This document shows, piece after piece, positions 1 to 64,000 of a stretch of DNA of 64,000 bases. Positions within the stretch are counted from its first letter, which is position 1; every line of letters starts with the position of its first letter. This DNA comes from Ensifer canadensis (GTDB lineage: Bacteria > Pseudomonadota > Alphaproteobacteria > Rhizobiales > Rhizobiaceae): positions 1 through 64,000 of the forward strand of contig NZ_CP083370.1 of the NCBI RefSeq assembly GCF_017488845.2, given 5' to 3'. The notes under the pieces were generated by a model, which saw only the letters and a list, made by a program, of their open reading frames with translations, was not told the DNA's origin and searched no databases. A program made the translations under genes and the position numbers.

Positions 1-1446
1 ATGAGGCATGACGCACTGTTCGAACGAGTGAGTGCGCGTTTGAAAGCCCAGGTCGGTCCCGATGTCTTCGCCAGCTGGTTTGGGCGTCTGAAGCTCCATT
101 CGGTTTCCAAGAGCGTCGTGCGTCTCTCGGTGCCCACGACATTCCTGAAGTCCTGGATCAACAACCGCTATCTCGATATCATCACCCAGATCTTCCAGCA
201 GGAAGACGGCGAAATCCTGAAGGTCGAGATCCTGGTGCGGACCGCGACCCGTGGCGCCCGTCCGGTTTCACAGGAAGAGACGCTGCCGCAGGCAACGGAA
301 TCGGCTCCTGCAACGCCCGCACGCCGTCCGACGACGGCGCAGTCCGTGGCTTCGGTCGCAGCCTCTGCGGTTGCCAGCGTTCAGCGGCCGACCCAGGCGC
401 CGCTTTTCGGCTCGCCGCTCGACCAGCGTTACACCTTCGACAGCTTCGTCGAGGGCTCTTCCAACCGCGTTGCGCTTGCAGCCGCCCGCACGATTGCGGA
501 AGCCGGCGCCGGTGCCGTGCGCTTCAACCCGCTGTTCATTCATTCAAGCGTCGGGCTCGGCAAGACCCACCTTCTGCAGGCGATCGCCATCCAGGCGCTG
601 CAGAGCGCCCGCGCTCCACGCGTCGTCTATCTGACGGCCGAATACTTCATGTGGCGCTTTGCCACCGCAATCCGCGACAACGACGCGCTGTCGCTGAAGG
701 AATCGCTGCGCAACATCGACCTCCTCGTCATCGACGACATGCAGTTCCTGCAGGGCAAGTCGATCCAGCACGAGTTCTGCCATCTGCTGAACATGCTTCT
801 CGACTCGGCCAAACAGGTCGTCGTCGCCGCCGACCGCGCTCCTTGGGAGCTGGAATCGCTCGATAGCCGTGTTCGCTCGCGTCTTCAGGGCGGTGTCGCC
901 ATCGAAATGGACGGACCGGACTACGACATGCGCCTCGAAATGCTGAAGCGCCGTCTCGACTCCGCTCGTCAGGACGATACTTCGCTGGACATTCCCGGCG
1001 ATATCCTGAGCCATGTTGCACGCAACATCACCGCCAGCGGCCGCGAACTCGAAGGCGCCTTCAATCAGTTGCTCTTCCGTCGCTCGTTCGAACCGCATCT
1101 GTCGATCGAACGCGTTGACGAACTGCTTGGGCATCTCGTCAATGCCGGCGAACCGCGCCGTGTCCGTATCGAGGACATCCAGCGTGTCGTTGCCAAGCAT
1201 TACAACGTATCGCGCCAGGAGCTGGTGTCGAACCGCCGCACCCGCGTCATCGTCAAGCCGCGTCAGATCGCGATGTATCTGTCGAAGACGCTGACGCCGC
1301 GGTCTTTCCCGGAAATCGGCCGCCGCTTCGGTGGTCGCGACCACACGACCGTTCTGCATGCGGTGCGCAAGATCGAGGAGTTGATCTCCGGCGATACCAA
1401 GCTCAGCCATGAGATCGAGCTTCTGAAGCGCCTGATCAACGAATAG
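1..1446 (+). CDS. dnaA: Chromosomal replication initiator DnaA
   Basis: DnaA is the AAA+ ATPase that binds DnaA boxes and opens the replication origin. The 481-residue product has the full architecture: an N-terminal interaction domain (about 1-75), a low-complexity Ala/Pro/Thr linker (about 85-135), and the AAA+ core with Walker A GLGKT at 185-189 and Walker B LLVIDD at 241-246. The C-terminal DNA-binding domain carries the DnaA signature GGRDHTTV near 444-451. The window begins on the ATG, so the ribosome binding site, the promoter and any upstream in-frame start are not visible. A strong terminator follows. I did not see a cluster of DnaA boxes around the gene; in rhizobia the origin is generally not at dnaA. 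Confidence 0.97.
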
Positions 1447-1479
1447 GCGCGAGATAGATTTACTTTCCGATTGCGAGAA

Positions 1480-1504
1480 AGGCCCGGGAAACCGGGCTTT
1501 TTTC
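1480..1504 (+). terminator. Rho-independent terminator of dnaA
   Basis: The GC stem GCCCGG / CCGGGC with a GAAA tetraloop is followed by six T residues, 35 bases after the dnaA stop. It also lies just beyond the 3' end of the convergent LysR gene and separates the two transcripts. Confidence 0.85.
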
Positions 1505-1507
1505 GTT

Positions 1508-2389
1508 TCAGGCGCCGCGTGCCTGCGCGACGATCCAGGCACGGAATGCTGTGACGGCCGGCCGGTCGAGGGCCGATGGCGGATAGACCAGGTGATAGGC
1601 GAGATCGGTGGCGATGCCGGTTGGAAACGGCGCGACCAACACGCCTTCGGCAAGCTCGCGCGAAACCAGCGACAGGCGCACGAGAGCGACGCCATCGCCG
1701 GCTCTTGCCGCCTCGATGGCGCCATTGCTGTTGACGAACACCGGACCGCGCGTCGTGTCTATGCCTTCGGCGCCGACGGCCTCCAGCCACAGCTGCCAAT
1801 CCGACCTCTGAACGTCATACAACAGCACATGGGCCGAAAGATCGGCCGGCGTGGTGAGCGGATGCTTGCGGGCAAGGGCCGCGTTGACGACCGGCACCAG
1901 CTCGTCATCGATCAGCCGCTCGCTCGTCAGACCCTCATAGCGACCGAAACCGTGGCGGATAGCGATATCGACGCCATCTGACACGAAGTCGGTCAGCCGG
2001 TTCGAGGCGCTGATGCGGATGTCGATGCCGTTGAGACGCTGCTCGAAGTCGCTGATCCTCGGCACCAGCCATTGCGCCGCAAAAGTTGGCGTGCAGCTCA
2101 CCGTCAGTACCGGCGCGCGATTTCGCGCCGTCAGTTCCTCTGTCGCTTCCCGCATCATCCGGAAGGCGCGGCGCAGCGTCGAAAAATAGGTGCTGCCATC
2201 CTCGGTCAGAACCAGTTGCCGCGGCCGTCGCTCAAACAGCATCACACCCAGCGTCTGCTCCAGTTCACGCACCTGCAGACTGACCGCACCAGGTGTGACG
2301 CTGAGCTCGCGCGCCGCGAGCGTCACACTCAGGTGTCGGGCCGTGGCCTCGAATGCGCGCAGTGCTGCAAGGGAAGGAAGAGGTGTCAT
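1508..2389 (-). CDS. LysR-family transcriptional regulator, GcvA-like
   Basis: This 293-residue DNA-binding regulator has the LysR layout. A winged helix-turn-helix occupies about residues 5-62, with the typical ALRAFEATARHLSVTLAA start and a VSLQVRELEQ recognition helix. A type-2 periplasmic-binding-like effector domain covers about 90-290. The N-terminal sequence resembles the GcvA/AmpR branch. It is transcribed divergently from an EamA-type exporter gene 145 bases away. In LysR systems that arrangement usually means the regulator controls the neighbour and itself from the shared region. The effector cannot be read from the sequence. Confidence 0.9.
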   Translation of the reverse strand: MTPLPSLAALRAFEATARHLSVTLAARELSVTPGAVSLQVRELEQTLGVMLFERRPRQLVLTEDGSTYFSTLRRAFRMMREATEELTARNRAPVLTVSCTPTFAAQWLVPRISDFEQRLNGIDIRISASNRLTDFVSDGVDIAIRHGFGRYEGLTSERLIDDELVPVVNAALARKHPLTTPADLSAHVLLYDVQRSDWQLWLEAVGAEGIDTTRGPVFVNSNGAIEAARAGDGVALVRLSLVSRELAEGVLVAPFPTGIATDLAYHLVYPPSALDRPAVTAFRAWIVAQARGA

Positions 2390-2534
2390 TATGATTTAGC
2401 CATACTCAATCATGGAAAGAGAAATGCTCGTTTGTGCAAACACTAACATGCTGACACTATTTATGTAAATCGAAGTCAACCAATATGGTTGTTTCAGATG
2501 AAGGCGAAGAACTAAATCATAGGAGGGTATGGAG

Positions 2535-3497
2535 ATGCCGGAAACACTTAAGGCGAAGGTGATGGGACCCGGTGAATGGGCCATGCTGATCACACTGTCC
2601 CTGTTGTGGGGCGGCTCGTTTTTCTTCGTCGGCGTTGCGGTCAAGGCGCTGCCGCCGTTCACCATCGTTGCCCTGCGGGTCAGCCTCGCGGCGACGGCGC
2701 TTTTGATTTTCCTGCGCTTCACCGGCCGCGCGATGCCGCGCGATCCCCGCATCTGGCTTGCCTTCTTCGGCATGGGTCTGCTCAACAACCTGATCCCGTT
2801 TTCGCTGATCGTCTGGGGCCAGACTCATATCGCCAGCGGCCTTGCCTCCATCCTCAATGCCACCACGCCACTCTTCGGCGTCGTCGTCGCCCATCTGCTG
2901 ACCGACGACGAGAAGCTGACCGCCAACAAGCTCTCCGGCGTGTTGATCGGTTTTCTCGGCGTGGCGGTGATGATCGGGCCTGCAGCGCTCGGCGGGCTCG
3001 GCTCGAATGTGCTGGCGCAGTTCGCCGTGCTGGGAGCTGCCCTTTCCTACGCCTTTGCCGGCGTTTTCGCCCGTCGTTTCAAGCGGATGGGCGTTGCGCC
3101 CATCGTCACCGCGACCGGGCAGGTCAGTGCATCGAGCATCATGCTCGTGCCGATCGCGCTGCTCGTCGATCACCCCTGGACCCTGACCGTGCCGGGCCTT
3201 GAAGTATGGGGAGCGATCATCGGCATTGCCTTGATCTCGACCGCGCTTGCCTATGTGCTGTTCTTCCGCATCCTGGAAACGGCGGGTGTCACCAATCTGA
3301 TGCTGGTGACGTTTCTGATCCCGGTCAGCGCCATTCTGCTCGGCGCCTTGTTCCTCGGCGAAAACCTCGAGCCCAAGCATTTCTTCGGCATGGTGCTGAT
3401 CGCCGCCGGCCTCGCCGCTATCGACGGTCGCCTGGTCCGGCGTTTCCGTCGCAAACAAACGGTCGATCCGGATCTCGCCTGCGGCGAAAATATCTGA
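2535..3497 (+). CDS. DMT-superfamily transporter, EamA family
   Basis: This is an inner-membrane permease of about 320 residues with ten predicted hydrophobic segments in two EamA repeats. The N-terminal half opens with the LLWGGSFFFVG signature and the second half starts near residue 150. Family members export amino acids or other small metabolites; the substrate here is unknown. There are two candidate starts. An AGGAGGG Shine-Dalgarno at 2521-2527 is one base from the ATG at 2529 but eight bases from the ATG at 2535, so 2535 is chosen. It is divergent from the LysR gene, its probable regulator. Confidence 0.88.
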   Translation: MPETLKAKVMGPGEWAMLITLSLLWGGSFFFVGVAVKALPPFTIVALRVSLAATALLIFLRFTGRAMPRDPRIWLAFFGMGLLNNLIPFSLIVWGQTHIASGLASILNATTPLFGVVVAHLLTDDEKLTANKLSGVLIGFLGVAVMIGPAALGGLGSNVLAQFAVLGAALSYAFAGVFARRFKRMGVAPIVTATGQVSASSIMLVPIALLVDHPWTLTVPGLEVWGAIIGIALISTALAYVLFFRILETAGVTNLMLVTFLIPVSAILLGALFLGENLEPKHFFGMVLIAAGLAAIDGRLVRRFRRKQTVDPDLACGENI

Positions 3498-3517
3498 AAT
3501 CAGGCAAGCTCATGAAC

Positions 3518-3550
3518 GATCGCGGCGGTGCGCAGGCACCTGCCGCGATC
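3518..3550 (+). terminator. Inverted repeat, terminator-like, after the EamA gene
   Basis: Arms GATCGCGGCGGTGC and GCACC-T-GCCGCGATC pair around a GCAG loop with one bulged T. It starts 20 bases after the EamA stop. No T-run follows directly (the next T-rich stretch is at 3580-3586), so it may be a processing or rho-assisted end rather than a strict intrinsic terminator. Confidence 0.45.
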
Positions 3551-3593
3551 ATTGCGTTTGGGCCCGTGATTGCAGGTATTTTTTTTGGCGGTC

Positions 3594-3625
3594 TTGTCGA
3601 CTATCTCTTCTCCAGATCGTCCTTG
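3594..3625 (+). promoter_or_regulatory. Putative ECF42 sigma-factor promoter 1 (before DGPF gene)
   Basis: TTGTCGA at 3594-3600 is followed after exactly 17 bases by CGTCCTTG at 3618-3625. The same hexamer, spacing and downstream octamer recur at 5310-5341. The element lies 22 bases upstream of the ATG of the DGPF gene and is immediately followed by its AGGAG ribosome binding site. From memory, the TGTCGA and CGTC elements resemble promoters reported for the ECF42 group. Autoregulation is inferred. Confidence 0.65.
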
Positions 3626-3647
3626 TTACAGGAGCAGGAGAGTTCCA

Positions 3648-4022
3648 ATGCTTTACGCCGTATTTTGTTACAACCAGGAAGACGTCACTGCCAACTGGAC
3701 CAAGGACGAGGACGACAAGGTCATGCGTGACCTTGCTGCCGTCCAACGCAAATATGGCGATGCCGGCAAGCTCGGGCCGGTGGCGCGGTTGTTGCCGACC
3801 ACGGCGGCAACGACGCTCCGCCACGCCGTTGGCGAGACCGTCGTCATCGATGGCCCATTTGCCGAAACGAAGGAGCAGCTGCTCGGCTTCTATGTCGTCG
3901 ATTGCGCTTCACTGGACGAAGCGCTCGATTTCGCCCGCGAGCTCAGTGCGGCCAATCCTGCAGACGGCTCCTATGAAATTCGTCCCCTTGCCATCTACAA
4001 GCCAAGTGAGTTTCCCTCATGA
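3648..4022 (+). CDS. YCII-related DGPF-domain protein
   Basis: This small cytoplasmic protein of 124 residues belongs to the YCII/DGPF family. The diagnostic DGPF tetrapeptide is at 68-71, followed by AETKEQLLGFY, within a ferredoxin-like fold spanning nearly the whole length. Its enzymatic role is not established. The start at 3648 is chosen because AGGAG sites lie just upstream and because the family begins with a short beta strand like MLYAVFCY; an upstream in-frame ATG at 3570 would add 26 residues unlike the family and would enclose the promoter motif. Its stop overlaps the sigma-factor start (ATGA), so the two are translationally coupled. DGPF genes are the known conserved neighbours of ECF42 sigma factors. 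Confidence 0.9.
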   Translation: MLYAVFCYNQEDVTANWTKDEDDKVMRDLAAVQRKYGDAGKLGPVARLLPTTAATTLRHAVGETVVIDGPFAETKEQLLGFYVVDCASLDEALDFARELSAANPADGSYEIRPLAIYKPSEFPS

Positions 4023-5293
4023 CAGACACGACCTGGATCGACCTCGCACTTGTTTCCGCTCGGCCGCAGGCAATGGGCGCGCTTCTGCGCTATTTCCGCA
4101 ATCTCGATACGGCCGAGGAAGCATTCCAGGAGGCCTGTATCCGGGCATTGAAGACCTGGCCGAAGAGCGGCCCGCCGCGTGACCCGGCCGCCTGGCTGAT
4201 CTTCGTCGGTCGCAACAGCGGCATCGACAAGGTGCGCCGGCAATCTCGCGAGACCGCGTTGCCGCCGGAAGAATTGCTCTCCGATCTCGAGGATCAGGAG
4301 AGCGATCTTGCCGAACGTCTCGATGGCTCCCACTACCGGGACGACATTCTCAAGCTCTTGTTTGTCTGCAGCAATCCGGTCCTTCCGGCAACGCAGCAGA
4401 TCGCGCTGGCGCTGCGCATCGTCTCCGGCCTGTCGGTCAAGCAGATTGCCCGTGCCTTTCTCGTCGGCGAGGCGGCGATGGAGCAGCGCATCACCCGGGC
4501 AAAGGCCCGGGTCACCGCCGCCGGCATCGCCTTCGAAACGCCTGACGCGGCCGATCGGTCGGAGCGGCTGGCGGCCGTCGCAACCATGATCTATCTGGTT
4601 TTCAACGAGGGCTATTCGGCGATGAACGGGCCGGACAGCGTCTCGGCCGATCTTTGTGAGGAGGCGATCCGGCTCGCGCGGCTGCTCCTGCGGCTGTTCC
4701 CCTCCGAGCCAGAAATGATGGGGCTGACGGCTCTGCTCCTGCTGCAGCACTCACGCTCGCGCGCACGTTTCGATGCCGATGGCGGCATCATCCTGCTCGA
4801 TGATCAGGATCGCAGCCTTTGGAAAAAGCCTCTGATCATCGAGGCGCTGGCCATGATCGACAAGGCGGTGCGCCATCGCCAGCCGGGTCCCTACCAGATC
4901 CAGGCCGCGATCGCCGCCTTGCATGCGCGTGCGACGCGCCCGGAAGAAACCGATTGGGAAGAAATCGACCTGCTCTACCAGGCGTTGGAGCGGCTGCAAC
5001 CGTCGCCGGTCATCACGCTCAACCGCGCCGTCGCAGTGTCGAAGAGGGACGGGCCTGAAGCGGCGCTCGCGCTGATCGAGCCACTTGCCGAAAAACTCGC
5101 GGGTTATTTCTACTTCCATGGGTTGAATGGCGCGCTGTTGAAGCAGGCAGGCCGGGTTCGCGAGGCGCGCGTCGCCTTTGACCGGGCGATCGCGCTGGCC
5201 ACCAATGCCGCCGAGGCCTCCCACATCCGCATGCAGCTCGATCATCTGAGCAAGGATGCGGGCGAGAAAAACCTGGCCACTGAAAAAAGATAA
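4019..5293 (+). CDS. ECF42-type RNA polymerase sigma factor with C-terminal TPR-like extension
   Basis: The 424-residue product is far longer than a minimal ECF sigma factor (about 180-200). Sigma region 2 lies at about 15-80 (DTAEEAFQEACIRALKTWP) and region 4 at about 120-170 (GLSVKQIARAFLVGE). A DUF6596-like segment from about 185 contains VFNEGYSA, and a helical TPR-like tail covers about 290-410. This is the layout of the ECF42 group, which works without a conventional anti-sigma factor; the C-terminal extension is thought to control activity. It is translationally coupled to the upstream DGPF gene. The TTGTCGR-N17-CGTCCTTG elements before the DGPF gene and before the next gene are its likely targets. 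Confidence 0.9.
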   Translation: MTDTTWIDLALVSARPQAMGALLRYFRNLDTAEEAFQEACIRALKTWPKSGPPRDPAAWLIFVGRNSGIDKVRRQSRETALPPEELLSDLEDQESDLAERLDGSHYRDDILKLLFVCSNPVLPATQQIALALRIVSGLSVKQIARAFLVGEAAMEQRITRAKARVTAAGIAFETPDAADRSERLAAVATMIYLVFNEGYSAMNGPDSVSADLCEEAIRLARLLLRLFPSEPEMMGLTALLLLQHSRSRARFDADGGIILLDDQDRSLWKKPLIIEALAMIDKAVRHRQPGPYQIQAAIAALHARATRPEETDWEEIDLLYQALERLQPSPVITLNRAVAVSKRDGPEAALALIEPLAEKLAGYFYFHGLNGALLKQAGRVREARVAFDRAIALATNAAEASHIRMQLDHLSKDAGEKNLATEKR

Positions 5294-5309
5294 AAAATCT
5301 TGTCGGCGG

Positions 5310-5341
5310 TTGTCGGAACCGTGGCTGCAACTTCGTCCTTG
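5310..5341 (+). promoter_or_regulatory. Putative ECF42 sigma-factor promoter 2 (before AHSA1 gene)
   Basis: TTGTCGG at 5310-5316, a 17-base spacer, and CGTCCTTG at 5334-5341 match the element at 3594-3625 at the same spacing. A second TTGTCGG lies ten bases further upstream. The element sits in the 77-base gap between the sigma gene and the AHSA1 gene, 29 bases before its ATG. Confidence 0.65.
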
Positions 5342-5370
5342 GACTGAACCCGCTGACGGAGAAACAAACA

Positions 5371-5853
5371 ATGACCGTTGTCACTGAAATCAAACCTGCC
5401 GACGACCGCGAACTGGTCATCACCCGCCTGATCGATGCGCCCCGCGCGCTCGTCTACCGCTGCTGGACGGATGCCAAGCTGCTGAAGAAGTGGTTCGCGC
5501 CTTCGCCGTGGACGACGCCGGAGGCAAAGCTCGAGGTTCGCGCCGGCGGCGCCAACCGCATCGTCATGCGCTCGCCCGAGGGCGAGGACTATCCCAATCT
5601 CGGCGTCTATCTCGAAGTGGTGCCGAACGAGAAGCTGGTCTTCACAGACGCCTTCACCGATGCCTGGTCGCCATCCGACAAGCCGTTCATGGTCGTAACC
5701 ATCACCTTCGAGGACGTCGGGGCCAAGACCCGCTACACCGCACGGGTCCGCCATTGGTCCGTCGAGGATCGCGAAGCCCACGAAAAGATGGGCTTTCACG
5801 AAGGCTGGGGCCAATGCGCCACCCAGCTCGAAGGGGTAGCCAGGCAACTCTGA
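5371..5853 (+). CDS. SRPBCC-family protein, AHSA1-like
   Basis: This 160-residue protein has the helix-grip START/SRPBCC fold of the AHSA1 (activator of Hsp90 ATPase homologue 1-like) family. It opens with a strand-helix such as ELVITRLIDAPRALVYRCWTD, continues through KKWFAPSPW, and ends with a long helix containing MGFHEGWGQC. Members bind small hydrophobic ligands; bacterial versions rarely have a known ligand. A GGAG site precedes the ATG. It is the first gene behind the second ECF42-like promoter and heads the series to DUF1801. AHSA1 genes are frequent partners of DGPF and ECF42 genes. Confidence 0.88.
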   Translation: MTVVTEIKPADDRELVITRLIDAPRALVYRCWTDAKLLKKWFAPSPWTTPEAKLEVRAGGANRIVMRSPEGEDYPNLGVYLEVVPNEKLVFTDAFTDAWSPSDKPFMVVTITFEDVGAKTRYTARVRHWSVEDREAHEKMGFHEGWGQCATQLEGVARQL

Positions 5854-5916
5854 TCAAGCCCAGGGCTCGACGGCCGTCGCCCTCGCGCCTGCCACCATCG
5901 GGAAGGGAGACCCGCC

Positions 5917-6783
5917 ATGTCCGTGATCGACAACAAGAGTGCCGCCGTCGCCGAAATCCGTACGGTGATCGATGATTGGGCGGATGCCATGAGGGTAAAG
6001 GACGCCAAGCGCGTCATCGGCCATGGGACGCCTGATTGTGTCCTCTTTTCGCTGGCGCCGCCGCTGAAGTCGTCCGATGCCGGCGAGGGCGGGCTCGAAC
6101 AGTGGTTTTCCACCTGGCGTGGACCGCTTGGCTATCGCTTCGGGGATCTCGATATCTCGGTCAGCGGCGATGTCGCATTCGTCAGTATGCTCACCGAACT
6201 TTCCGGCGAGAAGATCGATGCCGGGAAAATGTCGGTCTGGTTCCGCCAGACCCTCGGTTTGAAGCGCATGGCTGCCGGCTGGAAGATCGCACACCAGCAC
6301 GAGTCCGTGCCTTTCTACATGGATGGCAGCCTCAAGGCAGCCGTCGATCTCAATCCGAAATCGACGGTCGACGGGCAAGCGCCGGCGCCGCCACCGATGC
6401 TAGGCCCGATCGCCTACCTCTGCGTCGAGGATGCGTACGCGACCGCTGATTTCTACGTCCGCGCCTTCGCCGCAACGGATGGCGGGCGGATGCTCGCCGA
6501 AGACGGTAAACGGCTGATGCATTGCCATCTGACGATCAATGGCGGTGCATTGATGCTCAACGATCCCTTCCCGGAACACGGCATGCCCTATGCCGCGCCG
6601 CAGGGCGTCGTGCTGCATCTGGTGGTCGAGGACGCGCAATTCTGGTGGGATCGCGCGGTTGCCGCCGGCGCCGAAGTGACGATGCCGCTTGCGGTCGCCT
6701 TCTGGGGCGACCTCTATGGCCAGCTGCGTGACCCCTTTGGCATCCGCTGGGGCATCGTCGGACCGGCCAAGAAGACAGACTGA
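5917..6783 (+). CDS. SnoaL-like / VOC (PhnB-like) fusion protein
   Basis: This 288-residue cytoplasmic protein joins two folds. Residues about 5-125 are a SnoaL/NTF2-like domain resembling ketosteroid isomerase or DUF4440 (VIDDWADAMRVKDAK start, ending near GWKIAHQHESVPFYMDG). Residues about 145-285 are a vicinal-oxygen-chelate domain of the PhnB/glyoxalase type (AYLCVEDAYATADFYVRAF, then VVLHLVVED, then RDPFGIRWGIV). A Pro/Ala-rich linker (about 130-145) separates them. GGGAAGGGAG precedes the ATG. Both folds usually handle small molecules, but no substrate is readable. It follows the AHSA1 gene by 63 bases, so co-transcription is likely. Confidence 0.85.
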   Translation: MSVIDNKSAAVAEIRTVIDDWADAMRVKDAKRVIGHGTPDCVLFSLAPPLKSSDAGEGGLEQWFSTWRGPLGYRFGDLDISVSGDVAFVSMLTELSGEKIDAGKMSVWFRQTLGLKRMAAGWKIAHQHESVPFYMDGSLKAAVDLNPKSTVDGQAPAPPPMLGPIAYLCVEDAYATADFYVRAFAATDGGRMLAEDGKRLMHCHLTINGGALMLNDPFPEHGMPYAAPQGVVLHLVVEDAQFWWDRAVAAGAEVTMPLAVAFWGDLYGQLRDPFGIRWGIVGPAKKTD

Positions 6784-6824
6784 AGAACGATTTGTGACAA
6801 CGGGAAACGAGGAGAACTCCCCGA

Positions 6825-7247
6825 ATGAACACTGCTCTTGTTATGACGGCTCCGGCTGGAAAAATGGTGATCCTCGGCCGCGTGCTGAGCGGTCTGGTTG
6901 TTGCGTTCCTGGCCTTCGACGGAGCGATCAAGCTCGTGCCACTGGACGTGGTGACTGAGACTTTGGCGGTGCTCGGCTATCCCGCCGATGTTGGCCTTGC
7001 GCGTCTGCTCGGCGTACTCACGCTTCTGTGTGCGCTGCTCTATGCGATCCCGAGAACGTCGGTCCTCGGCGCCATTCTGCTCACCGGTTATCTCGGCGGT
7101 GCCATGGCGACGCATCTGCGCGCGGATAGCCCTCTTTTCACCCATCTGCTGTTCGGGTTCTATCTCGGCGTCATCGCCTGGGCTGGCCTGTGGCTCCGAG
7201 ACCGTCGCGTGCGCGCGCTGATCCCGTTCAAGAACGAGCAAGCCTAA
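6825..7247 (+). CDS. DoxX-like family membrane protein
   Basis: A 140-residue inner-membrane protein with about four hydrophobic segments (near 20-42, 55-75, 80-102 and 108-128). It starts the first helix with LGRVLSGLVVAFLAFDGAIKL and carries LLTGYLGGAMATHLR, both typical of the DoxX-like family. GAGGAG lies upstream of the ATG. The downstream DUF1801 gene begins 13 bases after its stop, so they form one transcript. DoxX-like proteins are often linked to thiol or oxidative-stress functions; here the role rests only on its place in the ECF42 cassette. Confidence 0.85.
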   Translation: MNTALVMTAPAGKMVILGRVLSGLVVAFLAFDGAIKLVPLDVVTETLAVLGYPADVGLARLLGVLTLLCALLYAIPRTSVLGAILLTGYLGGAMATHLRADSPLFTHLLFGFYLGVIAWAGLWLRDRRVRALIPFKNEQA

Positions 7248-7260
7248 GGAGAATTTCGCG

Positions 7261-7629
7261 ATGAGCAAAACGGTTAGCGACTACATTGCAGGCCTTTCCG
7301 GTACGCCGGCTGCCGTGGCGAAAGAGTTGCACGGTGCCATTCTTGCCGCCGGCGGCACCAGGGACAGCGTGAAATGGGGCCATCCGATCTATGAGGCCGG
7401 CGGACCGGTCTGCCTGATCAAGGCTGCCAAGGACTATGTGACGCTCGGCTTCTGGCGCGGCGCCGATATGCTCGATCTCGACCCACGACTGGCCAAGGGC
7501 GGCGGCAAGGGCGACATGGCCTTCATCAAGGTGAAAGCGACCGGCGAGGTCGACGGCGCCCAGGTGGCGCGGCTGGTAGCCAAGGGTATCGCCCTCAATG
7601 CCGAGAAGGGCGATCCGTTCAAATCTTGA
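7261..7629 (+). CDS. DUF1801-domain protein
   Basis: A small 122-residue protein of the DUF1801 (YdhG-like) family. It has an N-terminal helix (VSDYIAGLSGTPAAVAKELHGAI), a core WGHPIYEAGGPVCLIKAAKDYVTLGF and a C-terminal helix. The biochemical function of the family is unknown. TAAGGAG gives a strong ribosome binding site. This is the last gene of the cassette; an intrinsic terminator follows within 20 bases. Confidence 0.87.
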   Translation: MSKTVSDYIAGLSGTPAAVAKELHGAILAAGGTRDSVKWGHPIYEAGGPVCLIKAAKDYVTLGFWRGADMLDLDPRLAKGGGKGDMAFIKVKATGEVDGAQVARLVAKGIALNAEKGDPFKS

Positions 7630-7647
7630 ACGACGAAACAAACTTGC

Positions 7648-7680
7648 AAAGGGCGCTCCGAAACAGAGCGCCTTTCTCTT
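7648..7680 (+). terminator. Rho-independent terminator of the ECF42 cassette
   Basis: Stem GGCGCTC / GAGCGCC, extended by AAAG...CTTT, with a seven-base loop and a T-rich tail (TTTCTCTT). It closes the series that begins at the AHSA1 gene. Confidence 0.8.
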
Positions 7681-7740
7681 GTCCGATGCAATACATCTTC
7701 GCGGGACCGGATAATTTCCTTCCAACACCCGCGAGGCACG

Positions 7741-8355
7741 ATGATCCTCTATTACCAGACCCATTCCCCTTTCGCCCGCAAGGCACTCGTCTTCGCCCAC
7801 GAGGTCGGCATCGCTGAGCGACTGGAGGTGATCCACCACGAGACCAGCCCGACGCTGCGCAATGAAGAGGTCCATGCCGAAAATCCACTCGGCAAGGTGC
7901 CGGTTCTCTTGCGCCCCGAGGATGCGGCGATCTTCGATTCCGACGTCATCTGCGCCTATTTCGATACGCTGCATGATAGCCGCAAGCTCATCCCCGAAAG
8001 CGGCGAGGCGCGCTGGCATGCCCTGAGATTGCAGGCCGTGGCGCAAGGGCTGGCGCAGGCGGGGATCGGGTTGCGTTGGGAAACGGAGCGACGCCCGGAA
8101 GCCTTGCGCTATCCGGCGCTCGCCGACGGCTATGCCGAAAAGATCGAGCAGACCTATGACTGGCTGGAGCAGACGCTCGATGTCGACGCGCCGCTTGATA
8201 TCGGCCACATCGCGCTCGCCACGACCCTGTCCTGGATGGCGTTCCGTGACCTGCCGTCGTTCCGTGACCGGACGAAGCTGAGCGTCTGGTTCGATGCCTT
8301 CGAGGAACGACCATCGATGCGCGCGACGCCGCTCTCCGGCGAGACCCACGATTGA
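7741..8355 (+). CDS. Glutathione S-transferase family protein
   Basis: This 204-residue cytosolic protein has the two-domain GST architecture. A thioredoxin-like N-terminal half (1-80) opens with MILYYQTHSPFARKA and carries the glutathione-binding ENPLGKVPVL; an all-helical C-terminal half covers about 90-200. At the usual catalytic position the sequence is Ser-Pro-Phe rather than Cys-x-x-Cys, suggesting a Ser-type or purely binding GST. It lies after a terminator and is probably transcribed separately from the ECF42 cassette. Substrate unknown. Confidence 0.88.
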   Translation: MILYYQTHSPFARKALVFAHEVGIAERLEVIHHETSPTLRNEEVHAENPLGKVPVLLRPEDAAIFDSDVICAYFDTLHDSRKLIPESGEARWHALRLQAVAQGLAQAGIGLRWETERRPEALRYPALADGYAEKIEQTYDWLEQTLDVDAPLDIGHIALATTLSWMAFRDLPSFRDRTKLSVWFDAFEERPSMRATPLSGETHD

Positions 8356-8430
8356 GCCTTCGGTTTCCTTGCGTTGGATGCAGGCAGGGCGGCCGCTAAA
8401 ACATTTGCGTCTCAGACGGTGGCATCGAGA

Positions 8431-8500
8431 CGCGATATTTCCTTGCTCTACGCATTTCCTGACGGAAAACCGCTTCGCACTTTTCCTGGAAAAGCGCTAG
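8431..8500. repeat. Rhizobiaceae-type intergenic palindromic repeat, copy A
   Basis: The stretch contains CTCTACGCATTTCC, GACGGAAAACCGCTTCGCAC and TTTTCCTGGAAAAGCGCTAG. Copies at 9759-9811, 18143-18215 and 59135-59196 (opposite orientation) share the same core order: a CGCAT/ATGTCG element, a (G)CGGAAAACCGC or CGCAAAACCGCT core, then an ACTTTT-like element. I recognise this as a common dispersed repeat of Sinorhizobium/Rhizobium intergenic DNA. Its right end GCGCTAG overlaps the hemW stop codon. Confidence 0.7.
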
Positions 8501-9678
8501 CAGGCGAGGTCGGCGACGACGGCGTCGAGAATCAACATGCCGGAAGGCGTGCAGCGCAGGCGGGAATTTCCCAGCCGCTCGATGAACCCGTGGTCGATCA
8601 GGAACTGCTCGCGGTCTGGATCGGGATCGCGGCCGGACAGCGTCTGCCAGCGGGCGAGATCGACGCCTTCCTTGAGGCGCAGGCCCATCAGTAACAATTC
8701 GTCGGACTGGGCCTCGAGGTCGAGCACTTCGCGCTCGACCATGCCGTGGCCGTAGGTTTCGACCAGCCGCAGCCATTCCTCCGGCTTGCGCTCGGTCGCC
8801 GTCGCCAGCTTGGCGCCGCCGACGCTGAGGCGGCCATGGGCACCAGGCCCGACGCCGGCATAGTCGCCATAGCGCCAGTAGGTGAGGTTGTGCCGGCTCT
8901 CGGCACCAGGGCGGGCATGGTTGGAGACCTCGTAGGCGGGCATGCCGATCGCCGCCGTGATGTCCTGGGTCGCCTCGTAGAGGACCGCCGATTGCTCACC
9001 ATCAGGAACGATCAGCTTGCCGGCCTTGTGCAGGCCGAAGAAGGGCGTGCCCTCCTCGATCGTCAGCTGGTAGAGCGACAGGTGGTCGACGGCATAGGAG
9101 ACGGCCTCCTTGAGCTCGCGTTCCCATTCCTCGACCGTCTGGTTGGGGCGGGCATAGATCAGGTCGAAGGACATGCGCGGGAAGATCTCGCGCGCCAGCC
9201 GGATCGCTTTCAGCGCGTCTTCGACATTGTGCAGCCGGCCGAGAAATTTGAGGTCCCGGTCGTTCAGCGCCTGCACGCCGAGCGAGACACGGTTGACGCC
9301 GGCCGCGCGATAGCCGTGGAAGCGCGTCGCCTCGACACTCGAAGGGTTCGCCTCCATGGTGATCTCGATGCCATCGGGCACATGCCATTCGCGGGCGATG
9401 CCCGAGAGGATAGCGTCGACCGTTGCCGGATCCATCAACGACGGCGTGCCGCCGCCGATGAAGATGCTGGTGACGGTGCGTGGACCGGAAAGCTCACGCG
9501 CCTCCGCCATTTCCTTGAGGAAAGCGGCGACGAAACGCGGCTGGTCGATCGGCTGGTGGCGCACGTGGCTGTTGAAGTCGCAATAGGGGCATTTGGCCGC
9601 GCAGAACGGCCAGTGCACATAGATCCCGAAACCGGGATCCATGCCGTCACCGAGTGCCGATAGCGTGGCCGTCTGCAT
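8497..9678 (-). CDS. hemW: Radical SAM family heme chaperone HemW
   Basis: HemW is a radical-SAM, heme-binding protein related to coproporphyrinogen dehydrogenase HemN and thought to insert heme into targets. The motif FCAAKCPYC gives the CxxxCxxC cluster ligands (Cys26, Cys30, Cys33 from this start). GGGTPSLMDP and the C-terminal HemW domain follow, and the lack of the longer HemN N-terminus favours HemW. The start is ambiguous: ATG at 9678 has a weak GAGAG site, ATG at 9693 and GTG at 9705 are also in frame. The TAG stop lies inside the repeat at 8431-8500. It follows rdgB on the same strand. Confidence 0.9.
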   Translation of the reverse strand: MQTATLSALGDGMDPGFGIYVHWPFCAAKCPYCDFNSHVRHQPIDQPRFVAAFLKEMAEARELSGPRTVTSIFIGGGTPSLMDPATVDAILSGIAREWHVPDGIEITMEANPSSVEATRFHGYRAAGVNRVSLGVQALNDRDLKFLGRLHNVEDALKAIRLAREIFPRMSFDLIYARPNQTVEEWERELKEAVSYAVDHLSLYQLTIEEGTPFFGLHKAGKLIVPDGEQSAVLYEATQDITAAIGMPAYEVSNHARPGAESRHNLTYWRYGDYAGVGPGAHGRLSVGGAKLATATERKPEEWLRLVETYGHGMVEREVLDLEAQSDELLLMGLRLKEGVDLARWQTLSGRDPDPDREQFLIDHGFIERLGNSRLRCTPSGMLILDAVVADLAC

Positions 9679-9758
9679 CGTTGCGTCTCTCATGCGGTAG
9701 ATCACGTTGACCTTGGGCCGATCGACCCGAAGTCATGACTGCGATCGCTTCTAACAAA

Positions 9759-9811
9759 TTGGAGCGGGATGTTGCGGAAAACCGCATACACGTTTCCTCA
9801 GCCCGCTCCAA
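9759..9811. repeat. Palindromic intergenic repeat, copy B
   Basis: Perfect 10-base arms TTGGAGCGGG (9759-9768) and CCCGCTCCAA (9802-9811) enclose a 33-base centre containing TTGCGGAAAACCGCATACAC and TTTCCT, the same core as copy A. It lies between rdgB and hemW, and its right arm encodes the last residues and stop of rdgB. Confidence 0.7.
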
Positions 9812-10445
9812 GGCAGGTTTCGGCGAAGATCTTGAAGGCGCGGGCACGGTGCGACAGCGCTTCAGCATCGCCCGGCTTCCAGCCGTGTTTCTCGTCCGCG
9901 CTCATCTCGCCGAATGTAGTGTCGTAACCCTTCGGCTGAAAGACCGGATCGTAGCCAAAACCCTGGTCGCCGCGCGGCGGCCACACGACATGGCCCTCGA
10001 CCTCGCCGCGGAAAAGTTCGACATGGCCGTCTGGCCAGGCAAGGCAAAGCACCGAGACGAAACGGGCCGTGCGTTTTTCAGGCGCACTTGCGCCCTTGCC
10101 CTGCAGCGCCTTTTCGACCTTTTCCATCGCCATGGCGAAATCGCGGCTGCCGTCTTCGCGTTCGGCCCAGTTGGCGGTGTAGACGCCAGGTGCGCCATCA
10201 AGTGCGTCGATCGCCAGGCCGGAATCGTCCGAAAGCGCCGGCAGGCCCGAGGCCTTGGCCGAGGCGAGCGCCTTGATCGTCGCGTTTTCCTCGAAGGTTG
10301 TGCCGGTCTCATCCGGTTCGACGAAGTCGAGGTCGGCTGCCGACTTGGCCTCGAAGCCGAGCGGCCCGATCAGGTCGCGGATCTCGCGGATCTTGCCGGC
10401 ATTGTGGCTGGCGACGATGAGCGTCTTGTCATCCAGTGTGCGCAT
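9798..10445 (-). CDS. rdgB: XTP/dITP diphosphatase (RdgB/HAM1 family)
   Basis: This cytosolic house-cleaning enzyme hydrolyses non-canonical purine triphosphates (dITP, XTP) to monophosphates, keeping them out of DNA and RNA. The 215-residue product has [10 protein letters not shown] at 13-22 and the family core [23 protein letters not shown]. The frame is open further upstream, to 10661, but family length and the [15 protein letters not shown] start support 10445. It lies 41 bases after the VOC gene on the same strand. The final codons and TGA stop fall inside the palindromic repeat at 9759-9811. Confidence 0.93.
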
Positions 10446-10486
10446 GATGTGTCGTCTCTTAAAAGATGCGGCGCGAAGGCCGCGGT

Positions 10487-10906
10487 TCATTCGATGGACC
10501 AGAGGCCCGGTTCCGCGCATTCGAGGCTGTTGCCGGCCGGATCGCGGAAGTAGAAGGAGCGCGTGCCGTTCGGCCAGACAACATCGGCTTCGATCGTGAC
10601 ACCCGCCGTTTCCAGCTTGGCCCTCCAGGCGTCGAGTGCCGACGCGGAAACGCGGAAGCACATGTGGCCCTGGCCGGTGGTGCCGTGCGGCGGCACCGGC
10701 AGGGCCGCATCCGGCGAAGGCGGTTTGACCGTTTCCGCAGGATTGAAAATCAGCAGAACGCCCGAGCCACAGCGAAAGAACACATGTCGGTTCTCCCGCC
10801 GTGTAATCTTCTCCAGCCCCAGCACACCGCTGTAGAAGGCCTCGGCGGCGTCGAGATCCGACGCATAGAGCGCAGTCTCAAGAATGCCATCCAGCGCCGG
10901 GGCCAT
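10487..10906 (-). CDS. VOC-family protein (glyoxalase/fosfomycin-resistance fold)
   Basis: A 139-residue single-domain protein of the vicinal-oxygen-chelate superfamily, with two beta-alpha-beta-beta-beta modules. It opens with [23 protein letters not shown], continues with [14 protein letters not shown], and ends in the [17 protein letters not shown] motif. Candidate metal ligands are present (GHMCFRVS and the Glu in LECAEP), but the substrate is unknown. The start at 10906 gives the family N-terminus; earlier in-frame codons overlap rph. It sits between rph and rdgB, 17 bases after rph, so it is probably co-transcribed. Confidence 0.88.
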
Positions 10907-10923
10907 CGTCTCCGTCCTTCTCG

Positions 10924-11643
10924 TCAGCCGGCGATCGCCTGCTTCTGCAGTGCGACAAGCTCGGCAATGCCGGTCTTTGCCAGTCCGAGCAGGCTTGCGA
11001 ATTCCGCTTCGCTGAAGGGTTTGCCTTCGGCCGTGCCCTGGATCTCGACAATGCCGCCGGTGCCGGTCATGACGAAATTCGCGTCGGTCTCGGCGGCGGA
11101 ATCTTCGAGGTAGTCGAGGTCGATGATCGACTGGTTGGCGAAGATGCCACAGGATATGGCGGCGACATGGTCCTTCAGGACCTTCTCGACCTTCACCATG
11201 TTGCGGGCTTCCATCCACTTCAGGCAGTCATGCAGCGCCACCCAGGCGCCGGTGATCGAGGCCGTGCGCGTGCCGCCATCAGCCTGGATGACGTCGCAGT
11301 CGATCGAGATCTGGCGTTCGCCGAGTGCGGGCAGATCGACGACGGCGCGCAGCGACCGGCCGATCAAGCGCTGGATTTCCTGGGTGCGGCCGCTCTGCTT
11401 GCCGCTCGAGGCTTCGCGACGCATGCGCTCGCCGGTGGCGCGCGGCAGCATGCCGTATTCGGCCGTCACCCAACCCTTGCCGCCGTTGCGCAGCCAGGCC
11501 GGAACCTTTTCCTCAAGGCTGGCTGTGCACAGCACGTGCGTATCGCCGAATCGCACCAGACAGGAGCCTTCCGCGTGCTTGGAGAAATTGCGCTCGAACG
11601 AAACCTTGCGCATTTGGTCGATTTTTCTGCCGGATGGCCGCAT
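10924..11643 (-). CDS. rph: Ribonuclease PH
   Basis: RNase PH is a phosphorolytic 3'-5' exoribonuclease that trims tRNA 3' ends. The 239-residue product matches the family length and opens with [53 protein letters not shown] and [20 protein letters not shown] are hallmark motifs. AGGAG lies seven bases before the ATG at 11643 and four before the adjacent ATG at 11646; 11643 fits both spacing and length. It is divergent from hrcA, with a 159-base shared region, and leads the rph-VOC-rdgB(-hemW) series. Confidence 0.95.
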
Positions 11644-11736
11644 CATCAAACTCCTATCGTATCTGGTGAGCCTTCTAGAGCATGGCGCAGCCAAAGGGAA
11701 CCGGTGGACAGCCGGGGATCGGGGCGATTTTTCCCT

Positions 11737-11765
11737 TTTGCTATCGGGCGCGGGGATCACTATAT
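11737..11765 (+). promoter_or_regulatory. Putative sigma-70-type promoter of hrcA
   Basis: TTTGCT (11737-11742), a 17-base spacer, and CTATAT (11760-11765). The -10 matches the rhizobial housekeeping consensus CTTGAC-N17-CTATAT exactly; the -35 is weak. The element ends 37 bases before the hrcA start. I see no CIRCE operator (TTAGCACTC-N9-GAGTGCTAA) nearby. Confidence 0.4.
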
Positions 11766-11802
11766 TTCCGGCGGCAGGATTGGCCTGCGAACATGGAGCG
11801 AC

Positions 11803-12882
11803 ATGGTACTGCGCAATCCCGGAGTGACCGATATCGCGGCGGCGCTGGACGAGCGTTCCGGTGAAATCTTCCGTCGCATCGTCGAAACCTATTTGAACAG
11901 CGGAGAGCCTCTCGGCTCACGCAACCTTTCGCGGTTGCTGCCGATGTCGCTGTCGCCGGCGTCCGTGCGCAATGTGATGAGCGACCTCGAAGATCTCGGG
12001 CTGATCTATTCGCCGCACATCAGCGCCGGCCGCCTGCCGACGCAGACGGGCCTGCGTTTCTTCGTCGACGCCTTCATGCAGGTCGGCAATCTCTCCCCAG
12101 AAGATCGTGCTTCGATCGATCGGCACGTGCGGTTGAGCGACCATGCCCAGCCGGTCGATACGCTGCTGGCAGAGGCAAGCCAGATGCTGTCGGGCATGTC
12201 GCGCGGCGCCGGCCTCGTGATCACCGCCAAGAACGATCCGGTGCTCAAGCATGTCGAATTCATCCGGCTGGCGCCCACCAAGGCGCTGGCCGTGCTCGTC
12301 GGCGAGCATGACCAGGTCGAAAACCGCATCATCGAGCTTCCCGCCGGCGTGACGAGCTCGCAACTGACGGAAGCAGCGAACTTCTTGAATGCCCATCTCG
12401 CCGGCCAGACGATCGGCGAGGTGCGCTCGCAGCTCGAAACCGTCAAGCAGACCGTGCGCAGCGAACTCGATGCCCTGTCCCAGGAACTGGTCGAGCGTGG
12501 ACTGGCGATCTGGTCGGGCAACGAGGGCGATGAAAAGCCGGCACGGCTGATCGTTCGCGGCCGGGCCAACCTGCTCGAGGGCCTGGAGGGAACCGAGGAT
12601 ATCGACCGCCTGCGCATGCTCTTCGACGACCTGGAAAAGAAGGACAGCCTGATCGAGCTGCTTGACCTCGCAGAGAGCGGCCCGGGTGTCAGGATCTTCA
12701 TCGGTTCGGAGAACAAGTTGTTTTCATTGTCCGGTTCGTCGCTGATCGTTGCGCCCTATCGCGACAGTGAAGATCGCATCGTCGGCGCCGTCGGCGTCAT
12801 CGGTCCGACGCGGCTCAACTATTCGCGCATCGTGCCGATGGTCGATTATACCGCGCAGTTGATGTCGCGGCTTTCGCGCTGA
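11803..12882 (+). CDS. hrcA: Heat-inducible transcription repressor HrcA
   Basis: HrcA represses groESL/dnaK-type operons by binding CIRCE operators. The 359-residue protein has an N-terminal winged helix (about 8-85: [27 protein letters not shown], then [23 protein letters not shown] and [16 protein letters not shown]), then the GAF-like dimerisation and insert domain, ending with [29 protein letters not shown] lies just before the ATG at 11803. The frame is open far upstream, but that part is antisense to rph. grpE follows on the same strand, a common alphaproteobacterial heat-shock pair. Confidence 0.95.
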
Positions 12883-12915
12883 TCAGGCGCTTTTGGCCAC
12901 AGGCAGCATTGAACC

Positions 12916-12944
12916 CTTGATTTTTCGGCCCTAAACCTCGATAT
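12916..12944 (+). promoter_or_regulatory. Putative RpoH-type promoter of grpE
   Basis: CTTGAT (12916-12921), a 17-base spacer, and CGATAT (12939-12944), close to the rhizobial RpoH pattern CTTGAA-N16/17-CCATAT. It lies 101 bases before the grpE ATG. The housekeeping consensus is similar, so the sigma factor is not certain; the resembling element before hsp20 (55227-55255) supports heat-shock use. Confidence 0.45.
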
Positions 12945-13045
12945 CGGCATCAAATCCAGTCACTGCGCATTTTACGCCATGCGGCCATCGTTGCGCGCGG
13001 GCGTCGGAATGCGGAAGACAAGACAGACGAACACCGGAGAACGTC

Positions 13046-13657
13046 ATGACCGACGAAACAAACAAGCACGGACACGAAGCTGCCGCGACCGACGAGGCAG
13101 TCAACGATACGCCCGAGGTTGTGGAAGCGGCGCCGGTTGCCGAGCCCGATCCGCTGGAGCTTGCAAGGGCTGAGAACAACGACCTGCGCGACAAGTATCT
13201 AAGGCTCGCCGCCGAAATGGACAACCTGCGCCGCCGCACCGAACGCGACGTCAAGGATGCCAAGTCCTATTCCGTTGCTGGTTTTGCCCGCGACATGCTC
13301 GCCGTCTCCGACAATCTGCGCCGTGCGCTCGATGCCATCCCGGCTGAAGCGAAGGAAGCCGGAGAAGCGGGCCTTACTGCCCTCATCGAAGGTGTCGAGA
13401 TGACCGAGCGCGCCATGCTGTCGGCGCTGGAACGTCACGGCGTGAAGAAGCTTGAGCCGGAAGGCCAGAAGTTCGACCCGAACTTCCACCAGGCAATGTT
13501 CGAAATCCCGAACGCCGACGTGCCGAACAACACGGTGCTGCAGGTCGTTCAGGCCGGCTACACCATCGGCGACCGCGTGCTGCGCCCGGCCATGGTCGGC
13601 GTATCCAAGGGCGGCCCGAAGGCGGCAGCTACGGAAGGCGACAGCCCGGCGGCCTGA
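13046..13657 (+). CDS. grpE: Nucleotide exchange factor GrpE
   Basis: GrpE releases ADP from DnaK in the Hsp70 cycle. The 203-residue protein has an acidic, flexible N-terminus (1-35), a long helical coiled-coil (about 38-95: [21 protein letters not shown]), and a C-terminal beta domain with [13 protein letters not shown] and [19 protein letters not shown], the GrpE signature. CGGAG precedes the ATG. It lies 163 bases after hrcA with its own probable heat-shock promoter, and is closed by a terminator. Confidence 0.95.
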
Positions 13658-13677
13658 GCTGCGGTCTGATCCATTTC

Positions 13678-13712
13678 AACGCCGCGCGTCCACTCGGATG
13701 CGCGGCGTTTCT
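13678..13712 (+). terminator. Intrinsic terminator after grpE
   Basis: AACGCCGCGC and GCGCGGCGTT pair around a 13-base loop, followed by TTTCTTGTTTT. It lies between the convergent grpE and FAD-oxidase genes. Confidence 0.75.
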
Positions 13713-13729
13713 TGTTTTCGGCAATCATA

Positions 13730-14965
13730 TCAACCGAACAACTGCCGCAGGTGATCGTTGAGGAAACGGCCCTCCGGGTCGACTTTCGCCCGTAATGCCC
13801 GGAAATCGCCGGATCGTGGATAGAGCGCAGTCACGTCCTCCGCGCCGAGGAAATGCAGCTTCCCCCAATGCGGCCGCGAGCCGTATTGGCGCAGGATCGT
13901 ATCGACGTCTTTGAGATACTCCCAATAGTCCGTGCCCGGCTCGCCCGAGACGGAAAGCGTGATCGAATCCTGCTCGTAGAACGGGCTGATCCAGCCGGTG
14001 TCGCCTGCGGTGAAGCGGTATTCGATCGGGTAGATGCAGGTCGGGTGCTTTTCCAGCATCAGCTTGCGCACAGCTTTTACAGCCTCCTTGCCGTGGGCGA
14101 TGGGCACCGCATATTCAAGTTCGTGGAAGTTCGGCACATACTCGATCGGATAGATCTCCGAGGAATAGGCGATCTTCTCGAACCCCTGCTCCATCGGCGG
14201 CCGGTCGGTGATGTCGATCACCTTCATCTCGCAGACGTCGGACGTCTTGTCCGTCGTCGAAACCGACGCGGTATCCGGCAGGCAATAGCAATGCCGGCTT
14301 TCGGAAACCGGGCACCAGAAGAAGCCGAAGTGCCGATGCTTGGCGGCGAGTTCGTCGTGCTGCTCGATCATCTCGTCGAATGTGCAGCGCCAGAGCTTTT
14401 CATGCAGGTTGTAGCTGTCCATCGCCTGCAGCGTGATCTCGGAGATCACGCCGAGCATGCCGATCGAGACGCGGGCCGCCTCCAGCAGGTCCGGCGTCGT
14501 CTCGTCGACGACGAGAATGCTGCCGTCGGGCTCAACGAGCCGCATGCCGACGATCTGCGAGGCCATGTTGCCAAGTGCTGCTCCCGTGCCGTGGGTGCCG
14601 GTGGTGAGCGCCCCAGCCAGCGCCTGGCTGTCGATGTCGCCCTGGTTGATCAGCGAGAGGCCGTTCGACTTCAATACCTTGCCCAATTGGTTGATCGTCG
14701 TTCCCGCCCGGACCGAGACGCGTTTGCGCGCCTGGTCGATGGCGACCACGCCCTGCATGTTGGCAAGCGTCAGGTGGAGCCCGCTGGTCAGCGCCACCGG
14801 CGTGAAGGAATGGCCGGAGCCGGCGCAGCGCACATTGAGCCCTTGCGACGTCGCCTCGCGGACCATTTCGGCGAGCGCCGCCTCGCTCTCGGGTGCACCG
14901 CGCTGGCGCACGATGCAGGATTGGTTTCCGACCCAGTTGCGCCAGTGGCCGCCCGTCTGAAGCAT
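13730..14965 (-). CDS. FAD-linked oxidoreductase, D-arabinono-1,4-lactone oxidase-like
   Basis: This 411-residue flavoprotein is of the VAO/aldonolactone-oxidase type. An N-terminal FAD-binding domain (about 15-190) contains GSGHSFTPV with His52, the position that is the covalent flavin attachment site in this family, and TTGTHGTG. The ALO-type C-terminal domain carries HWGKLH near 366-371, the usual active-site His-Trp-x-Lys, and ends VDPEGRFLNDHLRQLFG. Such enzymes oxidise sugar lactones or alditols; the exact substrate is not readable. GAGAGGGG precedes the ATG at 14965. It lies 14 bases after the SDR gene, so the two are co-transcribed. Confidence 0.88.
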   Translation of the reverse strand: MLQTGGHWRNWVGNQSCIVRQRGAPESEAALAEMVREATSQGLNVRCAGSGHSFTPVALTSGLHLTLANMQGVVAIDQARKRVSVRAGTTINQLGKVLKSNGLSLINQGDIDSQALAGALTTGTHGTGAALGNMASQIVGMRLVEPDGSILVVDETTPDLLEAARVSIGMLGVISEITLQAMDSYNLHEKLWRCTFDEMIEQHDELAAKHRHFGFFWCPVSESRHCYCLPDTASVSTTDKTSDVCEMKVIDITDRPPMEQGFEKIAYSSEIYPIEYVPNFHELEYAVPIAHGKEAVKAVRKLMLEKHPTCIYPIEYRFTAGDTGWISPFYEQDSITLSVSGEPGTDYWEYLKDVDTILRQYGSRPHWGKLHFLGAEDVTALYPRSGDFRALRAKVDPEGRFLNDHLRQLFG

Positions 14966-14979
14966 ATCTTTCCCCTCTC

Positions 14980-15747
14980 TCAGACCGCTGTGAAGCAATT
15001 GTCGACGAACAGATGCGTGCCGTTGACGAAGCTTGCCTCGTCGCTGGCCAGAAACAGCGCGGCATTGGCGACCTCTTTCGGGTCGCACATCCGCCCCTGC
15101 TGGGCAGCGATCGCCGCTTCCGAGACATCGACGCCGTATTTACTGAGGCCCACCAGTTCGCGCTTGCCGTGATCGGTGGCGATGAAGCCGGGGCAGACGG
15201 CGTTGCAGCGGATGCCGCGGTCGCGGAACTCAACCGCGATGGCACGGGCGAACATGTGGCAGGCGCCCTTCGTCGTGTCGTAGAGCACTTCCATCGGCGT
15301 CGCCGCCACGGCCGAGATCGACGAGGTGCAGACGATGCTGCCGCCGCCGGCGGCGAGCATCCCTGGAAGCACCGCCTTGGTCATCAGGAACATGCTGCGC
15401 ACGTTGACGGCCATCAGCCGGTCCCATTCGTCCTCTTCCGTCTCCAGAAAGGGCCCGACCGCCAGGATGCCGGCATGGTTGAAGAGAACGGTGATCGCGC
15501 CGAAGGCTGCTTCGACCGCCTTGACGGCCGAGCTCACCTGCGCAGAAATCGAGACGTCGGCCGGCGCGAAGATCGCATCGCCGCCGTTTGCGCGGATGGC
15601 GGCGGCAACCTCTTCGCCCTTGCTGCGTGGCAGATCGACGATGCCGACCTTGGCCCCTTCGCGGGCAAAGAGTTCGGATGCGGCAAGCCCGCAGCCACCG
15701 GCGCCACCACTGATCAAAGCCACTTTTCCGGAAAGTCTGCCTGCCAT
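14980..15747 (-). CDS. SDR-family NAD(P)-dependent dehydrogenase
   Basis: A classical short-chain dehydrogenase/reductase of 255 residues. The cofactor motif GGAGGCG is at 14-20, a variant HAG instead of NAG follows Asn90, the catalytic Ser is in TSSIS (141-145), and Tyr156-x-x-x-Lys160 forms the active site. The Asp at the end of beta strand 2 (IVDLP) suggests NAD(H). Heading a two-gene unit with the aldonolactone-oxidase-like flavoprotein, it points to sugar or polyol oxidation. The regulator gene at 15849 is divergent, 101 bases away. Confidence 0.9.
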   Translation of the reverse strand: MAGRLSGKVALISGGAGGCGLAASELFAREGAKVGIVDLPRSKGEEVAAAIRANGGDAIFAPADVSISAQVSSAVKAVEAAFGAITVLFNHAGILAVGPFLETEEDEWDRLMAVNVRSMFLMTKAVLPGMLAAGGGSIVCTSSISAVAATPMEVLYDTTKGACHMFARAIAVEFRDRGIRCNAVCPGFIATDHGKRELVGLSKYGVDVSEAAIAAQQGRMCDPKEVANAALFLASDEASFVNGTHLFVDNCFTAV

Positions 15748-15848
15748 CGTGTCCCCCTGTGCTCAAGCGTCGCGGCTAAACACGTGCTACGATCTTGGTC
15801 CCTCGTGGGATGAATTATTGTTGACGAAGAGGGGGCTGTCGATATCCC

Positions 15849-16691
15849 ATGCGGGATACGGGGGTAGGGGAGAGTTCGACGCGGATGCTGGCTCGGGAGT
15901 CGGCCGATATTTCGGCCATGATCGGATTGATCGGAACACAGGATTTCGGCGGCGCGCTCGATCGCATGCTGCGCTCGGTCGCAAGCTTCGATCTCTCGGT
16001 TGCCTTCGCCTATCCCTATGATAACAGACCGATCGTGCTGCATGACGGCTACACCGCCAAGGTGTCCGCCAGCGCGCTTTCTGCCTATCTCGGCGGCGCC
16101 TATCTGCTTGACCCGTTCTATGTTGCCTGCAGCTCCGGCCAGCCGCAGGGGCTATGGCGCATGCGCGAACTTGCGCCTGACCGGTTCTTCCATTCGGAGT
16201 TTTCAAGCTCGGCCGAGGTGCATCCCTGCATCTCGATGGAAAGCGGGGTTCTGGTCGAAGAGATTGGCTTCGTCATTCCGCTCGATGACAGCGTGCAGGC
16301 CACCTATTCGCTGATGCGCGGCCGCGGCGGCACGCCGTTCAGCGACGAGGAACTGGAGCGCTTGCGGGTCTACGAGCCGATCGTGCGAGAGGCCGTGCGT
16401 TCGAACTGGCGCCAGCAAAGCCATGCCGTGGCGGCGACGCCTCGGCCCGACGACGCGATCGAAACCGCTTTCGACAGCCTCTGCGCCGACCGCCTGACCC
16501 GGCAGCAACGCAACATCGTCCGCCTGATCCTGCGCGGGCACAGCAACCTGTCGATCGGCAAGACGATGAACATCGCCGAAGGAACCGTCCGCATTCACCG
16601 CAAGAACATTTATCGCCGGCTCGGTATTTCGAGCCAGGGCGCACTGTTTCGAATTTTCATTGATCATTTGAACCGCCGTCAGCTTTACTGA
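15849..16691 (+). CDS. LuxR-family transcriptional regulator
   Basis: The 280-residue protein has a C-terminal LuxR/GerE helix-turn-helix at about 212-270 (LTRQQRNIVRLILRGHSNLSIGK, then IAEGTVRIHRKNIYRRLGI). The roughly 200-residue N-terminal part is not a recognisable response-regulator receiver (no acidic pocket or conserved Lys) and may be a ligand-sensing domain. The start is uncertain: ATG 15849 lacks a good Shine-Dalgarno, while ATG 15885 has GGGGAG about 11 bases upstream. Its position, divergent from the SDR/FAD-oxidase pair, makes it their probable regulator. Confidence 0.85.
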   Translation: MRDTGVGESSTRMLARESADISAMIGLIGTQDFGGALDRMLRSVASFDLSVAFAYPYDNRPIVLHDGYTAKVSASALSAYLGGAYLLDPFYVACSSGQPQGLWRMRELAPDRFFHSEFSSSAEVHPCISMESGVLVEEIGFVIPLDDSVQATYSLMRGRGGTPFSDEELERLRVYEPIVREAVRSNWRQQSHAVAATPRPDDAIETAFDSLCADRLTRQQRNIVRLILRGHSNLSIGKTMNIAEGTVRIHRKNIYRRLGISSQGALFRIFIDHLNRRQLY

Positions 16692-16711
16692 CGGCCGGTC
16701 CGGGCCGTGGC

Positions 16712-17176
16712 TCAGGCGGCGTGCGAGGTCGTGTCCTCGTTGAGCAGCGTGTAGATCGCGCTGGCGGAATCGCTCGATCGGATCTTCGCCACCATGTCGT
16801 GGTCGCGCAGTACGCGGGCGATGCGCGACAATGCCTTGAGATGGTCGGCGCCGGCGCCTTCGGGCGCCAGGAGCAGGAAGACGAGGTCGACAGGCTGGTC
16901 GTCGAGCGCTTCGAAATCGACCGGCGTGTCCAGCCGCGCAAAGATCCCGATGATCGACGGCAGGTTGTTGAGCTTGCCGTGCGGGATAGCAATGCCGTTG
17001 CCGACGCCCGTGGAGCCCAGCCGTTCACGCTGCAGGATGACATCGAAGATTTCGCGTTCCGGAAGGCCGGTGATCTTTGCCGCTTTAGCCGCCAATTCCT
17101 GAAGGAGCTGTTTTTTCGAGTTGGCCCTCATGGCCGGGATGATCGCATTTTGGTGCAGTAAGCCTGCCAATGCCAT
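16712..17176 (-). CDS. ptsN: PTS IIA-like nitrogen regulatory protein PtsN (EIIA-Ntr)
   Basis: PtsN is the EIIA-like terminal phosphoacceptor of the nitrogen PTS, a regulator of potassium, nitrogen and metabolic control rather than sugar uptake. The 154-residue product carries the phosphorylatable His66 in GIAIPHGKL, preceded by REIFDVILQRERLGSTGVGNG. GAGGAC precedes the ATG. It is the last gene of the rpoN-hpf-ptsN series, 172 bases after hpf. Its leader contains a perfect inverted repeat (17196-17244). Confidence 0.95.
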   Translation of the reverse strand: MALAGLLHQNAIIPAMRANSKKQLLQELAAKAAKITGLPEREIFDVILQRERLGSTGVGNGIAIPHGKLNNLPSIIGIFARLDTPVDFEALDDQPVDLVFLLLAPEGAGADHLKALSRIARVLRDHDMVAKIRSSDSASAIYTLLNEDTTSHAA

Positions 17177-17195
17177 TCTTTTGTCCTCGTTCGCC

Positions 17196-17244
17196 GGTTA
17201 GAGCCGGACAACATCATCATAAATGCGTCGCAATGGCTCTAACC
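17196..17244. repeat. Perfect inverted repeat in the ptsN leader
   Basis: Arms GGTTAGAGCC (17196-17205) and GGCTCTAACC (17235-17244) are separated by 29 bases. On the minus strand the stem lies 20 bases upstream of the ptsN start and close to its ribosome binding site. It has no T-run and so is not a standard terminator; it could be an operator or a leader hairpin. Confidence 0.6.
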
Positions 17245-17313
17245 ATCTTTGTCTTGGCGGGTGCCATGCACAGAAAAGTCGTATTTTCCGGCCTGTCCGC
17301 TGATCCAAGTGGC

Positions 17314-17344
17314 GGGAGCGCCGGCGCACCGGCACTCCCTTTTT
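17314..17344 (+). terminator. Plus-strand intrinsic terminator between hpf and ptsN
   Basis: Stem GGGAG-C-GCCGG / CCGGC-A-CTCCC with a CGCA loop is followed by TTTTT on the plus strand, opposite to the transcription of both flanking genes. No plus-strand protein gene precedes it, so it would end an antisense or small RNA, or stop read-through from LuxR. Confidence 0.55.
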
Positions 17345-17348
17345 CCAC

Positions 17349-17918
17349 TCATCCCTTGATATTGGCGGCGTCAATCCAGCCAATATTTCCGTCGTTGCGT
17401 CTGTAGACGATATTCAACTCTGCCTTGCCGGGAGTGCGGAACATGAGGACGGGTTCATCCGTCATGTCGAGCGCCATCACGGCGCTGGCGACAGACATCG
17501 TCCTCAGGTGTTTCGAGCTTTCGGCGACGATCGTCGGTGCGTAATCCTCGGGGACTTCGTCATCCTCGAATGGCACCGAGTCCATCACTGTGTATGCCAC
17601 CTCGGTACCTTGACCATTACCGTTGTGGTGGTCCTTGAGCTTGCGCTTGTAGCGACGTAGGCGCTTTTCGATGCGCTCCGACGCTGCGTCAAAGGCAGCC
17701 TGAGGGTCATTGGCCTGTCCATTCGCCTGCATAACCACGCCCGTATCGAGATGAAGCTTGCAGTCGGCGCTAAAGCGCGGTCCAGACTTTTCCACAGTGA
17801 CCTGGCTTGAATATCCTCCGTCGAAATATTTGGTAACGGCCTGCTCGATCTGATCGCCAATGCGGGCGCGGAACGAATCGCCGATTTCCATCTGTTTACC
17901 GGATACACGCACACTCAT
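17349..17918 (-). CDS. hpf: Ribosome hibernation promoting factor, long form
   Basis: Long HPF dimerises 70S ribosomes into inactive 100S particles in stationary phase. The 189-residue protein has the N-terminal S30AE/YfiA domain (about 1-105: VSGKQMEIGDSFRARIGDQIEQAV, FDAASERIEKRLRRYKRKLKDH), a linker, and the C-terminal long-HPF domain (about 130-187), which includes EPVLMFRTPGKAELNIVYRRNDGNIGWIDA with the repeat broken by short variable sites. GAGAGGAAA lies before the ATG. It sits between rpoN and ptsN, the standard proteobacterial arrangement. Confidence 0.95.
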   Translation of the reverse strand: MSVRVSGKQMEIGDSFRARIGDQIEQAVTKYFDGGYSSQVTVEKSGPRFSADCKLHLDTGVVMQANGQANDPQAAFDAASERIEKRLRRYKRKLKDHHNGNGQGTEVAYTVMDSVPFEDDEVPEDYAPTIVAESSKHLRTMSVASAVMALDMTDEPVLMFRTPGKAELNIVYRRNDGNIGWIDAANIKG

Positions 17919-18071
17919 GGAGTTTCCTCTCTATTTCGTGATTTGCGTAGCCAGTCTATTCCAAGCGCTCTCGTCATCCAAGCCTTTCACGCTTGCGGGA
18001 GCCTCTCTGTCGCACCTACCGGTCGTGCCGGCCGCCTGAGGAAGACCGTGTCCTCGGCAATTGCGGCGGGC

Positions 18072-18100
18072 TCATATCCCCTGCGTCGCGGAGAGTCAAT
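18072..18100 (-). promoter_or_regulatory. Putative sigma-70-type promoter of hpf
   Basis: Read on the minus strand: ATTGAC, a 17-base spacer, ATATGA, about 150 bases upstream of the hpf start. The spacing is right but the -10 departs from CTATAT. The rest of the 293-base rpoN-hpf gap holds the repeat at 18143-18215. Confidence 0.35.
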
Positions 18101-18142
18101 TGAAGGTCGCAAAAAAGTTAATACGCTTTAACCTTGCGTCGT

Positions 18143-18215
18143 CGCTTTAGGCTCTTTTTCTTTCGCATGTCGTCGTCGCAAAACCGCTGAAAAACTGTTG
18201 CGCGACCTGCTTTAG
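18143..18215. repeat. Palindromic intergenic repeat, copy C
   Basis: The order CGCTTTAGG, GCATGTCG, TCGCAAAACCGCTG, then GCGCGACCTGCTTTAG is the classic form of a repeat I know from Sinorhizobium intergenic regions. The same core occurs reversed at 59135-59196 and in variant form in copies A and B. The terminal CTTTAG overlaps the rpoN stop codon on the minus strand. Confidence 0.75.
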
Positions 18216-19771
18216 AAGCCCGATACCTTGGCCAGCGCCCGCTTTTCGCGCCGTCGCTGCACGGAGGAGGGGATGTTCATCGCTTCGCGATATTTCGCCA
18301 CCGTGCGTCGCGCGATGTCGACGCCGGCCTGCTTGAGGCTGTCGACGATATCGTCGTCGGAAAGCACCGCATCGGCGACTTCCTGCTGGATCATCATGCG
18401 GATGCGGTGACGCACGGACTCAGCCGAATGGCTGTCGCCGCCCTCGGCCGAACCGATGGAGACGGTGAAGAAATACTTCAGCTCGAACAGCCCACGCGGC
18501 GTCAGCATGTACTTGTTCGAGGTGACGCGGCTTACCGTCGACTCGTGCATCTTGATCGCATCGGCGACGGTTTTCAGGTTGAGCGGTCGCAGATGCCCGA
18601 CGCCATGGACGAGGAACGCGTCCTGCTGGCGAACGATCTCGGTGGCGACCTTCATGATCGTCCTGGCGCGCTGATCGAGGCTGCGGGTCAGCCAGTTGGC
18701 GGTCTGCAGGCATTCATTGAGAAAGGCCTGGTCCGCGCTGTTCTTCTCGGTGCCGCGCGACACCGTGGTGTAGTAGGCTTGGTTGACGAGGACGCGCGGC
18801 AGGGCGTCCGGGTTGAGTTCGATCAGCCAGGTTCCGTCGGGTGCCGCCCGCACGACGATATCGGGAACGATCGCCTCGCTAACGCTGGTCTCGAAGCTCG
18901 TTCCCGGTTTCGGGTCGAGCTTGCGGATTTCGGCGAGCATATCGATCAGGTCTTCCTCATCGACGCCGCAGATTTTCTTCAAGCTGGCAAAATCGCGCCG
19001 CGCCAGAAGCTCTAGGTTGGCGATGAGGGCTTCCATCGCCGGATCGAGGCGATCGCGAAGGCGCAGCTGAATGGCGAGGCATTCGCTGAGTGTGCGTGCG
19101 AAGACACCTGGCGGGTCGAACTGCTGCAGCGTGAGGAGGACGCGGGTGACGTCGGCGCCGGATGCGCCGAGGCGTTCGGCGACCTCCTGCAGATCAGCCT
19201 GAAGATAGCCTGCCTCGTCGAGCTGGTCGATCAGGTGCTGGGCAATCAGCCGGTCGGATGGGACGGACAACGCAAAGGGCAATTGCTCCAGAAGCGTCTC
19301 GCGCAGGCTCTTGGCGCCGGCCACGAAGTCGTCGAAATCGTAGTCGCCTCCTTCGCCGCTGCCGGGCATCGATTTCCACTGGCCGAGCAGTTCCGGCGCG
19401 TCGGCGCGTTGCGGCGCCGTGTCGTCCTGGTAGACATTGCCGAAATCCGCATCGAGCTGTTCATTGAGCCGCGCCCCATCGGTTGCCGTGGCATTGTCGT
19501 AGAGATCGCGCTGGCCGGATGCCTCATCCGTTCCGCCGAAGTCTTCACCGGATGCCTGCCCCGCTTCTTCGCGGCTGCCGTGCTCGGAGCTTCCACCGAA
19601 CTCGTCGTCACCGCCGTGAAGCTCGAGCAGCGGATTCTTTTCGACTTCCTGCGCGATGAAGTGGTTGAGTTCCAGATGCGTCATCTGCAGCAGCTGAATC
19701 GATTGCATCAGCTGCGGGGTCATGACCAGCGACTGTGACTGGCGCAGATGAAGGCTGGCCGACAATGCCAT
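18212..19771 (-). CDS. rpoN: RNA polymerase sigma-54 factor RpoN
   Basis: Sigma-54 directs transcription of nitrogen-assimilation, dicarboxylate-transport and, in rhizobia, nitrogen-fixation genes, together with enhancer-binding ATPases. The 519-residue product has the Gln/Leu-rich region I (1-50), an acidic region II (about 50-140, notably long), the core-binding region, the helix-turn-helix, and the RpoN box ARRTVAKYRE at 487-496. The ATG at 19771 gives the standard MALSASLHLRQSQSLVMTPQL start. It follows lptB by 142 bases and is upstream of hpf and ptsN. The stop lies in repeat copy C. Confidence 0.97.
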   Translation of the reverse strand: MALSASLHLRQSQSLVMTPQLMQSIQLLQMTHLELNHFIAQEVEKNPLLELHGGDDEFGGSSEHGSREEAGQASGEDFGGTDEASGQRDLYDNATATDGARLNEQLDADFGNVYQDDTAPQRADAPELLGQWKSMPGSGEGGDYDFDDFVAGAKSLRETLLEQLPFALSVPSDRLIAQHLIDQLDEAGYLQADLQEVAERLGASGADVTRVLLTLQQFDPPGVFARTLSECLAIQLRLRDRLDPAMEALIANLELLARRDFASLKKICGVDEEDLIDMLAEIRKLDPKPGTSFETSVSEAIVPDIVVRAAPDGTWLIELNPDALPRVLVNQAYYTTVSRGTEKNSADQAFLNECLQTANWLTRSLDQRARTIMKVATEIVRQQDAFLVHGVGHLRPLNLKTVADAIKMHESTVSRVTSNKYMLTPRGLFELKYFFTVSIGSAEGGDSHSAESVRHRIRMMIQQEVADAVLSDDDIVDSLKQAGVDIARRTVAKYREAMNIPSSVQRRREKRALAKVSGF

Positions 19772-19913
19772 GCGGACGTGAAACTCCCGATGAAATCTCC
19801 ACCGGTCGCATCGTTGGCGGGCCGGTTTTTCAATTGGCCCAAAAATTGCTTATTGCAGGGGTTTGGTCAAGCGCGACCGCGGGGCGAGATGCCGGATTCG
19901 CCCGCGGATCGCA

Positions 19914-20732
19914 TCAGAGGCTGAAATTATCGCCGAGATAGAGCCGGCGCACGTCCGGATTGGTGACGATATCGTTGGCGCGGCCGTGGGTCAGCACTTC
20001 GCCGGCATGGATGATGTAGGCCCGGTCGATCAGGCCAAGGGTCTCGCGCACATTATGGTCGGTGATGAGTACGCCGATACCGCGCGACGTCAGGTGTCGC
20101 ACCAGCGCCTGGATGTCGGCGACGGAAATCGGGTCGACGCCGGCAAAGGGCTCGTCGAGCAGCATGAAGGTCGGGTCGGTGGCAAGCGCTCGGGCAATTT
20201 CGAGACGTCGCCGCTCGCCGCCGGAAAGGGCGATCGCCGGCGACTTGCGCAGATGCGTGATGTTGAACTCGCCGAGCAGGTCGTTGAGCTTGCTCTCGCG
20301 GCGCTCCAGGTTCTTATCGTGCACTTCGAGAACGGCGCGGATGTTGTCCTCGACCGTCAGGCCGCGAAAGATCGAGGCTTCCTGCGGCAGGTAGCCGACG
20401 CCGAGGCGGGCGCGGCGATACATCGGCATCGTCGTCACGTCGTTGCCATTGATCTCAATCGAGCCTTCGTCGACAGGCACGAGGCCGGTGATCATGTAGA
20501 AGCATGTGGTCTTGCCGGCACCGTTCGGGCCGAGGAGACCGACTGCCTCCCCGCGGCGAACGACCAGCGACACACCATTGACCACGCGCCGCTCGCGATA
20601 GGACTTTGTCAGGCCACGCGCGATCAGTGTGCCGTCATAACGCGCCTTGTCGACCGCGTGACCGGTCGCGGCTGGTGTGGCCGCCGACGGTTTGCGGACG
20701 CGCTTGCGCTTGTGAAGGAAGGGGAGTTGCAC
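19914..20732 (-). CDS. lptB: LPS export ABC transporter ATP-binding protein LptB
   Basis: LptB is the cytoplasmic ATPase that powers LptFG extraction of lipopolysaccharide from the inner membrane. From the GTG at 20732 the product has 272 residues: Walker A GPNGAGKT at 68-75, ABC signature LSGGE at 169-173 and Walker B LLDEP at 191-195. The N-terminal basic extension (about 1-32) before the domain is typical of rhizobial LptB. The GTG begins 13 bases after the lptA stop; earlier in-frame codons overlap lptA. The order lptC-lptA-lptB-rpoN is the conserved one. Confidence 0.95.
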   Translation of the reverse strand: MQLPFLHKRKRVRKPSAATPAATGHAVDKARYDGTLIARGLTKSYRERRVVNGVSLVVRRGEAVGLLGPNGAGKTTCFYMITGLVPVDEGSIEINGNDVTTMPMYRRARLGVGYLPQEASIFRGLTVEDNIRAVLEVHDKNLERRESKLNDLLGEFNITHLRKSPAIALSGGERRRLEIARALATDPTFMLLDEPFAGVDPISVADIQALVRHLTSRGIGVLITDHNVRETLGLIDRAYIIHAGEVLTHGRANDIVTNPDVRRLYLGDNFSL

Positions 20733-20745
20733 GAGCGGGTCTACG

Positions 20746-21306
20746 TCAGTTCTTCTTCTGTGACTTCGGGTCGAGCTGGATCTGCACCCGACCGCCACAG
20801 GCTTCGAGCTGCGCTTCGCCCGTGTTCATCTGCACATTCAATTGGCAGCCGACGAACACGTTCTTGCCTTCCGACAGAACGACCTTCTCGCCCTTCAATA
20901 CGAAGGTCTGCTTGGTCATGTTGAACTCGCCGCTGTCAGCGGTTGCCTGCTGGGTGCCGGAGCTGAGGAAGACGCGCTGGCTGACTTCGATCCGCTCGAT
21001 GTCGGCGTCGCCGCTCGAGACCGAGCCTGCGCCGGACTTGTAGAAGACCGTCATGCTCCCGGCCTGAAGCGTCGTTGTGCCCTGCACGACCTTGACGTTC
21101 CCGGTAAAGATCGCCTTGCTTTCTGGGTCCTTGATTTCAAGCTTGTCGCTTTCGATCTGGATCGGCTTGTCGTTCGACAATTCGAGGCCCTTCATCTTGC
21201 TCGATGTGGCCTGGGCTGACGCGCCTGAAACGATCATCAATGCGCCGATGCCGGCAACGGCCAGGCTGGCTGAAATCCTGAAAAAAGTAGCGGGTAAAAC
21301 CGACAT
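20746..21306 (-). CDS. lptA: LPS transport periplasmic protein LptA
   Basis: LptA forms the periplasmic bridge that conducts lipopolysaccharide from LptC to the outer-membrane LptDE. The 186-residue precursor begins with a signal peptide (hydrophobic core about 10-28, cleavage near ASAQA at 30-34). The OstA-fold beta-jellyroll follows, with PIQIESDKLEIKDPESKAIFTGNVKVVQG as the family start (interrupted here only by usual variation) and CGGRVQIQLDPKSQ at the end. It is 14 bases after lptC and 13 before lptB, in one transcript. Confidence 0.93.
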   Translation of the reverse strand: MSVLPATFFRISASLAVAGIGALMIVSGASAQATSSKMKGLELSNDKPIQIESDKLEIKDPESKAIFTGNVKVVQGTTTLQAGSMTVFYKSGAGSVSSGDADIERIEVSQRVFLSSGTQQATADSGEFNMTKQTFVLKGEKVVLSEGKNVFVGCQLNVQMNTGEAQLEACGGRVQIQLDPKSQKKN

Positions 21307-21320
21307 GGATGCACCAGATC

Positions 21321-21989
21321 CTAATTCGTGTTCTTGCGGATGGCGGCGGGTTCGAGATTGACCCTCACCATGCCCTCGAATGTTACTATGCGTCCCTTAT
21401 CCGTCATTCGCAGCCGCTGCGCAATGATCGAACCGCCCTTCATGCTGATCGCAATCGGTTGTTTTGTTTCCATTTCGCCGGCATTGATGTCCAGATAGGC
21501 CGATTGGAAATCGGCGTTGACGCCATTATTCATTGTAATCGTGAACGGGGCGTTCATGTCGAGCGTGTTGGCCCCGCGGTCGTAGATGCCGTTGGTCGCG
21601 TCCACCGTGGCGATCAGCTTTTCGTTCACCGGCATTTCGGCATGGATCGTCTGCAGCGTGATGATATCGGGATTGACGATATCCTGCAGCGCGCGCTGCG
21701 CCTTCATCGAATAGCTGATGCCCTGCTTGTTGCGCCCGGCAATCGCAGGGTTCTGCATGACGATCTTGCCATCCTCGATCGTTGCACTGTCGAGCTGCAG
21801 ATCGACCGGCATGAAGGCGCGCACGAAGGAAATGGCGGCAAAGATCGCCGCGATGATGCCGGCGACGACAGGCAGGATGATCTTCAGACGCCGGACGCGC
21901 GCCGAATGCCGCGCCGCGAGCGCGTAGGCGTCCGACGAGCTCGCACCCGAATCGGCAAAGAAGCCGGGGGCTGGCGCATGATCTAACAT
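21321..21989 (-). CDS. lptC: LPS export periplasmic protein LptC
   Basis: LptC is the bitopic inner-membrane partner that receives lipopolysaccharide from LptB2FG and passes it to LptA. The 222-residue product has a short cytoplasmic tail rich in Ala/Ser, an Arg-rich stop (ARHSARVRRLK), a single transmembrane helix at about 31-52, and a periplasmic OstA-like domain. The start at 21989 (MLDHAPAPGFF) is preferred over the open frame to 22094. It is first in the lptC-lptA-lptB unit. Confidence 0.9.
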   Translation of the reverse strand: MLDHAPAPGFFADSGASSSDAYALAARHSARVRRLKIILPVVAGIIAAIFAAISFVRAFMPVDLQLDSATIEDGKIVMQNPAIAGRNKQGISYSMKAQRALQDIVNPDIITLQTIHAEMPVNEKLIATVDATNGIYDRGANTLDMNAPFTITMNNGVNADFQSAYLDINAGEMETKQPIAISMKGGSIIAQRLRMTDKGRIVTFEGMVRVNLEPAAIRKNTN

Positions 21990-22251
21990 GTGAAGACCTG
22001 TTGGTTCCGTTGCTTTCCCGCGGATCGTCGAGAACCGCATTTTACATACATTCGTGTAAGTCGTCGCAAATATGGATACTTTTTGCAGCTGCACAATGGC
22101 GCCGCAAAAAACTTCGTGAAGACAGGAAAACGGCGGGCACGGCTTTTAACCGTGACCGACCGCGTCTATTGAATATGCCACCTGCCGCGCAGATAGCATG
22201 TTCCATCGGAAACTGACAGAAGCTGCGCCAACAAATTCGGGAGAAACCCAC

Positions 22252-23211
22252 ATGGATGAACTAGCCATCGCCGATCGCCGCAGCCTGCGCAGGAAGCTGA
22301 GTTTCTGGCGCTGGATCGTCGCCGGCCTGCTCGCCGTCGTGGCATTGGTCATTCTGTTCTGGTCGGGCTGGGCGGAGACCGCAGGGCGTGCCCGCGATCA
22401 TGTTGCCCGTGTGACGATTTCGGGATTGATCCAGGACGATCGCGAATTGCTGGAGCGGCTTCAACGGATCGAGGACAACGATTCGGTCAAGGCACTGGTG
22501 GTCACCATATCGTCGCCCGGCGGCACCACCTATGGCGGCGAGGTCATCTACAAGGCGATCCGCAAGGTCGCCGCCAAGAAGCCGGTGGTTTCCGATATTC
22601 GCACGCTAGCCGCCTCCGCCGGCTACATGATCGCGCTTGCCGGCGATACGATTATCGCCGGCGAAAGCTCGATCACCGGCTCGATCGGCGTCATCTTCCA
22701 GTATCCCCAGGTCAAGGAGCTGATGGACAAGCTTGGCGTCTCGCTGGAATCGATCAAGTCGCGGCCGCTGAAGGCCGAGCCGTCCCCCTTCCATCCCGCG
22801 AGCGATGAAGCCAAGGCAATGATCCAGGCGATGATCGATGACAGCTATGGCTGGTTCGTCGATATGGTGGCAGAGCGTCGCAAGCTGTCGCGCGACGAGG
22901 CGCTTCTGCTGGCCGACGGGCGGATTTTCACCGGCCGCCAGGCGCTGGGCCTGAAGCTCGTCGACAAGCTTGGCGGCGATGACGAAGTCCGCACCTTCCT
23001 GGCCGACAGGAAGGTGTCGAAGGACCTTCCTCTGGTTGATTGGGATGCGCCGCGCCGGACTCTGCCTTTCGGCCTCGGATCGGCCGTCTCGGAGTGGGTC
23101 AAGATGTTGGGATATGACGCTTTTCCGGCCATGAGGGGTCTCGAAAAAATCGGGGGTGACAAGTTGTTTCTTGACGGTCTTGTTTCGGTTTGGCAGGTTG
23201 ATGCTCAATGA
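22252..23211 (+). CDS. sppA: Signal peptide peptidase SppA (S49 family)
   Basis: A membrane-bound serine protease that digests cleaved signal peptides. The 319-residue short-form enzyme has a transmembrane helix at about 21-39, TISSPGGTTYGGE near 86-97, the nucleophile Ser122 in AASAGY, and the general-base Lys174 in PLKAEPSPF. GGGAG lies before the ATG at 22252; the in-frame ATG at 22198 has no such site. It is divergent from lptC with a 262-base region that contains a TTACA/TGTAA dyad near 22042. ihfB follows. Confidence 0.92.
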   Translation: MDELAIADRRSLRRKLSFWRWIVAGLLAVVALVILFWSGWAETAGRARDHVARVTISGLIQDDRELLERLQRIEDNDSVKALVVTISSPGGTTYGGEVIYKAIRKVAAKKPVVSDIRTLAASAGYMIALAGDTIIAGESSITGSIGVIFQYPQVKELMDKLGVSLESIKSRPLKAEPSPFHPASDEAKAMIQAMIDDSYGWFVDMVAERRKLSRDEALLLADGRIFTGRQALGLKLVDKLGGDDEVRTFLADRKVSKDLPLVDWDAPRRTLPFGLGSAVSEWVKMLGYDAFPAMRGLEKIGGDKLFLDGLVSVWQVDAQ

Positions 23212-23340
23212 GGATGGCAGCATATGCCCAGCCTGATCCGTAACATGGCCGCCCGCGCCAAGTGAGCGTCGGCCATATTCTTGCGGCAATCACAATGCAG
23301 ACCGAAAAAGCAAAACAAACAAGAATTTAAGGGGGCGACA

Positions 23341-23643
23341 GTGATCAAGTCAGAACTGGTGCAGATTGTTGCAGCTCGCAATCCGCATCTCTATCACCGC
23401 GACGTCGAAAACATCGTCAACGCGGTGCTCGATGAGATCACAGATGCGCTGGCTGCCGGAAACCGTGTCGAACTGCGCGGTTTCGGTGCTTTCTCCGTCA
23501 AGAACCGGCCGTCGCGCTCCGGTCGCAATCCGCGCACCGGCGATTCGGTTTTTGTCGAGGAAAAGTGGGTGCCGTTCTTCAAGACCGGCAAGGAGCTGCG
23601 CGAGCGGCTGAACCCGGGCATGAACGGGGACGATGAAGACTGA
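23341..23643 (+). CDS. ihfB: Integration host factor subunit beta
   Basis: IHF-beta is a DNA-bending nucleoid protein that pairs with IHF-alpha and assists sigma-54 promoters, recombination and replication. The 100-residue product has the HU/IHF fold, with [18 protein letters not shown] and the DNA-contacting [10 protein letters not shown] arm. The start is GTG at 23341, preceded by [24 protein letters not shown] is the usual rhizobial N-terminus. An in-frame ATG at 23281 would add 20 residues unlike the family. Confidence 0.94.
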
Positions 23644-23726
23644 TCATCCCGCCCGATCGTCATGAGTCCGGATTGTCGCCATCGCTGCCAAGGCCTGTCG
23701 ATGATCCGGAAAACTGGAGCGGCTGA

Positions 23727-24071
23727 ATGCTCAAGAAACTGGTCAACATCATCGTTCTCATCCCGGTCGGCGTCATTCTGATCGTGCTCAGCGTCGCCAA
23801 TCGCCAGAGCGTCACGCTGGCCCTCAATCCGTTCCGGCCCGAAGACAGCGTGCTGTCCGTGAGCGCGCCGTTCTTTGTTTTCCTGTTTCTTGCCGTCGTC
23901 GTCGGGTTGATTCTGGGTGCCGCCGCGACCTGGTTTAGCCAGGGCAAGTACCGTCGGCGTGCGCGCAATGAAGCGACCGAGGCGCTGAAATGGCATCGCG
24001 AAGCCGAAAAGCACCGCAGCCAGGCAGAGAAGCTGGCCACCCAGGCGACACTCGCCGCCCCGCAGAACTGA
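23727..24071 (+). CDS. lapA: LapA-family (DUF1049) membrane protein
   Basis: A 114-residue inner-membrane protein with two hydrophobic segments (about 5-25 and 47-70) and a basic, helical cytoplasmic tail (about 75-105). This is the layout of LapA, which in E. coli works with LapB in lipopolysaccharide assembly control. The motif NRQSVTLALNPF between the helices is typical. GGAG precedes the ATG. It is 83 bases after ihfB, a common neighbour. I see no lapB here, so a lipopolysaccharide role is inference from the family. Confidence 0.82.
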   Translation: MLKKLVNIIVLIPVGVILIVLSVANRQSVTLALNPFRPEDSVLSVSAPFFVFLFLAVVVGLILGAAATWFSQGKYRRRARNEATEALKWHREAEKHRSQAEKLATQATLAAPQN

Positions 24072-24092
24072 ATGGCAGGGCGGCCATGCCCT

Positions 24093-24551
24093 TCAGCCGG
24101 CCGCTTCCGCCGGGCCGCCGATCGCTGCGCCGAAATCCGTGAAGAACTGCTGCGCCAGCTTCTTGGCGGTCGAATCGACCAGCCGGGATCCGAGCTGCGC
24201 TAGCTTTCCGCCGATCTGCGCCTTGACGTCGTAGCGCAGCAGCGTCTCCGCACCGTCGTCGACCAGGGTCACATCCGCGCCACCCTTGGCAAAACCGGCA
24301 ATGCCGCCCTTTCCCTCACCGGAGATCGTGTAGCTTTCGGGCGGGTTGAGGTTCGACAGGATGACGTCGCCGGTAAAGGAGGCCGAGACCGGCCCGATCT
24401 TGATCTTGACGACGGCCGAAAGCTCGGTCGGAGATTTCATCTCGATCGACTGACAGCCCGGGATGCAACGCTTGAGGATTTCCGGATCGTTGAGGCCGCG
24501 CCACACGGCATCGCGCGGTGCCGAGATGCGTTCTTCGCCGGTCATGTCCAT
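24093..24551 (-). CDS. CoxG-like SRPBCC-family protein
   Basis: A 152-residue protein of the CoxG (carbon monoxide dehydrogenase subunit G) SRPBCC family. It opens with MTGEERISAPRDAVWRGL, then RCIPGCQS, and closes with FFTDFGAAIG. Family members help anchor or assemble molybdenum hydroxylases, but no coxSML genes are present, so the role here is open. GGGAGGAAA lies before the ATG at 24551, which is chosen over 24566. It is convergent with lapA and divergent from the methyltransferase gene. The 313-base region between 24551 and 24865 shows no clear motif. Confidence 0.85.
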   Translation of the reverse strand: MDMTGEERISAPRDAVWRGLNDPEILKRCIPGCQSIEMKSPTELSAVVKIKIGPVSASFTGDVILSNLNPPESYTISGEGKGGIAGFAKGGADVTLVDDGAETLLRYDVKAQIGGKLAQLGSRLVDSTAKKLAQQFFTDFGAAIGGPAEAAG

Positions 24552-24864
24552 GCGCTTTCCTCCCACTGACGGTGCCGTGCGTCGACAAGGACGCGCGAGG
24601 TTGATGTAATCTTTTGAATTCGCTTTACAATCCTGTCCGTAAGTTGATGCCGGACGGTGGAATTATGCAAGTGTCGCTTCCGCACCGATCTTGGCAAATC
24701 GGAAACGGCTTTGCCAAGAGCATGAGCGGTGCTATTTGCACCAACAGAAAAAGCTTCGCCTCGAAATCCGGGGTGCGGCGGCATACCTCATGGTGCAGGC
24801 CCGTTTACATCCGATATCCGGGAGGGTAGCGCCTCGTGACAAAACAAAGCCCAGGGATCTCAGC

Positions 24865-26016
24865 GTGAAGGAAAAGGACCGGCGGTCGAAGAATGCCTCC
24901 GTGACGACGGCGAAGGGCCGTGGTGCCGAGGCGCGTGGCGGTGGCCGCCATGAAAAGAAGCGTCCACCGTTTGCCAAGTCGGGCGATTTCAAAGAACGGG
25001 CCACCATCCAGGCAACGGCGAAAGTTGCAGAGCCGCGCGAGCGGCCTCCGCGGGCACAGCCCGAAAACGAGGCACCGGCGCGCGTCATCCCACGGCGCAC
25101 CGGCGACAAGCCGGGCGAACAGGTGCCGCTCATTCTCGAAACGTCGGGTGTTTCCGGCTATCATCTGATCGACAGCGGCGCCGGCGAAAAGCTTGAGCAG
25201 TACGGACCCTATCGCATCGTGCGCCCCGAGGCGCAGGCGCTTTGGCCGCGTACCCTGCCCGCCAGTGTATGGGAGAATGCCGACGCAATCTTCACCGGCG
25301 ACACCGACGAGGACGGCATGGGCCGCTGGCGTTTTCCCGGCGCCGTTCTTGGCGAGACCTGGCCGATGCAGCTTCTCGGCACCGAATTCCATGGCCGCTT
25401 CACGTCCTTCCGCCATGTCGGCGTGTTTCCCGAGCAGCTCGCCCACTGGAGCTGGGTGAAGGACCAGGTAGAGGCGGCCCGCCGCCCCCTGAAGGTCCTC
25501 AACCTGTTCGGTTATACCGGGGTCGCCTCGCTGATCGCCGCCAAGGCCGGTGCCGAGGTCACCCATGTCGACGCCTCGAAGAAGGCGATTGGCTGGGCCC
25601 GGGAAAACCAGGCGCTGGCGCGCGCCGAAAAGCTGCCGATCCGCTGGATCTGCGACGACGCGATGAAGTTCATTCAGCGCGAGGAACGTCGCGGCAGCCG
25701 CTATGACATCATCCTGACCGACCCGCCAAAGTTCGGCCGCGGTCCGAACGGCGAGGTCTGGCAGCTTTTCGACCACCTGGCTGCGATGCTCGACATCTGC
25801 CGCGAAATCCTGTCGCCCGAAGCGCGCGGCCTAGTGCTGACCGCCTATTCGATCCGCGCCAGCTTCTACTCGATCCATGAACTGATGCGCGAGACGATGC
25901 GCGGCCGCGGCGGCCGGGTGGAATCGGGCGAACTCATCATCCGCGAAGGCGGCCTTGACGGCCACGAGCCGGGACGGGCGCTTTCGACTTCTCTCTTCAG
26001 CCGCTGGGTGCCGTAA
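24865..26016 (+). CDS. Class I SAM-dependent rRNA methyltransferase, RlmI/RlmK-like
   Basis: The 383-residue product has a charged low-complexity N-terminus (about 1-85) followed by a Rossmann methyltransferase. The SAM motif VLNLFGYTG is at 211-219 and the catalytic TDPPKFGRG near 285-293, resembling RlmI-type 23S rRNA cytosine-C5 methyltransferases, though no PUA domain is obvious. The start is uncertain: GTG 24865 has AGGGA at a good seven-base spacing. An open frame reaches back to 24691, but that stretch looks non-coding. Its stop overlaps the TrmH-family gene by one base. Confidence 0.82.
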   Translation: MKEKDRRSKNASVTTAKGRGAEARGGGRHEKKRPPFAKSGDFKERATIQATAKVAEPRERPPRAQPENEAPARVIPRRTGDKPGEQVPLILETSGVSGYHLIDSGAGEKLEQYGPYRIVRPEAQALWPRTLPASVWENADAIFTGDTDEDGMGRWRFPGAVLGETWPMQLLGTEFHGRFTSFRHVGVFPEQLAHWSWVKDQVEAARRPLKVLNLFGYTGVASLIAAKAGAEVTHVDASKKAIGWARENQALARAEKLPIRWICDDAMKFIQREERRGSRYDIILTDPPKFGRGPNGEVWQLFDHLAAMLDICREILSPEARGLVLTAYSIRASFYSIHELMRETMRGRGGRVESGELIIREGGLDGHEPGRALSTSLFSRWVP

Positions 26017-26876
26017 TGAGCAATGACAGAAGCGAACACGGCGCAGGCCGCGTCGGACAGGTGAAGGAAGTCACCAGCCTCACCAATCCTATTATCAAGG
26101 ACATCAAGTTGCTGGCGCAGAAGAAGCACCGCGACGAGACACGGTCCTTCATGGCCGAAGGCTTGAAACTGGTGATCGATGCGCTCGATCTCGGCTGGAA
26201 GATCAAGACGCTGATCTACGCCAAGGCGGCCAAGGGCAAGCCGCATGTGGAACAGGTCGCAGCAAAGACCTTTGCCCGGGGCGGTCTGGTGCTCGAGGTC
26301 AGCGAAAAGGTGCTCTCGACGATCACCCGGCGCGACAATCCGCAGATGGTCGTCGGCATCTTCGAGCAGCGCTACCGGGCGCTGAAGGAGATCCGCCCGC
26401 AGCTCGGCGAAACCTATGTGGCGCTCGACCGTGTTCGCGATCCGGGTAATCTCGGCACGATTATCCGCACGGCCGATGCCGCCGGTGCCTCCGGCATCAT
26501 TCTCGTCGGGGAAACGACCGATCCGTTCTCGCTCGAGACGGTGCGGGCGACGATGGGCTCGGTCTTCGCCATGCCGGTCGTGCGCGCCAGCGCCGATGAC
26601 TTCGTCAAATGGCAGAAGCAGGCCGGTGTAAAGGTCGTCGCCACGCATCTGGCCGGTTCGGTCGACTACCGGACGATCGACTACAAGTCGAAACCGGTCG
26701 TGTTGCTGATGGGCAACGAACAGGCTGGCCTTCCGGAAGAGCTTGCCCGTGAGGCCGGAGCGCTGGCCCGCATTCCGCAGGCGGGGCGTGCCGATTCCCT
26801 CAACCTGGCGATCGCCACCGGCATCATGCTGTTTGAGGCGCGACGTCATCTGCTGGCGCTGGATGCCGGCGCATGA
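26016..26876 (+). CDS. TrmH/SpoU-family RNA 2'-O-methyltransferase
   Basis: The 286-residue SPOUT methyltransferase has an N-terminal RNA-binding substrate domain (about 15-100: [20 protein letters not shown] split by usual variation) and a knotted SAM domain. Motifs include [32 protein letters not shown] and [16 protein letters not shown]. The family modifies rRNA or tRNA ribose; the exact site is not predictable. It overlaps the preceding methyltransferase stop (TAATG) and the lspA start (ATGA), so three genes form a tightly coupled unit. Confidence 0.92.
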
Positions 26877-27364
26877 GCGAAAAGCAGGTATTGTTTTCGC
26901 GGCCGCTCCCGATCGCGGTCTTCATCGCCCTCGCGCTCGCCGCCGACCAGCTGATCAAATATCTGGTCGAATCCTATCTGCCGTTCAATGAGGCGGTTCC
27001 GGTCGTGCCGATGCTGGCGCTCTACCGCACCTACAATTACGGCGTCGCCTTCTCGATGCTGTCGGGCATGGAAGGCTGGTTCATCGTCGGCATGCGCCTT
27101 GTCGTCGTTGCCTTCGTTCTGTGGCTGTGGCGGCGCACGCCGAAGGACAGGTTCTTCGCGCATTTCGGCTACGCCTTGATCATTGCCGGTGCGCTCGGCA
27201 ACCTCGTCGACCGGCTGATCTTCGGCTACGTCATCGACTACATCCTCTTCCATACGCAGACGTGGTCTTTCGCGGTCTTCAACCTGGCCGACAGTTTCAT
27301 CACCGTTGGCGCCGGCGCGATCATTCTCGACGAGCTGCTGCAGGCGAAAAAGGCAAACCGCTAA
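26873..27364 (+). CDS. lspA: Lipoprotein signal peptidase II
   Basis: LspA is the inner-membrane aspartyl protease that removes the signal peptide from diacylated prolipoproteins. The 163-residue protein has four transmembrane helices (about 11-29, 66-88, 96-114, 134-155). The catalytic aspartates are Asp113 (GNLVDRL) and Asp140 (FNLADSF). YNYGVAFS near 55-62 is the conserved NxGxAF-type motif. It overlaps the TrmH-family gene by four bases. Lnt, which acts later in the same pathway, is encoded at 49914. Confidence 0.96.
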
Positions 27365-27419
27365 GATTTTATCGATGCGCTGAAGCCATTCGGAACGCTT
27401 GCCGTGTTAGCTGAATGGC

Positions 27420-29687
27420 ATGAGCGAGCCGTCACGATTGCTAGAGCAGATCGAATCCGGTTTCGGTGCACAAGCCCGAACCAGCGGTGCGATGTCCGCT
27501 GCCGGCAGGGCGGACGGCATCGGATCGGTGTCGAAGCCCGTGGCATCGGCCTACTCCCTGCGTCGTCTTTCGCTGGCATCTTTGGGGGTCATCGCCTCTG
27601 GCCTCGTGCTTGCGCTCGGTATCGCCGCCGGTCTTTATCTGTTTTCCGCGGCGGTTGCGGCGGCCGGCCTTGCGGGCGTGTTGCTCCTGATCGCCGATGG
27701 CATCAGGGCCGCCGACAGCGATAGACAGTGCGTGGAGGCAAGGCACGATGGCGACTGGGATCGCCAGGAAACTTCGGCGCTGCTTTCGACCATCCACGAT
27801 GCGCTCGGAGATCTGGCGATCATGCGCGGCATGGATGGCAAGATCGTCCATGCCAATGCCGCCTTTCATCGCGCCTGCGGCATCGATGATGCCAGGGGGC
27901 TGACTTGTGCCGCCATCGGCCTGAACTTCGAACCGAAGATCGAACCCAATCACTACCTCGTGCTGATTGCCGCATCCGAAGGGCTGCGCCTCTACGATTG
28001 GCACGATGTCATCGCCCGGGATCCGGCGAACGGTCGGCTGATGCGCCACAGCATCGCGCGCGATGTGACGGAGGAAGCCCGTGCTGCACGTGAACGTGAA
28101 GACGCGCGCCGCCGCGCCGAGGACGCGAGCCAGGCGAAATCGCGGCTGCTTGCAACCGTCAGCCATGAAATCCGCACGCCGCTGTCCGGCATCCTCGGCA
28201 TGAGCCATCTGCTCGGCCAGACCCGGCTGTCGAGCGAGCAGAAGAACTATCTTGCCGGCATGCAGCAGTCCGGCCATGCCCTGGTACAGCTCGTCGAGGA
28301 CCTGATCGATTTCTCGTCGCTGTCTTCAGGGCGTTTCCAGTTCCGGCCCTCGCGACAGGATCCGCGCGGCGTGATCGAGAGCGTCGTCGAGATGCTTTCC
28401 AACCGCGCGCATGAAAAGGGCATCGAGATCGGGGCTACCGTGACGGCCGACGTGCCGGCGCTGATGGAGTTCGATGCAGCCCGCCTGCGCCAGGTGCTGT
28501 TCAATGTCATCGGCAATGCTGTGAAGTTCACGGAGGTCGGCGGTGTTTTTGTCAGTGCCGACATCGTCGAGGATTGCGTGCAAATCCTCATCGACGACAC
28601 CGGTCCCGGCATGTCGGGCGACGAACTGAAACGCATCTTTGAAGAGTTCGAACAGGCCGGCAATCACGAGCAGCGCGCCAAGGGTACGGGGCTCGGACTG
28701 GCGATCTCGCGCCGGATCATGCAGGCCTGCGGCGGCAGCCTGACAGCGTCGAGCGCGTCCGGCCGCGGCAGCCGCTTCGAGATCCGCCTGCCACTCGCCG
28801 AAGTCGAGCGGGTAGCGCCGGAGCGGCGCCAGAGGCTCGCCCAATCGCATGTCCTGGTGATGGCGCCGGATGGGCCAGCATCCGCGGCACTCTCTGCCAC
28901 CATCGCCACGCTCGGCGGGCGTTGCCATCGGGCAACGACGCTGGCCGCCGCCCAGAACGTCATCTCGGATGTTCTTTCCGGCGGCGCGCCATTGACCGAT
29001 ATCATCGTCGATCACCGCCACGCCGGTCAGTTCAAGCAGATTCTCGCCTTGCAGCCGGCCGTCGCGCGCCTCGACGTGCGCCGGACCTACCTGATCAACC
29101 CGGAGGAGCGCAACAATCACCCTGTCGATCAGATGGACGGTTACGAGGCTTGGCTGATCCGCCCGTTGCGCGAGAAGTCGCTGGTCGAAGTCCTGCTCGG
29201 ACGGTTGAAGGGTATCGAGAAGCGCGATGCCATCAACGACAACCGGCCGATCCTTCGCGAGGAACCGACAATTGCGCCCGCCAGGCAGAGCCCGCGCTGC
29301 ATCCTTTTGGCGGAGGACGATCCGGTCAATGCGCTGATCGTGCGCACGGTGCTGGAGCGCGCCGGACAGACGGTCCGGCTGGTGACGGATTTTGGCGCCG
29401 TCGATCAGATCCTCTCCGGGACCGGCGATCAGGTCCAGGCGATGCCGGAACTGGTCGTCACCGATCTCAACATGCCGGGCGGCGACGGATTTTCGATGCT
29501 GAAACGCCTGCGGGAGAACGAAGCGATGCGGCCGGGCCGGCGCCTTCCGGTGATCGTGCTGACGTCCGATGCACGGCTGGAGATCAGGGACAGACTTGTC
29601 GCGGCCGGCGCCGACGTCGTACTGCCCAAGCCGGCGGATCCGCAGTGGTTGATGGCTGAAATAAGCCGCCTTCTCGAGATACGGTAA
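27420..29687 (+). CDS. Hybrid sensor histidine kinase/response regulator
   Basis: This 755-residue membrane protein has two transmembrane segments (about 51-95), a PAS-like domain (about 120-220), and HisKA with His249 in SHEIRTPLSG. A HATPase domain follows, with NVIGNAVKFT, DTGPGMS and GTGLGLAIS. Residues about 475-600 look like a degenerate receiver. The C-terminal receiver has the acidic pair in LLAEDDPVN, phosphoacceptor Asp682 in VVTDLNMPG, and Lys737 in LPKPADP. No partner response regulator lies nearby. It sits between lspA and olsB, 55 bases after lspA and probably with its own promoter. The signal is unknown. Confidence 0.92.
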   Translation: MSEPSRLLEQIESGFGAQARTSGAMSAAGRADGIGSVSKPVASAYSLRRLSLASLGVIASGLVLALGIAAGLYLFSAAVAAAGLAGVLLLIADGIRAADSDRQCVEARHDGDWDRQETSALLSTIHDALGDLAIMRGMDGKIVHANAAFHRACGIDDARGLTCAAIGLNFEPKIEPNHYLVLIAASEGLRLYDWHDVIARDPANGRLMRHSIARDVTEEARAAREREDARRRAEDASQAKSRLLATVSHEIRTPLSGILGMSHLLGQTRLSSEQKNYLAGMQQSGHALVQLVEDLIDFSSLSSGRFQFRPSRQDPRGVIESVVEMLSNRAHEKGIEIGATVTADVPALMEFDAARLRQVLFNVIGNAVKFTEVGGVFVSADIVEDCVQILIDDTGPGMSGDELKRIFEEFEQAGNHEQRAKGTGLGLAISRRIMQACGGSLTASSASGRGSRFEIRLPLAEVERVAPERRQRLAQSHVLVMAPDGPASAALSATIATLGGRCHRATTLAAAQNVISDVLSGGAPLTDIIVDHRHAGQFKQILALQPAVARLDVRRTYLINPEERNNHPVDQMDGYEAWLIRPLREKSLVEVLLGRLKGIEKRDAINDNRPILREEPTIAPARQSPRCILLAEDDPVNALIVRTVLERAGQTVRLVTDFGAVDQILSGTGDQVQAMPELVVTDLNMPGGDGFSMLKRLRENEAMRPGRRLPVIVLTSDARLEIRDRLVAAGADVVLPKPADPQWLMAEISRLLEIR

Positions 29688-29799
29688 GCGCTCAAGTCGT
29701 AACGGTATCAACGCCCGAGCGGGGGGTTGTGCTCCGTTTTCATGTCACTATGTTGTTGCAGAAACGTGGTCTAAGCCCGGCAGATACGAATGATTCGGG

Positions 29800-30699
29800 A
29801 TGACGCGGATGACGATCGACCTTCTGGATTCGACGAGCGTGGTAGACACTTCTCAAGCTTGCGTCGGCAAGACAATGACCGCCCCGGCGACCGACGTTCT
29901 CGGCCGAATAGCTAATCTTGAGACCCGGCTTGCACGCAGCGCATCGGAGATCGATGCGGCGCAGGCGGTGCGCTACAAGGTTTTTGTCGAGGAAATGAAG
30001 GCGCAGGTCGGGCCGGACGCCGACCGTCGCAAGCGCGACGTCGACAGCTGGGACGCGATCTGTGATCATCTGCTTGTGCTCGACACGGCGATCGAGGGTG
30101 ATCCGGAAGACCAGATCGTCGGCACCTACCGCCTGCTGCGCCAGGACGTGGCCGAGCGCGCCGGCGGCTTCTACTCCGCTTCGGAATTCGATGTCGGAGC
30201 ACTTCTCTCCCGCCACTCCAGCAAGCGCTTCATGGAGCTCGGACGCTCCTGCGTGCTGCCGGATTACCGCACGAAGCGCACCGTGGAACTGCTCTGGCAG
30301 GGTAACTGGGCCTATGCTCTGAGATACGGTGTCGATGCCATGTTCGGCTGCGGATCGTTTCCAGGCGTCGTCCCCGCCGAACATGCGCTGGCGCTTTCCT
30401 TCCTTCACCACAATATCCTTGCTCGCGACGAATGGGCCGTCGGCGCCCGCCCCGAACTGCACCGGACCATGGACATGATGCCGGTAGAGGCCATCAATCC
30501 GAAGAAGGCTCTGGCCGCCTTGCCGCCGCTGATCAAGGGCTACATGCGCCTTGGGGCCATGGTCGGCGACGGCGCGGTGGTCGACCATGCGTTCCGCACC
30601 ACCGACGTGCTGATCGTTCTGCCGATCAGCAACATCTCCGGCCGCTATCTCAATTACTACGGTGCGGATGCCGGGCGGTTTGCCACGTCTGTATCCTGA
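29800..30699 (+). CDS. olsB: L-ornithine N-alpha-acyltransferase OlsB (lyso-ornithine lipid synthase)
   Basis: OlsB transfers a 3-hydroxyacyl group from acyl carrier protein to ornithine, making lyso-ornithine lipid, the first step to phosphorus-free ornithine lipids. The 299-residue protein has the GNAT-like hemolysin/OlsB domain (about 40-290). Key stretches are AVRYKVFVEEM, the acidic DSWDAICDHLLVLD, RFMELGRSCVLPDYR and GYMRLGAMVGDGAVVDHAF. Length and position next to the malic-enzyme gene match S. meliloti olsB. The start could also be the ATG at 29809. The second-step enzyme, OlsA, is at 44647. In S. meliloti ornithine lipids rise in phosphate limitation; I see no clear Pho box here. Confidence 0.93.
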   Translation: MTRMTIDLLDSTSVVDTSQACVGKTMTAPATDVLGRIANLETRLARSASEIDAAQAVRYKVFVEEMKAQVGPDADRRKRDVDSWDAICDHLLVLDTAIEGDPEDQIVGTYRLLRQDVAERAGGFYSASEFDVGALLSRHSSKRFMELGRSCVLPDYRTKRTVELLWQGNWAYALRYGVDAMFGCGSFPGVVPAEHALALSFLHHNILARDEWAVGARPELHRTMDMMPVEAINPKKALAALPPLIKGYMRLGAMVGDGAVVDHAFRTTDVLIVLPISNISGRYLNYYGADAGRFATSVS

Positions 30700-30912
30700 C
30701 AGGCGCTTGACGCAATTAACCAGATATTAAGGATGGGTTTGACTTTCGATGTCGAAAGATGGACTAGTCTTGTCAAGAAGTAATTTGGTTTCATGACGAA
30801 ATTATAGAATAAATAACGGAGAGAACCGCCAGCTTCATATGAGATTGGCGTATATTGCGCTCTGTCTCCATATTATTTTCATCGCACTGGAAGTAAGTCT
30901 TCCATCATGTAT

Positions 30913-30953
30913 TGAGCTCGACCCCTTTCCCAAGGGTGTCGAGCTCTTCTTTT
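30913..30953 (+). terminator. Strong intrinsic terminator in the olsB-tme gap
   Basis: Nine-base arms GAGCTCGAC and GTCGAGCTC, extended inward by CCC/GGG, are followed by TTCTTTTG. The hairpin lies 214 bases after the olsB stop. It ends either a long olsB 3' untranslated region or a separate small RNA encoded between about 30705 and 30950. Exact CTTGAC at 30706 is a good -35, but I find no matching -10 at 17 bases. No convincing protein gene is present in 30700-31047. Confidence 0.75.
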
Positions 30954-30986
30954 GTATGCAGATCCATGCTGTTTCTGCATCGGCTC

Positions 30987-31021
30987 GACACACCCTGTTC
31001 ATCGCTGGAGCAGGGTGTGTC
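30987..31021 (-). terminator. Perfect 11-base stem downstream of the malic-enzyme gene
   Basis: Arms GACACACCCTG and CAGGGTGTGTC enclose a 13-base loop, 27 bases beyond the stop of the minus-strand malic-enzyme gene. There is no T-run, so it may act as a 3'-end stabiliser or transcription-end signal. Confidence 0.5.
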
Positions 31022-31047
31022 CCGAAATCGGACATCAATTACCGAGT

Positions 31048-33333
31048 CTACATTCCGGCGTTGTAGGCAGCGATTGCCGCCATGTTGACGATGTCGGAAT
31101 CCTTCGCCGACATCGAAACGATCTGCACCGATTTGTCGAAACCGACGAGCAGGGGACCGATGACGGTCGAGCCGCCGAGTTCCTGCAGCATCTTCGTCGA
31201 GATCGAGGCGGAGTGGAACGCCGGCATGACGAGCACGTTGGCAGGGCCTGAAAGGCGGCAGAAGGGATACTGCTCCATCACCCGCGAATTGAGCGCCACG
31301 TCGGCGGCCATCTCGCCGTCATATTCGAAGTCGACACGGCGCTTGTCGAGAATGTTGACCGCCTCGCGCACCCGCTCCGAGCGTTCGCCCGAGGGATGGC
31401 CGAAGGTCGAATAGGCCAGCATCGCCACCCGCGGCACGTAGCCGAGGCGCTTGGCGAGGCCGGCTGCTTCCTCGGCGATATCGGCGAGTTCTTCCGACGA
31501 CGGCATGTCGTGTACGGCCGTGTCGGCGACCAGAACGGTGCGGCCGCGGCAGAGGGCGATCGACACGCCGATGACCCGGTGGCCCGGCTTCGGGTCGATG
31601 CAGCGGCGCACATCGTCAAGCGCCGTCGAATAGTTGCGGGTTATGCCCGTGACCATGCCGTCGGCATCCCCGAGCGCGACCATGCACGCGGCGAAGTGGT
31701 TGCGGTCGTTGTTGATCAGGCGCTGGGCATCGCGGAACAGGGAGCCCTTGCGCTGCAGGCGCGCGTAGAGGTAGTCGGTATAGGCTCCGACCCGCTTGGA
31801 AACCCGGGCATTGACGATTTGGATGCCGGGGCGGTCGAGATCGATGCCCTCGCGCTCCGCGGTCTCGCGCATGCGGTCCTCGCGGCCGAGCAGGATCGCG
31901 GTGCCGAGCTGCTGGTTGGCATAGGCGATCGCCGAGCGCATGACCTGCACTTCTTCACCTTCGGCAAAGACGATGCGCTTCGGCTGGCGCCGGACGCGCT
32001 CGTAGATCCGTTGCAGCGTCGAGGCAATCGGGTCGCGGCGGGCGGAAAGCTGGCGGCCATAGGCTTCGAGATCGACGATCGGCTTGCGTGCGACGCCGGT
32101 TTCCATCGCCGCCTTGGCAACGGCCATCGGGATCGCCGAGATCAGCCTCGGGTCGAAGGGAACCGGGATGATGTACTGCGCGCCGAAGCGCGGGCGGTTG
32201 CCCTGGTAGGCGGCCGCGACATCGTCCGGCACGTCTTCCTTGGCGAGGCTTGCGAGCGCTTCCGCCGCGGCGATCTTCATCGCGTCGTTGATCGTCGAGG
32301 CGCGCACGTCGAGCGCGCCGCGGAAGATATAGGGGAAGCCGAGTACGTTGTTGACCTGGTTTGGGTAGTCCGAACGGCCGGTCGCGACGATCGCGTCGTC
32401 GCGGATGCGGGCGACCTCTTCCGGGGTGATTTCCGGATCCGGGTTGGCCATGGCGAAGATGATCGGCCGCGGCGCCATCGAGCGGACCATGTCCTCCGAC
32501 AGCGCGCCCTTGGCCGAAAGGCCGAAGACCACGTCAGCACCCTCGAGCGCTTCGGCAAGCGTGCGGCGGTCGGTCTTGACCGCATGCGCCGACTTCCACT
32601 GGTTCATGCCTTCGGTGCGGCCCTGGAAGATCACGCCCTTGGTGTCGCAGAGGGTGACGTTTTCCGGGTTGAAGCCCATCGCCTTGATGAGCTCGATGCA
32701 GGCGATGGCCGCGGCGCCGGCGCCGTTGCAGACGAGCTTGGTGGTCTTGAAGTCGCGTCCGGTCAACGTCAGCGCGTTGATGAGGCCGGCGGCTGCGATG
32801 ATCGCTGTGCCGTGCTGGTCGTCATGGAACACTGGAATGTCCATGACCTCGCGCAGCTTCTGCTCGATGATGAAACAGTCCGGCGCCTTAATGTCCTCGA
32901 GGTTGATGCCGCCGAAGGAGGGGCCGAGGAAGCGCACGCAGTTGATGAACTCGTCGACGTTCTCGGTGTCGACCTCAAGGTCGATCGAATCGACGTCGGC
33001 GAAGCGCTTAAACAGCACCGCCTTGCCTTCCATGACCGGCTTGGAGGCGAGCGCTCCGAGATTGCCGAGGCCGAGGATGGCCGTGCCGTTGGAGATGACC
33101 GCGACCATGTTGCCGCGTGTCGTGTAATCGTAGGCGGTGGCGGGATCCTCGGCGATCGCCAGGACCGGCACTGCAACGCCCGGTGAATAAGCGAGAGACA
33201 GGTCGCGTTGCGTGGCCATGGCCTTGGTGGGGGAAATCTCCAGCTTTCCGGGACGACCCTGCGAGTGAAAATCGAGCGCTTCCTGCGCGGTGACGCTCGT
33301 CATAGTGCGATCGGTCTTGTCGGTGGCCGGCAT
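31048..33333 (-). CDS. tme: NADP-dependent malic enzyme with C-terminal phosphotransacetylase-like domain
   Basis: It catalyses oxidative decarboxylation of malate to pyruvate with reduction of NAD(P). The 761-residue product has a malic N-domain (about 40-170: AYSPGVAVPVLAI, FADVDSIDLEVDT, HDDQHGTAI), an NAD-binding domain (about 180-420: NGAGAAAIAC, ANPDPEITPEE) and a PTA-like domain (about 440-760), the layout of MaeB and of the two rhizobial enzymes Dme and Tme. The position between olsB and mutS matches S. meliloti tme. GAGGAAAC precedes the ATG at 33333. Cofactor choice is inferred from synteny, not from residues. Confidence 0.9.
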   Translation of the reverse strand: MPATDKTDRTMTSVTAQEALDFHSQGRPGKLEISPTKAMATQRDLSLAYSPGVAVPVLAIAEDPATAYDYTTRGNMVAVISNGTAILGLGNLGALASKPVMEGKAVLFKRFADVDSIDLEVDTENVDEFINCVRFLGPSFGGINLEDIKAPDCFIIEQKLREVMDIPVFHDDQHGTAIIAAAGLINALTLTGRDFKTTKLVCNGAGAAAIACIELIKAMGFNPENVTLCDTKGVIFQGRTEGMNQWKSAHAVKTDRRTLAEALEGADVVFGLSAKGALSEDMVRSMAPRPIIFAMANPDPEITPEEVARIRDDAIVATGRSDYPNQVNNVLGFPYIFRGALDVRASTINDAMKIAAAEALASLAKEDVPDDVAAAYQGNRPRFGAQYIIPVPFDPRLISAIPMAVAKAAMETGVARKPIVDLEAYGRQLSARRDPIASTLQRIYERVRRQPKRIVFAEGEEVQVMRSAIAYANQQLGTAILLGREDRMRETAEREGIDLDRPGIQIVNARVSKRVGAYTDYLYARLQRKGSLFRDAQRLINNDRNHFAACMVALGDADGMVTGITRNYSTALDDVRRCIDPKPGHRVIGVSIALCRGRTVLVADTAVHDMPSSEELADIAEEAAGLAKRLGYVPRVAMLAYSTFGHPSGERSERVREAVNILDKRRVDFEYDGEMAADVALNSRVMEQYPFCRLSGPANVLVMPAFHSASISTKMLQELGGSTVIGPLLVGFDKSVQIVSMSAKDSDIVNMAAIAAYNAGM

Positions 33334-33436
33334 GTTTCCTCTATCCTCCTGTGGGCGACCCTGTCGGGGCGTCTCTTTATGGTTGTCGTCTATAATTGCT
33401 TGCGGATAGTGTGCCATCTCTTTTTTCGGGACAATC

Positions 33437-36181
33437 ATGAATTTCGTGACAGACCAATCGAGCCGCTCCGGCGAGGTGTTTTCTGCAGCCGAACTGGCGA
33501 CCGAGGAGAGCCGCTCCACGGCGACGCCGATGATGGAGCAGTTCATCGAGATCAAGGCGAACAACCCGGATTCGCTGCTTTTCTACCGCATGGGCGACTT
33601 CTACGAGCTGTTCTTCCAGGACGCAGTCGAAGCCTCGCGGGCGCTCGGCATCACGCTGACGAAACGCGGCCAGCATATGGGACAGGAAATCCCGATGTGC
33701 GGCGTGCCGGTGCATGCGGCCGACGATTATCTGCAGAAACTGATCGGTCTCGGCTTTCGCGTCGCGGTCTGCGAGCAGGTCGAGGATCCTGCCGAAGCCA
33801 AGAAGCGCGGCAGCAAATCAGTCGTGCGCCGCGACGTCGTCCGGCTGGTGACACCGGGGACGATCACCGAGGAGAAGCTGCTTTCGCCCTCGGAGACCAA
33901 CTATCTGATGGCGCTCGCCCGCATCAAGAGCGGTTCGGAGCCGGCCTATGCGCTGGCCTGGATCGATATCTCGACCGGCATCTTCAGGCTCGCCGAAACC
34001 GGTGAGAGCCGGTTGCTCGCCGACATCCTGCGCATCGAGCCGCGCGAACTGATCCTCGCCGACACCGTCTTCCACGACCCGGAACTGCGTCCCGTGTTCG
34101 ACGTGCTCGGCCGGGTGGCCGTGCCGCAGCCGGGCGTGCTGTTCGACAGCGCCACGGCCGAGGGCCGCATCGCCCGCTACTTCGGCGTCAAGACGCTCGA
34201 TGGTTTCGGCAGCTTTTCGCGCGCCGAACTGGCGGCGGCATCCGCTGCCATCTCCTATGTCGAAAAGACCCAGCTTGCCGAACGTCCGGCTCTCGGCACA
34301 CCCGAGCGTGAGAGCGCTGCCTCGACATTGTTCATCGATCCGGCGACGCGGGCCAACCTCGAGCTCGTCAAAACCCTGTCGGGCGCCCGCGAAGGCACGC
34401 TTTTGAAAGCGCTCGACCGAACCGTGACGAGCGGCGGAGCGCGGCTCCTGGCCGAACGGCTGATGTCACCGCTGACCGATCCCGATCGCATCAACCAGCG
34501 GCTGGATTCGATCGAGATTCTGGCCAGCCAGCCCTCCTTTGCCGGCGATCTGCGCGATTCTCTTCGTCGCGCCCCCGACATGCCGCGTGCGTTGTCGCGG
34601 CTGGCGCTTGGCCGCGGCGGCCCGCGCGACCTCGGCGCCATCCAGGCGGGCCTCAAGGCAGCGGCAACGATCTCCCGGCTGATGGCTTCCGGCAATCTGT
34701 CTGAGGAGCTTGTCGAGGCACGGGCGGCGATCGATGCCCTGCCATCGGCCGTCCTCGACCACCTCGATACGATGCTTGCCGACGAATTGCCGCTTCTGAA
34801 GCGCGACGGCGGCTTCCTGCGGGAAGGGGCAAGTGCCGATCTCGACGAGGTGCGGGGGCTGCGCGACCAGTCACGCCGGGTTATCGCCGGGCTGCAGCTG
34901 CAATATTCCGAAAAGACCGGCATCAAGTCGCTGAAGATCAAGCACAACAACGTGCTCGGCTATTTCATCGAGGTGACGGCGGGCAATGCCGGCTCGATGA
35001 CCGACACCGACGAGGGCCGCGCCCGCTTCATCCATCGCCAGACCATGGCGAACGCGATGCGCTTCACCACGACAGCGCTTGCCGAGCTTGAGAGCAAGAT
35101 CGCCAATGCGGCCGACCGGGCGCTGTCGATCGAGCTTGCCGCGTTCGAGGCGATGACATCAGACGTCGTGGCGGCGGCCGAAATCATCAAGGCTGCGGCG
35201 CTGGCGCTTGCGACCGTCGACGTTTCGGCTGGCCTCGCGACGCTTGCCGAAGAGCAGAACTATGCTCGCCCCATCGTCGACCACACGCGCATGTTCGCCA
35301 TCGAAGGCGGCCGCCATCCCGTCGTCGAGCAAGCCTTGAAGCGTCAGGCGTCCAACGCCTTCGTTGCCAATGGCTGCGATCTGTCGCCGCCAACAGGCGA
35401 AGAGGGCGGGGCGATCTGGCTTCTGACCGGTCCGAACATGGGCGGTAAGTCGACCTTCCTCAGGCAGAACGCGCTGATTGCGATCATGGCGCAGATGGGC
35501 ACCTTCGTTCCCGCCGCAAGCGCCCATATCGGCATTGTCGACCGCCTGTTCTCGCGCGTCGGCGCCTCCGACGATCTTGCCCGCGGACGCTCGACCTTCA
35601 TGGTCGAGATGGTCGAGACGGCGGCAATCCTCAATCAGGCGACCGATCGCTCGCTGGTGATCCTCGACGAGATCGGCCGAGGCACTGCGACCTTCGACGG
35701 TCTGTCGATTGCCTGGGCAGCCGTCGAGCATCTGCATGAGGCGAACCGCTGCCGCGGATTGTTCGCGACCCACTTCCACGAGCTGACCGTGCTTTCGGAA
35801 AAGCTCGGCCGGCTTTCGAATGCGACCATGCGCGTCAAAGAGTGGCACGGCGACGTGATCTTCCTGCACGAGGTCGGGCCGGGTGCCGCCGACCGTTCCT
35901 ACGGTATTCAGGTCGCCCGTCTTGCCGGTCTGCCGGCTTCGGTCGTGGCTCGGGCCAAGGACGTGCTTGCCAAGCTCGAAGACGCCGATCGCAAGAACCC
36001 CGCAAGCCAGCTGATCGACGATCTGCCGTTGTTCCAGGTGGCGATCCGGCGCGAGGAAGCCAAGCCCGCTGGAAACTCCAGGGTTGACGAGGCGCTGAAG
36101 GCACTCAACCCCGACGATATGACGCCGCGCGAGGCGCTGGACGCACTCTACGCCCTGAAAAAGGAACTGAGCGCCCGGTGA
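33437..36181 (+). CDS. mutS: DNA mismatch repair protein MutS
   Basis: MutS recognises base mismatches and small loops and recruits MutL. The 914-residue protein has the mismatch-contacting Phe55-x-Glu57 in GDFYELF, the lever and clamp domains, and the ATPase with Walker [10 protein letters not shown] near 665-673 and Walker B-type [16 protein letters not shown]. The helix-turn-helix follows. MutL is not in this window. It is divergent from the malic-enzyme gene across 103 bases and is followed by glnD. Confidence 0.97.
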
Positions 36182-36384
36182 CGGGCATACCGTTTTTCCT
36201 GTGCATGCGTCGGTGAAAAAGGCTATACAGCGCCGCGCGCCTTTCGAGGGCGTGGCGATGAGCCTGTATTAATTTTGAAATGCTGCAACGTCCCGGTTCG
36301 GCCTTGATCGGATGGGAGCATGCAGGAATGCTCTTCATGCAGCGGACCACGCAACCAGTCGGACAGGACGCCCCTCGGCACTTC

Positions 36385-39228
36385 ATGGGCAGACACGAAA
36401 CTTCCTTTCCCGAAATTCTCGACGTCGCGGCGCTTCGGGCGAAATGCGACTTCATCGCCTCGGCCCACGCCGAGCAGCGCGAACCGATGCGTCAGGCACT
36501 GCTTGCGGCCTTCAAACAGGCAAATGTTGCAGGCCGCGCCAAGGCGCGCGAACTGTTTGCTGGCGATGGCGGCGGTATCCTTTGCGCCGAGCGTATCTCC
36601 TGGCTTCAGGACCAGCTGATCACGGTGCTGCATGATTTCGTGCTCAACGAGATTTTCGATGCCGCCAATGCAGCCCCGGCAAGCCGCATCGCTGTCGCTG
36701 CCGTTGGCGGTTACGGCCGCGGCACGCTGGCACCCGGCTCGGACATCGACCTGCTCTTCCTGCTGCCGGTGAAGAAGGCCGTCTGGGCCGAGCCCGCCAT
36801 CGAATTCATGCTCTACATCCTGTGGGATCTGGGCTTCAAGGTCGGCCACGCCACCCGCACGATCGAGGACTGCATCCGGCTCTCGCGTGCCGACATGACG
36901 ATCCGCACGGCAATCCTCGAGACCCGCTATATCTGTGGTTCCGAAACGCTGGCGGCTGAACTCGAAACGCGCTTCGACCATGAGATCGTGCGCAACACCG
37001 GGCCGGACTTCATCGCCGCCAAGCTTGCCGAACGCGACGAGCGCCACCGCAAGGCCGGCGACACGCGCTATCTCGTCGAGCCCAACGTCAAGGAAGGCAA
37101 GGGCGGGCTTCGAGACCTGCACACACTGTTCTGGATCGCCAAGTATTTTTACCGGGTCAAGGATTCGGCCGATCTGATCAAGCTCGGCGTCCTCTCCCGC
37201 ACGGAATACAAGCTGTTCCAGAAGGCGGAGGATTTCCTCTGGGCGGTGCGTTGCCACATGCATTTCTTGACCGGCAAGGCCGAGGAACGGCTGTCCTTCG
37301 ACATTCAGCGCGAGATCGCCGAGGCGCTCGGCTATCACGACCACCCCGGCCTTTCGGCGGTCGAGCGCTTCATGAAGCACTACTTCCTGGTGGCCAAGGA
37401 TGTCGGCGATCTCACCCGCATCTTCTGCGCCGCACTCGAAGACCAGCAGGCCAAGGACGCGCCCGGCCTTTCCGGCATCATCGGCCGCTTCACCCATCGC
37501 AGCCGCAAGATTGCCGGCACGCTCGACTTCGTCGATGACGGCGGGCGCATAGCACTTTCGAGCCCCGATGTGTTCAAGCGCGATCCGGTCAACCTTTTGC
37601 GCTTCTTCCACATCGCCGACATCAACAATCTCGAGTTCCACCCGGCAGCGCTTCGGCAGGTGACGCGCTCGCTCGGCTTGATCAAGCCGCAGCTGCGCGA
37701 GAACGAGGAGGCGAACCGGCTGTTCCTGTCGATCCTGACCTCGCGCCGCAAGCCGGAGCTGATCCTTCGCCGCATGAACGAAGCGGGCGTGCTCGGGCGG
37801 TTCATTCCGGATTTCGGCAAGATCGTCTCGATGATGCAGTTCAACATGTACCACCACTATACGGTGGACGAGCATCTGCTGCGCGCGGTCGACGTTCTCT
37901 CGCGCGTCGAGCGCGGCATCGAGGAGGACGCCCACCCGCTGGTCGCCAAACTGATGCCGGGGATCGAGGACCGCGAGGTGCTCTACGTCGCCGTGCTTCT
38001 GCACGATATCGCCAAGGGTCGGCCGGAGGATCATTCGGTCGCCGGTGCCAAGGTGGCGCGCCGGCTCTGCCCGCGCTTTGGCCTGACGCCGAAGCAAACC
38101 GAGCTTGTCGCCTGGCTGATCGACGAGCACCTGACAATGTCGATGGTCGCCCAGACCCGCGACCTCAACGATCGCAAGACCATCGTCGACTTTGCCGAGC
38201 GGGTGCAGTCGCTCGACCGGTTGAAGATGCTCTTGATCCTCACCGTCTGCGACATCCGCGCCGTCGGCCCGGGCGTCTGGAACGGCTGGAAGGGGCAGCT
38301 GCTCCGTACACTCTATTATGAAACCGAACTCCTGCTTTCGGGCGGCTTCTCCGAGCTGTCGCGCAAGGAGCGCGCTGCCCATGCGGCAACGATGCTGAGC
38401 GACGCGCTGACCGACTGGCCGGCAAGCGAGCGCGAAGCCTATGTGCGGCTGCATTATCAACCCTATCTGCTGACCGTGGCGCTCGAGGATCAGGTGCGTC
38501 ACGCCCGCTTCATCCGCGAGGCGGATGCCGCCGGCAAGGCGCTGTCGACCATGGTGCGCACGCACCAGTTCCATGCGATCACCGAAATCACCGTGCTGTC
38601 GCCCGACCATCCGCGGCTCTTGACGGTCATCGCCGGCGCCTGTGCTGCGGCGGGCGCCAACATCGTCGACGCGCAGATCTTCACCACTTCGGACGGCCGG
38701 GCGCTTGATACGATCCTGGTCAACCGCGAGTTTTCCGTCGACGGCGACGAGACGCGCCGGGCGGCCAGCATCGGCAGGTTGATCGAGGACGCGCTGTCCG
38801 GTCGCAAGCGGCTGCCGGAGGTGATCGCCAGCCGCACCAAGGTCAAGAAGCGCAACAAGGCCTTCACTGTTACGCCTGAGGTGACGATCAGCAATACGCT
38901 GTCGAACAAGTTCACGGTCATCGAGGTCGAGTGTCTCGACCGTCCCGGCCTGCTGTCGGAGATCACCGCCGTCCTGTCGGACCTTTCGCTCGACATTGCC
39001 TCGGCGCACATCACCACCTTCGGCGAGAAGGTCATCGACACCTTCTACATCACCGATCTCGTCGGCCAGAAGGTCACCAGTGAAAACCGCCAGATGAACA
39101 TCGCCGCCCGCCTCAAGGCCGTCATGGCCGACGAGGCCGACGAGGTTCGAGACCGGATGCCATCCGGCATCATCGCGCCTGCCGTAGGCACGTCCTCCGC
39201 TCAAAGAACGACAAAAGCCGAAACATGA
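36385..39228 (+). CDS. glnD: Bifunctional [protein-PII] uridylyltransferase/uridylyl-removing enzyme GlnD
   Basis: GlnD senses glutamine and adds or removes UMP on PII proteins, setting nitrogen status for NtrBC and RpoN-dependent genes. From this start the product is 947 residues. A nucleotidyltransferase domain has [17 protein letters not shown] from about 107, an HD domain starts with HHYTVDEH near 490 and HDIAKGR near 540, and two C-terminal ACT domains lie near 730 and 845. Start choice follows the usual length and the [15 protein letters not shown]-terminus; in-frame ATGs at 36280-36340 would extend it, and no strong Shine-Dalgarno decides. It overlaps murJ by four bases. Confidence 0.95.
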
Positions 39229-40829
39229 GTCTGGTCAAGAAATTTGCAACCGTCGGCGGCGCCACGCTCGGCAGCCGTCTGTTCGGCTTCATCCGCGAAA
39301 CCTTCATGGCGGCGGCCCTCGGCACCGGCCCGGTCGCCGATGCCTTCAACACCGCCTTCCGCCTGCCCAACACCTTTCGCCGGCTCTTTGCCGAGGGCGC
39401 ATTCAATTCCGCCTTCGTGCCGCTTTTTGCCAGGGAGATCGAGGCGAACGGCATGGAAGGGGCGCGGCGGTTCTCCGAAGAAGTCTTCGGCGTTCTCTTC
39501 ACCGTGCTGTTGTTCCTGACGGTGGTGATGGAACTGACGATGCCGTTCATCGTCAGCAACCTGATCGCGCCCGGTTTCGCCAATGATCCGGCGAAGCTCG
39601 GCAATACCATCGTCTTCGCGACGATCATGTTTCCCTATCTCGCCTGCATGTCGCTTGCCGCGATGATGGCGGGAATGCTCAATTCGCTGCACCGCTATTT
39701 CGCCGCGGCGATCGCTCCGGTGTTCCTCAATATCATCCTCATCGGCATCCTCGGCCATGCCTGGTACATCGGCCAGGATCCGATTGCGGTCGGCTACGGC
39801 CTCTCCTGGGGCGTGATGGCGGCCGGTCTCGTGCAATTGGCGATCGTCTGGGTCGCGGTGCGCGACGCCGGCATCAAGATCGGCTTTCGCCGCCCGCGGC
39901 TGACGGCCAATGTCAGGCGGCTGCTGGTGCTGGCGTTGCCGGCCGCGATCACCGGCGGCATCACCCAGATCAACCTCCTGATCAACACCAACATCGCCTC
40001 GGCGCAGGAAGGTGCTGTGTCGTCGCTCGTCTATGCCGACCGTATCTACCAGCTGCCGCTCGGCGTCGTCGGCATTGCGGTCGCAACCGTGCTTTTGCCG
40101 GAACTGGCGCGCGCGCTGCGCTCCGGCAACGTCAACGAGGCCGCGAACCTGCAGAACCGCTCGGTGGAATTCACCCTGTTTCTGACGTTGCCGGCGGCGG
40201 CGGCCTTGCTTGTCATGTCGGAGCCGATTGTCCGGCTGCTGTTCGAACGTGGTGAATTCTCCGCGTCGTCGACGGTGGTCGTCGGCCATATCCTGGCGAT
40301 CTACGGCCTCGGCCTGCCGGCTTTCGTGCTGATCAAGGCGTTCATCCCCGGCTTCTTTGCCCGCGAGGACACGCGCACGCCGATGGTCTTTGCCGGCATT
40401 TCGGTTGCGGTGAACGTGTCGCTGGCGCTGACGCTGTTTCCGCGGCTGGGCGCAAGCGGCATCGCGACGGCGGAAATCGTTGCCGGCTGGGTGAATGCCG
40501 TGCTGCTGTTCGGCATGCTCGTCTGGCGTGGCCATTGGGGACGCGACATTCCGCTTCTGACCCGCATTCCCCGTCTCGTCATTGCCGCGGCCGGCATGGC
40601 GCTCGCCTTGCATTATGCTCTTCAGTGGTTGGCCTACGAAGTGTCGTCGGCAGCGCCGTTGATCGTGCGCGCAACCACGCTCTGCGGTCTGGTGGCCGTC
40701 GCCATGGCGATCTATTTCGCGATCGCCTTCGGTATCGGCGGCGCTAATCTCGGCATGATCCGCCGCAACATCAAGCGCAAGGCGAAGGCCAAGGCAGACC
40801 CTGCTCCAGCGCCGGACGCAGACGCCTGA
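39225..40829 (+). CDS. murJ: Lipid II flippase MurJ
   Basis: MurJ moves lipid II across the inner membrane for peptidoglycan synthesis. The 534-residue protein has about fourteen hydrophobic helices and the MviN-family start [20 protein letters not shown], then [19 protein letters not shown] and [18 protein letters not shown]. The tail is basic ([18 protein letters not shown]). Its start overlaps the glnD stop (ATGA); glnD-murJ coupling is conserved in rhizobia. Confidence 0.95.
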
Positions 40830-40984
40830 ACCATCCGGTGATGAAGCGGCGATGCCTATTTTAATCGGCGTCGCCCACTCGGATTCGCACCACTTGATCG
40901 CGCCCCGCCCGACGTGCATAAGCCATGCCGTTAGCAACATGGGTGATGAACCCTGGGGCCCTCCACCAGCCTATTGAGGACGAC

Positions 40985-42049
40985 ATGAACGAATTCAAGC
41001 CGCTCGTATTTTCCGGTGTGCAGCCGACGGGCAACCTCCATCTCGGTAATTATCTCGGCGCGATCCGCAAGTTCGTGGCTCTGCAGGAAAACAACGATTG
41101 CATCTATTGCGTCGTCGACCTGCATTCGATCACCGCGCAGCTCGTGCATGAGGACCTGAAGGGGCAGATCCGCTCGATCGCCGCAGCCTTCATCGCGTCC
41201 GGCATCGATCCGGAAAAGCATATCGTCTTCAATCAGTCGGCCGTGCCGCAGCATGCGGAACTCGCGTGGATCTTCAACTGCGTCGCCCGTATCGGCTGGA
41301 TGAACCGGATGACCCAGTTCAAGGACAAGGCCGGCAAGGACCGCGAGAACGCCTCGCTGGGCCTGCTTGCCTATCCGAGCCTGATGGCCGCCGACATTCT
41401 CGTCTATCGCGCCACCCATGTTCCTGTCGGCGACGACCAGAAGCAGCATCTCGAATTGACGCGCGACATCGCCCAGAAATTCAATATCGACTTCATGGAG
41501 CACATCCGTCGTGGTGGCTACGGCGTCGACATGGTCGTCGGCGAAGAGCCTGTTCATGCCTATTTCCCGCCGGTGGAGCCGCTGATCGGCGGCGCAACGC
41601 CGCGTGTCATGTCGCTGCGTGACGGCACCAAGAAGATGTCGAAGTCCGATCCGTCGGATCTTTCGCGCGTCAACCTGATGGATGATGCCGAAACCATCTC
41701 CAAGAAGATCCGCAAGGCCAAGACCGACCCGGATGCGCTCCCGAGCGAGCTCGACGGCCTCAAGGGACGCCCCGAGGCGGAAAACCTCGTCGGCATCTAT
41801 GCGGCCCTTTCCGACAAGACCAAGGAAGAAGTGCTGGGCGAATTCGGTGGCCAGCAGTTCTCGGTGTTCAAGCCGGCCCTGGTCGACCTGGCGGTCGAGG
41901 TTCTGTCGCCAATCACTGGCGAGATGCGCCGCCTGATGGGCGACACGGCCCACATCGACGCCATCCTTCGCGATGGTGGCGAGCGTGCCCGGGCGCGGGC
42001 GGAAAAGACCATGAGCGAGGTTCGCGAAATCATCGGATTTCTGCAGTAA
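40985..42049 (+). CDS. trpS: Tryptophanyl-tRNA synthetase
   Basis: A class I aminoacyl-tRNA synthetase charging tRNA-Trp. The 354-residue product has the HIGH-like [10 protein letters not shown] at 14-23, the KMSKS loop at about 218-222 ([10 protein letters not shown]), and [22 protein letters not shown] precedes the ATG at 40985; the in-frame ATG at 40925 adds 20 unrelated residues. It lies 155 bases after murJ, a gap with no clear terminator. Confidence 0.96.
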
Positions 42050-42101
42050 AAGGCGAAAATGAGGCCTTGCGGCGGCTTATCTGGAGTGTAATGTTCGCCG
42101 C

Positions 42102-42593
42102 ATGGTCTCGACCCGACTCTCACGACTTGAAGGTCACCGCCGCAAATTCATGGCGGTGATCGACGATACCCCGGAATGCGGCCGCGCTGTCCACTATGCT
42201 GGCATGCGCGCCAAGAATTCCAATGGCGGTCTCGTCCTGCTCTATGTCATCGCCGACGGCGACTTCCAGCAATGGCTGGGGGTCGAGGAAATCATGCGTG
42301 CGGAAGCGCGCGACGAGGCGGAAGCGACGCTCGCCAAGGTGGCGCAGTCCGTCCGCGAGCGCATCGGAATAGAACCCGAAATCGTCATCCGCGAAGGGGC
42401 AGCAACCGAGCAGATCCATTCGGCCATCGAAGAGGATCGCGACATCGCCATCCTGGTTCTGGCCGCAGGCTCGGCAAAGGAGGGCCCCGGTCCGCTGGTG
42501 TCGTCGATCGCCGGCAAGGCGGCCGCCTTCCCGATCCCGGTGACGGTCATCCCGGATCTGCTCACCGACGAGGAAATCGACGCGCTCAGCTGA
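42102..42593 (+). CDS. Universal stress protein (UspA family)
   Basis: A 163-residue single Usp domain with the opening strand KFMAVIDDTPECGRAVHYA, GAATEQIHSAIEEDRDIAILVL, and a nucleotide-loop-like stretch AAGSAKEGPGPLVSSIAG. It most resembles ATP-binding Usp proteins, but the classic G-2x-G-9x-G-S/T spacing is not exact. It follows trpS by 52 bases. GGAG lies about 15 bases upstream, rather far, so the start is only moderately sure. Confidence 0.88.
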   Translation: MVSTRLSRLEGHRRKFMAVIDDTPECGRAVHYAGMRAKNSNGGLVLLYVIADGDFQQWLGVEEIMRAEARDEAEATLAKVAQSVRERIGIEPEIVIREGAATEQIHSAIEEDRDIAILVLAAGSAKEGPGPLVSSIAGKAAAFPIPVTVIPDLLTDEEIDALS

Positions 42594-42701
42594 GCTGCGT
42601 CTCTTTGCGCTCTTGCGAGGGCGGAACGAAGATCTTATATTCTTTTGAATTATTCTAAAGAGCCGGTTGAGGGAACCGATCCCGGCGAGACGGAGAGAGA
42701 C

Positions 42702-43268
42702 ATGTTCATCCAGACCGAAGCCACGCCGAACCCGGCCACGCTCAAGTTCCTGCCGGGCAAGGTCGTTCTGGAAAGCGGCACTGCCGAATTCCGCGACGAG
42801 GAAGAAGCACGCGCCGGTTCGCCGCTTGCTGCCCGCCTGTTCTCGATCCCTGGCGTCAGCGGTGTCTACTTCGGCTACGACTTCATCACCGTCAGCAAGG
42901 ACGGGCAGGAGTGGCAGCACCTGAAGCCCGCCATCCTCGGCTCGATCATGGAGCACTTCATGTCCGGTGCGCCGATCATGGCCGGAGCGGGCCGCGCCGA
43001 GCAGCTGGACGAAGAAGACGAATTCTTCGAGCCCGGCGACGAGACCATTGTCGCAACCATCAAGGAACTGCTCGAAACCCGGGTTCGCCCGGCGGTGGCT
43101 CAGGACGGTGGCGACATCACCTTCCGCGGCTTCAAGGACGGTACCGTGTTCCTGAACATGAAGGGTGCCTGCTCTGGCTGCCCGTCGTCGACGGCGACCC
43201 TGAAGCATGGCGTGCAGAATCTGCTGCGGCATTTCGTTCCCGAGGTGGAAGCGGTCGAAGCCGTCTGA
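42702..43268 (+). CDS. NifU-family iron-sulfur carrier (Nfu type)
   Basis: Nfu proteins bind a [4Fe-4S] cluster and deliver it to apo-proteins. The 188-residue product has the Nfu N-terminal domain (about 1-90: MFIQTEATPNPATLKFLPG) and the NifU C-terminal domain (about 112-185) with cluster-ligand Cys157 and Cys160 in GACSGCPSS. GGAGAG precedes the ATG at 42702. This general-housekeeping type should not be confused with nitrogen-fixation NifU. Confidence 0.93.
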   Translation: MFIQTEATPNPATLKFLPGKVVLESGTAEFRDEEEARAGSPLAARLFSIPGVSGVYFGYDFITVSKDGQEWQHLKPAILGSIMEHFMSGAPIMAGAGRAEQLDEEDEFFEPGDETIVATIKELLETRVRPAVAQDGGDITFRGFKDGTVFLNMKGACSGCPSSTATLKHGVQNLLRHFVPEVEAVEAV

Positions 43269-43389
43269 TATCGCGATGGCGAACGGCTGCGCCTTTCGAG
43301 GCTGCAGCTGATCACTAGTGTGAGTAAGCGTAACCGCGATGCCGATCGGGCTTCGCGGCATGATGCGTCTGGAAATCGCTGCAACTGAA

Positions 43390-44049
43390 ATGATCGTACT
43401 TGCCATCGACACATCAGGGTCCGGCTGTTCCGCTGCCATCTATGACAGTGGTTCGTCGGCAGTTCTCGGGCAATCCGGTGCCGACATCGGCCGTGGCCAT
43501 GCCGAAAGGCTGATGGAGTTCGTCGACGAGGCGCTCGTCGCAGCCGATCGCCCGATCGGCGATATCGACCGCATCGCCGTCACCATCGGCCCGGGATCGT
43601 TCACCGGTATCCGTGTCGGGGTCGCGACGGCGCGCGGACTGGCGCTTGCGCTTGGCAAGCCCGCGGTCGGCATTTCCTCCCTTCACGTTATCGCAGAAGA
43701 AGCCCGTTCCGCGGCGCCGGGCAAATCGGTGCTGGTCGCGATCGACGCCAAGCGCGACGAGGTCTATGTCCAGGCCTACGATGCCGCAGGCCATGCCGTC
43801 ACGGAGCCGGAAGCGCTGTCGGTCACGGTTGCCCGCGACCGCTTTGCCGGTTTCGAGGGATGCGTGGCCGGTTCGGGCGCCGAACTGCTCGCCTCTCTGA
43901 CGCCGGTCAAGACCCCGGATCTCGTCGATATCGCAGTCGTTGCGCGGCTCGGTGTTATTGCTGATCCAGCCTCGGCCAAGCCGAAGCCGCTATATCTTCG
44001 TGGGCCCGACGCCAAGCCGCAAGCGGGCTTTGCCGTTGCCCGAGCCTAG
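43390..44049 (+). CDS. tsaB: tRNA threonylcarbamoyladenosine biosynthesis protein TsaB
   Basis: TsaB is the non-catalytic partner of TsaD in making t6A37 in tRNAs. The 219-residue product begins MIVLAIDTSGSGCSAAIYD, with the family motif GPGSFTGIRVGVATARGLALAL. The frame is open to 43339, but the family start is at 43390. rimI follows six bases after the stop; tsaB-rimI is a conserved pair. Confidence 0.92.
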   Translation: MIVLAIDTSGSGCSAAIYDSGSSAVLGQSGADIGRGHAERLMEFVDEALVAADRPIGDIDRIAVTIGPGSFTGIRVGVATARGLALALGKPAVGISSLHVIAEEARSAAPGKSVLVAIDAKRDEVYVQAYDAAGHAVTEPEALSVTVARDRFAGFEGCVAGSGAELLASLTPVKTPDLVDIAVVARLGVIADPASAKPKPLYLRGPDAKPQAGFAVARA

Positions 44050-44055
44050 ACACAG

Positions 44056-44553
44056 ATGAACTTCACCGATTACTTCACGCGCCGTGCCGAATTCGACATC
44101 TTCCCGCTGGAAGAGCCGGATCTCATCGCCGCCGCCGGCCTGCATCGCCAGCGCTTCGCGGCGCCTTGGAGCGATGGCGAAATCCACGCCTTGCTGGTCC
44201 AGGACACGGTGTTCGGCTTTGTCGCTCGCCAGACCAACGGCTCGCTCCGGCCTGCCTTCGGCGGCTTCGTTCTGTCGCGTGCGGTGGCCGGCGAGGCCGA
44301 AATCCTGACCATCGGCGTCGATCCGCGCTATGCCCGTTCCGGCCTCGGCTGGCGGCTGATGCAGGCGGCGATGCGCGAAGCTTCGGTCAAGGGATCGGAC
44401 ACGCTGTTCCTCGAAGTGGACGAGACCAATCAGGCCGCGATCGGGCTTTACCGTAAGCTCGGCTTCCTCAAGGTCGGCGAACGCCGCGCCTATTACCAGG
44501 ACAAGACAGGACAGCGCACCGCTGCGCTTGTCATGCGGCTCGATCTTCGCTAG
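44056..44553 (+). CDS. rimI: Ribosomal-protein-alanine N-acetyltransferase RimI
   Basis: A 165-residue GNAT acetyltransferase of the RimI family, which acetylates the N-terminus of ribosomal protein S18. The acetyl-CoA loop is RYARSGLGWRLM, followed by SDTLFLEVDETNQAAIGLYRKLGF, the usual RimI C-terminal half. It is coupled to tsaB. RimI identity rests partly on that context; single-domain GNAT proteins are hard to tell apart. Confidence 0.88.
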   Translation: MNFTDYFTRRAEFDIFPLEEPDLIAAAGLHRQRFAAPWSDGEIHALLVQDTVFGFVARQTNGSLRPAFGGFVLSRAVAGEAEILTIGVDPRYARSGLGWRLMQAAMREASVKGSDTLFLEVDETNQAAIGLYRKLGFLKVGERRAYYQDKTGQRTAALVMRLDLR

Positions 44554-44646
44554 TGCGAACCGGATTGGTTCGGCACGCCCCGGATGAACCGGGGCTTCGC
44601 GCAACCATGCGGAGTGGCGCGTGAACGGCGCAGGAAATCCTTTTCG

Positions 44647-45438
44647 ATGATCAATTGGCTGCGGATCATTTTGTTCGCGCTGGTGCTGGCGTTGGCCTCG
44701 CTCGTGCTGATGCCGATCCAGATCGTCTGCCTTTGGCTCGATCTGAAGCCGCGCCGCCTGTTGCCGCGCTACTGGCACCGCATGGCCTGTTATCTGCTCG
44801 GCATCAAGGTGCGCGTCCATGGCATGCCCGAACGCCGCCGGCCGCTGCTTCTGTGCGCCAACCACGCCTCGTGGAAAGATATCCTGGTGTTGTCTTCGGT
44901 TGCCGACGTCGTCTTCGTCGCCAAGTCCGAGGTCAAGCAATGGCCGGTCTTCGGCATTCTCGCGCGGTTGCAGGCATCGATCTTCGTGGTGCGCGAGCAA
45001 AAGCGGTCGACCGGAAAGCAGGTCAGCGAGATCGGCCAGCGGCTCGCTTGCGGCGAGATCGTCGTGCTTTTCCCGGAAGGCACGACCTCCGACGGCAACC
45101 GCCTGCTCGAAATCAAGACGTCGCTGTTCGGCGCAGCCGCTTCTGCTGTGCCGCATTCACCGACCGGCATGGTCCACGTTCAGCCGGTCGCCATATCCTA
45201 TACGGGCATTCACGGAATGCCGATGGGGCGCTTCAACAGGCCGATCGCCGCCTGGCCCGGTGATACCGGCTTGGTGCCGCATCTGCTCGGTATCCTGCGC
45301 GAAGGGGCGATCGAGGTGGATGTCGATTTCGGCGAGGCCGTCGACTACGACCACCACACCAACCGCAAGGAAGTCAGCCGCGTGATCGAGCAGCGCATCC
45401 GCTCGATGCTGTCGGACCGCCTGCGCGGACGGGCCTGA
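44647..45438 (+). CDS. olsA: 1-acyl-glycerophosphate-type acyltransferase, probable lyso-ornithine lipid acyltransferase OlsA
   Basis: A membrane-associated PlsC-family acyltransferase of 263 residues. A hydrophobic N-terminal helix (about 5-30) precedes the HX4D catalytic motif NHASWKD (His73, Asp78), and the substrate motif FPEGTTS is at 142-148. AGGAAA lies before the ATG at 44647. In S. meliloti the gene between rimI and miaB is olsA, whose product acylates lyso-ornithine lipid made by OlsB; here olsB is at 29800. Phosphatidic-acid synthesis remains possible, as the families are alike. Confidence 0.85.
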   Translation: MINWLRIILFALVLALASLVLMPIQIVCLWLDLKPRRLLPRYWHRMACYLLGIKVRVHGMPERRRPLLLCANHASWKDILVLSSVADVVFVAKSEVKQWPVFGILARLQASIFVVREQKRSTGKQVSEIGQRLACGEIVVLFPEGTTSDGNRLLEIKTSLFGAAASAVPHSPTGMVHVQPVAISYTGIHGMPMGRFNRPIAAWPGDTGLVPHLLGILREGAIEVDVDFGEAVDYDHHTNRKEVSRVIEQRIRSMLSDRLRGRA

Positions 45439-45510
45439 CGCTGGTGGCCACGTGAATGCCGGCAGGCAAAAATACTTCAATTCTGACCCGCTTTGCACTA
45501 AAGAACCGGC

Positions 45511-46908
45511 ATGACCCAGGAAACAGCTCTTCTGACGACGCCCGCAACGGGCGACGAACGCACGCCGGCCCGCAAGGTTTTCGTCAAGACCTACGGCTGT
45601 CAGATGAATGTCTACGATTCCGACCGCATGTCGGATGCGTTGACGCGTGACGGCTATGTCTCGACGGATGTGCTTGAGGATGCCGACTTCGTCCTGCTCA
45701 ACACCTGTCACATCCGCGAGAAGGCGGCAGAGAAGGTCTATTCCGAACTCGGTCGCCTGCGCGATCTGAAGAAGGCGAAGGCGCTCGAGGGCCGGGAGAT
45801 GGTGATCGGCGTTGCTGGCTGCGTTGCCCAGGCCGAAGGCAACGAGATCCTGCGCCGCGCGCCGGCGGTCGACCTCGTCATCGGGCCGACCACCTATCAC
45901 CGTCTGCCGGAAGCGCTGAAGCGTGCGCGCAACGGCGAGCGCGTCGTCCAGACCGACTACGCCGTCGAGGACAAGTTCGAGCATCTGCCGGCACCCGACA
46001 AGGCCAGGACCCGCGCGCGCGGCGTCACAGCGTTCCTGACGGTGCAGGAAGGCTGCGACAAGTTCTGCACTTTCTGCGTCGTTCCCTATACCCGCGGATC
46101 GGAGGTCTCCCGTCCCGTCGCCCAGATCGTCTCGGAAGCGGAAAAGCTGGTCGAAGCCGGTGTGCGCGAGATCACCTTGCTCGGCCAGAACGTCAACGCC
46201 TGGCATGGGCTCGGCCCCGACGGCCGCGAATGGGGCCTCGGCGATCTGCTGCAATGTCTTGGCGACATCGAGGGGCTGGCGCGGCTGCGTTACACCACCA
46301 GCCACCCCCGCGACATGGACGACAGCCTGATCGAGGCGCATCGATCGATGCCGAAGCTGATGCCCTATCTGCACCTGCCGGTCCAGGCAGGCTCCGACCG
46401 CATCCTCAAGGCGATGAACAGGCGGCATACGGCGGCCGAGTATCTGGCGCTGATCGCGCGCATCCGCGCGGTGCAGCCGGACCTCGCCTTGTCGGGTGAT
46501 TTCATCGTCGGCTTCCCCGGCGAGACCGACGAAGACTTCGAAGCGACCATAAGGCTGGTCGAGGCCGTGGGTTATGCACAGGCATTTTCGTTCAAATATT
46601 CGACCCGTCCCGGCACGCCCGGCGCCGACCTCGAGGATCAGGTTCCGGAGGACGTAAAAGCCAAGCGTCTGGAAAGATTGCAGGCTTTGCTGATTTCGCA
46701 GCAGCGCGCCTTTGCCGAATCCTGTGTCGGACGCGAAATCGACCTGCTTTTGGAGAAGCCGGGCCGCATGCCCGGGCAACTCGTCGGCCGGTCCCCCTGG
46801 CTGCAGCCCGTGAATGTTGATGCAAAAGCATCGCAAATCGGTGACATTATCAAGGTGCGAATCATCAAGGCGGGACCGAACAGTCTGTTTGCCGAGATGA
46901 TCGGGTAA
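45511..46908 (+). CDS. miaB: tRNA-2-methylthio-N6-dimethylallyladenosine synthase MiaB
   Basis: MiaB is a radical-SAM methylthiotransferase that makes ms2i6A37 in tRNAs. The 465-residue product has all three parts. The UPF0004 domain (about 22-135) has cluster cysteines Cys30, Cys66 and Cys104; the radical-SAM core has Cys182, Cys186 and Cys189 in [10 protein letters not shown]; a TRAM domain is at the C-terminus (about 395-460). It follows olsA by 72 bases and precedes phoH by 26. Confidence 0.97.
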
Positions 46909-46934
46909 GGACCAAACACAGGAGCCTGAACCGC

Positions 46935-47990
46935 TTGAACGGACACGAACTGATCTCTTCATCATCGCGCCAGTCGAAAACAACTGCGACAGACGCCAAT
47001 CACTTCGTGCTCACATTCGAGAACAACCGGTTCGCCAGCGAACTCTTCGGGCAGTTCGATCAGAATCTGAAGCTCCTCGAGGAGCGCCTCCGGATCGAAG
47101 CGCACCCGCGCGGCAATTCCGTTGCGATCTCAGGTGATGTCGTTGCCACCAATCAGGCGCGCCGCGCACTCGATTTTCTCTATGGACGGTTGCAGAGTGG
47201 CGGATCGATCGATACGTCGGATGTGGAAGGCGCGATCCGCATGGCGGTCGCTGCCGACGACCAGCTGCAATTGCCGACCATGGAGAAAAAAGCCAAATTG
47301 ACGATGGCGCAGATTTCAACGCGCAAGAAGACGATCGTCGCCCGCACGCCGACGCAGGATGCCTATATCCGCGCGCTGGAGCGTTCCGAGCTCGTCTTCG
47401 GCGTCGGTCCGGCCGGTACCGGCAAGACCTACCTCGCGGTTGCCCATGCGGCGCAGCTTCTTGAGCGTGGTGCCGTCGACCGCATCGTGCTTTCCCGTCC
47501 GGCCGTCGAAGCCGGCGAACGCCTCGGCTTTCTGCCGGGCGACATGAAGGAGAAGGTCGACCCCTATCTCAGGCCGCTCTACGATGCGCTCTATGACATG
47601 ATGCCGGGCGACAAGGTGGAGCGTGCCATCACGGCAGGCGTCATCGAAATCGCACCCCTGGCCTTCATGCGCGGTCGCACGCTTGCCAATGCCGCCGTCA
47701 TTCTCGACGAGGCCCAGAACACCACATCGATGCAGATGAAGATGTTCCTGACCCGTCTCGGCGAAAACGGCCGGATGATCGTGACCGGTGACCCGAGCCA
47801 GGTCGACCTGCCGCGCGGCGTCAAATCGGGTCTGGTCGAGGCCTTGCAGATCCTGCGCGGCGTCGAGGGTGTCTCGGTCGTCCGGTTCAAGGACGTCGAC
47901 GTCGTGCGCCATCCGATGGTGGCACGCATCGTCCGGGCCTACGAGGCCCAGACCGCCGTGCACGATGAAAGCGAGCAGAGCGACCGCTGA
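46935..47990 (+). CDS. phoH: PhoH-family ATPase
   Basis: A cytosolic P-loop ATPase of the PhoH family, 351 residues, linked to RNA metabolism. An N-terminal KH-like part (about 20-110) precedes the ATPase with Walker A GPAGTGKT near 158-165 and Walker B-like AVILDEAQNTT. The start is TTG at 46935 with AGGAG ten bases upstream; no better in-frame ATG is near the conserved N-terminus. phoH-ybeY-corC-lnt is a conserved series, and ybeY starts 18 bases later. Confidence 0.93.
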   Translation: MNGHELISSSSRQSKTTATDANHFVLTFENNRFASELFGQFDQNLKLLEERLRIEAHPRGNSVAISGDVVATNQARRALDFLYGRLQSGGSIDTSDVEGAIRMAVAADDQLQLPTMEKKAKLTMAQISTRKKTIVARTPTQDAYIRALERSELVFGVGPAGTGKTYLAVAHAAQLLERGAVDRIVLSRPAVEAGERLGFLPGDMKEKVDPYLRPLYDALYDMMPGDKVERAITAGVIEIAPLAFMRGRTLANAAVILDEAQNTTSMQMKMFLTRLGENGRMIVTGDPSQVDLPRGVKSGLVEALQILRGVEGVSVVRFKDVDVVRHPMVARIVRAYEAQTAVHDESEQSDR

Positions 47991-48008
47991 TCGGCGGTCG
48001 TTGCGATC

Positions 48009-48515
48009 ATGACTGCATTGGATATCCAGATCAGCGTCGAGGAGGGCAATTGGCCCGACGAAGAGACGCTTCTCGCCTTTTCGTCGCCGGTGCTCGAGGC
48101 GGCCGCAGCCTTCCTGACTGCGGAAGAGGGCCAGCCGTTCCCGAAGATGCAGCCCGAGCTGTCGCTGGTTTTCACCGACGACGCTTCCATTCGCATGATC
48201 AATGCCGAATGGCGCAGCCAGGACAAGCCGACCAACGTGCTTTCCTTCCCGGCGTTTCCGCTGACGCCCGGCAAGATGCCGGGGCCGATGCTCGGCGACA
48301 TCATCGTTGCGCGCGAAACCCTCGAGCGCGAAGCTGAGGGTCTGGAGAAGACGTTCGATGCGCATCTGACGCATCTTCTCGTGCATGGATTCCTGCATCT
48401 TTTCGGTTATGATCATATGGTAGATGATGAAGCCGAAAGAATGGAAAGCCTGGAGACTCGCATTTTGGCGCGTCTTGGCTTATCTGATCCTTACGGGGAC
48501 CGATCCCCGGATTAA
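48009..48515 (+). CDS. ybeY: Endoribonuclease YbeY (rRNA maturation factor)
   Basis: YbeY is a zinc endoribonuclease for 16S rRNA 3' maturation and ribosome quality control; in S. meliloti the orthologue also affects small-RNA regulation. The 168-residue product has the metal triad His126, His130 and His136 in [19 protein letters not shown] near 74-81 and GDIIVARE are also typical. It is tightly packed between phoH and the CBS-domain gene. Confidence 0.95.
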
Positions 48516-48527
48516 CAGTTTGGACCA

Positions 48528-49694
48528 ATGAGCGACTTTAAAACACAGCCCGTCGCAATGGCGACCGAGGAGGCCGATGCCTCCGGAGAGGCGGAGGCGG
48601 GCAGTAGTAGCACCGCCACTCGACAAGAGGGCACCAAATCCACATCGTCCTTCTGGAGCCGGGCCGCGCGCATTTTGCGTGGTGCCAATCCTTCGAGCCT
48701 CCGCGAGGACCTTGCCGACGCACTGCTGACGGACGCCGACAGCAACACGGCATTTTCGCCCGAAGAGCGGGCGATGCTCAACAACATCCTGCGCTTCCGC
48801 GAAGTCCGCGTCGAAGACGTGATGGTCCCGCGCGCCGATATCGAAGCCGTCGACCAGAGCATCACCATTGGCGAATTGATGGTGATCTTCGAGGAATCGG
48901 GGCGCTCGCGCATGCCGGTCTACAACGAAGGTCTGGATGATCCGCGCGGCATGATCCACATTCGCGACCTGCTCGCCTATGTGACCAAGCAGGCCCGCAA
49001 CCGCCGTCGCAACGGCAAGGCTCAGACTACCGCCGCGTCGTCGTCTTCGGCTGAAAAGACACCAAGATCGCCGAAAGCGACCTTCGATCTGTCGCGTGTC
49101 GATCTCGGCAAGTCGCTGGAGGAGGTGGGCATAATCCGCCAGCTCCTGTTCGTGCCGCCGTCGATGCTTGCTTCGGACCTGATGCAGCGCATGCAGGCCG
49201 CTCGTATCCAGATGGCGCTCGTCATCGACGAATATGGCGGCACCGATGGTCTCGTTTCGCTGGAAGACATCGTCGAGATGGTCGTCGGCGACATCGAGGA
49301 TGAGCATGACGACGACGAGGTCATGTTCGCCAAGACCTCGGAGGACGTCTTCGTCGCCGATGCCCGCGTCGAGCTGGAGGAGATCGCCGAAGCGATCGGT
49401 TCCGATTTCGACGTTCGCGAACAGCTTGAGGATGTCGATACGCTCGGTGGCCTGATCTTCGCGTCGCTGGGGCGGATTCCGGTGCGGGGCGAGGTGGTGC
49501 AGGCACTGCCAGGCTTTGAGTTCCAAATCCTCGACGCCGATCCTCGCCGCGTCAAGCGGGTGCGGATCATGCGCAAGCGTCCGCCGGCCCGTCGTCGCAT
49601 CGTGCGATCCGAAGGCGAGTTGGCACAGGAACAGGCGCCCGCCAATCGCGGCAACGGTACCGAGCCGCAACAGGCCGCCGCCGGAGAGCAATAG
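48528..49694 (+). CDS. Hemolysin-like CBS-domain protein (CorC/TlyC family)
   Basis: A 388-residue soluble protein with two CBS motifs (about 90-220: VEDVMVPRADIEAVD, EYGGTDGLVSLEDIVE split by normal variation) and a C-terminal CorC/HlyC transporter-associated domain (about 255-340). An extra basic/Ser-rich insertion (about 160-180) and a basic tail frame it. CorC-type proteins assist magnesium/cobalt efflux; no transmembrane DUF21 part is present. It starts 12 bases after ybeY. Confidence 0.88.
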   Translation: MSDFKTQPVAMATEEADASGEAEAGSSSTATRQEGTKSTSSFWSRAARILRGANPSSLREDLADALLTDADSNTAFSPEERAMLNNILRFREVRVEDVMVPRADIEAVDQSITIGELMVIFEESGRSRMPVYNEGLDDPRGMIHIRDLLAYVTKQARNRRRNGKAQTTAASSSSAEKTPRSPKATFDLSRVDLGKSLEEVGIIRQLLFVPPSMLASDLMQRMQAARIQMALVIDEYGGTDGLVSLEDIVEMVVGDIEDEHDDDEVMFAKTSEDVFVADARVELEEIAEAIGSDFDVREQLEDVDTLGGLIFASLGRIPVRGEVVQALPGFEFQILDADPRRVKRVRIMRKRPPARRRIVRSEGELAQEQAPANRGNGTEPQQAAAGEQ

Positions 49695-49712
49695 GCTTTT
49701 CCCCACATTGTT

Positions 49713-49782
49713 TTCTCAGCGAAGCTCGGTCTCGACCTTCGCTGAGAACGGCCACCGATCCTCGATCGGTGGCGTCCCTTTT
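49713..49782 (+). terminator. Tandem hairpins between the CorC-like gene and lnt
   Basis: Hairpin 1 has perfect 12-base arms TTCTCAGCGAAG (49713-49724) and CTTCGCTGAGAA (49737-49748). Hairpin 2 has nine-base arms CCACCGATC (49752-49760) and GATCGGTGG (49764-49772), followed by CGTCCCTTTT. The second can act as an intrinsic terminator. The whole 219-base gap otherwise holds no gene. Confidence 0.65.
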
Positions 49783-49913
49783 GCGCGTCAAATTCGACGC
49801 GTGGTGCTGCAAAGGGGACAAGCAGCCACTTTTTTGGAACACTGCCGGCAACTGATTCGGTTGTTCTTCCCGCGCAGCGTCGTGTTTCGCGGCCTGCGCC
49901 AACAGGAGGCTGC

Positions 49914-51509
49914 ATGGAAAGACTGGCTGGCAGGATCATGCTTCTGTCGGGCGCCCCCCGGCTATTGCTCGCGTTTGCCGCGGGCCTCCTGGCTGTTCTG
50001 ACACAGCCGCCGTTCGGCATCTTTGCGGCTGCCTTCCTCTCCTTTCCTGTTCTCGTTTGGCTGCTCGACGGCGCGACCGGCCATCCGGACGGCGGCGTAA
50101 TCCGGCGGCTCTGGCCGGCAGTCTGCATCGGCTGGGCGTTCGGTTTCGGCTATTTCCTCGGCGGGCTCTGGTGGCTTGGTAACGCACTGTTGGTGGAGGC
50201 GGACAGCTTCGCCTGGGCATTGCCGCTGGCAGTCGTAGGGCTTCCGGCGTGCCTTGCCCTGTTCTATGCGCTCGCGGCCCTGATTGCCCGCATCCTCTGG
50301 TCGGATGGCGTGGGCCGGATCGCAGCACTGGCGCTGGGTTTTGGCTTGGCTGAATGGTTGCGCTCGTTCATCTTTACCGGCTTTCCCTGGAATGCGATCG
50401 GCTATGCGGCGATGCCGATGCCGTTGATGATGCAGTCGGCAAGTGTCCTGAACCTCGCAACCATCAACATGCTGGCGGTTTTCGTCTTTGCGGCGCCGGC
50501 CCTTATCGCGACCGGCAAGGGCAGCCGTATTGGTCTCAGCCTTGCTGTGGCGCTTTTCGCGGCCCATACCGGCTTCGGCTTTTATCGGCTTGCGCTGCCG
50601 GCGCCCGGCGGACCGGATCAGCCGCTTGCCGTTCGCCTCGTTCAGCCGGTGATCGATCAGGCAAAGAAACTCGATGATAGCGAGCGCGGCGCCATCTTCG
50701 AGGAGCATTTGGCTTTGACCACGGCACCAGCCGAAGGTGAAACCAAGAAGCCCGATATCGTCGTCTGGCCGGAAACCTCGATCCCGTTCATCCTCACCGA
50801 CAGTCCCGATGCGCTTGCGCGCATTGCCGAAGTGCTCGATGACGGGCAGATCCTCATTGCCGGCGCGGTGCGAGCGGAAGATGCCGGCGCCGGCCTGCCG
50901 CCGCGCTATTACAACTCGATCTACGTCATCGACGAACGCGGGCAGATCATGAGTGCTGCCGACAAGGTGCACCTCGTTCCCTTTGGTGAATATCTGCCGT
51001 TCGAGGACATGCTCTCGTCCTGGGGCCTAAGCTCGGTCGCGGCCGCCCTGCCGGGTGGTTTCTCGGCCGCCAAGACCCGGTCGCTACTGACCTTGCCCGG
51101 CGGGCGCACGTTCTACCCGCTCATCTGTTATGAGGCGATTTTCCCCGACGAGATCGGCACTGATGCGCGCGGCGCCGACGCGCTGCTCAACATCACCAAT
51201 GATGCCTGGTTCGGCGACACGCCGGGCCCCCGTCAGCACTTCCATCAGGCGCAGTTGCGTGCAGTGGAAACGGGATTACCCCTTATCCGTGCAGCCAATA
51301 ATGGTATATCAGCGATTGTTGATGCACGTGGGGTTTTAGTGGTAGGATTGGCCTACAATTATAGGGGAGTGATCGACACAATTCTGCCGGGAAGGCTTTC
51401 TACGCCCACGAATGAGGTCATTCGTAGCCGCATTTTCGGGTTGTGCGCAATCTTCCTCCTGCTGGTTGCAGCCTTCTCGCGTGTTAGTTTTAATATTAGG
51501 AAGAATTGA
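49914..51509 (+). CDS. lnt: Apolipoprotein N-acyltransferase
   Basis: Lnt adds the third acyl chain to lipoproteins in the inner membrane. The 531-residue protein has an N-terminal bundle of about six helices (10-225), then a periplasmic nitrilase-like domain with the catalytic triad Glu287 (VWPETSIPF), Lys351 (DKVHLVPFGEY) and Cys405 (YPLICYEAIF), and a final helix near 505-525. AGGAGG precedes the ATG. It completes the lipoprotein pathway with lspA at 26873. Confidence 0.96.
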   Translation: MERLAGRIMLLSGAPRLLLAFAAGLLAVLTQPPFGIFAAAFLSFPVLVWLLDGATGHPDGGVIRRLWPAVCIGWAFGFGYFLGGLWWLGNALLVEADSFAWALPLAVVGLPACLALFYALAALIARILWSDGVGRIAALALGFGLAEWLRSFIFTGFPWNAIGYAAMPMPLMMQSASVLNLATINMLAVFVFAAPALIATGKGSRIGLSLAVALFAAHTGFGFYRLALPAPGGPDQPLAVRLVQPVIDQAKKLDDSERGAIFEEHLALTTAPAEGETKKPDIVVWPETSIPFILTDSPDALARIAEVLDDGQILIAGAVRAEDAGAGLPPRYYNSIYVIDERGQIMSAADKVHLVPFGEYLPFEDMLSSWGLSSVAAALPGGFSAAKTRSLLTLPGGRTFYPLICYEAIFPDEIGTDARGADALLNITNDAWFGDTPGPRQHFHQAQLRAVETGLPLIRAANNGISAIVDARGVLVVGLAYNYRGVIDTILPGRLSTPTNEVIRSRIFGLCAIFLLLVAAFSRVSFNIRKN

Positions 51510-51656
51510 CCTAAAACCCCTAAAATTGCATAGTGGACCGGACCATCGGTTTCTGCTGTGGCGACTCGTTTGTCTTCACCGTTGCGGTTGCAGCGGTGTG
51601 CGGTGTCCCCACGCCAGTCCGTGGATGATCGAAACAGCGTGTTTAGGAACGCAGAT

Positions 51657-52073
51657 ATGATGGAAAATAAAAAGAAGCCGAACCCGATCGACATTCACGT
51701 CGGTAGCCGGATTCGCCTTCGCCGCACGATGCTTGGCATGAGCCAGGAAAAACTGGGCGAAAGCCTGGGGATCACCTTTCAGCAGATCCAGAAGTACGAA
51801 AAAGGCACGAACCGCGTTGGTGCCAGCCGGTTGCAGAACATTTCCAGCATCCTGAACGTCCCCGTTTCCTTCTTCTTCGAAGACGCTCCCGGTGAAAACA
51901 CCAGCGCTTCCGGCTTGGCCGAAGCCTCCAGCTCGAACTACGTTGTCGACTTCCTCTCTTCCTCGGAAGGCCTTCAGCTCAATCGCGCGTTCGTCAAGAT
52001 CAACGATCCCAAGGTGCGTCGCAAGCTTGTCGACCTCGTCAAGGCTCTGGCTGCGGAAGCAGAAAGCGAATAG
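51657..52073 (+). CDS. XRE-family transcriptional regulator (PraR/PhrR-like)
   Basis: A 138-residue regulator with an N-terminal Cro/CI helix-turn-helix (about 16-72: GSRIRLRRTMLGMSQEKLGE, FQQIQKYEKGTNRVGASRL) and a C-terminal segment (about 85-138) typical of the short rhizobial regulators placed beside metK. Relatives include PraR, which represses attachment and biofilm genes in Rhizobium leguminosarum. AGGAA sits seven bases before the ATG at 51657; the next ATG at 51660 is possible. A terminator follows. Confidence 0.9.
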   Translation: MMENKKKPNPIDIHVGSRIRLRRTMLGMSQEKLGESLGITFQQIQKYEKGTNRVGASRLQNISSILNVPVSFFFEDAPGENTSASGLAEASSSNYVVDFLSSSEGLQLNRAFVKINDPKVRRKLVDLVKALAAEAESE

Positions 52074-52100
52074 TCCCGAAACCCATCGGGATTGGAAAAC

Positions 52101-52128
52101 AAAGCGGCCATTTGTGCCGCTTTTTTCT
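52101..52128 (+). terminator. Rho-independent terminator of the XRE gene
   Basis: Stem AAAGCGGC / GCCGCTTT with a seven-base loop CATTTGT, then a run of T. It separates the regulator from metK. Confidence 0.88.
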
Positions 52129-52149
52129 TGTCCGCCGTTTCCCTCTGAT

Positions 52150-52270
52150 ATCGGAAGTGATTGGCTCCGATGTCGATATAAAGATATATTTATGTCGTTG
52201 TTCGCTTGTTTTTCGGTCGCAAAACCACTAACACGATGCCAGCGCTTATCTTCTTGAGGGGAATTCCCGC
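52150..52270 (+). promoter_or_regulatory. Structured metK 5' leader
   Basis: Hairpin ATCGGA / TCCGAT (52150-52171) is followed by CGATATAAA / TTTATGTCG with a six-base loop (52174-52197). Near the start codon the palindrome GGGAATTCCC (52259-52268) covers the ribosome binding site GAGGGG. The region does not match the SAM-II or SAM/SAH riboswitch layouts I know. Whether it is regulatory is open. Confidence 0.35.
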
Positions 52271-53509
52271 ATGCGTGCAAACTACCTGTTCACGAGTGAA
52301 TCCGTAGCCGAAGGCCACCCGGACAAAGTATGTGACCGTATCTCCGACGAGATCGTCGATCTGGTCTACCGCGAAGCTGCCAAGACCGGTGTCGATCCCT
52401 GGGGCGTACGCATTGCCTGCGAAACGCTGGCAACGACGAACCGCGTTGTGATCGCCGGCGAAGTCCGCCTGCCGCCGAGCCTTCTGAAGAAGGACAAGAA
52501 CGGCAACGACGTCATCAACCCCTCGAAGTTCAAGTCTGCCGCACGTAAGGCGATCCGCGACATCGGCTACGAGCAGGACGGCTTCCACTGGAAAACGGCC
52601 AAGATCGACGTGCTCCTGCACTTCCAGTCCGCACACATTGCCCAGGGCGTCGACAGCGCGTCCGACAAGCAGGGTGAAGAGGGTGCTGGCGACCAGGGCA
52701 TCATGTTCGGTTACGCCTGCCGCGAGACCTCGGAACTGATGCCGGCGCCGCTCTATTATTCGCACCGCATCCTGCATCTGCTCGCAGCCGCCCGCAAGAA
52801 GGGCGACGGCGAAGTCGCCAAGCTCGGCCCGGATGCCAAGAGCCAGGTCACCGTTCGCTACATCGACGGCAAGCCGGCGGAAGTCGTCTCGATCGTTCTG
52901 TCCACCCAGCATCTCGATGAGAGCTGGGATTCGACCAAGGTTCGTGCGGTCGTCGAACCCTATATCCGCGAAGCGCTTGACGATCTGAAGATCGCCAGCG
53001 ATTGCACCTGGTACATCAACCCGACCGGAAAGTTCGTCATCGGCGGCCCGGATGGGGATGCCGGCCTGACGGGTCGCAAAATCATCGTCGATACCTATGG
53101 CGGCGCAGCTCCGCATGGCGGCGGCGCCTTCTCGGGCAAGGACACGACCAAGGTCGACCGTTCGGCTGCCTATGCAGCCCGCTACCTCGCCAAGAACGTC
53201 GTTGCTGCCGGCCTCTCCGATCGTTGCACGATCCAACTTTCCTACGCCATCGGCGTTGCCCAGCCGCTCTCGGTCTATGTCGACCTGCACGGCACTGGCA
53301 AGGTCTCCGAGGACCAGGTGGAAAGCGCGATCCGCAAGACGATGGACTTGTCGCCGACCGGCATTCGCCGTCATCTCGACCTCAACAAGCCGATCTACGC
53401 CAAGACCGCTGCCTATGGCCACTTTGGTCGCAAGGCCGGCCGTGACGGCTCGTTCTCCTGGGAGAAGCTTGATCTGGTCAAGCCGCTCAAGGAAGCCATC
53501 GGGGCTTGA
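52271..53509 (+). CDS. metK: S-adenosylmethionine synthetase
   Basis: MetK makes S-adenosylmethionine from methionine and ATP, feeding the many methyltransferases of the cell. The 412-residue product has GHPDK at 15-19, the ATP motif [12 protein letters not shown] near 138-149, and the phosphate loop [22 protein letters not shown] near 278. GAGGGG precedes the ATG. Its leader is structured and a strong hairpin follows. Neighbour trmB uses its product. Confidence 0.97.
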
Positions 53510-53554
53510 CGCTTCGACATTTGCCGGACACAGAACGTCCGGCCGCTAAAGATA

Positions 53555-53594
53555 AAGGCGGATGCCCCCGAAAGGGGTGTCCGCCTTGCTCGTT
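53555..53594 (+). terminator. Hairpin after metK
   Basis: Fourteen-pair stem AAGGCGGATGCCCC / GGGGTGTCCGCCTT (two G-T pairs) with a five-base loop CGAAA. The following sequence, GCTCGTTG, is only weakly T-rich, so termination may be partial with read-through to trmB. Confidence 0.6.
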
Positions 53595-53608
53595 GAAGGA
53601 AGATTGTC

Positions 53609-54307
53609 ATGACTGAACCGCGCCGCAGCCGCGCCACGGAAGCCTTCTTCGGACGCCGCAAGGGCAAGCCCTTGCGCGAGCGCCAGGCGGCACACCTCGA
53701 AACCATTCTACCGAAGCTGAAGCTCGATCTCGGCACTGCCGCGCCGCAGGACATGAAGTCGCTCTTTCCCGAGCCGGTCGATCGCGTCCGTATGGAAATT
53801 GGTTTTGGCGGCGGCGAGCATCTGATCCACCGCGCGGCCGAGACCCCCTCGACCGGTTTCATCGGCGTCGAACCCTTCGTCAATTCGATGGCGAAGCTGA
53901 TCGGGCAGATCGAGGAGAAGGGTGTCTCCAACATTCGTCTCTACAATGACGACGCCACGCAGGTGCTCGATTGGATGCCGGACGCCTGCGTCGACCAGGT
54001 TGACCTGCTCTATCCTGACCCCTGGCCGAAGCGCAAGCATTGGAAGCGTCGTTTCGTCTCCAGCGTCAATCTCGACCGCTTCGCACGGGTGCTGAAGCCC
54101 GGCGGCCTCTTCTGCTTCGCATCCGATATCGACACCTACGTCAACTGGACGCTGCTGCATTGCCGCGACCATGCCGCCTTCGAATGGACGGCCGAACAGG
54201 CATCGGATTGGTTGACGCCGTTTGAGGGCTGGCCGAGCACGCGCTACGAGGCCAAGGCGCGCAGGGAAGGGCGGAGTTCCGCCTATCTTACCTTCCGTCG
54301 CGTTTAA
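53609..54307 (+). CDS. trmB: tRNA (guanine-N7)-methyltransferase TrmB
   Basis: TrmB methylates G46 in the variable loop of tRNAs. The 232-residue product has the SAM motif [11 protein letters not shown] near 61-71 and [10 protein letters not shown], the active-site [18 protein letters not shown], and a C-terminal [21 protein letters not shown] precedes the ATG. It is convergent with the DUF1150 gene. Confidence 0.95.
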
Positions 54308-54427
54308 GCGGCGGTCTACGCACAGCATATTAAGGACACTCGAAGCGTTGCAGCAGCTTCTGTTGCGCGCCAGATTTGACGCGCAGCGCCTTGACGTTCC
54401 AGCGGCGAGCTTCGCCGCAGCTGACGA

Positions 54428-54685
54428 TCAATGCAGGCTGACGGTCTTCAGATCGTCTTCTGCAGCCTTGTAGAAGGTGCTGGAGCGGTTGTCGGTCAAA
54501 AGGATCGGCGTGCCGTCCGCACCGAACAGGGCCCACAGATCGATGCCCGGTCCCATTTCAGGCGCTTCCGGGAAGCAGCGGGAAACCTCTTCCGAACGCA
54601 TCTTTCTGATATAGCCGACTTCGCCCTCTCCCAGATGTGCGAGGTCGTTTTTTGACAATGACGAGGTGATGGCTTTCAGTCCCAT
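54428..54685 (-). CDS. DUF1150-family protein
   Basis: A small 85-residue protein of the DUF1150 family, found almost only in alphaproteobacteria. It has VGYIRKMRSEEV in the first half and LWALFGADGTPILLTDNRSSTFY in the second. Function unknown. It lies 47 bases downstream of hsp20 on the same strand; this pairing recurs in rhizobia and suggests heat-shock co-expression. Confidence 0.88.
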   Translation of the reverse strand: MGLKAITSSLSKNDLAHLGEGEVGYIRKMRSEEVSRCFPEAPEMGPGIDLWALFGADGTPILLTDNRSSTFYKAAEDDLKTVSLH

Positions 54686-54732
54686 GGTGGTACTCCGTGG
54701 TCGCCGGCCAGGGGAAAATCCCGCCGGTTATC

Positions 54733-55164
54733 CTACTCTGGGACTGAAATGTTAATTTTCTTTACCATACGCACCGGTTCCGGACGAACGAGATCGACCG
54801 AGAGCAGGCCGTTGCGCAATTCCGCGCCAAGCACCTTCATGCCGTCGGCAAGCACGAATGTGCGTTGGAACTGCCGGGCGGCAATGCCGCGGTGCAGGTA
54901 ATCGCGATCGCCGGTGTCGATCTGACGGCCGCGAATGACGAGCTGGTTTTCCTCGGTCGTGACGTCGAGATCTTCTTCGGAAAAGCCGGCGACGGCGAGC
55001 GTGATGCGCAATCGCTCTGGCGCATCGACCGAATCGTCGCCGCGGATGCGCTCGATATTGTAGGGCGGGTAGCCGTCATTTCCCTTGGCGATACGCTCAA
55101 GGGTCTTTTCCATTGTGTCGAAACCCAGCAGGAGTGGGCTCGTGAAAGGCGTAATTCTGCTCAT
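54733..55164 (-). CDS. Small heat-shock protein, Hsp20/alpha-crystallin (IbpA type)
   Basis: A 143-residue holdase chaperone that binds unfolding proteins. The alpha-crystallin domain spans about 35-125 (YNIERIRGDDS, LRITLAVAGFSEEDLDVTTEENQLVIRG split by normal variation, HRGIAARQFQRTF) and ends with a short C-terminal tail. AAGGA precedes the ATG at 55164; the open frame begins at an unlikely TTG at 55170. An RpoH-like promoter lies 63 bases upstream. DUF1150 follows. Confidence 0.92.
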   Translation of the reverse strand: MSRITPFTSPLLLGFDTMEKTLERIAKGNDGYPPYNIERIRGDDSVDAPERLRITLAVAGFSEEDLDVTTEENQLVIRGRQIDTGDRDYLHRGIAARQFQRTFVLADGMKVLGAELRNGLLSVDLVRPEPVRMVKKINISVPE

Positions 55165-55226
55165 TCCCAAGTCCTTGTAAGATCAAGCGACCATTCTGCG
55201 GACCTGCCAAGCAGCATCCCCTTCCA

Positions 55227-55255
55227 ATATGGTAGCTGTGCGCAATGAGCGCAAG
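55227..55255 (-). promoter_or_regulatory. Putative RpoH-type promoter of hsp20
   Basis: On the minus strand: CTTGCG (55250-55255), a 17-base spacer, CCATAT (55227-55232). The -10 matches the rhizobial RpoH consensus CTTGAA-N16/17-CCATAT perfectly and the -35 in four of six bases. It is upstream of a small heat-shock gene, which makes it credible. Confidence 0.55.
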
Positions 55256-55322
55256 CCGCTTGCCTCCGGCGTGCACGCAAATCATAGTCCGCAGCGCGAG
55301 AATCCGAAGGAGGAACACAAGC

Positions 55323-56267
55323 GTGCCTGTGCCGAGAAAAATAATCATAGACACTGATCCCGGGCAGGACGATGCCGCCGCCATCATGCTCGCTTTCGGC
55401 AGTCCGGAAGAAATCGATATCCTGGGGATCACGACGGTCGCCGGCAACGTTCCTCTGGCCATGACCGCGCGCAATGCCCGCATCATCTGCGAACTGTGCG
55501 ACAGGACCAAAGTCAAGGTCTTCGCCGGCGCCGACCGGCCGATCGCCCGTCCGCTCGTCACTGCCGAGCATGTGCACGGCAAGACCGGTCTCGACGGACC
55601 TGTTCTCGACGAGCCGAAGATGGCGCTTCAGGCCCAGCATGGCGTCGACTTCATCATCGACACGTTGCGCGCTGAAGCACCTGGCACGGTCACGCTCTGC
55701 ACGCTCGGTCCGCTGACCAACGTCGCGCTTGCCCTTCAGAAGGCGCCGGACATTGCACCGCGGGTGCGCGAACTGGTGATGATGGGCGGCGGCTTCTTTG
55801 AGGGTGGCAACATCACGCCGGCGGCCGAATTCAACATCTATGTCGATCCGGAAGCGGCCGACATCGTCTTCCGTTCGGGTATTCCGATCGTGATGATGCC
55901 GCTCGACGTCACCCACCGGGTGCTGACGCACAAGGCGCGCGTGGCGAAGATCCGTGAGATCGGCAGCGCACCGGCGATCGCCATGGCGGAAATGCTGGAA
56001 TTCTTCGAGCGGTTCGACATCGAAAAGTACGGCACCGACGGCGGCCCGCTGCATGATCCGACCGTCATCGCCTACCTCCTGCGGCCGGAGCTTTTCACCG
56101 GTCGTGACTGCAATGTCGAGATCGAAGTTCAGTCGCCGCTGACATCAGGCATGACCGTGGTCGACTGGTGGCAGGTCACGGGCCGCACGCACAATGCCAA
56201 GGTCATGCGTCATATCGACGATCAGGGTTTCTTCGACCTGTTGACAGAGCGGCTGGCGCGCATCTGA
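55323..56267 (+). CDS. Nucleoside hydrolase (IUNH family)
   Basis: It hydrolyses ribonucleosides to base and ribose. The 314-residue product carries the calcium-binding signature DTDPGQDDAAA at 10-20, LCTLGPLTNVALAL, and GGNITPAAEFNIYVDPEAA with the active-site Asn/Asp set. The start is GTG at 55323, preceded by AAGGAGG at good spacing; the frame is open to 55245, but that would include the hsp20 promoter. Ribokinase at 59240 could use the ribose released. Confidence 0.93.
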   Translation: MPVPRKIIIDTDPGQDDAAAIMLAFGSPEEIDILGITTVAGNVPLAMTARNARIICELCDRTKVKVFAGADRPIARPLVTAEHVHGKTGLDGPVLDEPKMALQAQHGVDFIIDTLRAEAPGTVTLCTLGPLTNVALALQKAPDIAPRVRELVMMGGGFFEGGNITPAAEFNIYVDPEAADIVFRSGIPIVMMPLDVTHRVLTHKARVAKIREIGSAPAIAMAEMLEFFERFDIEKYGTDGGPLHDPTVIAYLLRPELFTGRDCNVEIEVQSPLTSGMTVVDWWQVTGRTHNAKVMRHIDDQGFFDLLTERLARI

Positions 56268-56294
56268 TCGCCGCGAGCCAAAACCACAAAAGAA

Positions 56295-56323
56295 AACGCC
56301 GCCCCGAGAGGCGCCGTTTTTTT
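56295..56323. terminator. Bidirectional intrinsic terminator
   Basis: AACG-C-CGCC / GGCG-C-CGTT with one mismatch is followed by seven T on the plus strand. The reverse strand has CGTTTTCTTTT after the stem. It serves the nucleoside hydrolase and the convergent chemoreceptor gene. Confidence 0.8.
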
Positions 56324-56341
56324 GCTTTATCGATTACTGGA

Positions 56342-58753
56342 TCAGAACTCTTCCCAATTGTCCTGTGCCAACGCGTTGGCGCCGGACGTCTGTGTCAGGA
56401 CGCGTTGGGTCGATGGCGTATAGCCGGCGCGCGCGGCACTCGGTGCCGGACGGGTGTCGCGGGCATAGGTAGGAGCCGGTGCGGGTGCCGGGCGTTCGGC
56501 CGAGCGCATGCGCTCGGCCGTACCGCGCAACATCTCCGTCGAGTTCGGCTGGGCTGCCGTCGTTCCCGAGCGCTGAGCGACGCGGAAGCGGGCGACCAGC
56601 GTGCTCAGCGAGCGTGCTTCCTCGTTGAGCGCCATGCCGGCGGCAGTGGTTTCTTCGACCATCGCGGCGTTCTGCTGGGTCACCTGGTCCATCTGGTTGA
56701 CGGCCGAGTTGATCTCCTTGAGGCCGACGGCCTGTTCGGAAGCCGAACTCGAGATCTGGCGGATGAGGCCGTTGATCTGCACCACCTGTTCGGCGATCTT
56801 TTCGAGCGCGCCGCCGGCGCGACCGACGAGGTCGACGCCTTCGCGCACCTGGCCCGCCGAGGTGTTGATCAGCGTCTTGATCTCCTTGGCAGCGTTTGCC
56901 GAGCGTTGGGCAAGCTCGCGGACTTCCTGGGCGACGACGGCGAAGCCCTTGCCGGCGTCACCGGCGCGCGCGGCTTCGACGCCGGCGTTGAGCGCCAGCA
57001 GGTTGGTCTGGAAGGCGATCTCGTCGATGACGCCGATGATGCGGCTGACCTCGTGCGACGACTGCTCGATGCCCTTCATCGCGGCAATCGCCTTCTGCAC
57101 CACTTCGCCGGACTGTCCGGCATCGCTGCTGGCCACGTCCACCGACTTGGCGGCGACCTTGGCGTTCTCGGCGCTGGCGTTGACCTGCGAGGTCAGCTCG
57201 TCGAGAGCTGCCGCCGTCTCTTCCAGGCTTGCCGCCTGCTGTTCGGTGCGGTGCGACAGATCGTTGGCGGCGCTGCTGATCTCGCTGGTGCCGTTGCCGA
57301 TGTTGACGATGGAGTGGTTGACGGTGCGGATCGTCTCTTCGAGGCTGTCCATTGTCGCGTTGAAGTCGCGCTTCAGCTGGGCATATTCACCGGGGAATTC
57401 GTCGGTGATGCGGAAGGCGAGATCGCCGGAGGAGAGGTGCGAAAGACCCTTGCCGAGGCGGGCGACGATGTCGCGCTGGAGGGCGCTGGATTCGGCCCGC
57501 TCGGTCTCGGAACGGCTACGCTCGTGTTCCGCCTGCTCGCGCTCGTGGCGGGCTTCGCCTTCGAGCCGCTTGGTGTCGGCCAGCTGGTGGCGGAAGCCTT
57601 CGAGCGCCTTTGCCACCTGGCCCGTCTCGTCGGAGCGGTCCTGGCCGGTGATCGAATTGCCGTAGTCGCCGTTGCTGAGGTTGCGGACGTCCCTGACGAG
57701 GCCTGCAAGCGGCTGCTGGACAAAACCACGGACTGCGAAGTAAAGGCCGAGCAGCACCGCGCCGAGAACGACCAGGCCCCCGATGATCATCATGTAGGTC
57801 TGGTCGCGGACCGGCGCGTTGATCGCCGTGCGCGGCACGTCGACGAGCACGATCCAGCTGGTGTTCACACCCGAAACGGCGAAGGGGTAGACAACGCGGT
57901 CGAAGGGCTCGTTGCCGTCGTAGGACAGGTTCTTGACGACGCCCGAAGTTCCCGAAGCCAGTGCCTTCTTGACGACCTCGTTGCCTTCGCCGTCATAATC
58001 CTTGAGCAAAAGCTCCGGGATCGGCGCGACCAGCCACTTGCCGGTCTGGGACAGCAGGTAGACGCGGCCGGTTTCGAACGGCTTCAGCTTGGAGAGGCCG
58101 TCCGCCAGCGAAGCGAGCGAGATGTCGACGCCAGAAACGCCGATCAGCTTGCCGTTGGACGTGACCGGATAGGCGATCGAGCTCATCGCAGTCGGGACAT
58201 CGGTGTCCTGCGCGGTATAGGGCGGGGTGATTGCGCCCTTGCCGCTCTTTGCCGCAAGGCTGTACCATTCCGCCGCGTAGTCCGCGCGGAAGGTCGAGAA
58301 CTGGATCTCGTTTTCGCGGTTTTTCGACCAGTAGGGCGCAAAGATGCCTTCCTCGTTGGCACCCAGCTCCTTGTTGTTGGCCACGTCCTCCTTGCGGCCG
58401 TCAAAGGCCTTGGGCTCTTCGGCAAACCAGCTGCCGAAGGCGAATGGGTTCTGTTCGAGATTGGCCCTGAGGATGTTGATTACACCGGCGCGTTCCATCG
58501 ATTTTTCCGCGTGGCTGCGGCCAAGGATGCCGGCCATCGAGCGCGAAGCGCTTGCCAGTTCGCCGATGCCGCCGGCGATATCAGAAGTGATGGCTTTCGC
58601 TTCGCCGGTTGCCTGGTCGAGCACCAGCGTTTCGACGCGCTCCTGTGTCTGGGAGATGAGAACGAAGTTCGAGGCGAGCAACACGAGCGCGATCGTGCCG
58701 CCTGTCACCGCGATCAGCTTGGTCGCCAGCGATTTGGCTTGGAACTTGAACAT
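56342..58753 (-). CDS. Methyl-accepting chemotaxis protein with dCache-type sensor
   Basis: A transmembrane chemoreceptor of 803 residues. A first helix (about 13-35) is followed by a periplasmic dual-Cache-like ligand domain (about 40-320), a second helix (about 322-342), a HAMP domain (about 345-395), a second HAMP-like segment (about 430-480) and the coiled-coil signalling domain (about 490-720) with its conserved hairpin tip. The Pro/Ala-rich tail ends in NWEEF at 799-803, resembling the C-terminal pentapeptide that tethers CheR and CheB. GAGGA precedes the ATG at 58753. The attractant is unknown. No che genes are nearby. Confidence 0.93.
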
Positions 58754-59134
58754 GAAATCCTCACGTGCTGGGAGGTCCGCAGGAGACAACCTGCGGCGAA
58801 CGCATTTCACAATGTGGGTGAAACTCCATCATGGAGCGCCAGATGCCGACCGGCATTAAGGAGGCTGCCCATTCCTTGGGGAACCGGCTTTCTCATGGTC
58901 TTGAATAGCCGAGCAAATCTTAAGATTGGGCCAACGCAACGGCCAATTCATGCGCCGCTCATGGAGAATTTCCGCGCAAAGTTTTACCTCCGCGACAAAG
59001 ACTGTCCGGATTGCGCAAAGGCTGTCGAAGAGTGATTTTCAGGGTCGTTGCCCGCTGAAAGGGCGCTTTCGGCACAGCAGGAACGGAAAGCCTCGCCGTT
59101 CAAACCAGGTCGCGCGACGGGCGTCAAAGTCTGC

Positions 59135-59196
59135 CCGGAAAAGTGTGCAGCTATTTGCGATAACGACATCGGCAAAAGCGAGAGCTTTGAAGTGCG
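59135..59196. repeat. Palindromic intergenic repeat, copy D (reverse orientation)
   Basis: It contains GGAAAAGTGTGCAGC, TTGCGATAACGACATC and AAAAGCGAGAGCTTTG, the reverse complement order of copy C. It lies in the 486-base gap 58754-59239 between the chemoreceptor and ribokinase genes. I see no protein or RNA gene in that gap; the rest should hold the chemoreceptor promoter. Confidence 0.65.
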
Positions 59197-59224
59197 GCAA
59201 TCGAACGATCGCAACGCACTTCAA
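59187..59224 (-). terminator. Inverted repeat downstream of ribokinase
   Basis: Perfect arms TTGAAGTGCG (59187-59196) and CGCACTTCAA (59215-59224) with an 18-base loop, 15 bases beyond the ribokinase stop on the minus strand. It has no T-run but is well placed as a 3'-end structure. Confidence 0.5.
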
Positions 59225-59239
59225 GATCGGATCAGGCCC

Positions 59240-60139
59240 TTAGATGCGCGGCTCGACTTCCGAGGCAAGCGGGATCGAGGGCTGGGCGCCGCGCTTCAGG
59301 CAGGCGAGTGAACCCGCCACCGCGGCGCGTCGGAGCGCGTCGGGAAATGCGAGCTTCTCGTCGAGGCTTGCAGCCAGGTAACCGCAGAACGTATCGCCGG
59401 CACCGACGGTATCGACCGGGTCGATCTTTAGGCCGCGGGCGCGATGGACCTCGCCTTCGTGCACGGCGATGACGCCTTCCGCGCCCAGCGTGACGATGAC
59501 TGTGTGGCCGGTTTCGGCGTGCAGCTTTCTCATTGCCTCTTCGCGTTCGTGACCTTCGATCCCGGTCTTGCCGGCCAAAAGTTCGAACTCCGTCTCGTTG
59601 GCGATGACGATATCGGCCAGCCGGCCGAGGCGGGCCGCTTCCGGGGTCAGGGGCGCGATATTGATGACGGAGCGAATGCCCTTGCGCCGGGCTTCCGAGA
59701 GCGCCTTTTCCACCGACGCTGCCGGTATCTCCAGCTGCAGCATCAGGGTGTCGCCGGCGTTCAGGCCACCAACGGCGGCAACTGCATCGGCTTCGTTGAC
59801 CGTTGCGTTGGCGCTGGCAACGACGACAATGACATTCTCGCCTTCACCGCCGACGAGGATATGGGCCGTGCCCGTCGGCTCCTCGACGGTTTTGGTCAAG
59901 GACAGGTCGGCGCCGGCCTCCCGCAGCAATTCGAGCGCGCCGTCGGCAAAGCTGTCCGAGCCGACGGCGCCGGCCATGTGAACGATGGCGCCGGCACGCC
60001 GTGCGGCCAGCGCCTGATTGGCGCCCTTGCCACCGGCGGCAGTCGAAAAGCCCGAGCCGGCAACGGTTTCGCCCGGCTTCGGCAGACGCGCGGTCGTGGC
60101 GATCAGGTCCATATTGATGGACCCAAAAACAGTGATCAT
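59240..60139 (-). CDS. rbsK: Ribokinase (PfkB family)
   Basis: It phosphorylates D-ribose to ribose 5-phosphate. The 299-residue product has the first PfkB motif GGKGAN at 36-41 and the second, DTVGAGDTF, with catalytic Asp249 in GAGD (246-249). The start MITVFGSINMDLI at 60139 is standard; the frame is open upstream to 60355, but that overlaps rmuC. No ribose transporter genes are present. It may salvage ribose from the nucleoside hydrolase at 55323. Confidence 0.9.
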   Translation of the reverse strand: MITVFGSINMDLIATTARLPKPGETVAGSGFSTAAGGKGANQALAARRAGAIVHMAGAVGSDSFADGALELLREAGADLSLTKTVEEPTGTAHILVGGEGENVIVVVASANATVNEADAVAAVGGLNAGDTLMLQLEIPAASVEKALSEARRKGIRSVINIAPLTPEAARLGRLADIVIANETEFELLAGKTGIEGHEREEAMRKLHAETGHTVIVTLGAEGVIAVHEGEVHRARGLKIDPVDTVGAGDTFCGYLAASLDEKLAFPDALRRAAVAGSLACLKRGAQPSIPLASEVEPRI

Positions 60140-60191
60140 GTGAAGATGTCCCGTCGAATTGCTGATTTTGGCCGGAGAGTGCCCGAGACCG

Positions 60192-61382
60192 TCAGTCCTC
60201 GTCAACCACCCTGAGGCGCAATTGCCCGACGCGATTGTCGACGGCATGGCGCGGTTCTTCCGGTCGTGCCGCACCTTCCGCCTCAAGTTCCAGCGCTTCG
60301 ATCTTGGCGCCGCGGCGGGAAAGCTTGCCCGAGGAGATGAGGATCTCTTCGACATCCTTCTGGCTCATGGCGAAGTGACCCTGCAGCTTGCGGACCCGTT
60401 CGTCGAGGCGCGTCAAGTCCTCCATCAGCCGCCCCACTTCCCCCTGGATGAGATGCGCCTGCTCGCGCATGCGGGCGTCACGGAGGATCGACTGGATCAC
60501 CTGGATCGACAGGAGCAGCAGCGACGGCGAGACGATGACGATCCGCTGGCGATGCGCCTTCTGGACGATCGCTTCGAAATGCTCGTGGATTTCAGCGAAG
60601 ATCGATTCCGAGGGAACGAAGAGGAAAGCCGTCTCCTGCGTCTCGCCGGGGATCAGGTACTTGCTGGCGATATCGCGGACATGCACCTCCATGTCGCGGC
60701 GGAACAGTTGCACCATCTGTTGCCGGCGCTCAGGCGTTGCAGCGTCCCGCATGCCGTTCCAGGCCTCCAGCGGAAACTTCGCGTCAATCACCAGCGGCGG
60801 TTGGTCGTTCGGCATGCGGATGGTGCAGTCCGGCCGGGCGCCGTTGGAAAGCGTCGTCTGGAAGGCAAAGGCGCCCATCGGCAGGCCGTCGGCGACGATC
60901 GTTTCCATACGCGACTGGCCGAAGGCGCCGCGTGTCTGCTTGTTCGAAAGGATGGCCTGCAGCCCGGCCATGTCCTTGGCCAGCGACTGGATGTTGTTCT
61001 GGGCGGTGTCGATCACTGCCAGGCGCTCCTGCAATCGCCGCAGGTTTTCGTGCGTCGCCTTGGTCTGCTCGCTGATCGAGGCGCCGATCCGGTGCGTCAT
61101 GCCATCGATCCGCTGGCTCAGCGTCTGGTTCAGTTCCGCCTGGCGGCTGCCGAACACGTCGGCCATTGCCGCGATGCGGCCCTGCATTTCCGTCTGCGCT
61201 GCCAGCAGCATGGCCATCTGCTCGTGACGCTCGTCGTCGCCCGCCCGCCGCCGCCGCGAAACGGTCATCACCACGAAGCCAATCGCCAGCACGGCCAGAA
61301 CCATGCAGAGATGGGCGACAGTGACCGGCACGGTGCCGATGAGAAAAACAGGCTGGTCAAACGAAATTGGCGCAGGTTCCAT
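60192..61382 (-). CDS. rmuC: DNA recombination protein RmuC
   Basis: RmuC limits inversions at short inverted repeats and has a nuclease-like fold. The 396-residue product has an N-terminal membrane helix (about 19-40), a coiled-coil (about 48-140), and the RmuC core with VIDAKFPLEAWNGM, ASKYLIPGETQETAFLFVPSE split by normal variation, and VSPSLLLLSIQVIQSI. It is divergent from def, with a 151-base gap. Confidence 0.92.
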   Translation of the reverse strand: MEPAPISFDQPVFLIGTVPVTVAHLCMVLAVLAIGFVVMTVSRRRRAGDDERHEQMAMLLAAQTEMQGRIAAMADVFGSRQAELNQTLSQRIDGMTHRIGASISEQTKATHENLRRLQERLAVIDTAQNNIQSLAKDMAGLQAILSNKQTRGAFGQSRMETIVADGLPMGAFAFQTTLSNGARPDCTIRMPNDQPPLVIDAKFPLEAWNGMRDAATPERRQQMVQLFRRDMEVHVRDIASKYLIPGETQETAFLFVPSESIFAEIHEHFEAIVQKAHRQRIVIVSPSLLLLSIQVIQSILRDARMREQAHLIQGEVGRLMEDLTRLDERVRKLQGHFAMSQKDVEEILISSGKLSRRGAKIEALELEAEGAARPEEPRHAVDNRVGQLRLRVVDED

Positions 61383-61533
61383 GCGGCAAGCCTAACAGAT
61401 TCTTTTTTGAAGACCAGATCAAAACGAGAACATTTACCCGGCGCGGTTAACGGGAGACGACATTGCCGCGATGCCCGTAGCGTGCGCGCCAATTTTCTTG
61501 CACCCGGATGGAAAGATCGGTTATGGGAGCGAT

Positions 61534-62058
61534 ATGACGATCAAGCCGCTTATCATCCTTCCCGATCCTGTTCTGCGTCAGGTCTCGACCCCGATCGAAA
61601 CCATCGATGCCGACATCCGTCGCCTGGCCGACGATATGCTCGAGACGATGTATGACGCCCCGGGTATCGGGCTCGCCGCCATCCAGATCGGCGTGGCGAA
61701 ACGCATGCTGGTTCTCGACGTCTCCAAGGAAGGCGACGAGAAGACCCCGCACGTTTTCATCAATCCCGAAATCGTCGCTTCGTCCGACGCGTTCTCGGTC
61801 TATGAAGAAGGCTGCCTCTCCATTCCGGATTATTATGCCGAGGTGGAGCGTCCGGCGGAGGTCACCGTCAAGCACCTCGACCGTGACGGCAAGGAACAGA
61901 TCGTCAAGGCCGACGGCCTGCTGGCGACCTGCCTGCAGCATGAGATCGATCACTTGAACGGCGTGCTGTTCATTGACCACATCTCCAAGCTCAAGCGGGA
62001 CATGGTGATCCGCAGGTTCACCAAGGCTGCAAAGACCCGCGGCGCCAAGGCGATCTGA
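61534..62058 (+). CDS. def: Peptide deformylase
   Basis: It removes the formyl group from nascent proteins. The 174-residue product has all three motifs: [10 protein letters not shown] (44-53), EGCLSIP with metal ligand Cys94, and HEIDHL with His136, Glu137 and His140. GGGAG precedes the ATG at 61534; the in-frame ATG at 61471 adds 21 unrelated residues. It heads the def-fmt-truA series. Confidence 0.97.
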
Positions 62059-62066
62059 TCCCGAGG

Positions 62067-62091
62067 AAAGCGCCCGCAGGGCGCTTTGTCG
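62067..62091 (+). terminator. Hairpin between def and fmt
   Basis: Nine-base arms AAAGCGCCC and GGGCGCTTT with a GCA loop, eight bases after the def stop. Only a short T stretch within the arm follows, so it may only attenuate read-through to fmt. Confidence 0.55.
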
Positions 62092-62162
62092 TTGAGGGGC
62101 TTGATTTGAGGCGCGTAAACCCGTTTGAAGGGGCCTGATTTCAAACGGTCGGAGTATCCGCC

Positions 62163-63098
62163 TTGTCGCTTCGCATCATCTTCATGGGAACGCCGGAATT
62201 TTCCGTACCGACGCTTGCCGCACTCGCAGGGGCAGGTCACGAGATCGTTGCCGTCTATACCCAGCCGCCGCGGCCCGGCGGACGGCGCGGGCTCGACCTG
62301 CAGAAGTCGCCGGTGCACCAGGCGGCCGAGCTGCTCGGCGTTCCCGTGCTCACGCCCGTCAACTTCAAGGACGAAGCCGATCGCCAGACCTTCCGTGATT
62401 TCAATGCTGACGTTGCCGTTGTCGTCGCCTATGGCCTGCTGTTGCCGGAAGCGATCCTGACCGGAACGCGGCTCGGCTGCTATAATGGCCATGCCTCGCT
62501 CTTGCCGCGCTGGCGTGGTGCGGCTCCCATCCAGCGTGCCATCATGGCCGGCGACCATGAGACCGGCATGATGGTGATGAAGATGGACAAGGGGTTGGAC
62601 ACAGGCCCGGTCGCGCTCACCAAGGCGGTGCAGATCGGCGAGACGATGACGGCGGGCGAGCTGCATGACCGGCTGATGCAGGTCGGCGCTAACCTGATGA
62701 AGGAAGCGATCGGCAAGCTTGAGGCCGATGACCTGCCACTGACCGAGCAGGCGGGCGAGGGCGTCGTCTACGCCGCCAAGATCAGCAAGGCCGAGACTCG
62801 CATCGATTTTGCGAGGACCGCGCGCGAAGTGCACGACCATATTCGCGGCCTGTCGCCTTTTCCCGGCGCCTGGTTTGAGCTCGAGATCGCCGGCAAGCCG
62901 GAGCGCATCAAGGTTTTGAACTCCGAGCGCGTGACGGCGGCAGGAACCGCCGGAACGGTGCTCGACGACACTCTCACCATTGCCTGCAGCGACGGTGCCG
63001 TGCGGCCGACGCGGCTGCAGCGGGCAGGCGGCAAGGCTCTCAGTGTTGCCGATTTCCTGCGCGGTACGCCCATCGCCGCCGGCACGAGGGTCGGCTGA
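62163..63098 (+). CDS. fmt: Methionyl-tRNA formyltransferase
   Basis: It formylates initiator Met-tRNA using 10-formyl-tetrahydrofolate. The 311-residue product has [18 protein letters not shown] at the start and the active-site [19 protein letters not shown]. The C-terminal OB-fold domain covers about 205-305. The start is TTG at 62163 with CGGAG upstream. It overlaps truA by one base (TGATG). Confidence 0.96.
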
Positions 63099-63841
63099 TG
63101 CCGCGCTTTCGACTGATCGTCGAATATGACGGCTCCAACTATGTCGGCTGGCAGCGCCAGGACAACGGCGCTTCCGTCCAGGGCGCGATCGAAAAAGCGA
63201 TCCTGTCCTTGACCGGCGAAACCGTCTCGATCCGCGGTGCCGGGCGGACCGATTCCGGCGTTCATGCCGTCGGGCAGGTGGCGCATGCGGACCTGACGCG
63301 CGAGTGGAAACCTCACACGCTGCGCAATGCGCTGAACGCGCATCTGGGCATGGCCGGCGAGGGCGTCTCGATCCTCGACGCCCAGGAAGTCACAGACGCC
63401 TTCGACGCACGGTTTTCGGCGCTGCGCCGGCATTATCTCTACCGCATCATCTGCCGTCCGTCGCGGCTGGCGCTGGAGGCGAAGCGTGCCTGGTGGGTGA
63501 CGAAGCCGCTCGATCACGAGGCGATGCATGAAGGCGCGCAACGGCTCGTCGGCCACCACGACTTCACCACCTTCCGCTCCGTCCATTGCCAGGCGACAAG
63601 CCCGATGCGCACGCTCGACCGGCTGGATGTCTCTCGCACCGGCAATCTGATCGAAATTCGCGCCACGGCGCAGAGCTTCCTGCACAATCAGATCCGTTCC
63701 TTCGCCGGCTCGCTGAAGCTGGTTGGCGAAGGCAAATGGACGCCGGACGAGCTGCAGGCGGCACTCGAAGCGCGCGACCGCAAGGCCTGCGGTCCGGTGG
63801 CGCCGCCCGACGGGCTTTATTTCATGCAGGTCGATTACTGA
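63098..63841 (+). CDS. truA: tRNA pseudouridine(38-40) synthase TruA
   Basis: TruA makes pseudouridine at positions 38-40 in the anticodon arm. The 247-residue product has the catalytic Asp52 in [32 protein letters not shown], and [13 protein letters not shown]. Its start overlaps the fmt stop, so it is translationally coupled. Confidence 0.96.
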
Positions 63842-63879
63842 GGAAGGTAACGTCGCGCTCAGATGGCGCGTGACGTCTG

Positions 63880-64000
63880 TCAGGTCGGGATAAGGCCGAA
63901 GAACTGCTGCAGCAATTCGCCCATCATCATCGACGGCAGCAGGAAAAGCGCCGTCAGCGCCGTGGCCAGCAAGGTCTGGTTTCCGGTAATGATGCGCAGC
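63880..64000 (-). CDS. Hypothetical membrane protein, C-terminal part only
   Basis: The minus-strand frame entering from the right edge encodes about 39 residues ending LLQQFFGLIPT and a TGA at 63880-63882. It has a hydrophobic stretch LLATALTALFLLP. It is too short to assign; it reads like the end of an inner-membrane protein convergent with truA. The start lies outside the window. Confidence 0.5.
   Translation of the reverse strand, partial: LRIITGNQTLLATALTALFLLPSMMMGELLQQFFGLIPT

Follow-up and report, generated by a model that had tools for sequence, protein, structure and literature searches.

Fixed-spacing sites on both sides of an ECF42-type sigma factor gene in Ensifer canadensis are probably promoters of that sigma factor

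Within the 64,000 bases of Ensifer canadensis DNA analysed here (the window), two short and similar sites flank the gene of a sigma factor that we assign to the ECF42 type, which raises the question whether both are promoters read by this sigma factor, and which other genes it may read. Read directly, the sites are TTGTCGACTATCTCTTCTCCAGATCGTCCTTG at 3594-3625 and TTGTCGGAACCGTGGCTGCAACTTCGTCCTTG at 5310-5341, and the window has two copies of the pattern TTGTCGR-N17-TCGTCCTTG, one 5' of a YCII(DGPF)-sigma gene pair and one 5' of an operon headed by an AHSA1 gene. A preliminary description of this DNA had reported these coordinates, identical spacing, a T common to both sites before the octamer and a position before the DGPF-sigma pair and the AHSA1 series on either side of an ECF42-like sigma gene; all of this is confirmed, the spacer being exactly 17 bases.

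The features of the locus described below, from the first A/T tract to the terminator hairpin, lie on the plus strand. The upstream, sigma-operon promoter comprises an A/T tract (3577..3586), a -35 box TGTCGA (3595..3600) preceded by the common T at 3594, and a -10 region CGTCCTTG (3618..3625), and its transcript is predicted to start at 3630 by analogy with the mapped SMc01149 start of Sinorhizobium meliloti. Behind it lie the gene of a YCII-family (DGPF) protein of 124 aa (3648..4022; PF03795, E 1.5e-21) and, overlapped by it by 4 bases, the sigma factor gene (4019..5293), encoding 424 aa with a TPR-type C-terminal half. The A/T tract of the second promoter (5291..5298) overlaps the sigma stop codon and is followed by a -35 box TGTCGG (5311..5316), with the common T at 5310, and a -10 region CGTCCTTG (5334..5341); the SMc01149 analogy predicts a start at 5346. 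This AHSA1 operon encodes an AHSA1 (SRPBCC) protein of 160 aa (5371..5853; PF08327, E 7.7e-35), a two-domain SnoaL_3 and glyoxalase (VOC) protein of 288 aa (5917..6783; PF13474, PF00903), a DoxX_2 membrane protein of 140 aa (6825..7247; PF13564, E 1.7e-18) and, last, a DUF1801 protein of 122 aa (7261..7629; PF08818). A hairpin with a stem of 10 pairs and a T-rich 3' side (7649..7675) is a probable terminator (fold of 7636-7690 at -16.9 kcal/mol, z -2.05), although it is missing from the output of the terminator scan; the operon probably ends there, leaving outside it a GST gene recognised by Pfam at 7741-8355. An EamA transporter gene (Pfam) lies upstream of the locus.

The assignment of the sigma factor to the ECF42 type rests on its orthology to RpoE10 (SMc01150) of S. 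meliloti, itself classed as ECF42 by Lang et al. 2018 (PMC6180224, in the part of that paper used here). Sigma70_r2 and Sigma70_r4_2 score above cut-off, so that the ECF core regions 2 and 4 are present, and DUF6596 is also found. The structure model (mean pLDDT 82.6) is nearly all helical, and a fold comparison pairs its residues from about 286 to 420 with TPR domains of solved structure. Two traits of the group, a C-terminal extension of about 200 residues with a TPR fold and an adjoining YCII/DGPF gene (PF03795, 3648-4022), are thus both found, and the Pfam domains together with the TPR-type half support the earlier naming of the gene as ECF42-like. The same extension and YCII neighbour are described, in the part of PMC8999054 used here, for Sven_0747, Sven_4377 and Sven_7131 of Streptomyces venezuelae and ECF-10 of Pseudomonas putida, organisms that are distant and are likened here without promoter comparison. 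PDB searches by sequence gave two weak sigma matches and one YCII relative, and a search of a plasmid collection gave three records at 72-79% identity. Pfam and NCBIfam scans of the seven neighbouring proteins recognised no anti-sigma gene, a divergent soluble one being possible; because no separate anti-sigma gene was recognised, sigma activity would probably be held or released via the TPR-type half, perhaps with the YCII protein, a mode of control proposed for ECF42 factors in PMC8999054 (section 3.5.2, among the parts used here).

How far does the resemblance of the two sites reach? TTGTCGR-N17-CGTCCTTG is matched twice over the 64,000 bases and never across 100 shuffles, a count that is not independent of the pair, the pattern having been derived from it. 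A post-hoc test on both gaps, which takes the best pair of exact blocks on one diagonal, matched 15 bases, and at least 15 were reached in 3 of 5000 dinucleotide shuffles. The best ungapped 32-mer identity between the gaps (18/32) is unremarkable and was reached by 59 of 300 shuffles. The spacers agree at only 4 of 17 bases, the common part being the -35 and -10 boxes only, and therefore the two sites are one recognition sequence used twice and not a copied segment. Earlier talk of a "duplicated" promoter is right for the boxes and the N17 spacing and misleading for the spacers; the accompanying claim that a chance match is very unlikely finds support in the block shuffles, not in the 32-mer identity. 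Taken alone the pair is suggestive; with its conservation in relatives, as read from their sequences, we consider it convincing. We also observed that TTGTCGG stands twice in tandem 5' of the AHSA1 operon (5300-5306 and 5310-5316), with the N17 spacing for the second copy only. No tandem repeats were found in 1-12000 of the window, and a generic scan found no housekeeping-type promoter in 2400-8500.

Within the genus the sigma factor is present at at least 85% identity in 16/16 genomes, with the N17 motif 3' of the sigma gene in all 16 and 5' of YCII in 14; in the two exceptions the -35 box has a single-base difference. In a family sample of 82 orthologous loci (sigma identity 66-100%, 16 of them from the genus itself), a YCII homologue always precedes the sigma gene (82/82), and TGTCGR-N17-CGTY lies within 150 bases 5' of this YCII homologue in 75. 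For spacers of 8 to 26 bases, every length other than 17 gives 0-5 loci; shuffles give a mean of 0.07 and the reversed pattern 0. The position is also constrained: of the 76 motif-bearing loci (spacer 16-18), 75 place the end of CGTY 19-27 bases 5' of the YCII ATG. On the 3' side of the sigma gene, 55 loci carry the motif with N17 and 27 lack it at that spacing. Outside the genus it is found upstream in 61/66 and downstream in 39/66 loci, and in a set of named genomes that overlaps this sample (the best 80 of 291 relatives) in 73/80 and 52/80; as the genomes are related by ancestry, such counts are not independent. The downstream promoter persists while the first genes behind it change: AHSA1 and SnoaL-VOC follow the motif in 7/16 genomes of the genus, while the other nine have DoxX and DUF1801 directly behind it, without AHSA1 or SnoaL-VOC there.

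The motif is also coupled to the presence of the sigma factor. The strict pattern TGTCGG-N17-CGTCCTTGR was found in 84 of 247 family genomes: in 77 of the 89 with a close orthologue (at least 62% identity; 194 copies), and so missing in 12, against 7 of the 158 others (7 copies). Its backward control gave four matches in total in the 247 genomes. A Fisher value for this coupling overstates the evidence because genomes share ancestry. One of the seven others (G081) carries the pattern directly 3' of an ECF42 gene at 49% identity. A copy need not sit near the sigma gene: genome G229 has six strict copies, none less than 200 kb from its sigma gene. ECF42 paralogues (about 40% identity) that have a YCII gene of their own upstream were compared at seven loci, and 7/7 lack the motif over the 110 bases 5' of YCII; two of these loci (L053, L054) have TGTCGA-N17-CGTC about 0.5 kb 5' of the YCII gene. 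In these two genomes, both of the genus, DUF1801 and GST of the locus have the paralogue and its YCII gene between them. The E. canadensis genome itself holds a broken second ECF42 locus at C1:1932202-1932581 on the minus strand (L057, about 3313-4082), in which a C-terminal sigma fragment with DUF6596 continues from a short N-terminal part that resembles a membrane protein (by eye, MAPEG-like), with a one-mismatch motif and an A/T tract upstream.

The motif is the published RpoE10 promoter of S. meliloti, and the promoter pair and one target operon were already known. In the part of PMC6180224 used here, six genes are up on RpoE10 overexpression, SMc01149-SMc01148 and SMb20475-SMb20474 included; upstream of SMc01149 the promoter reads CCCTGTCGGCAGGCGGCATCCTCCTTCGTCCTTGGAATg, with a mapped start, and TGTCGG-N17-CGTCCTTGG is common to it and the AHSA1-operon site of the window. 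The same part describes SMc01151, the YCII gene that comes first in the sigma operon, as carrying the motif, with a mapped start that overlaps it, and as not raised by RpoE10 overexpression. The two systems share an orthologous sigma factor (84% identity to that of S. meliloti 4H41), the YCII partner, AHSA1 and SnoaL-VOC genes downstream, identical -35 and -10 boxes with N17 and, according to those pages, a glyoxalase-type target elsewhere in the S. meliloti genome (SMb20475). They differ in that here DoxX and DUF1801 genes also belong to the downstream operon, the upstream -10 is the full CGTCCTTG, and RibD_C and DUF1428 genes are among the predicted targets. The ECF41 system SMb20029-rpoE9 of S. 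meliloti resembles this one in a -10 CGTC and a small partner gene, yet its motif is TGTCACA-N16-CGTC, with another -35 and spacer (PMC3616915), and ECF41 factors have a SnoaL-type extension (PMC8103513), as far as the portions of these papers used here go.

The conserved boxes, their spacing, their coupling to the presence of the sigma factor and the target families are direct observations, and they are best explained if the sigma factor of the ECF42 group encoded at 4019-5293 reads both sites as its promoters, a reading to which we give a probability of roughly 0.87. RNA polymerase with this sigma factor would recognise TGTCGR and CGTC(C/T)T exactly 17 bases apart, perhaps assisted by an A/T tract that lies another 10-17 bases or so upstream, and would start about nine bases after CGTC, giving one transcript of YCII and sigma and another of AHSA1, SnoaL-VOC, DoxX and DUF1801. 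The prediction extends to scattered promoters in front of RibD_C reductase-like, PhnB/VOC and DUF1428 genes. Such an A/T tract lies about 10-17 bases 5' of the -35 box: A/T in -18..-10 has a mean of 0.70 over 71 motif matches in the family, 49 of which reach 0.66, compared with a mean of 0.49 and 6/23 among one- and two-mismatch matches of the E. canadensis genome (the two-mismatch ones being L024-L030, among matches listed), a comparison set that probably includes at least two real promoters. The exact site C1:1967837 lacks the tract at the usual distance. That the sigma factor reads the promoter of its own operon is, like the inducing signal, something we infer. Conservation makes autoregulation of the sigma operon plausible, and the sole experiment, overexpression in S. 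meliloti, disfavours it. The preliminary proposal that the sigma factor activates both its own operon and the next one is supported for the next operon, whose S. meliloti counterpart rises with RpoE10, while self-regulation is unproven, SMc01151 not being raised.

That negative result speaks for a narrower alternative, in which only the downstream and scattered sites work as ECF42 promoters and the sigma operon is read by another holoenzyme, its motif being weak, silent or used only at strong induction. The mapped start of SMc01151 overlaps the motif, as the same part of PMC6180224 has it, and in S. meliloti 4H41 the upstream -10 is CGTCTTC and not CGTCCTTG. Yet the sigma-operon motif is the better conserved of the two (75/82 versus 55/82 downstream), the upstream site of the window has the full CGTCCTTG, and SMb20475, whose -10 is CGTCATC, is induced by RpoE10 in that part of the paper, so that a -10 other than CGTCCTTG alone does not explain silence. 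We hold this alternative to be somewhat unlikely, though a serious candidate.

The motif could also be the operator of a DNA-binding regulator and no promoter at all; two blocks with a fixed gap are compatible with an operator, and the common A/T tract could belong to a binding site. This is very improbable given that the spacing is fixed at 17, that the motif reads as non-palindromic, that CGTY keeps its 19-27 bases from the YCII ATG in 75/76 motif-bearing loci, and that in S. meliloti a start is mapped just downstream and the sigma factor itself induces (PMC6180224, in the part used here). Chance or local sequence duplication as the source of the similarity between the gaps would fit a 32-mer identity within the usual range, but the block score was matched by just 3/5000 shuffles, the spacers are unrelated (4/17) and the motif is kept across 32 genera upstream and 22 downstream; the counts at orthologous loci (75/82) and the coupling to the sigma factor (77/89 vs 7/158) speak strongly against it, and it can be practically dismissed.

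Returning to the reading of both sites as ECF42 promoters, the spacer of the sigma-operon promoter has a further feature. A TA element, TA(C/T/G)(T/C), often TACTC, stands at spacer position 10 in 34/79 loci (18/32 genera) or at position 2 (CTAT) in 22/79, 15 of these in the genus itself, and never at both in the 79 loci; the other spacer positions have drifted. Among the downstream promoters it is found at positions 2 and 10 in 0/55. These counts are post hoc, the element having been defined after viewing the alignment, and the contrast may in part reflect ancestry, because the sigma-operon promoters are orthologous whereas the downstream ones precede different genes. It is conceivable, and in our view rather unlikely, that the sigma-operon promoter is composite, the TA element being the -10 of a second, overlapping basal promoter, with the sigma factor and another holoenzyme competing for one stretch of DNA. 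If so, self-regulation would be a switch of start site and not simple amplification, which could explain why overexpressed RpoE10 does not raise SMc01151, a gene with a mapped start overlapping the motif. The CTAT that S. meliloti itself has at position 2, however, accounts poorly for its start within CGTC, being too distant upstream to serve as an ordinary -10 element.

Run over the whole genome, as the preliminary description had suggested, the motif (TGTCGR-N17-CGTCCTTG) has seven exact matches, six of them directly before genes. Besides the two in the window, before YCII-sigma and the AHSA1 operon, these are C1:662091 and C1:1967837, each before a RibD_C gene, C1:2451927 before a PhnB-type 3-dmu-9_3-mt gene and C1:3472794 before a VOC gene. 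The seventh, C4:400599, has no gene start just behind it in the list of open reading frames and was treated as chance despite an A/T content of 0.67 in the tract window. Sixteen one-mismatch matches were listed, and genes were inspected behind four that have an A/T tract (L011, L012, L014, L015). Two were retained as predicted promoters: C1:2258676, before a second VOC gene (L014), and C1:2451822, before a DUF1428 gene (L015) that is divergent from the PhnB-type gene and shares its intergenic region. In a motif scan, the CGTCCTAG variant of C1:2258676 turned up again elsewhere in the genus, with similar spacers. L011 was not retained and sits before a broken locus; L012, with an MFS gene starting 107 bases away, is a possible site. 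L009 and L027 also have A/T of 0.67 in the tract window. With up to two mismatches the genome gives 209 matches, barely above the 152 of the backward control, and these looser matches are therefore mostly chance. The predicted regulon, as read from sequence, comes to about 12 genes at 8 promoters; the six genes proposed earlier were too few, as six further sites (four exact, two one-mismatch) stand before other genes.

Relatives show which kinds of gene recur behind the motif. By coordinate comparison, 15/16 genomes of the genus have a VOC homologue outside the sigma locus, and the motif lies just upstream in 15/15. The 49 proteins chosen from behind 53 family motif matches comprise 3-dmu-9_3-mt (11) and glyoxalase (11) in overlapping sets, DoxX_2 (8), RibD_C (7), ABC/DrrA (5), AHSA1 (4), GST (2), DUF899 (1) and others. 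A second set of 21 more proteins (20 from the family and the VOC protein of E. canadensis) adds AHSA1 (5), 3-dmu-9_3-mt (3), DUF1428, SMP-30-like and glyoxalase (2 each) and RibD_C, DUF899, GST, DoxX and DUF1905 (one each); by eye, four of the 20 family open reading frames (L269, L274, L275, L280) are unlike real genes. Two further genera have genes of DrrA-type ABC transporter ATPases behind the motif (L132-L134, L155, L156), and such targets suggest drug export in some regulons. A CMD gene and an ECF sigma gene (L060, 1604-2931 and 3152-3781), an ECF41-like arrangement comparable to SMb20029-rpoE9 of S. meliloti, lie beside the motif-bearing RibD_C gene at C1:1967837; cross-talk between ECF41 and ECF42 is possible at this gene. 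From the protein families alone, we infer that the targets serve the handling of small reactive or toxic molecules.

Altogether, a conserved and easily scanned promoter turns the few targets reported in S. meliloti into a predicted list for the whole family, namely VOC/PhnB, AHSA1, RibD_C, DoxX, DUF1428, GST, DUF899, SMP-30-like and DrrA-type ABC proteins, for which small-molecule handling is a plausible common link that suggests inducers to try. The ECF42 group is widespread, and the autoregulation result becomes a concrete question of overlapping promoters.
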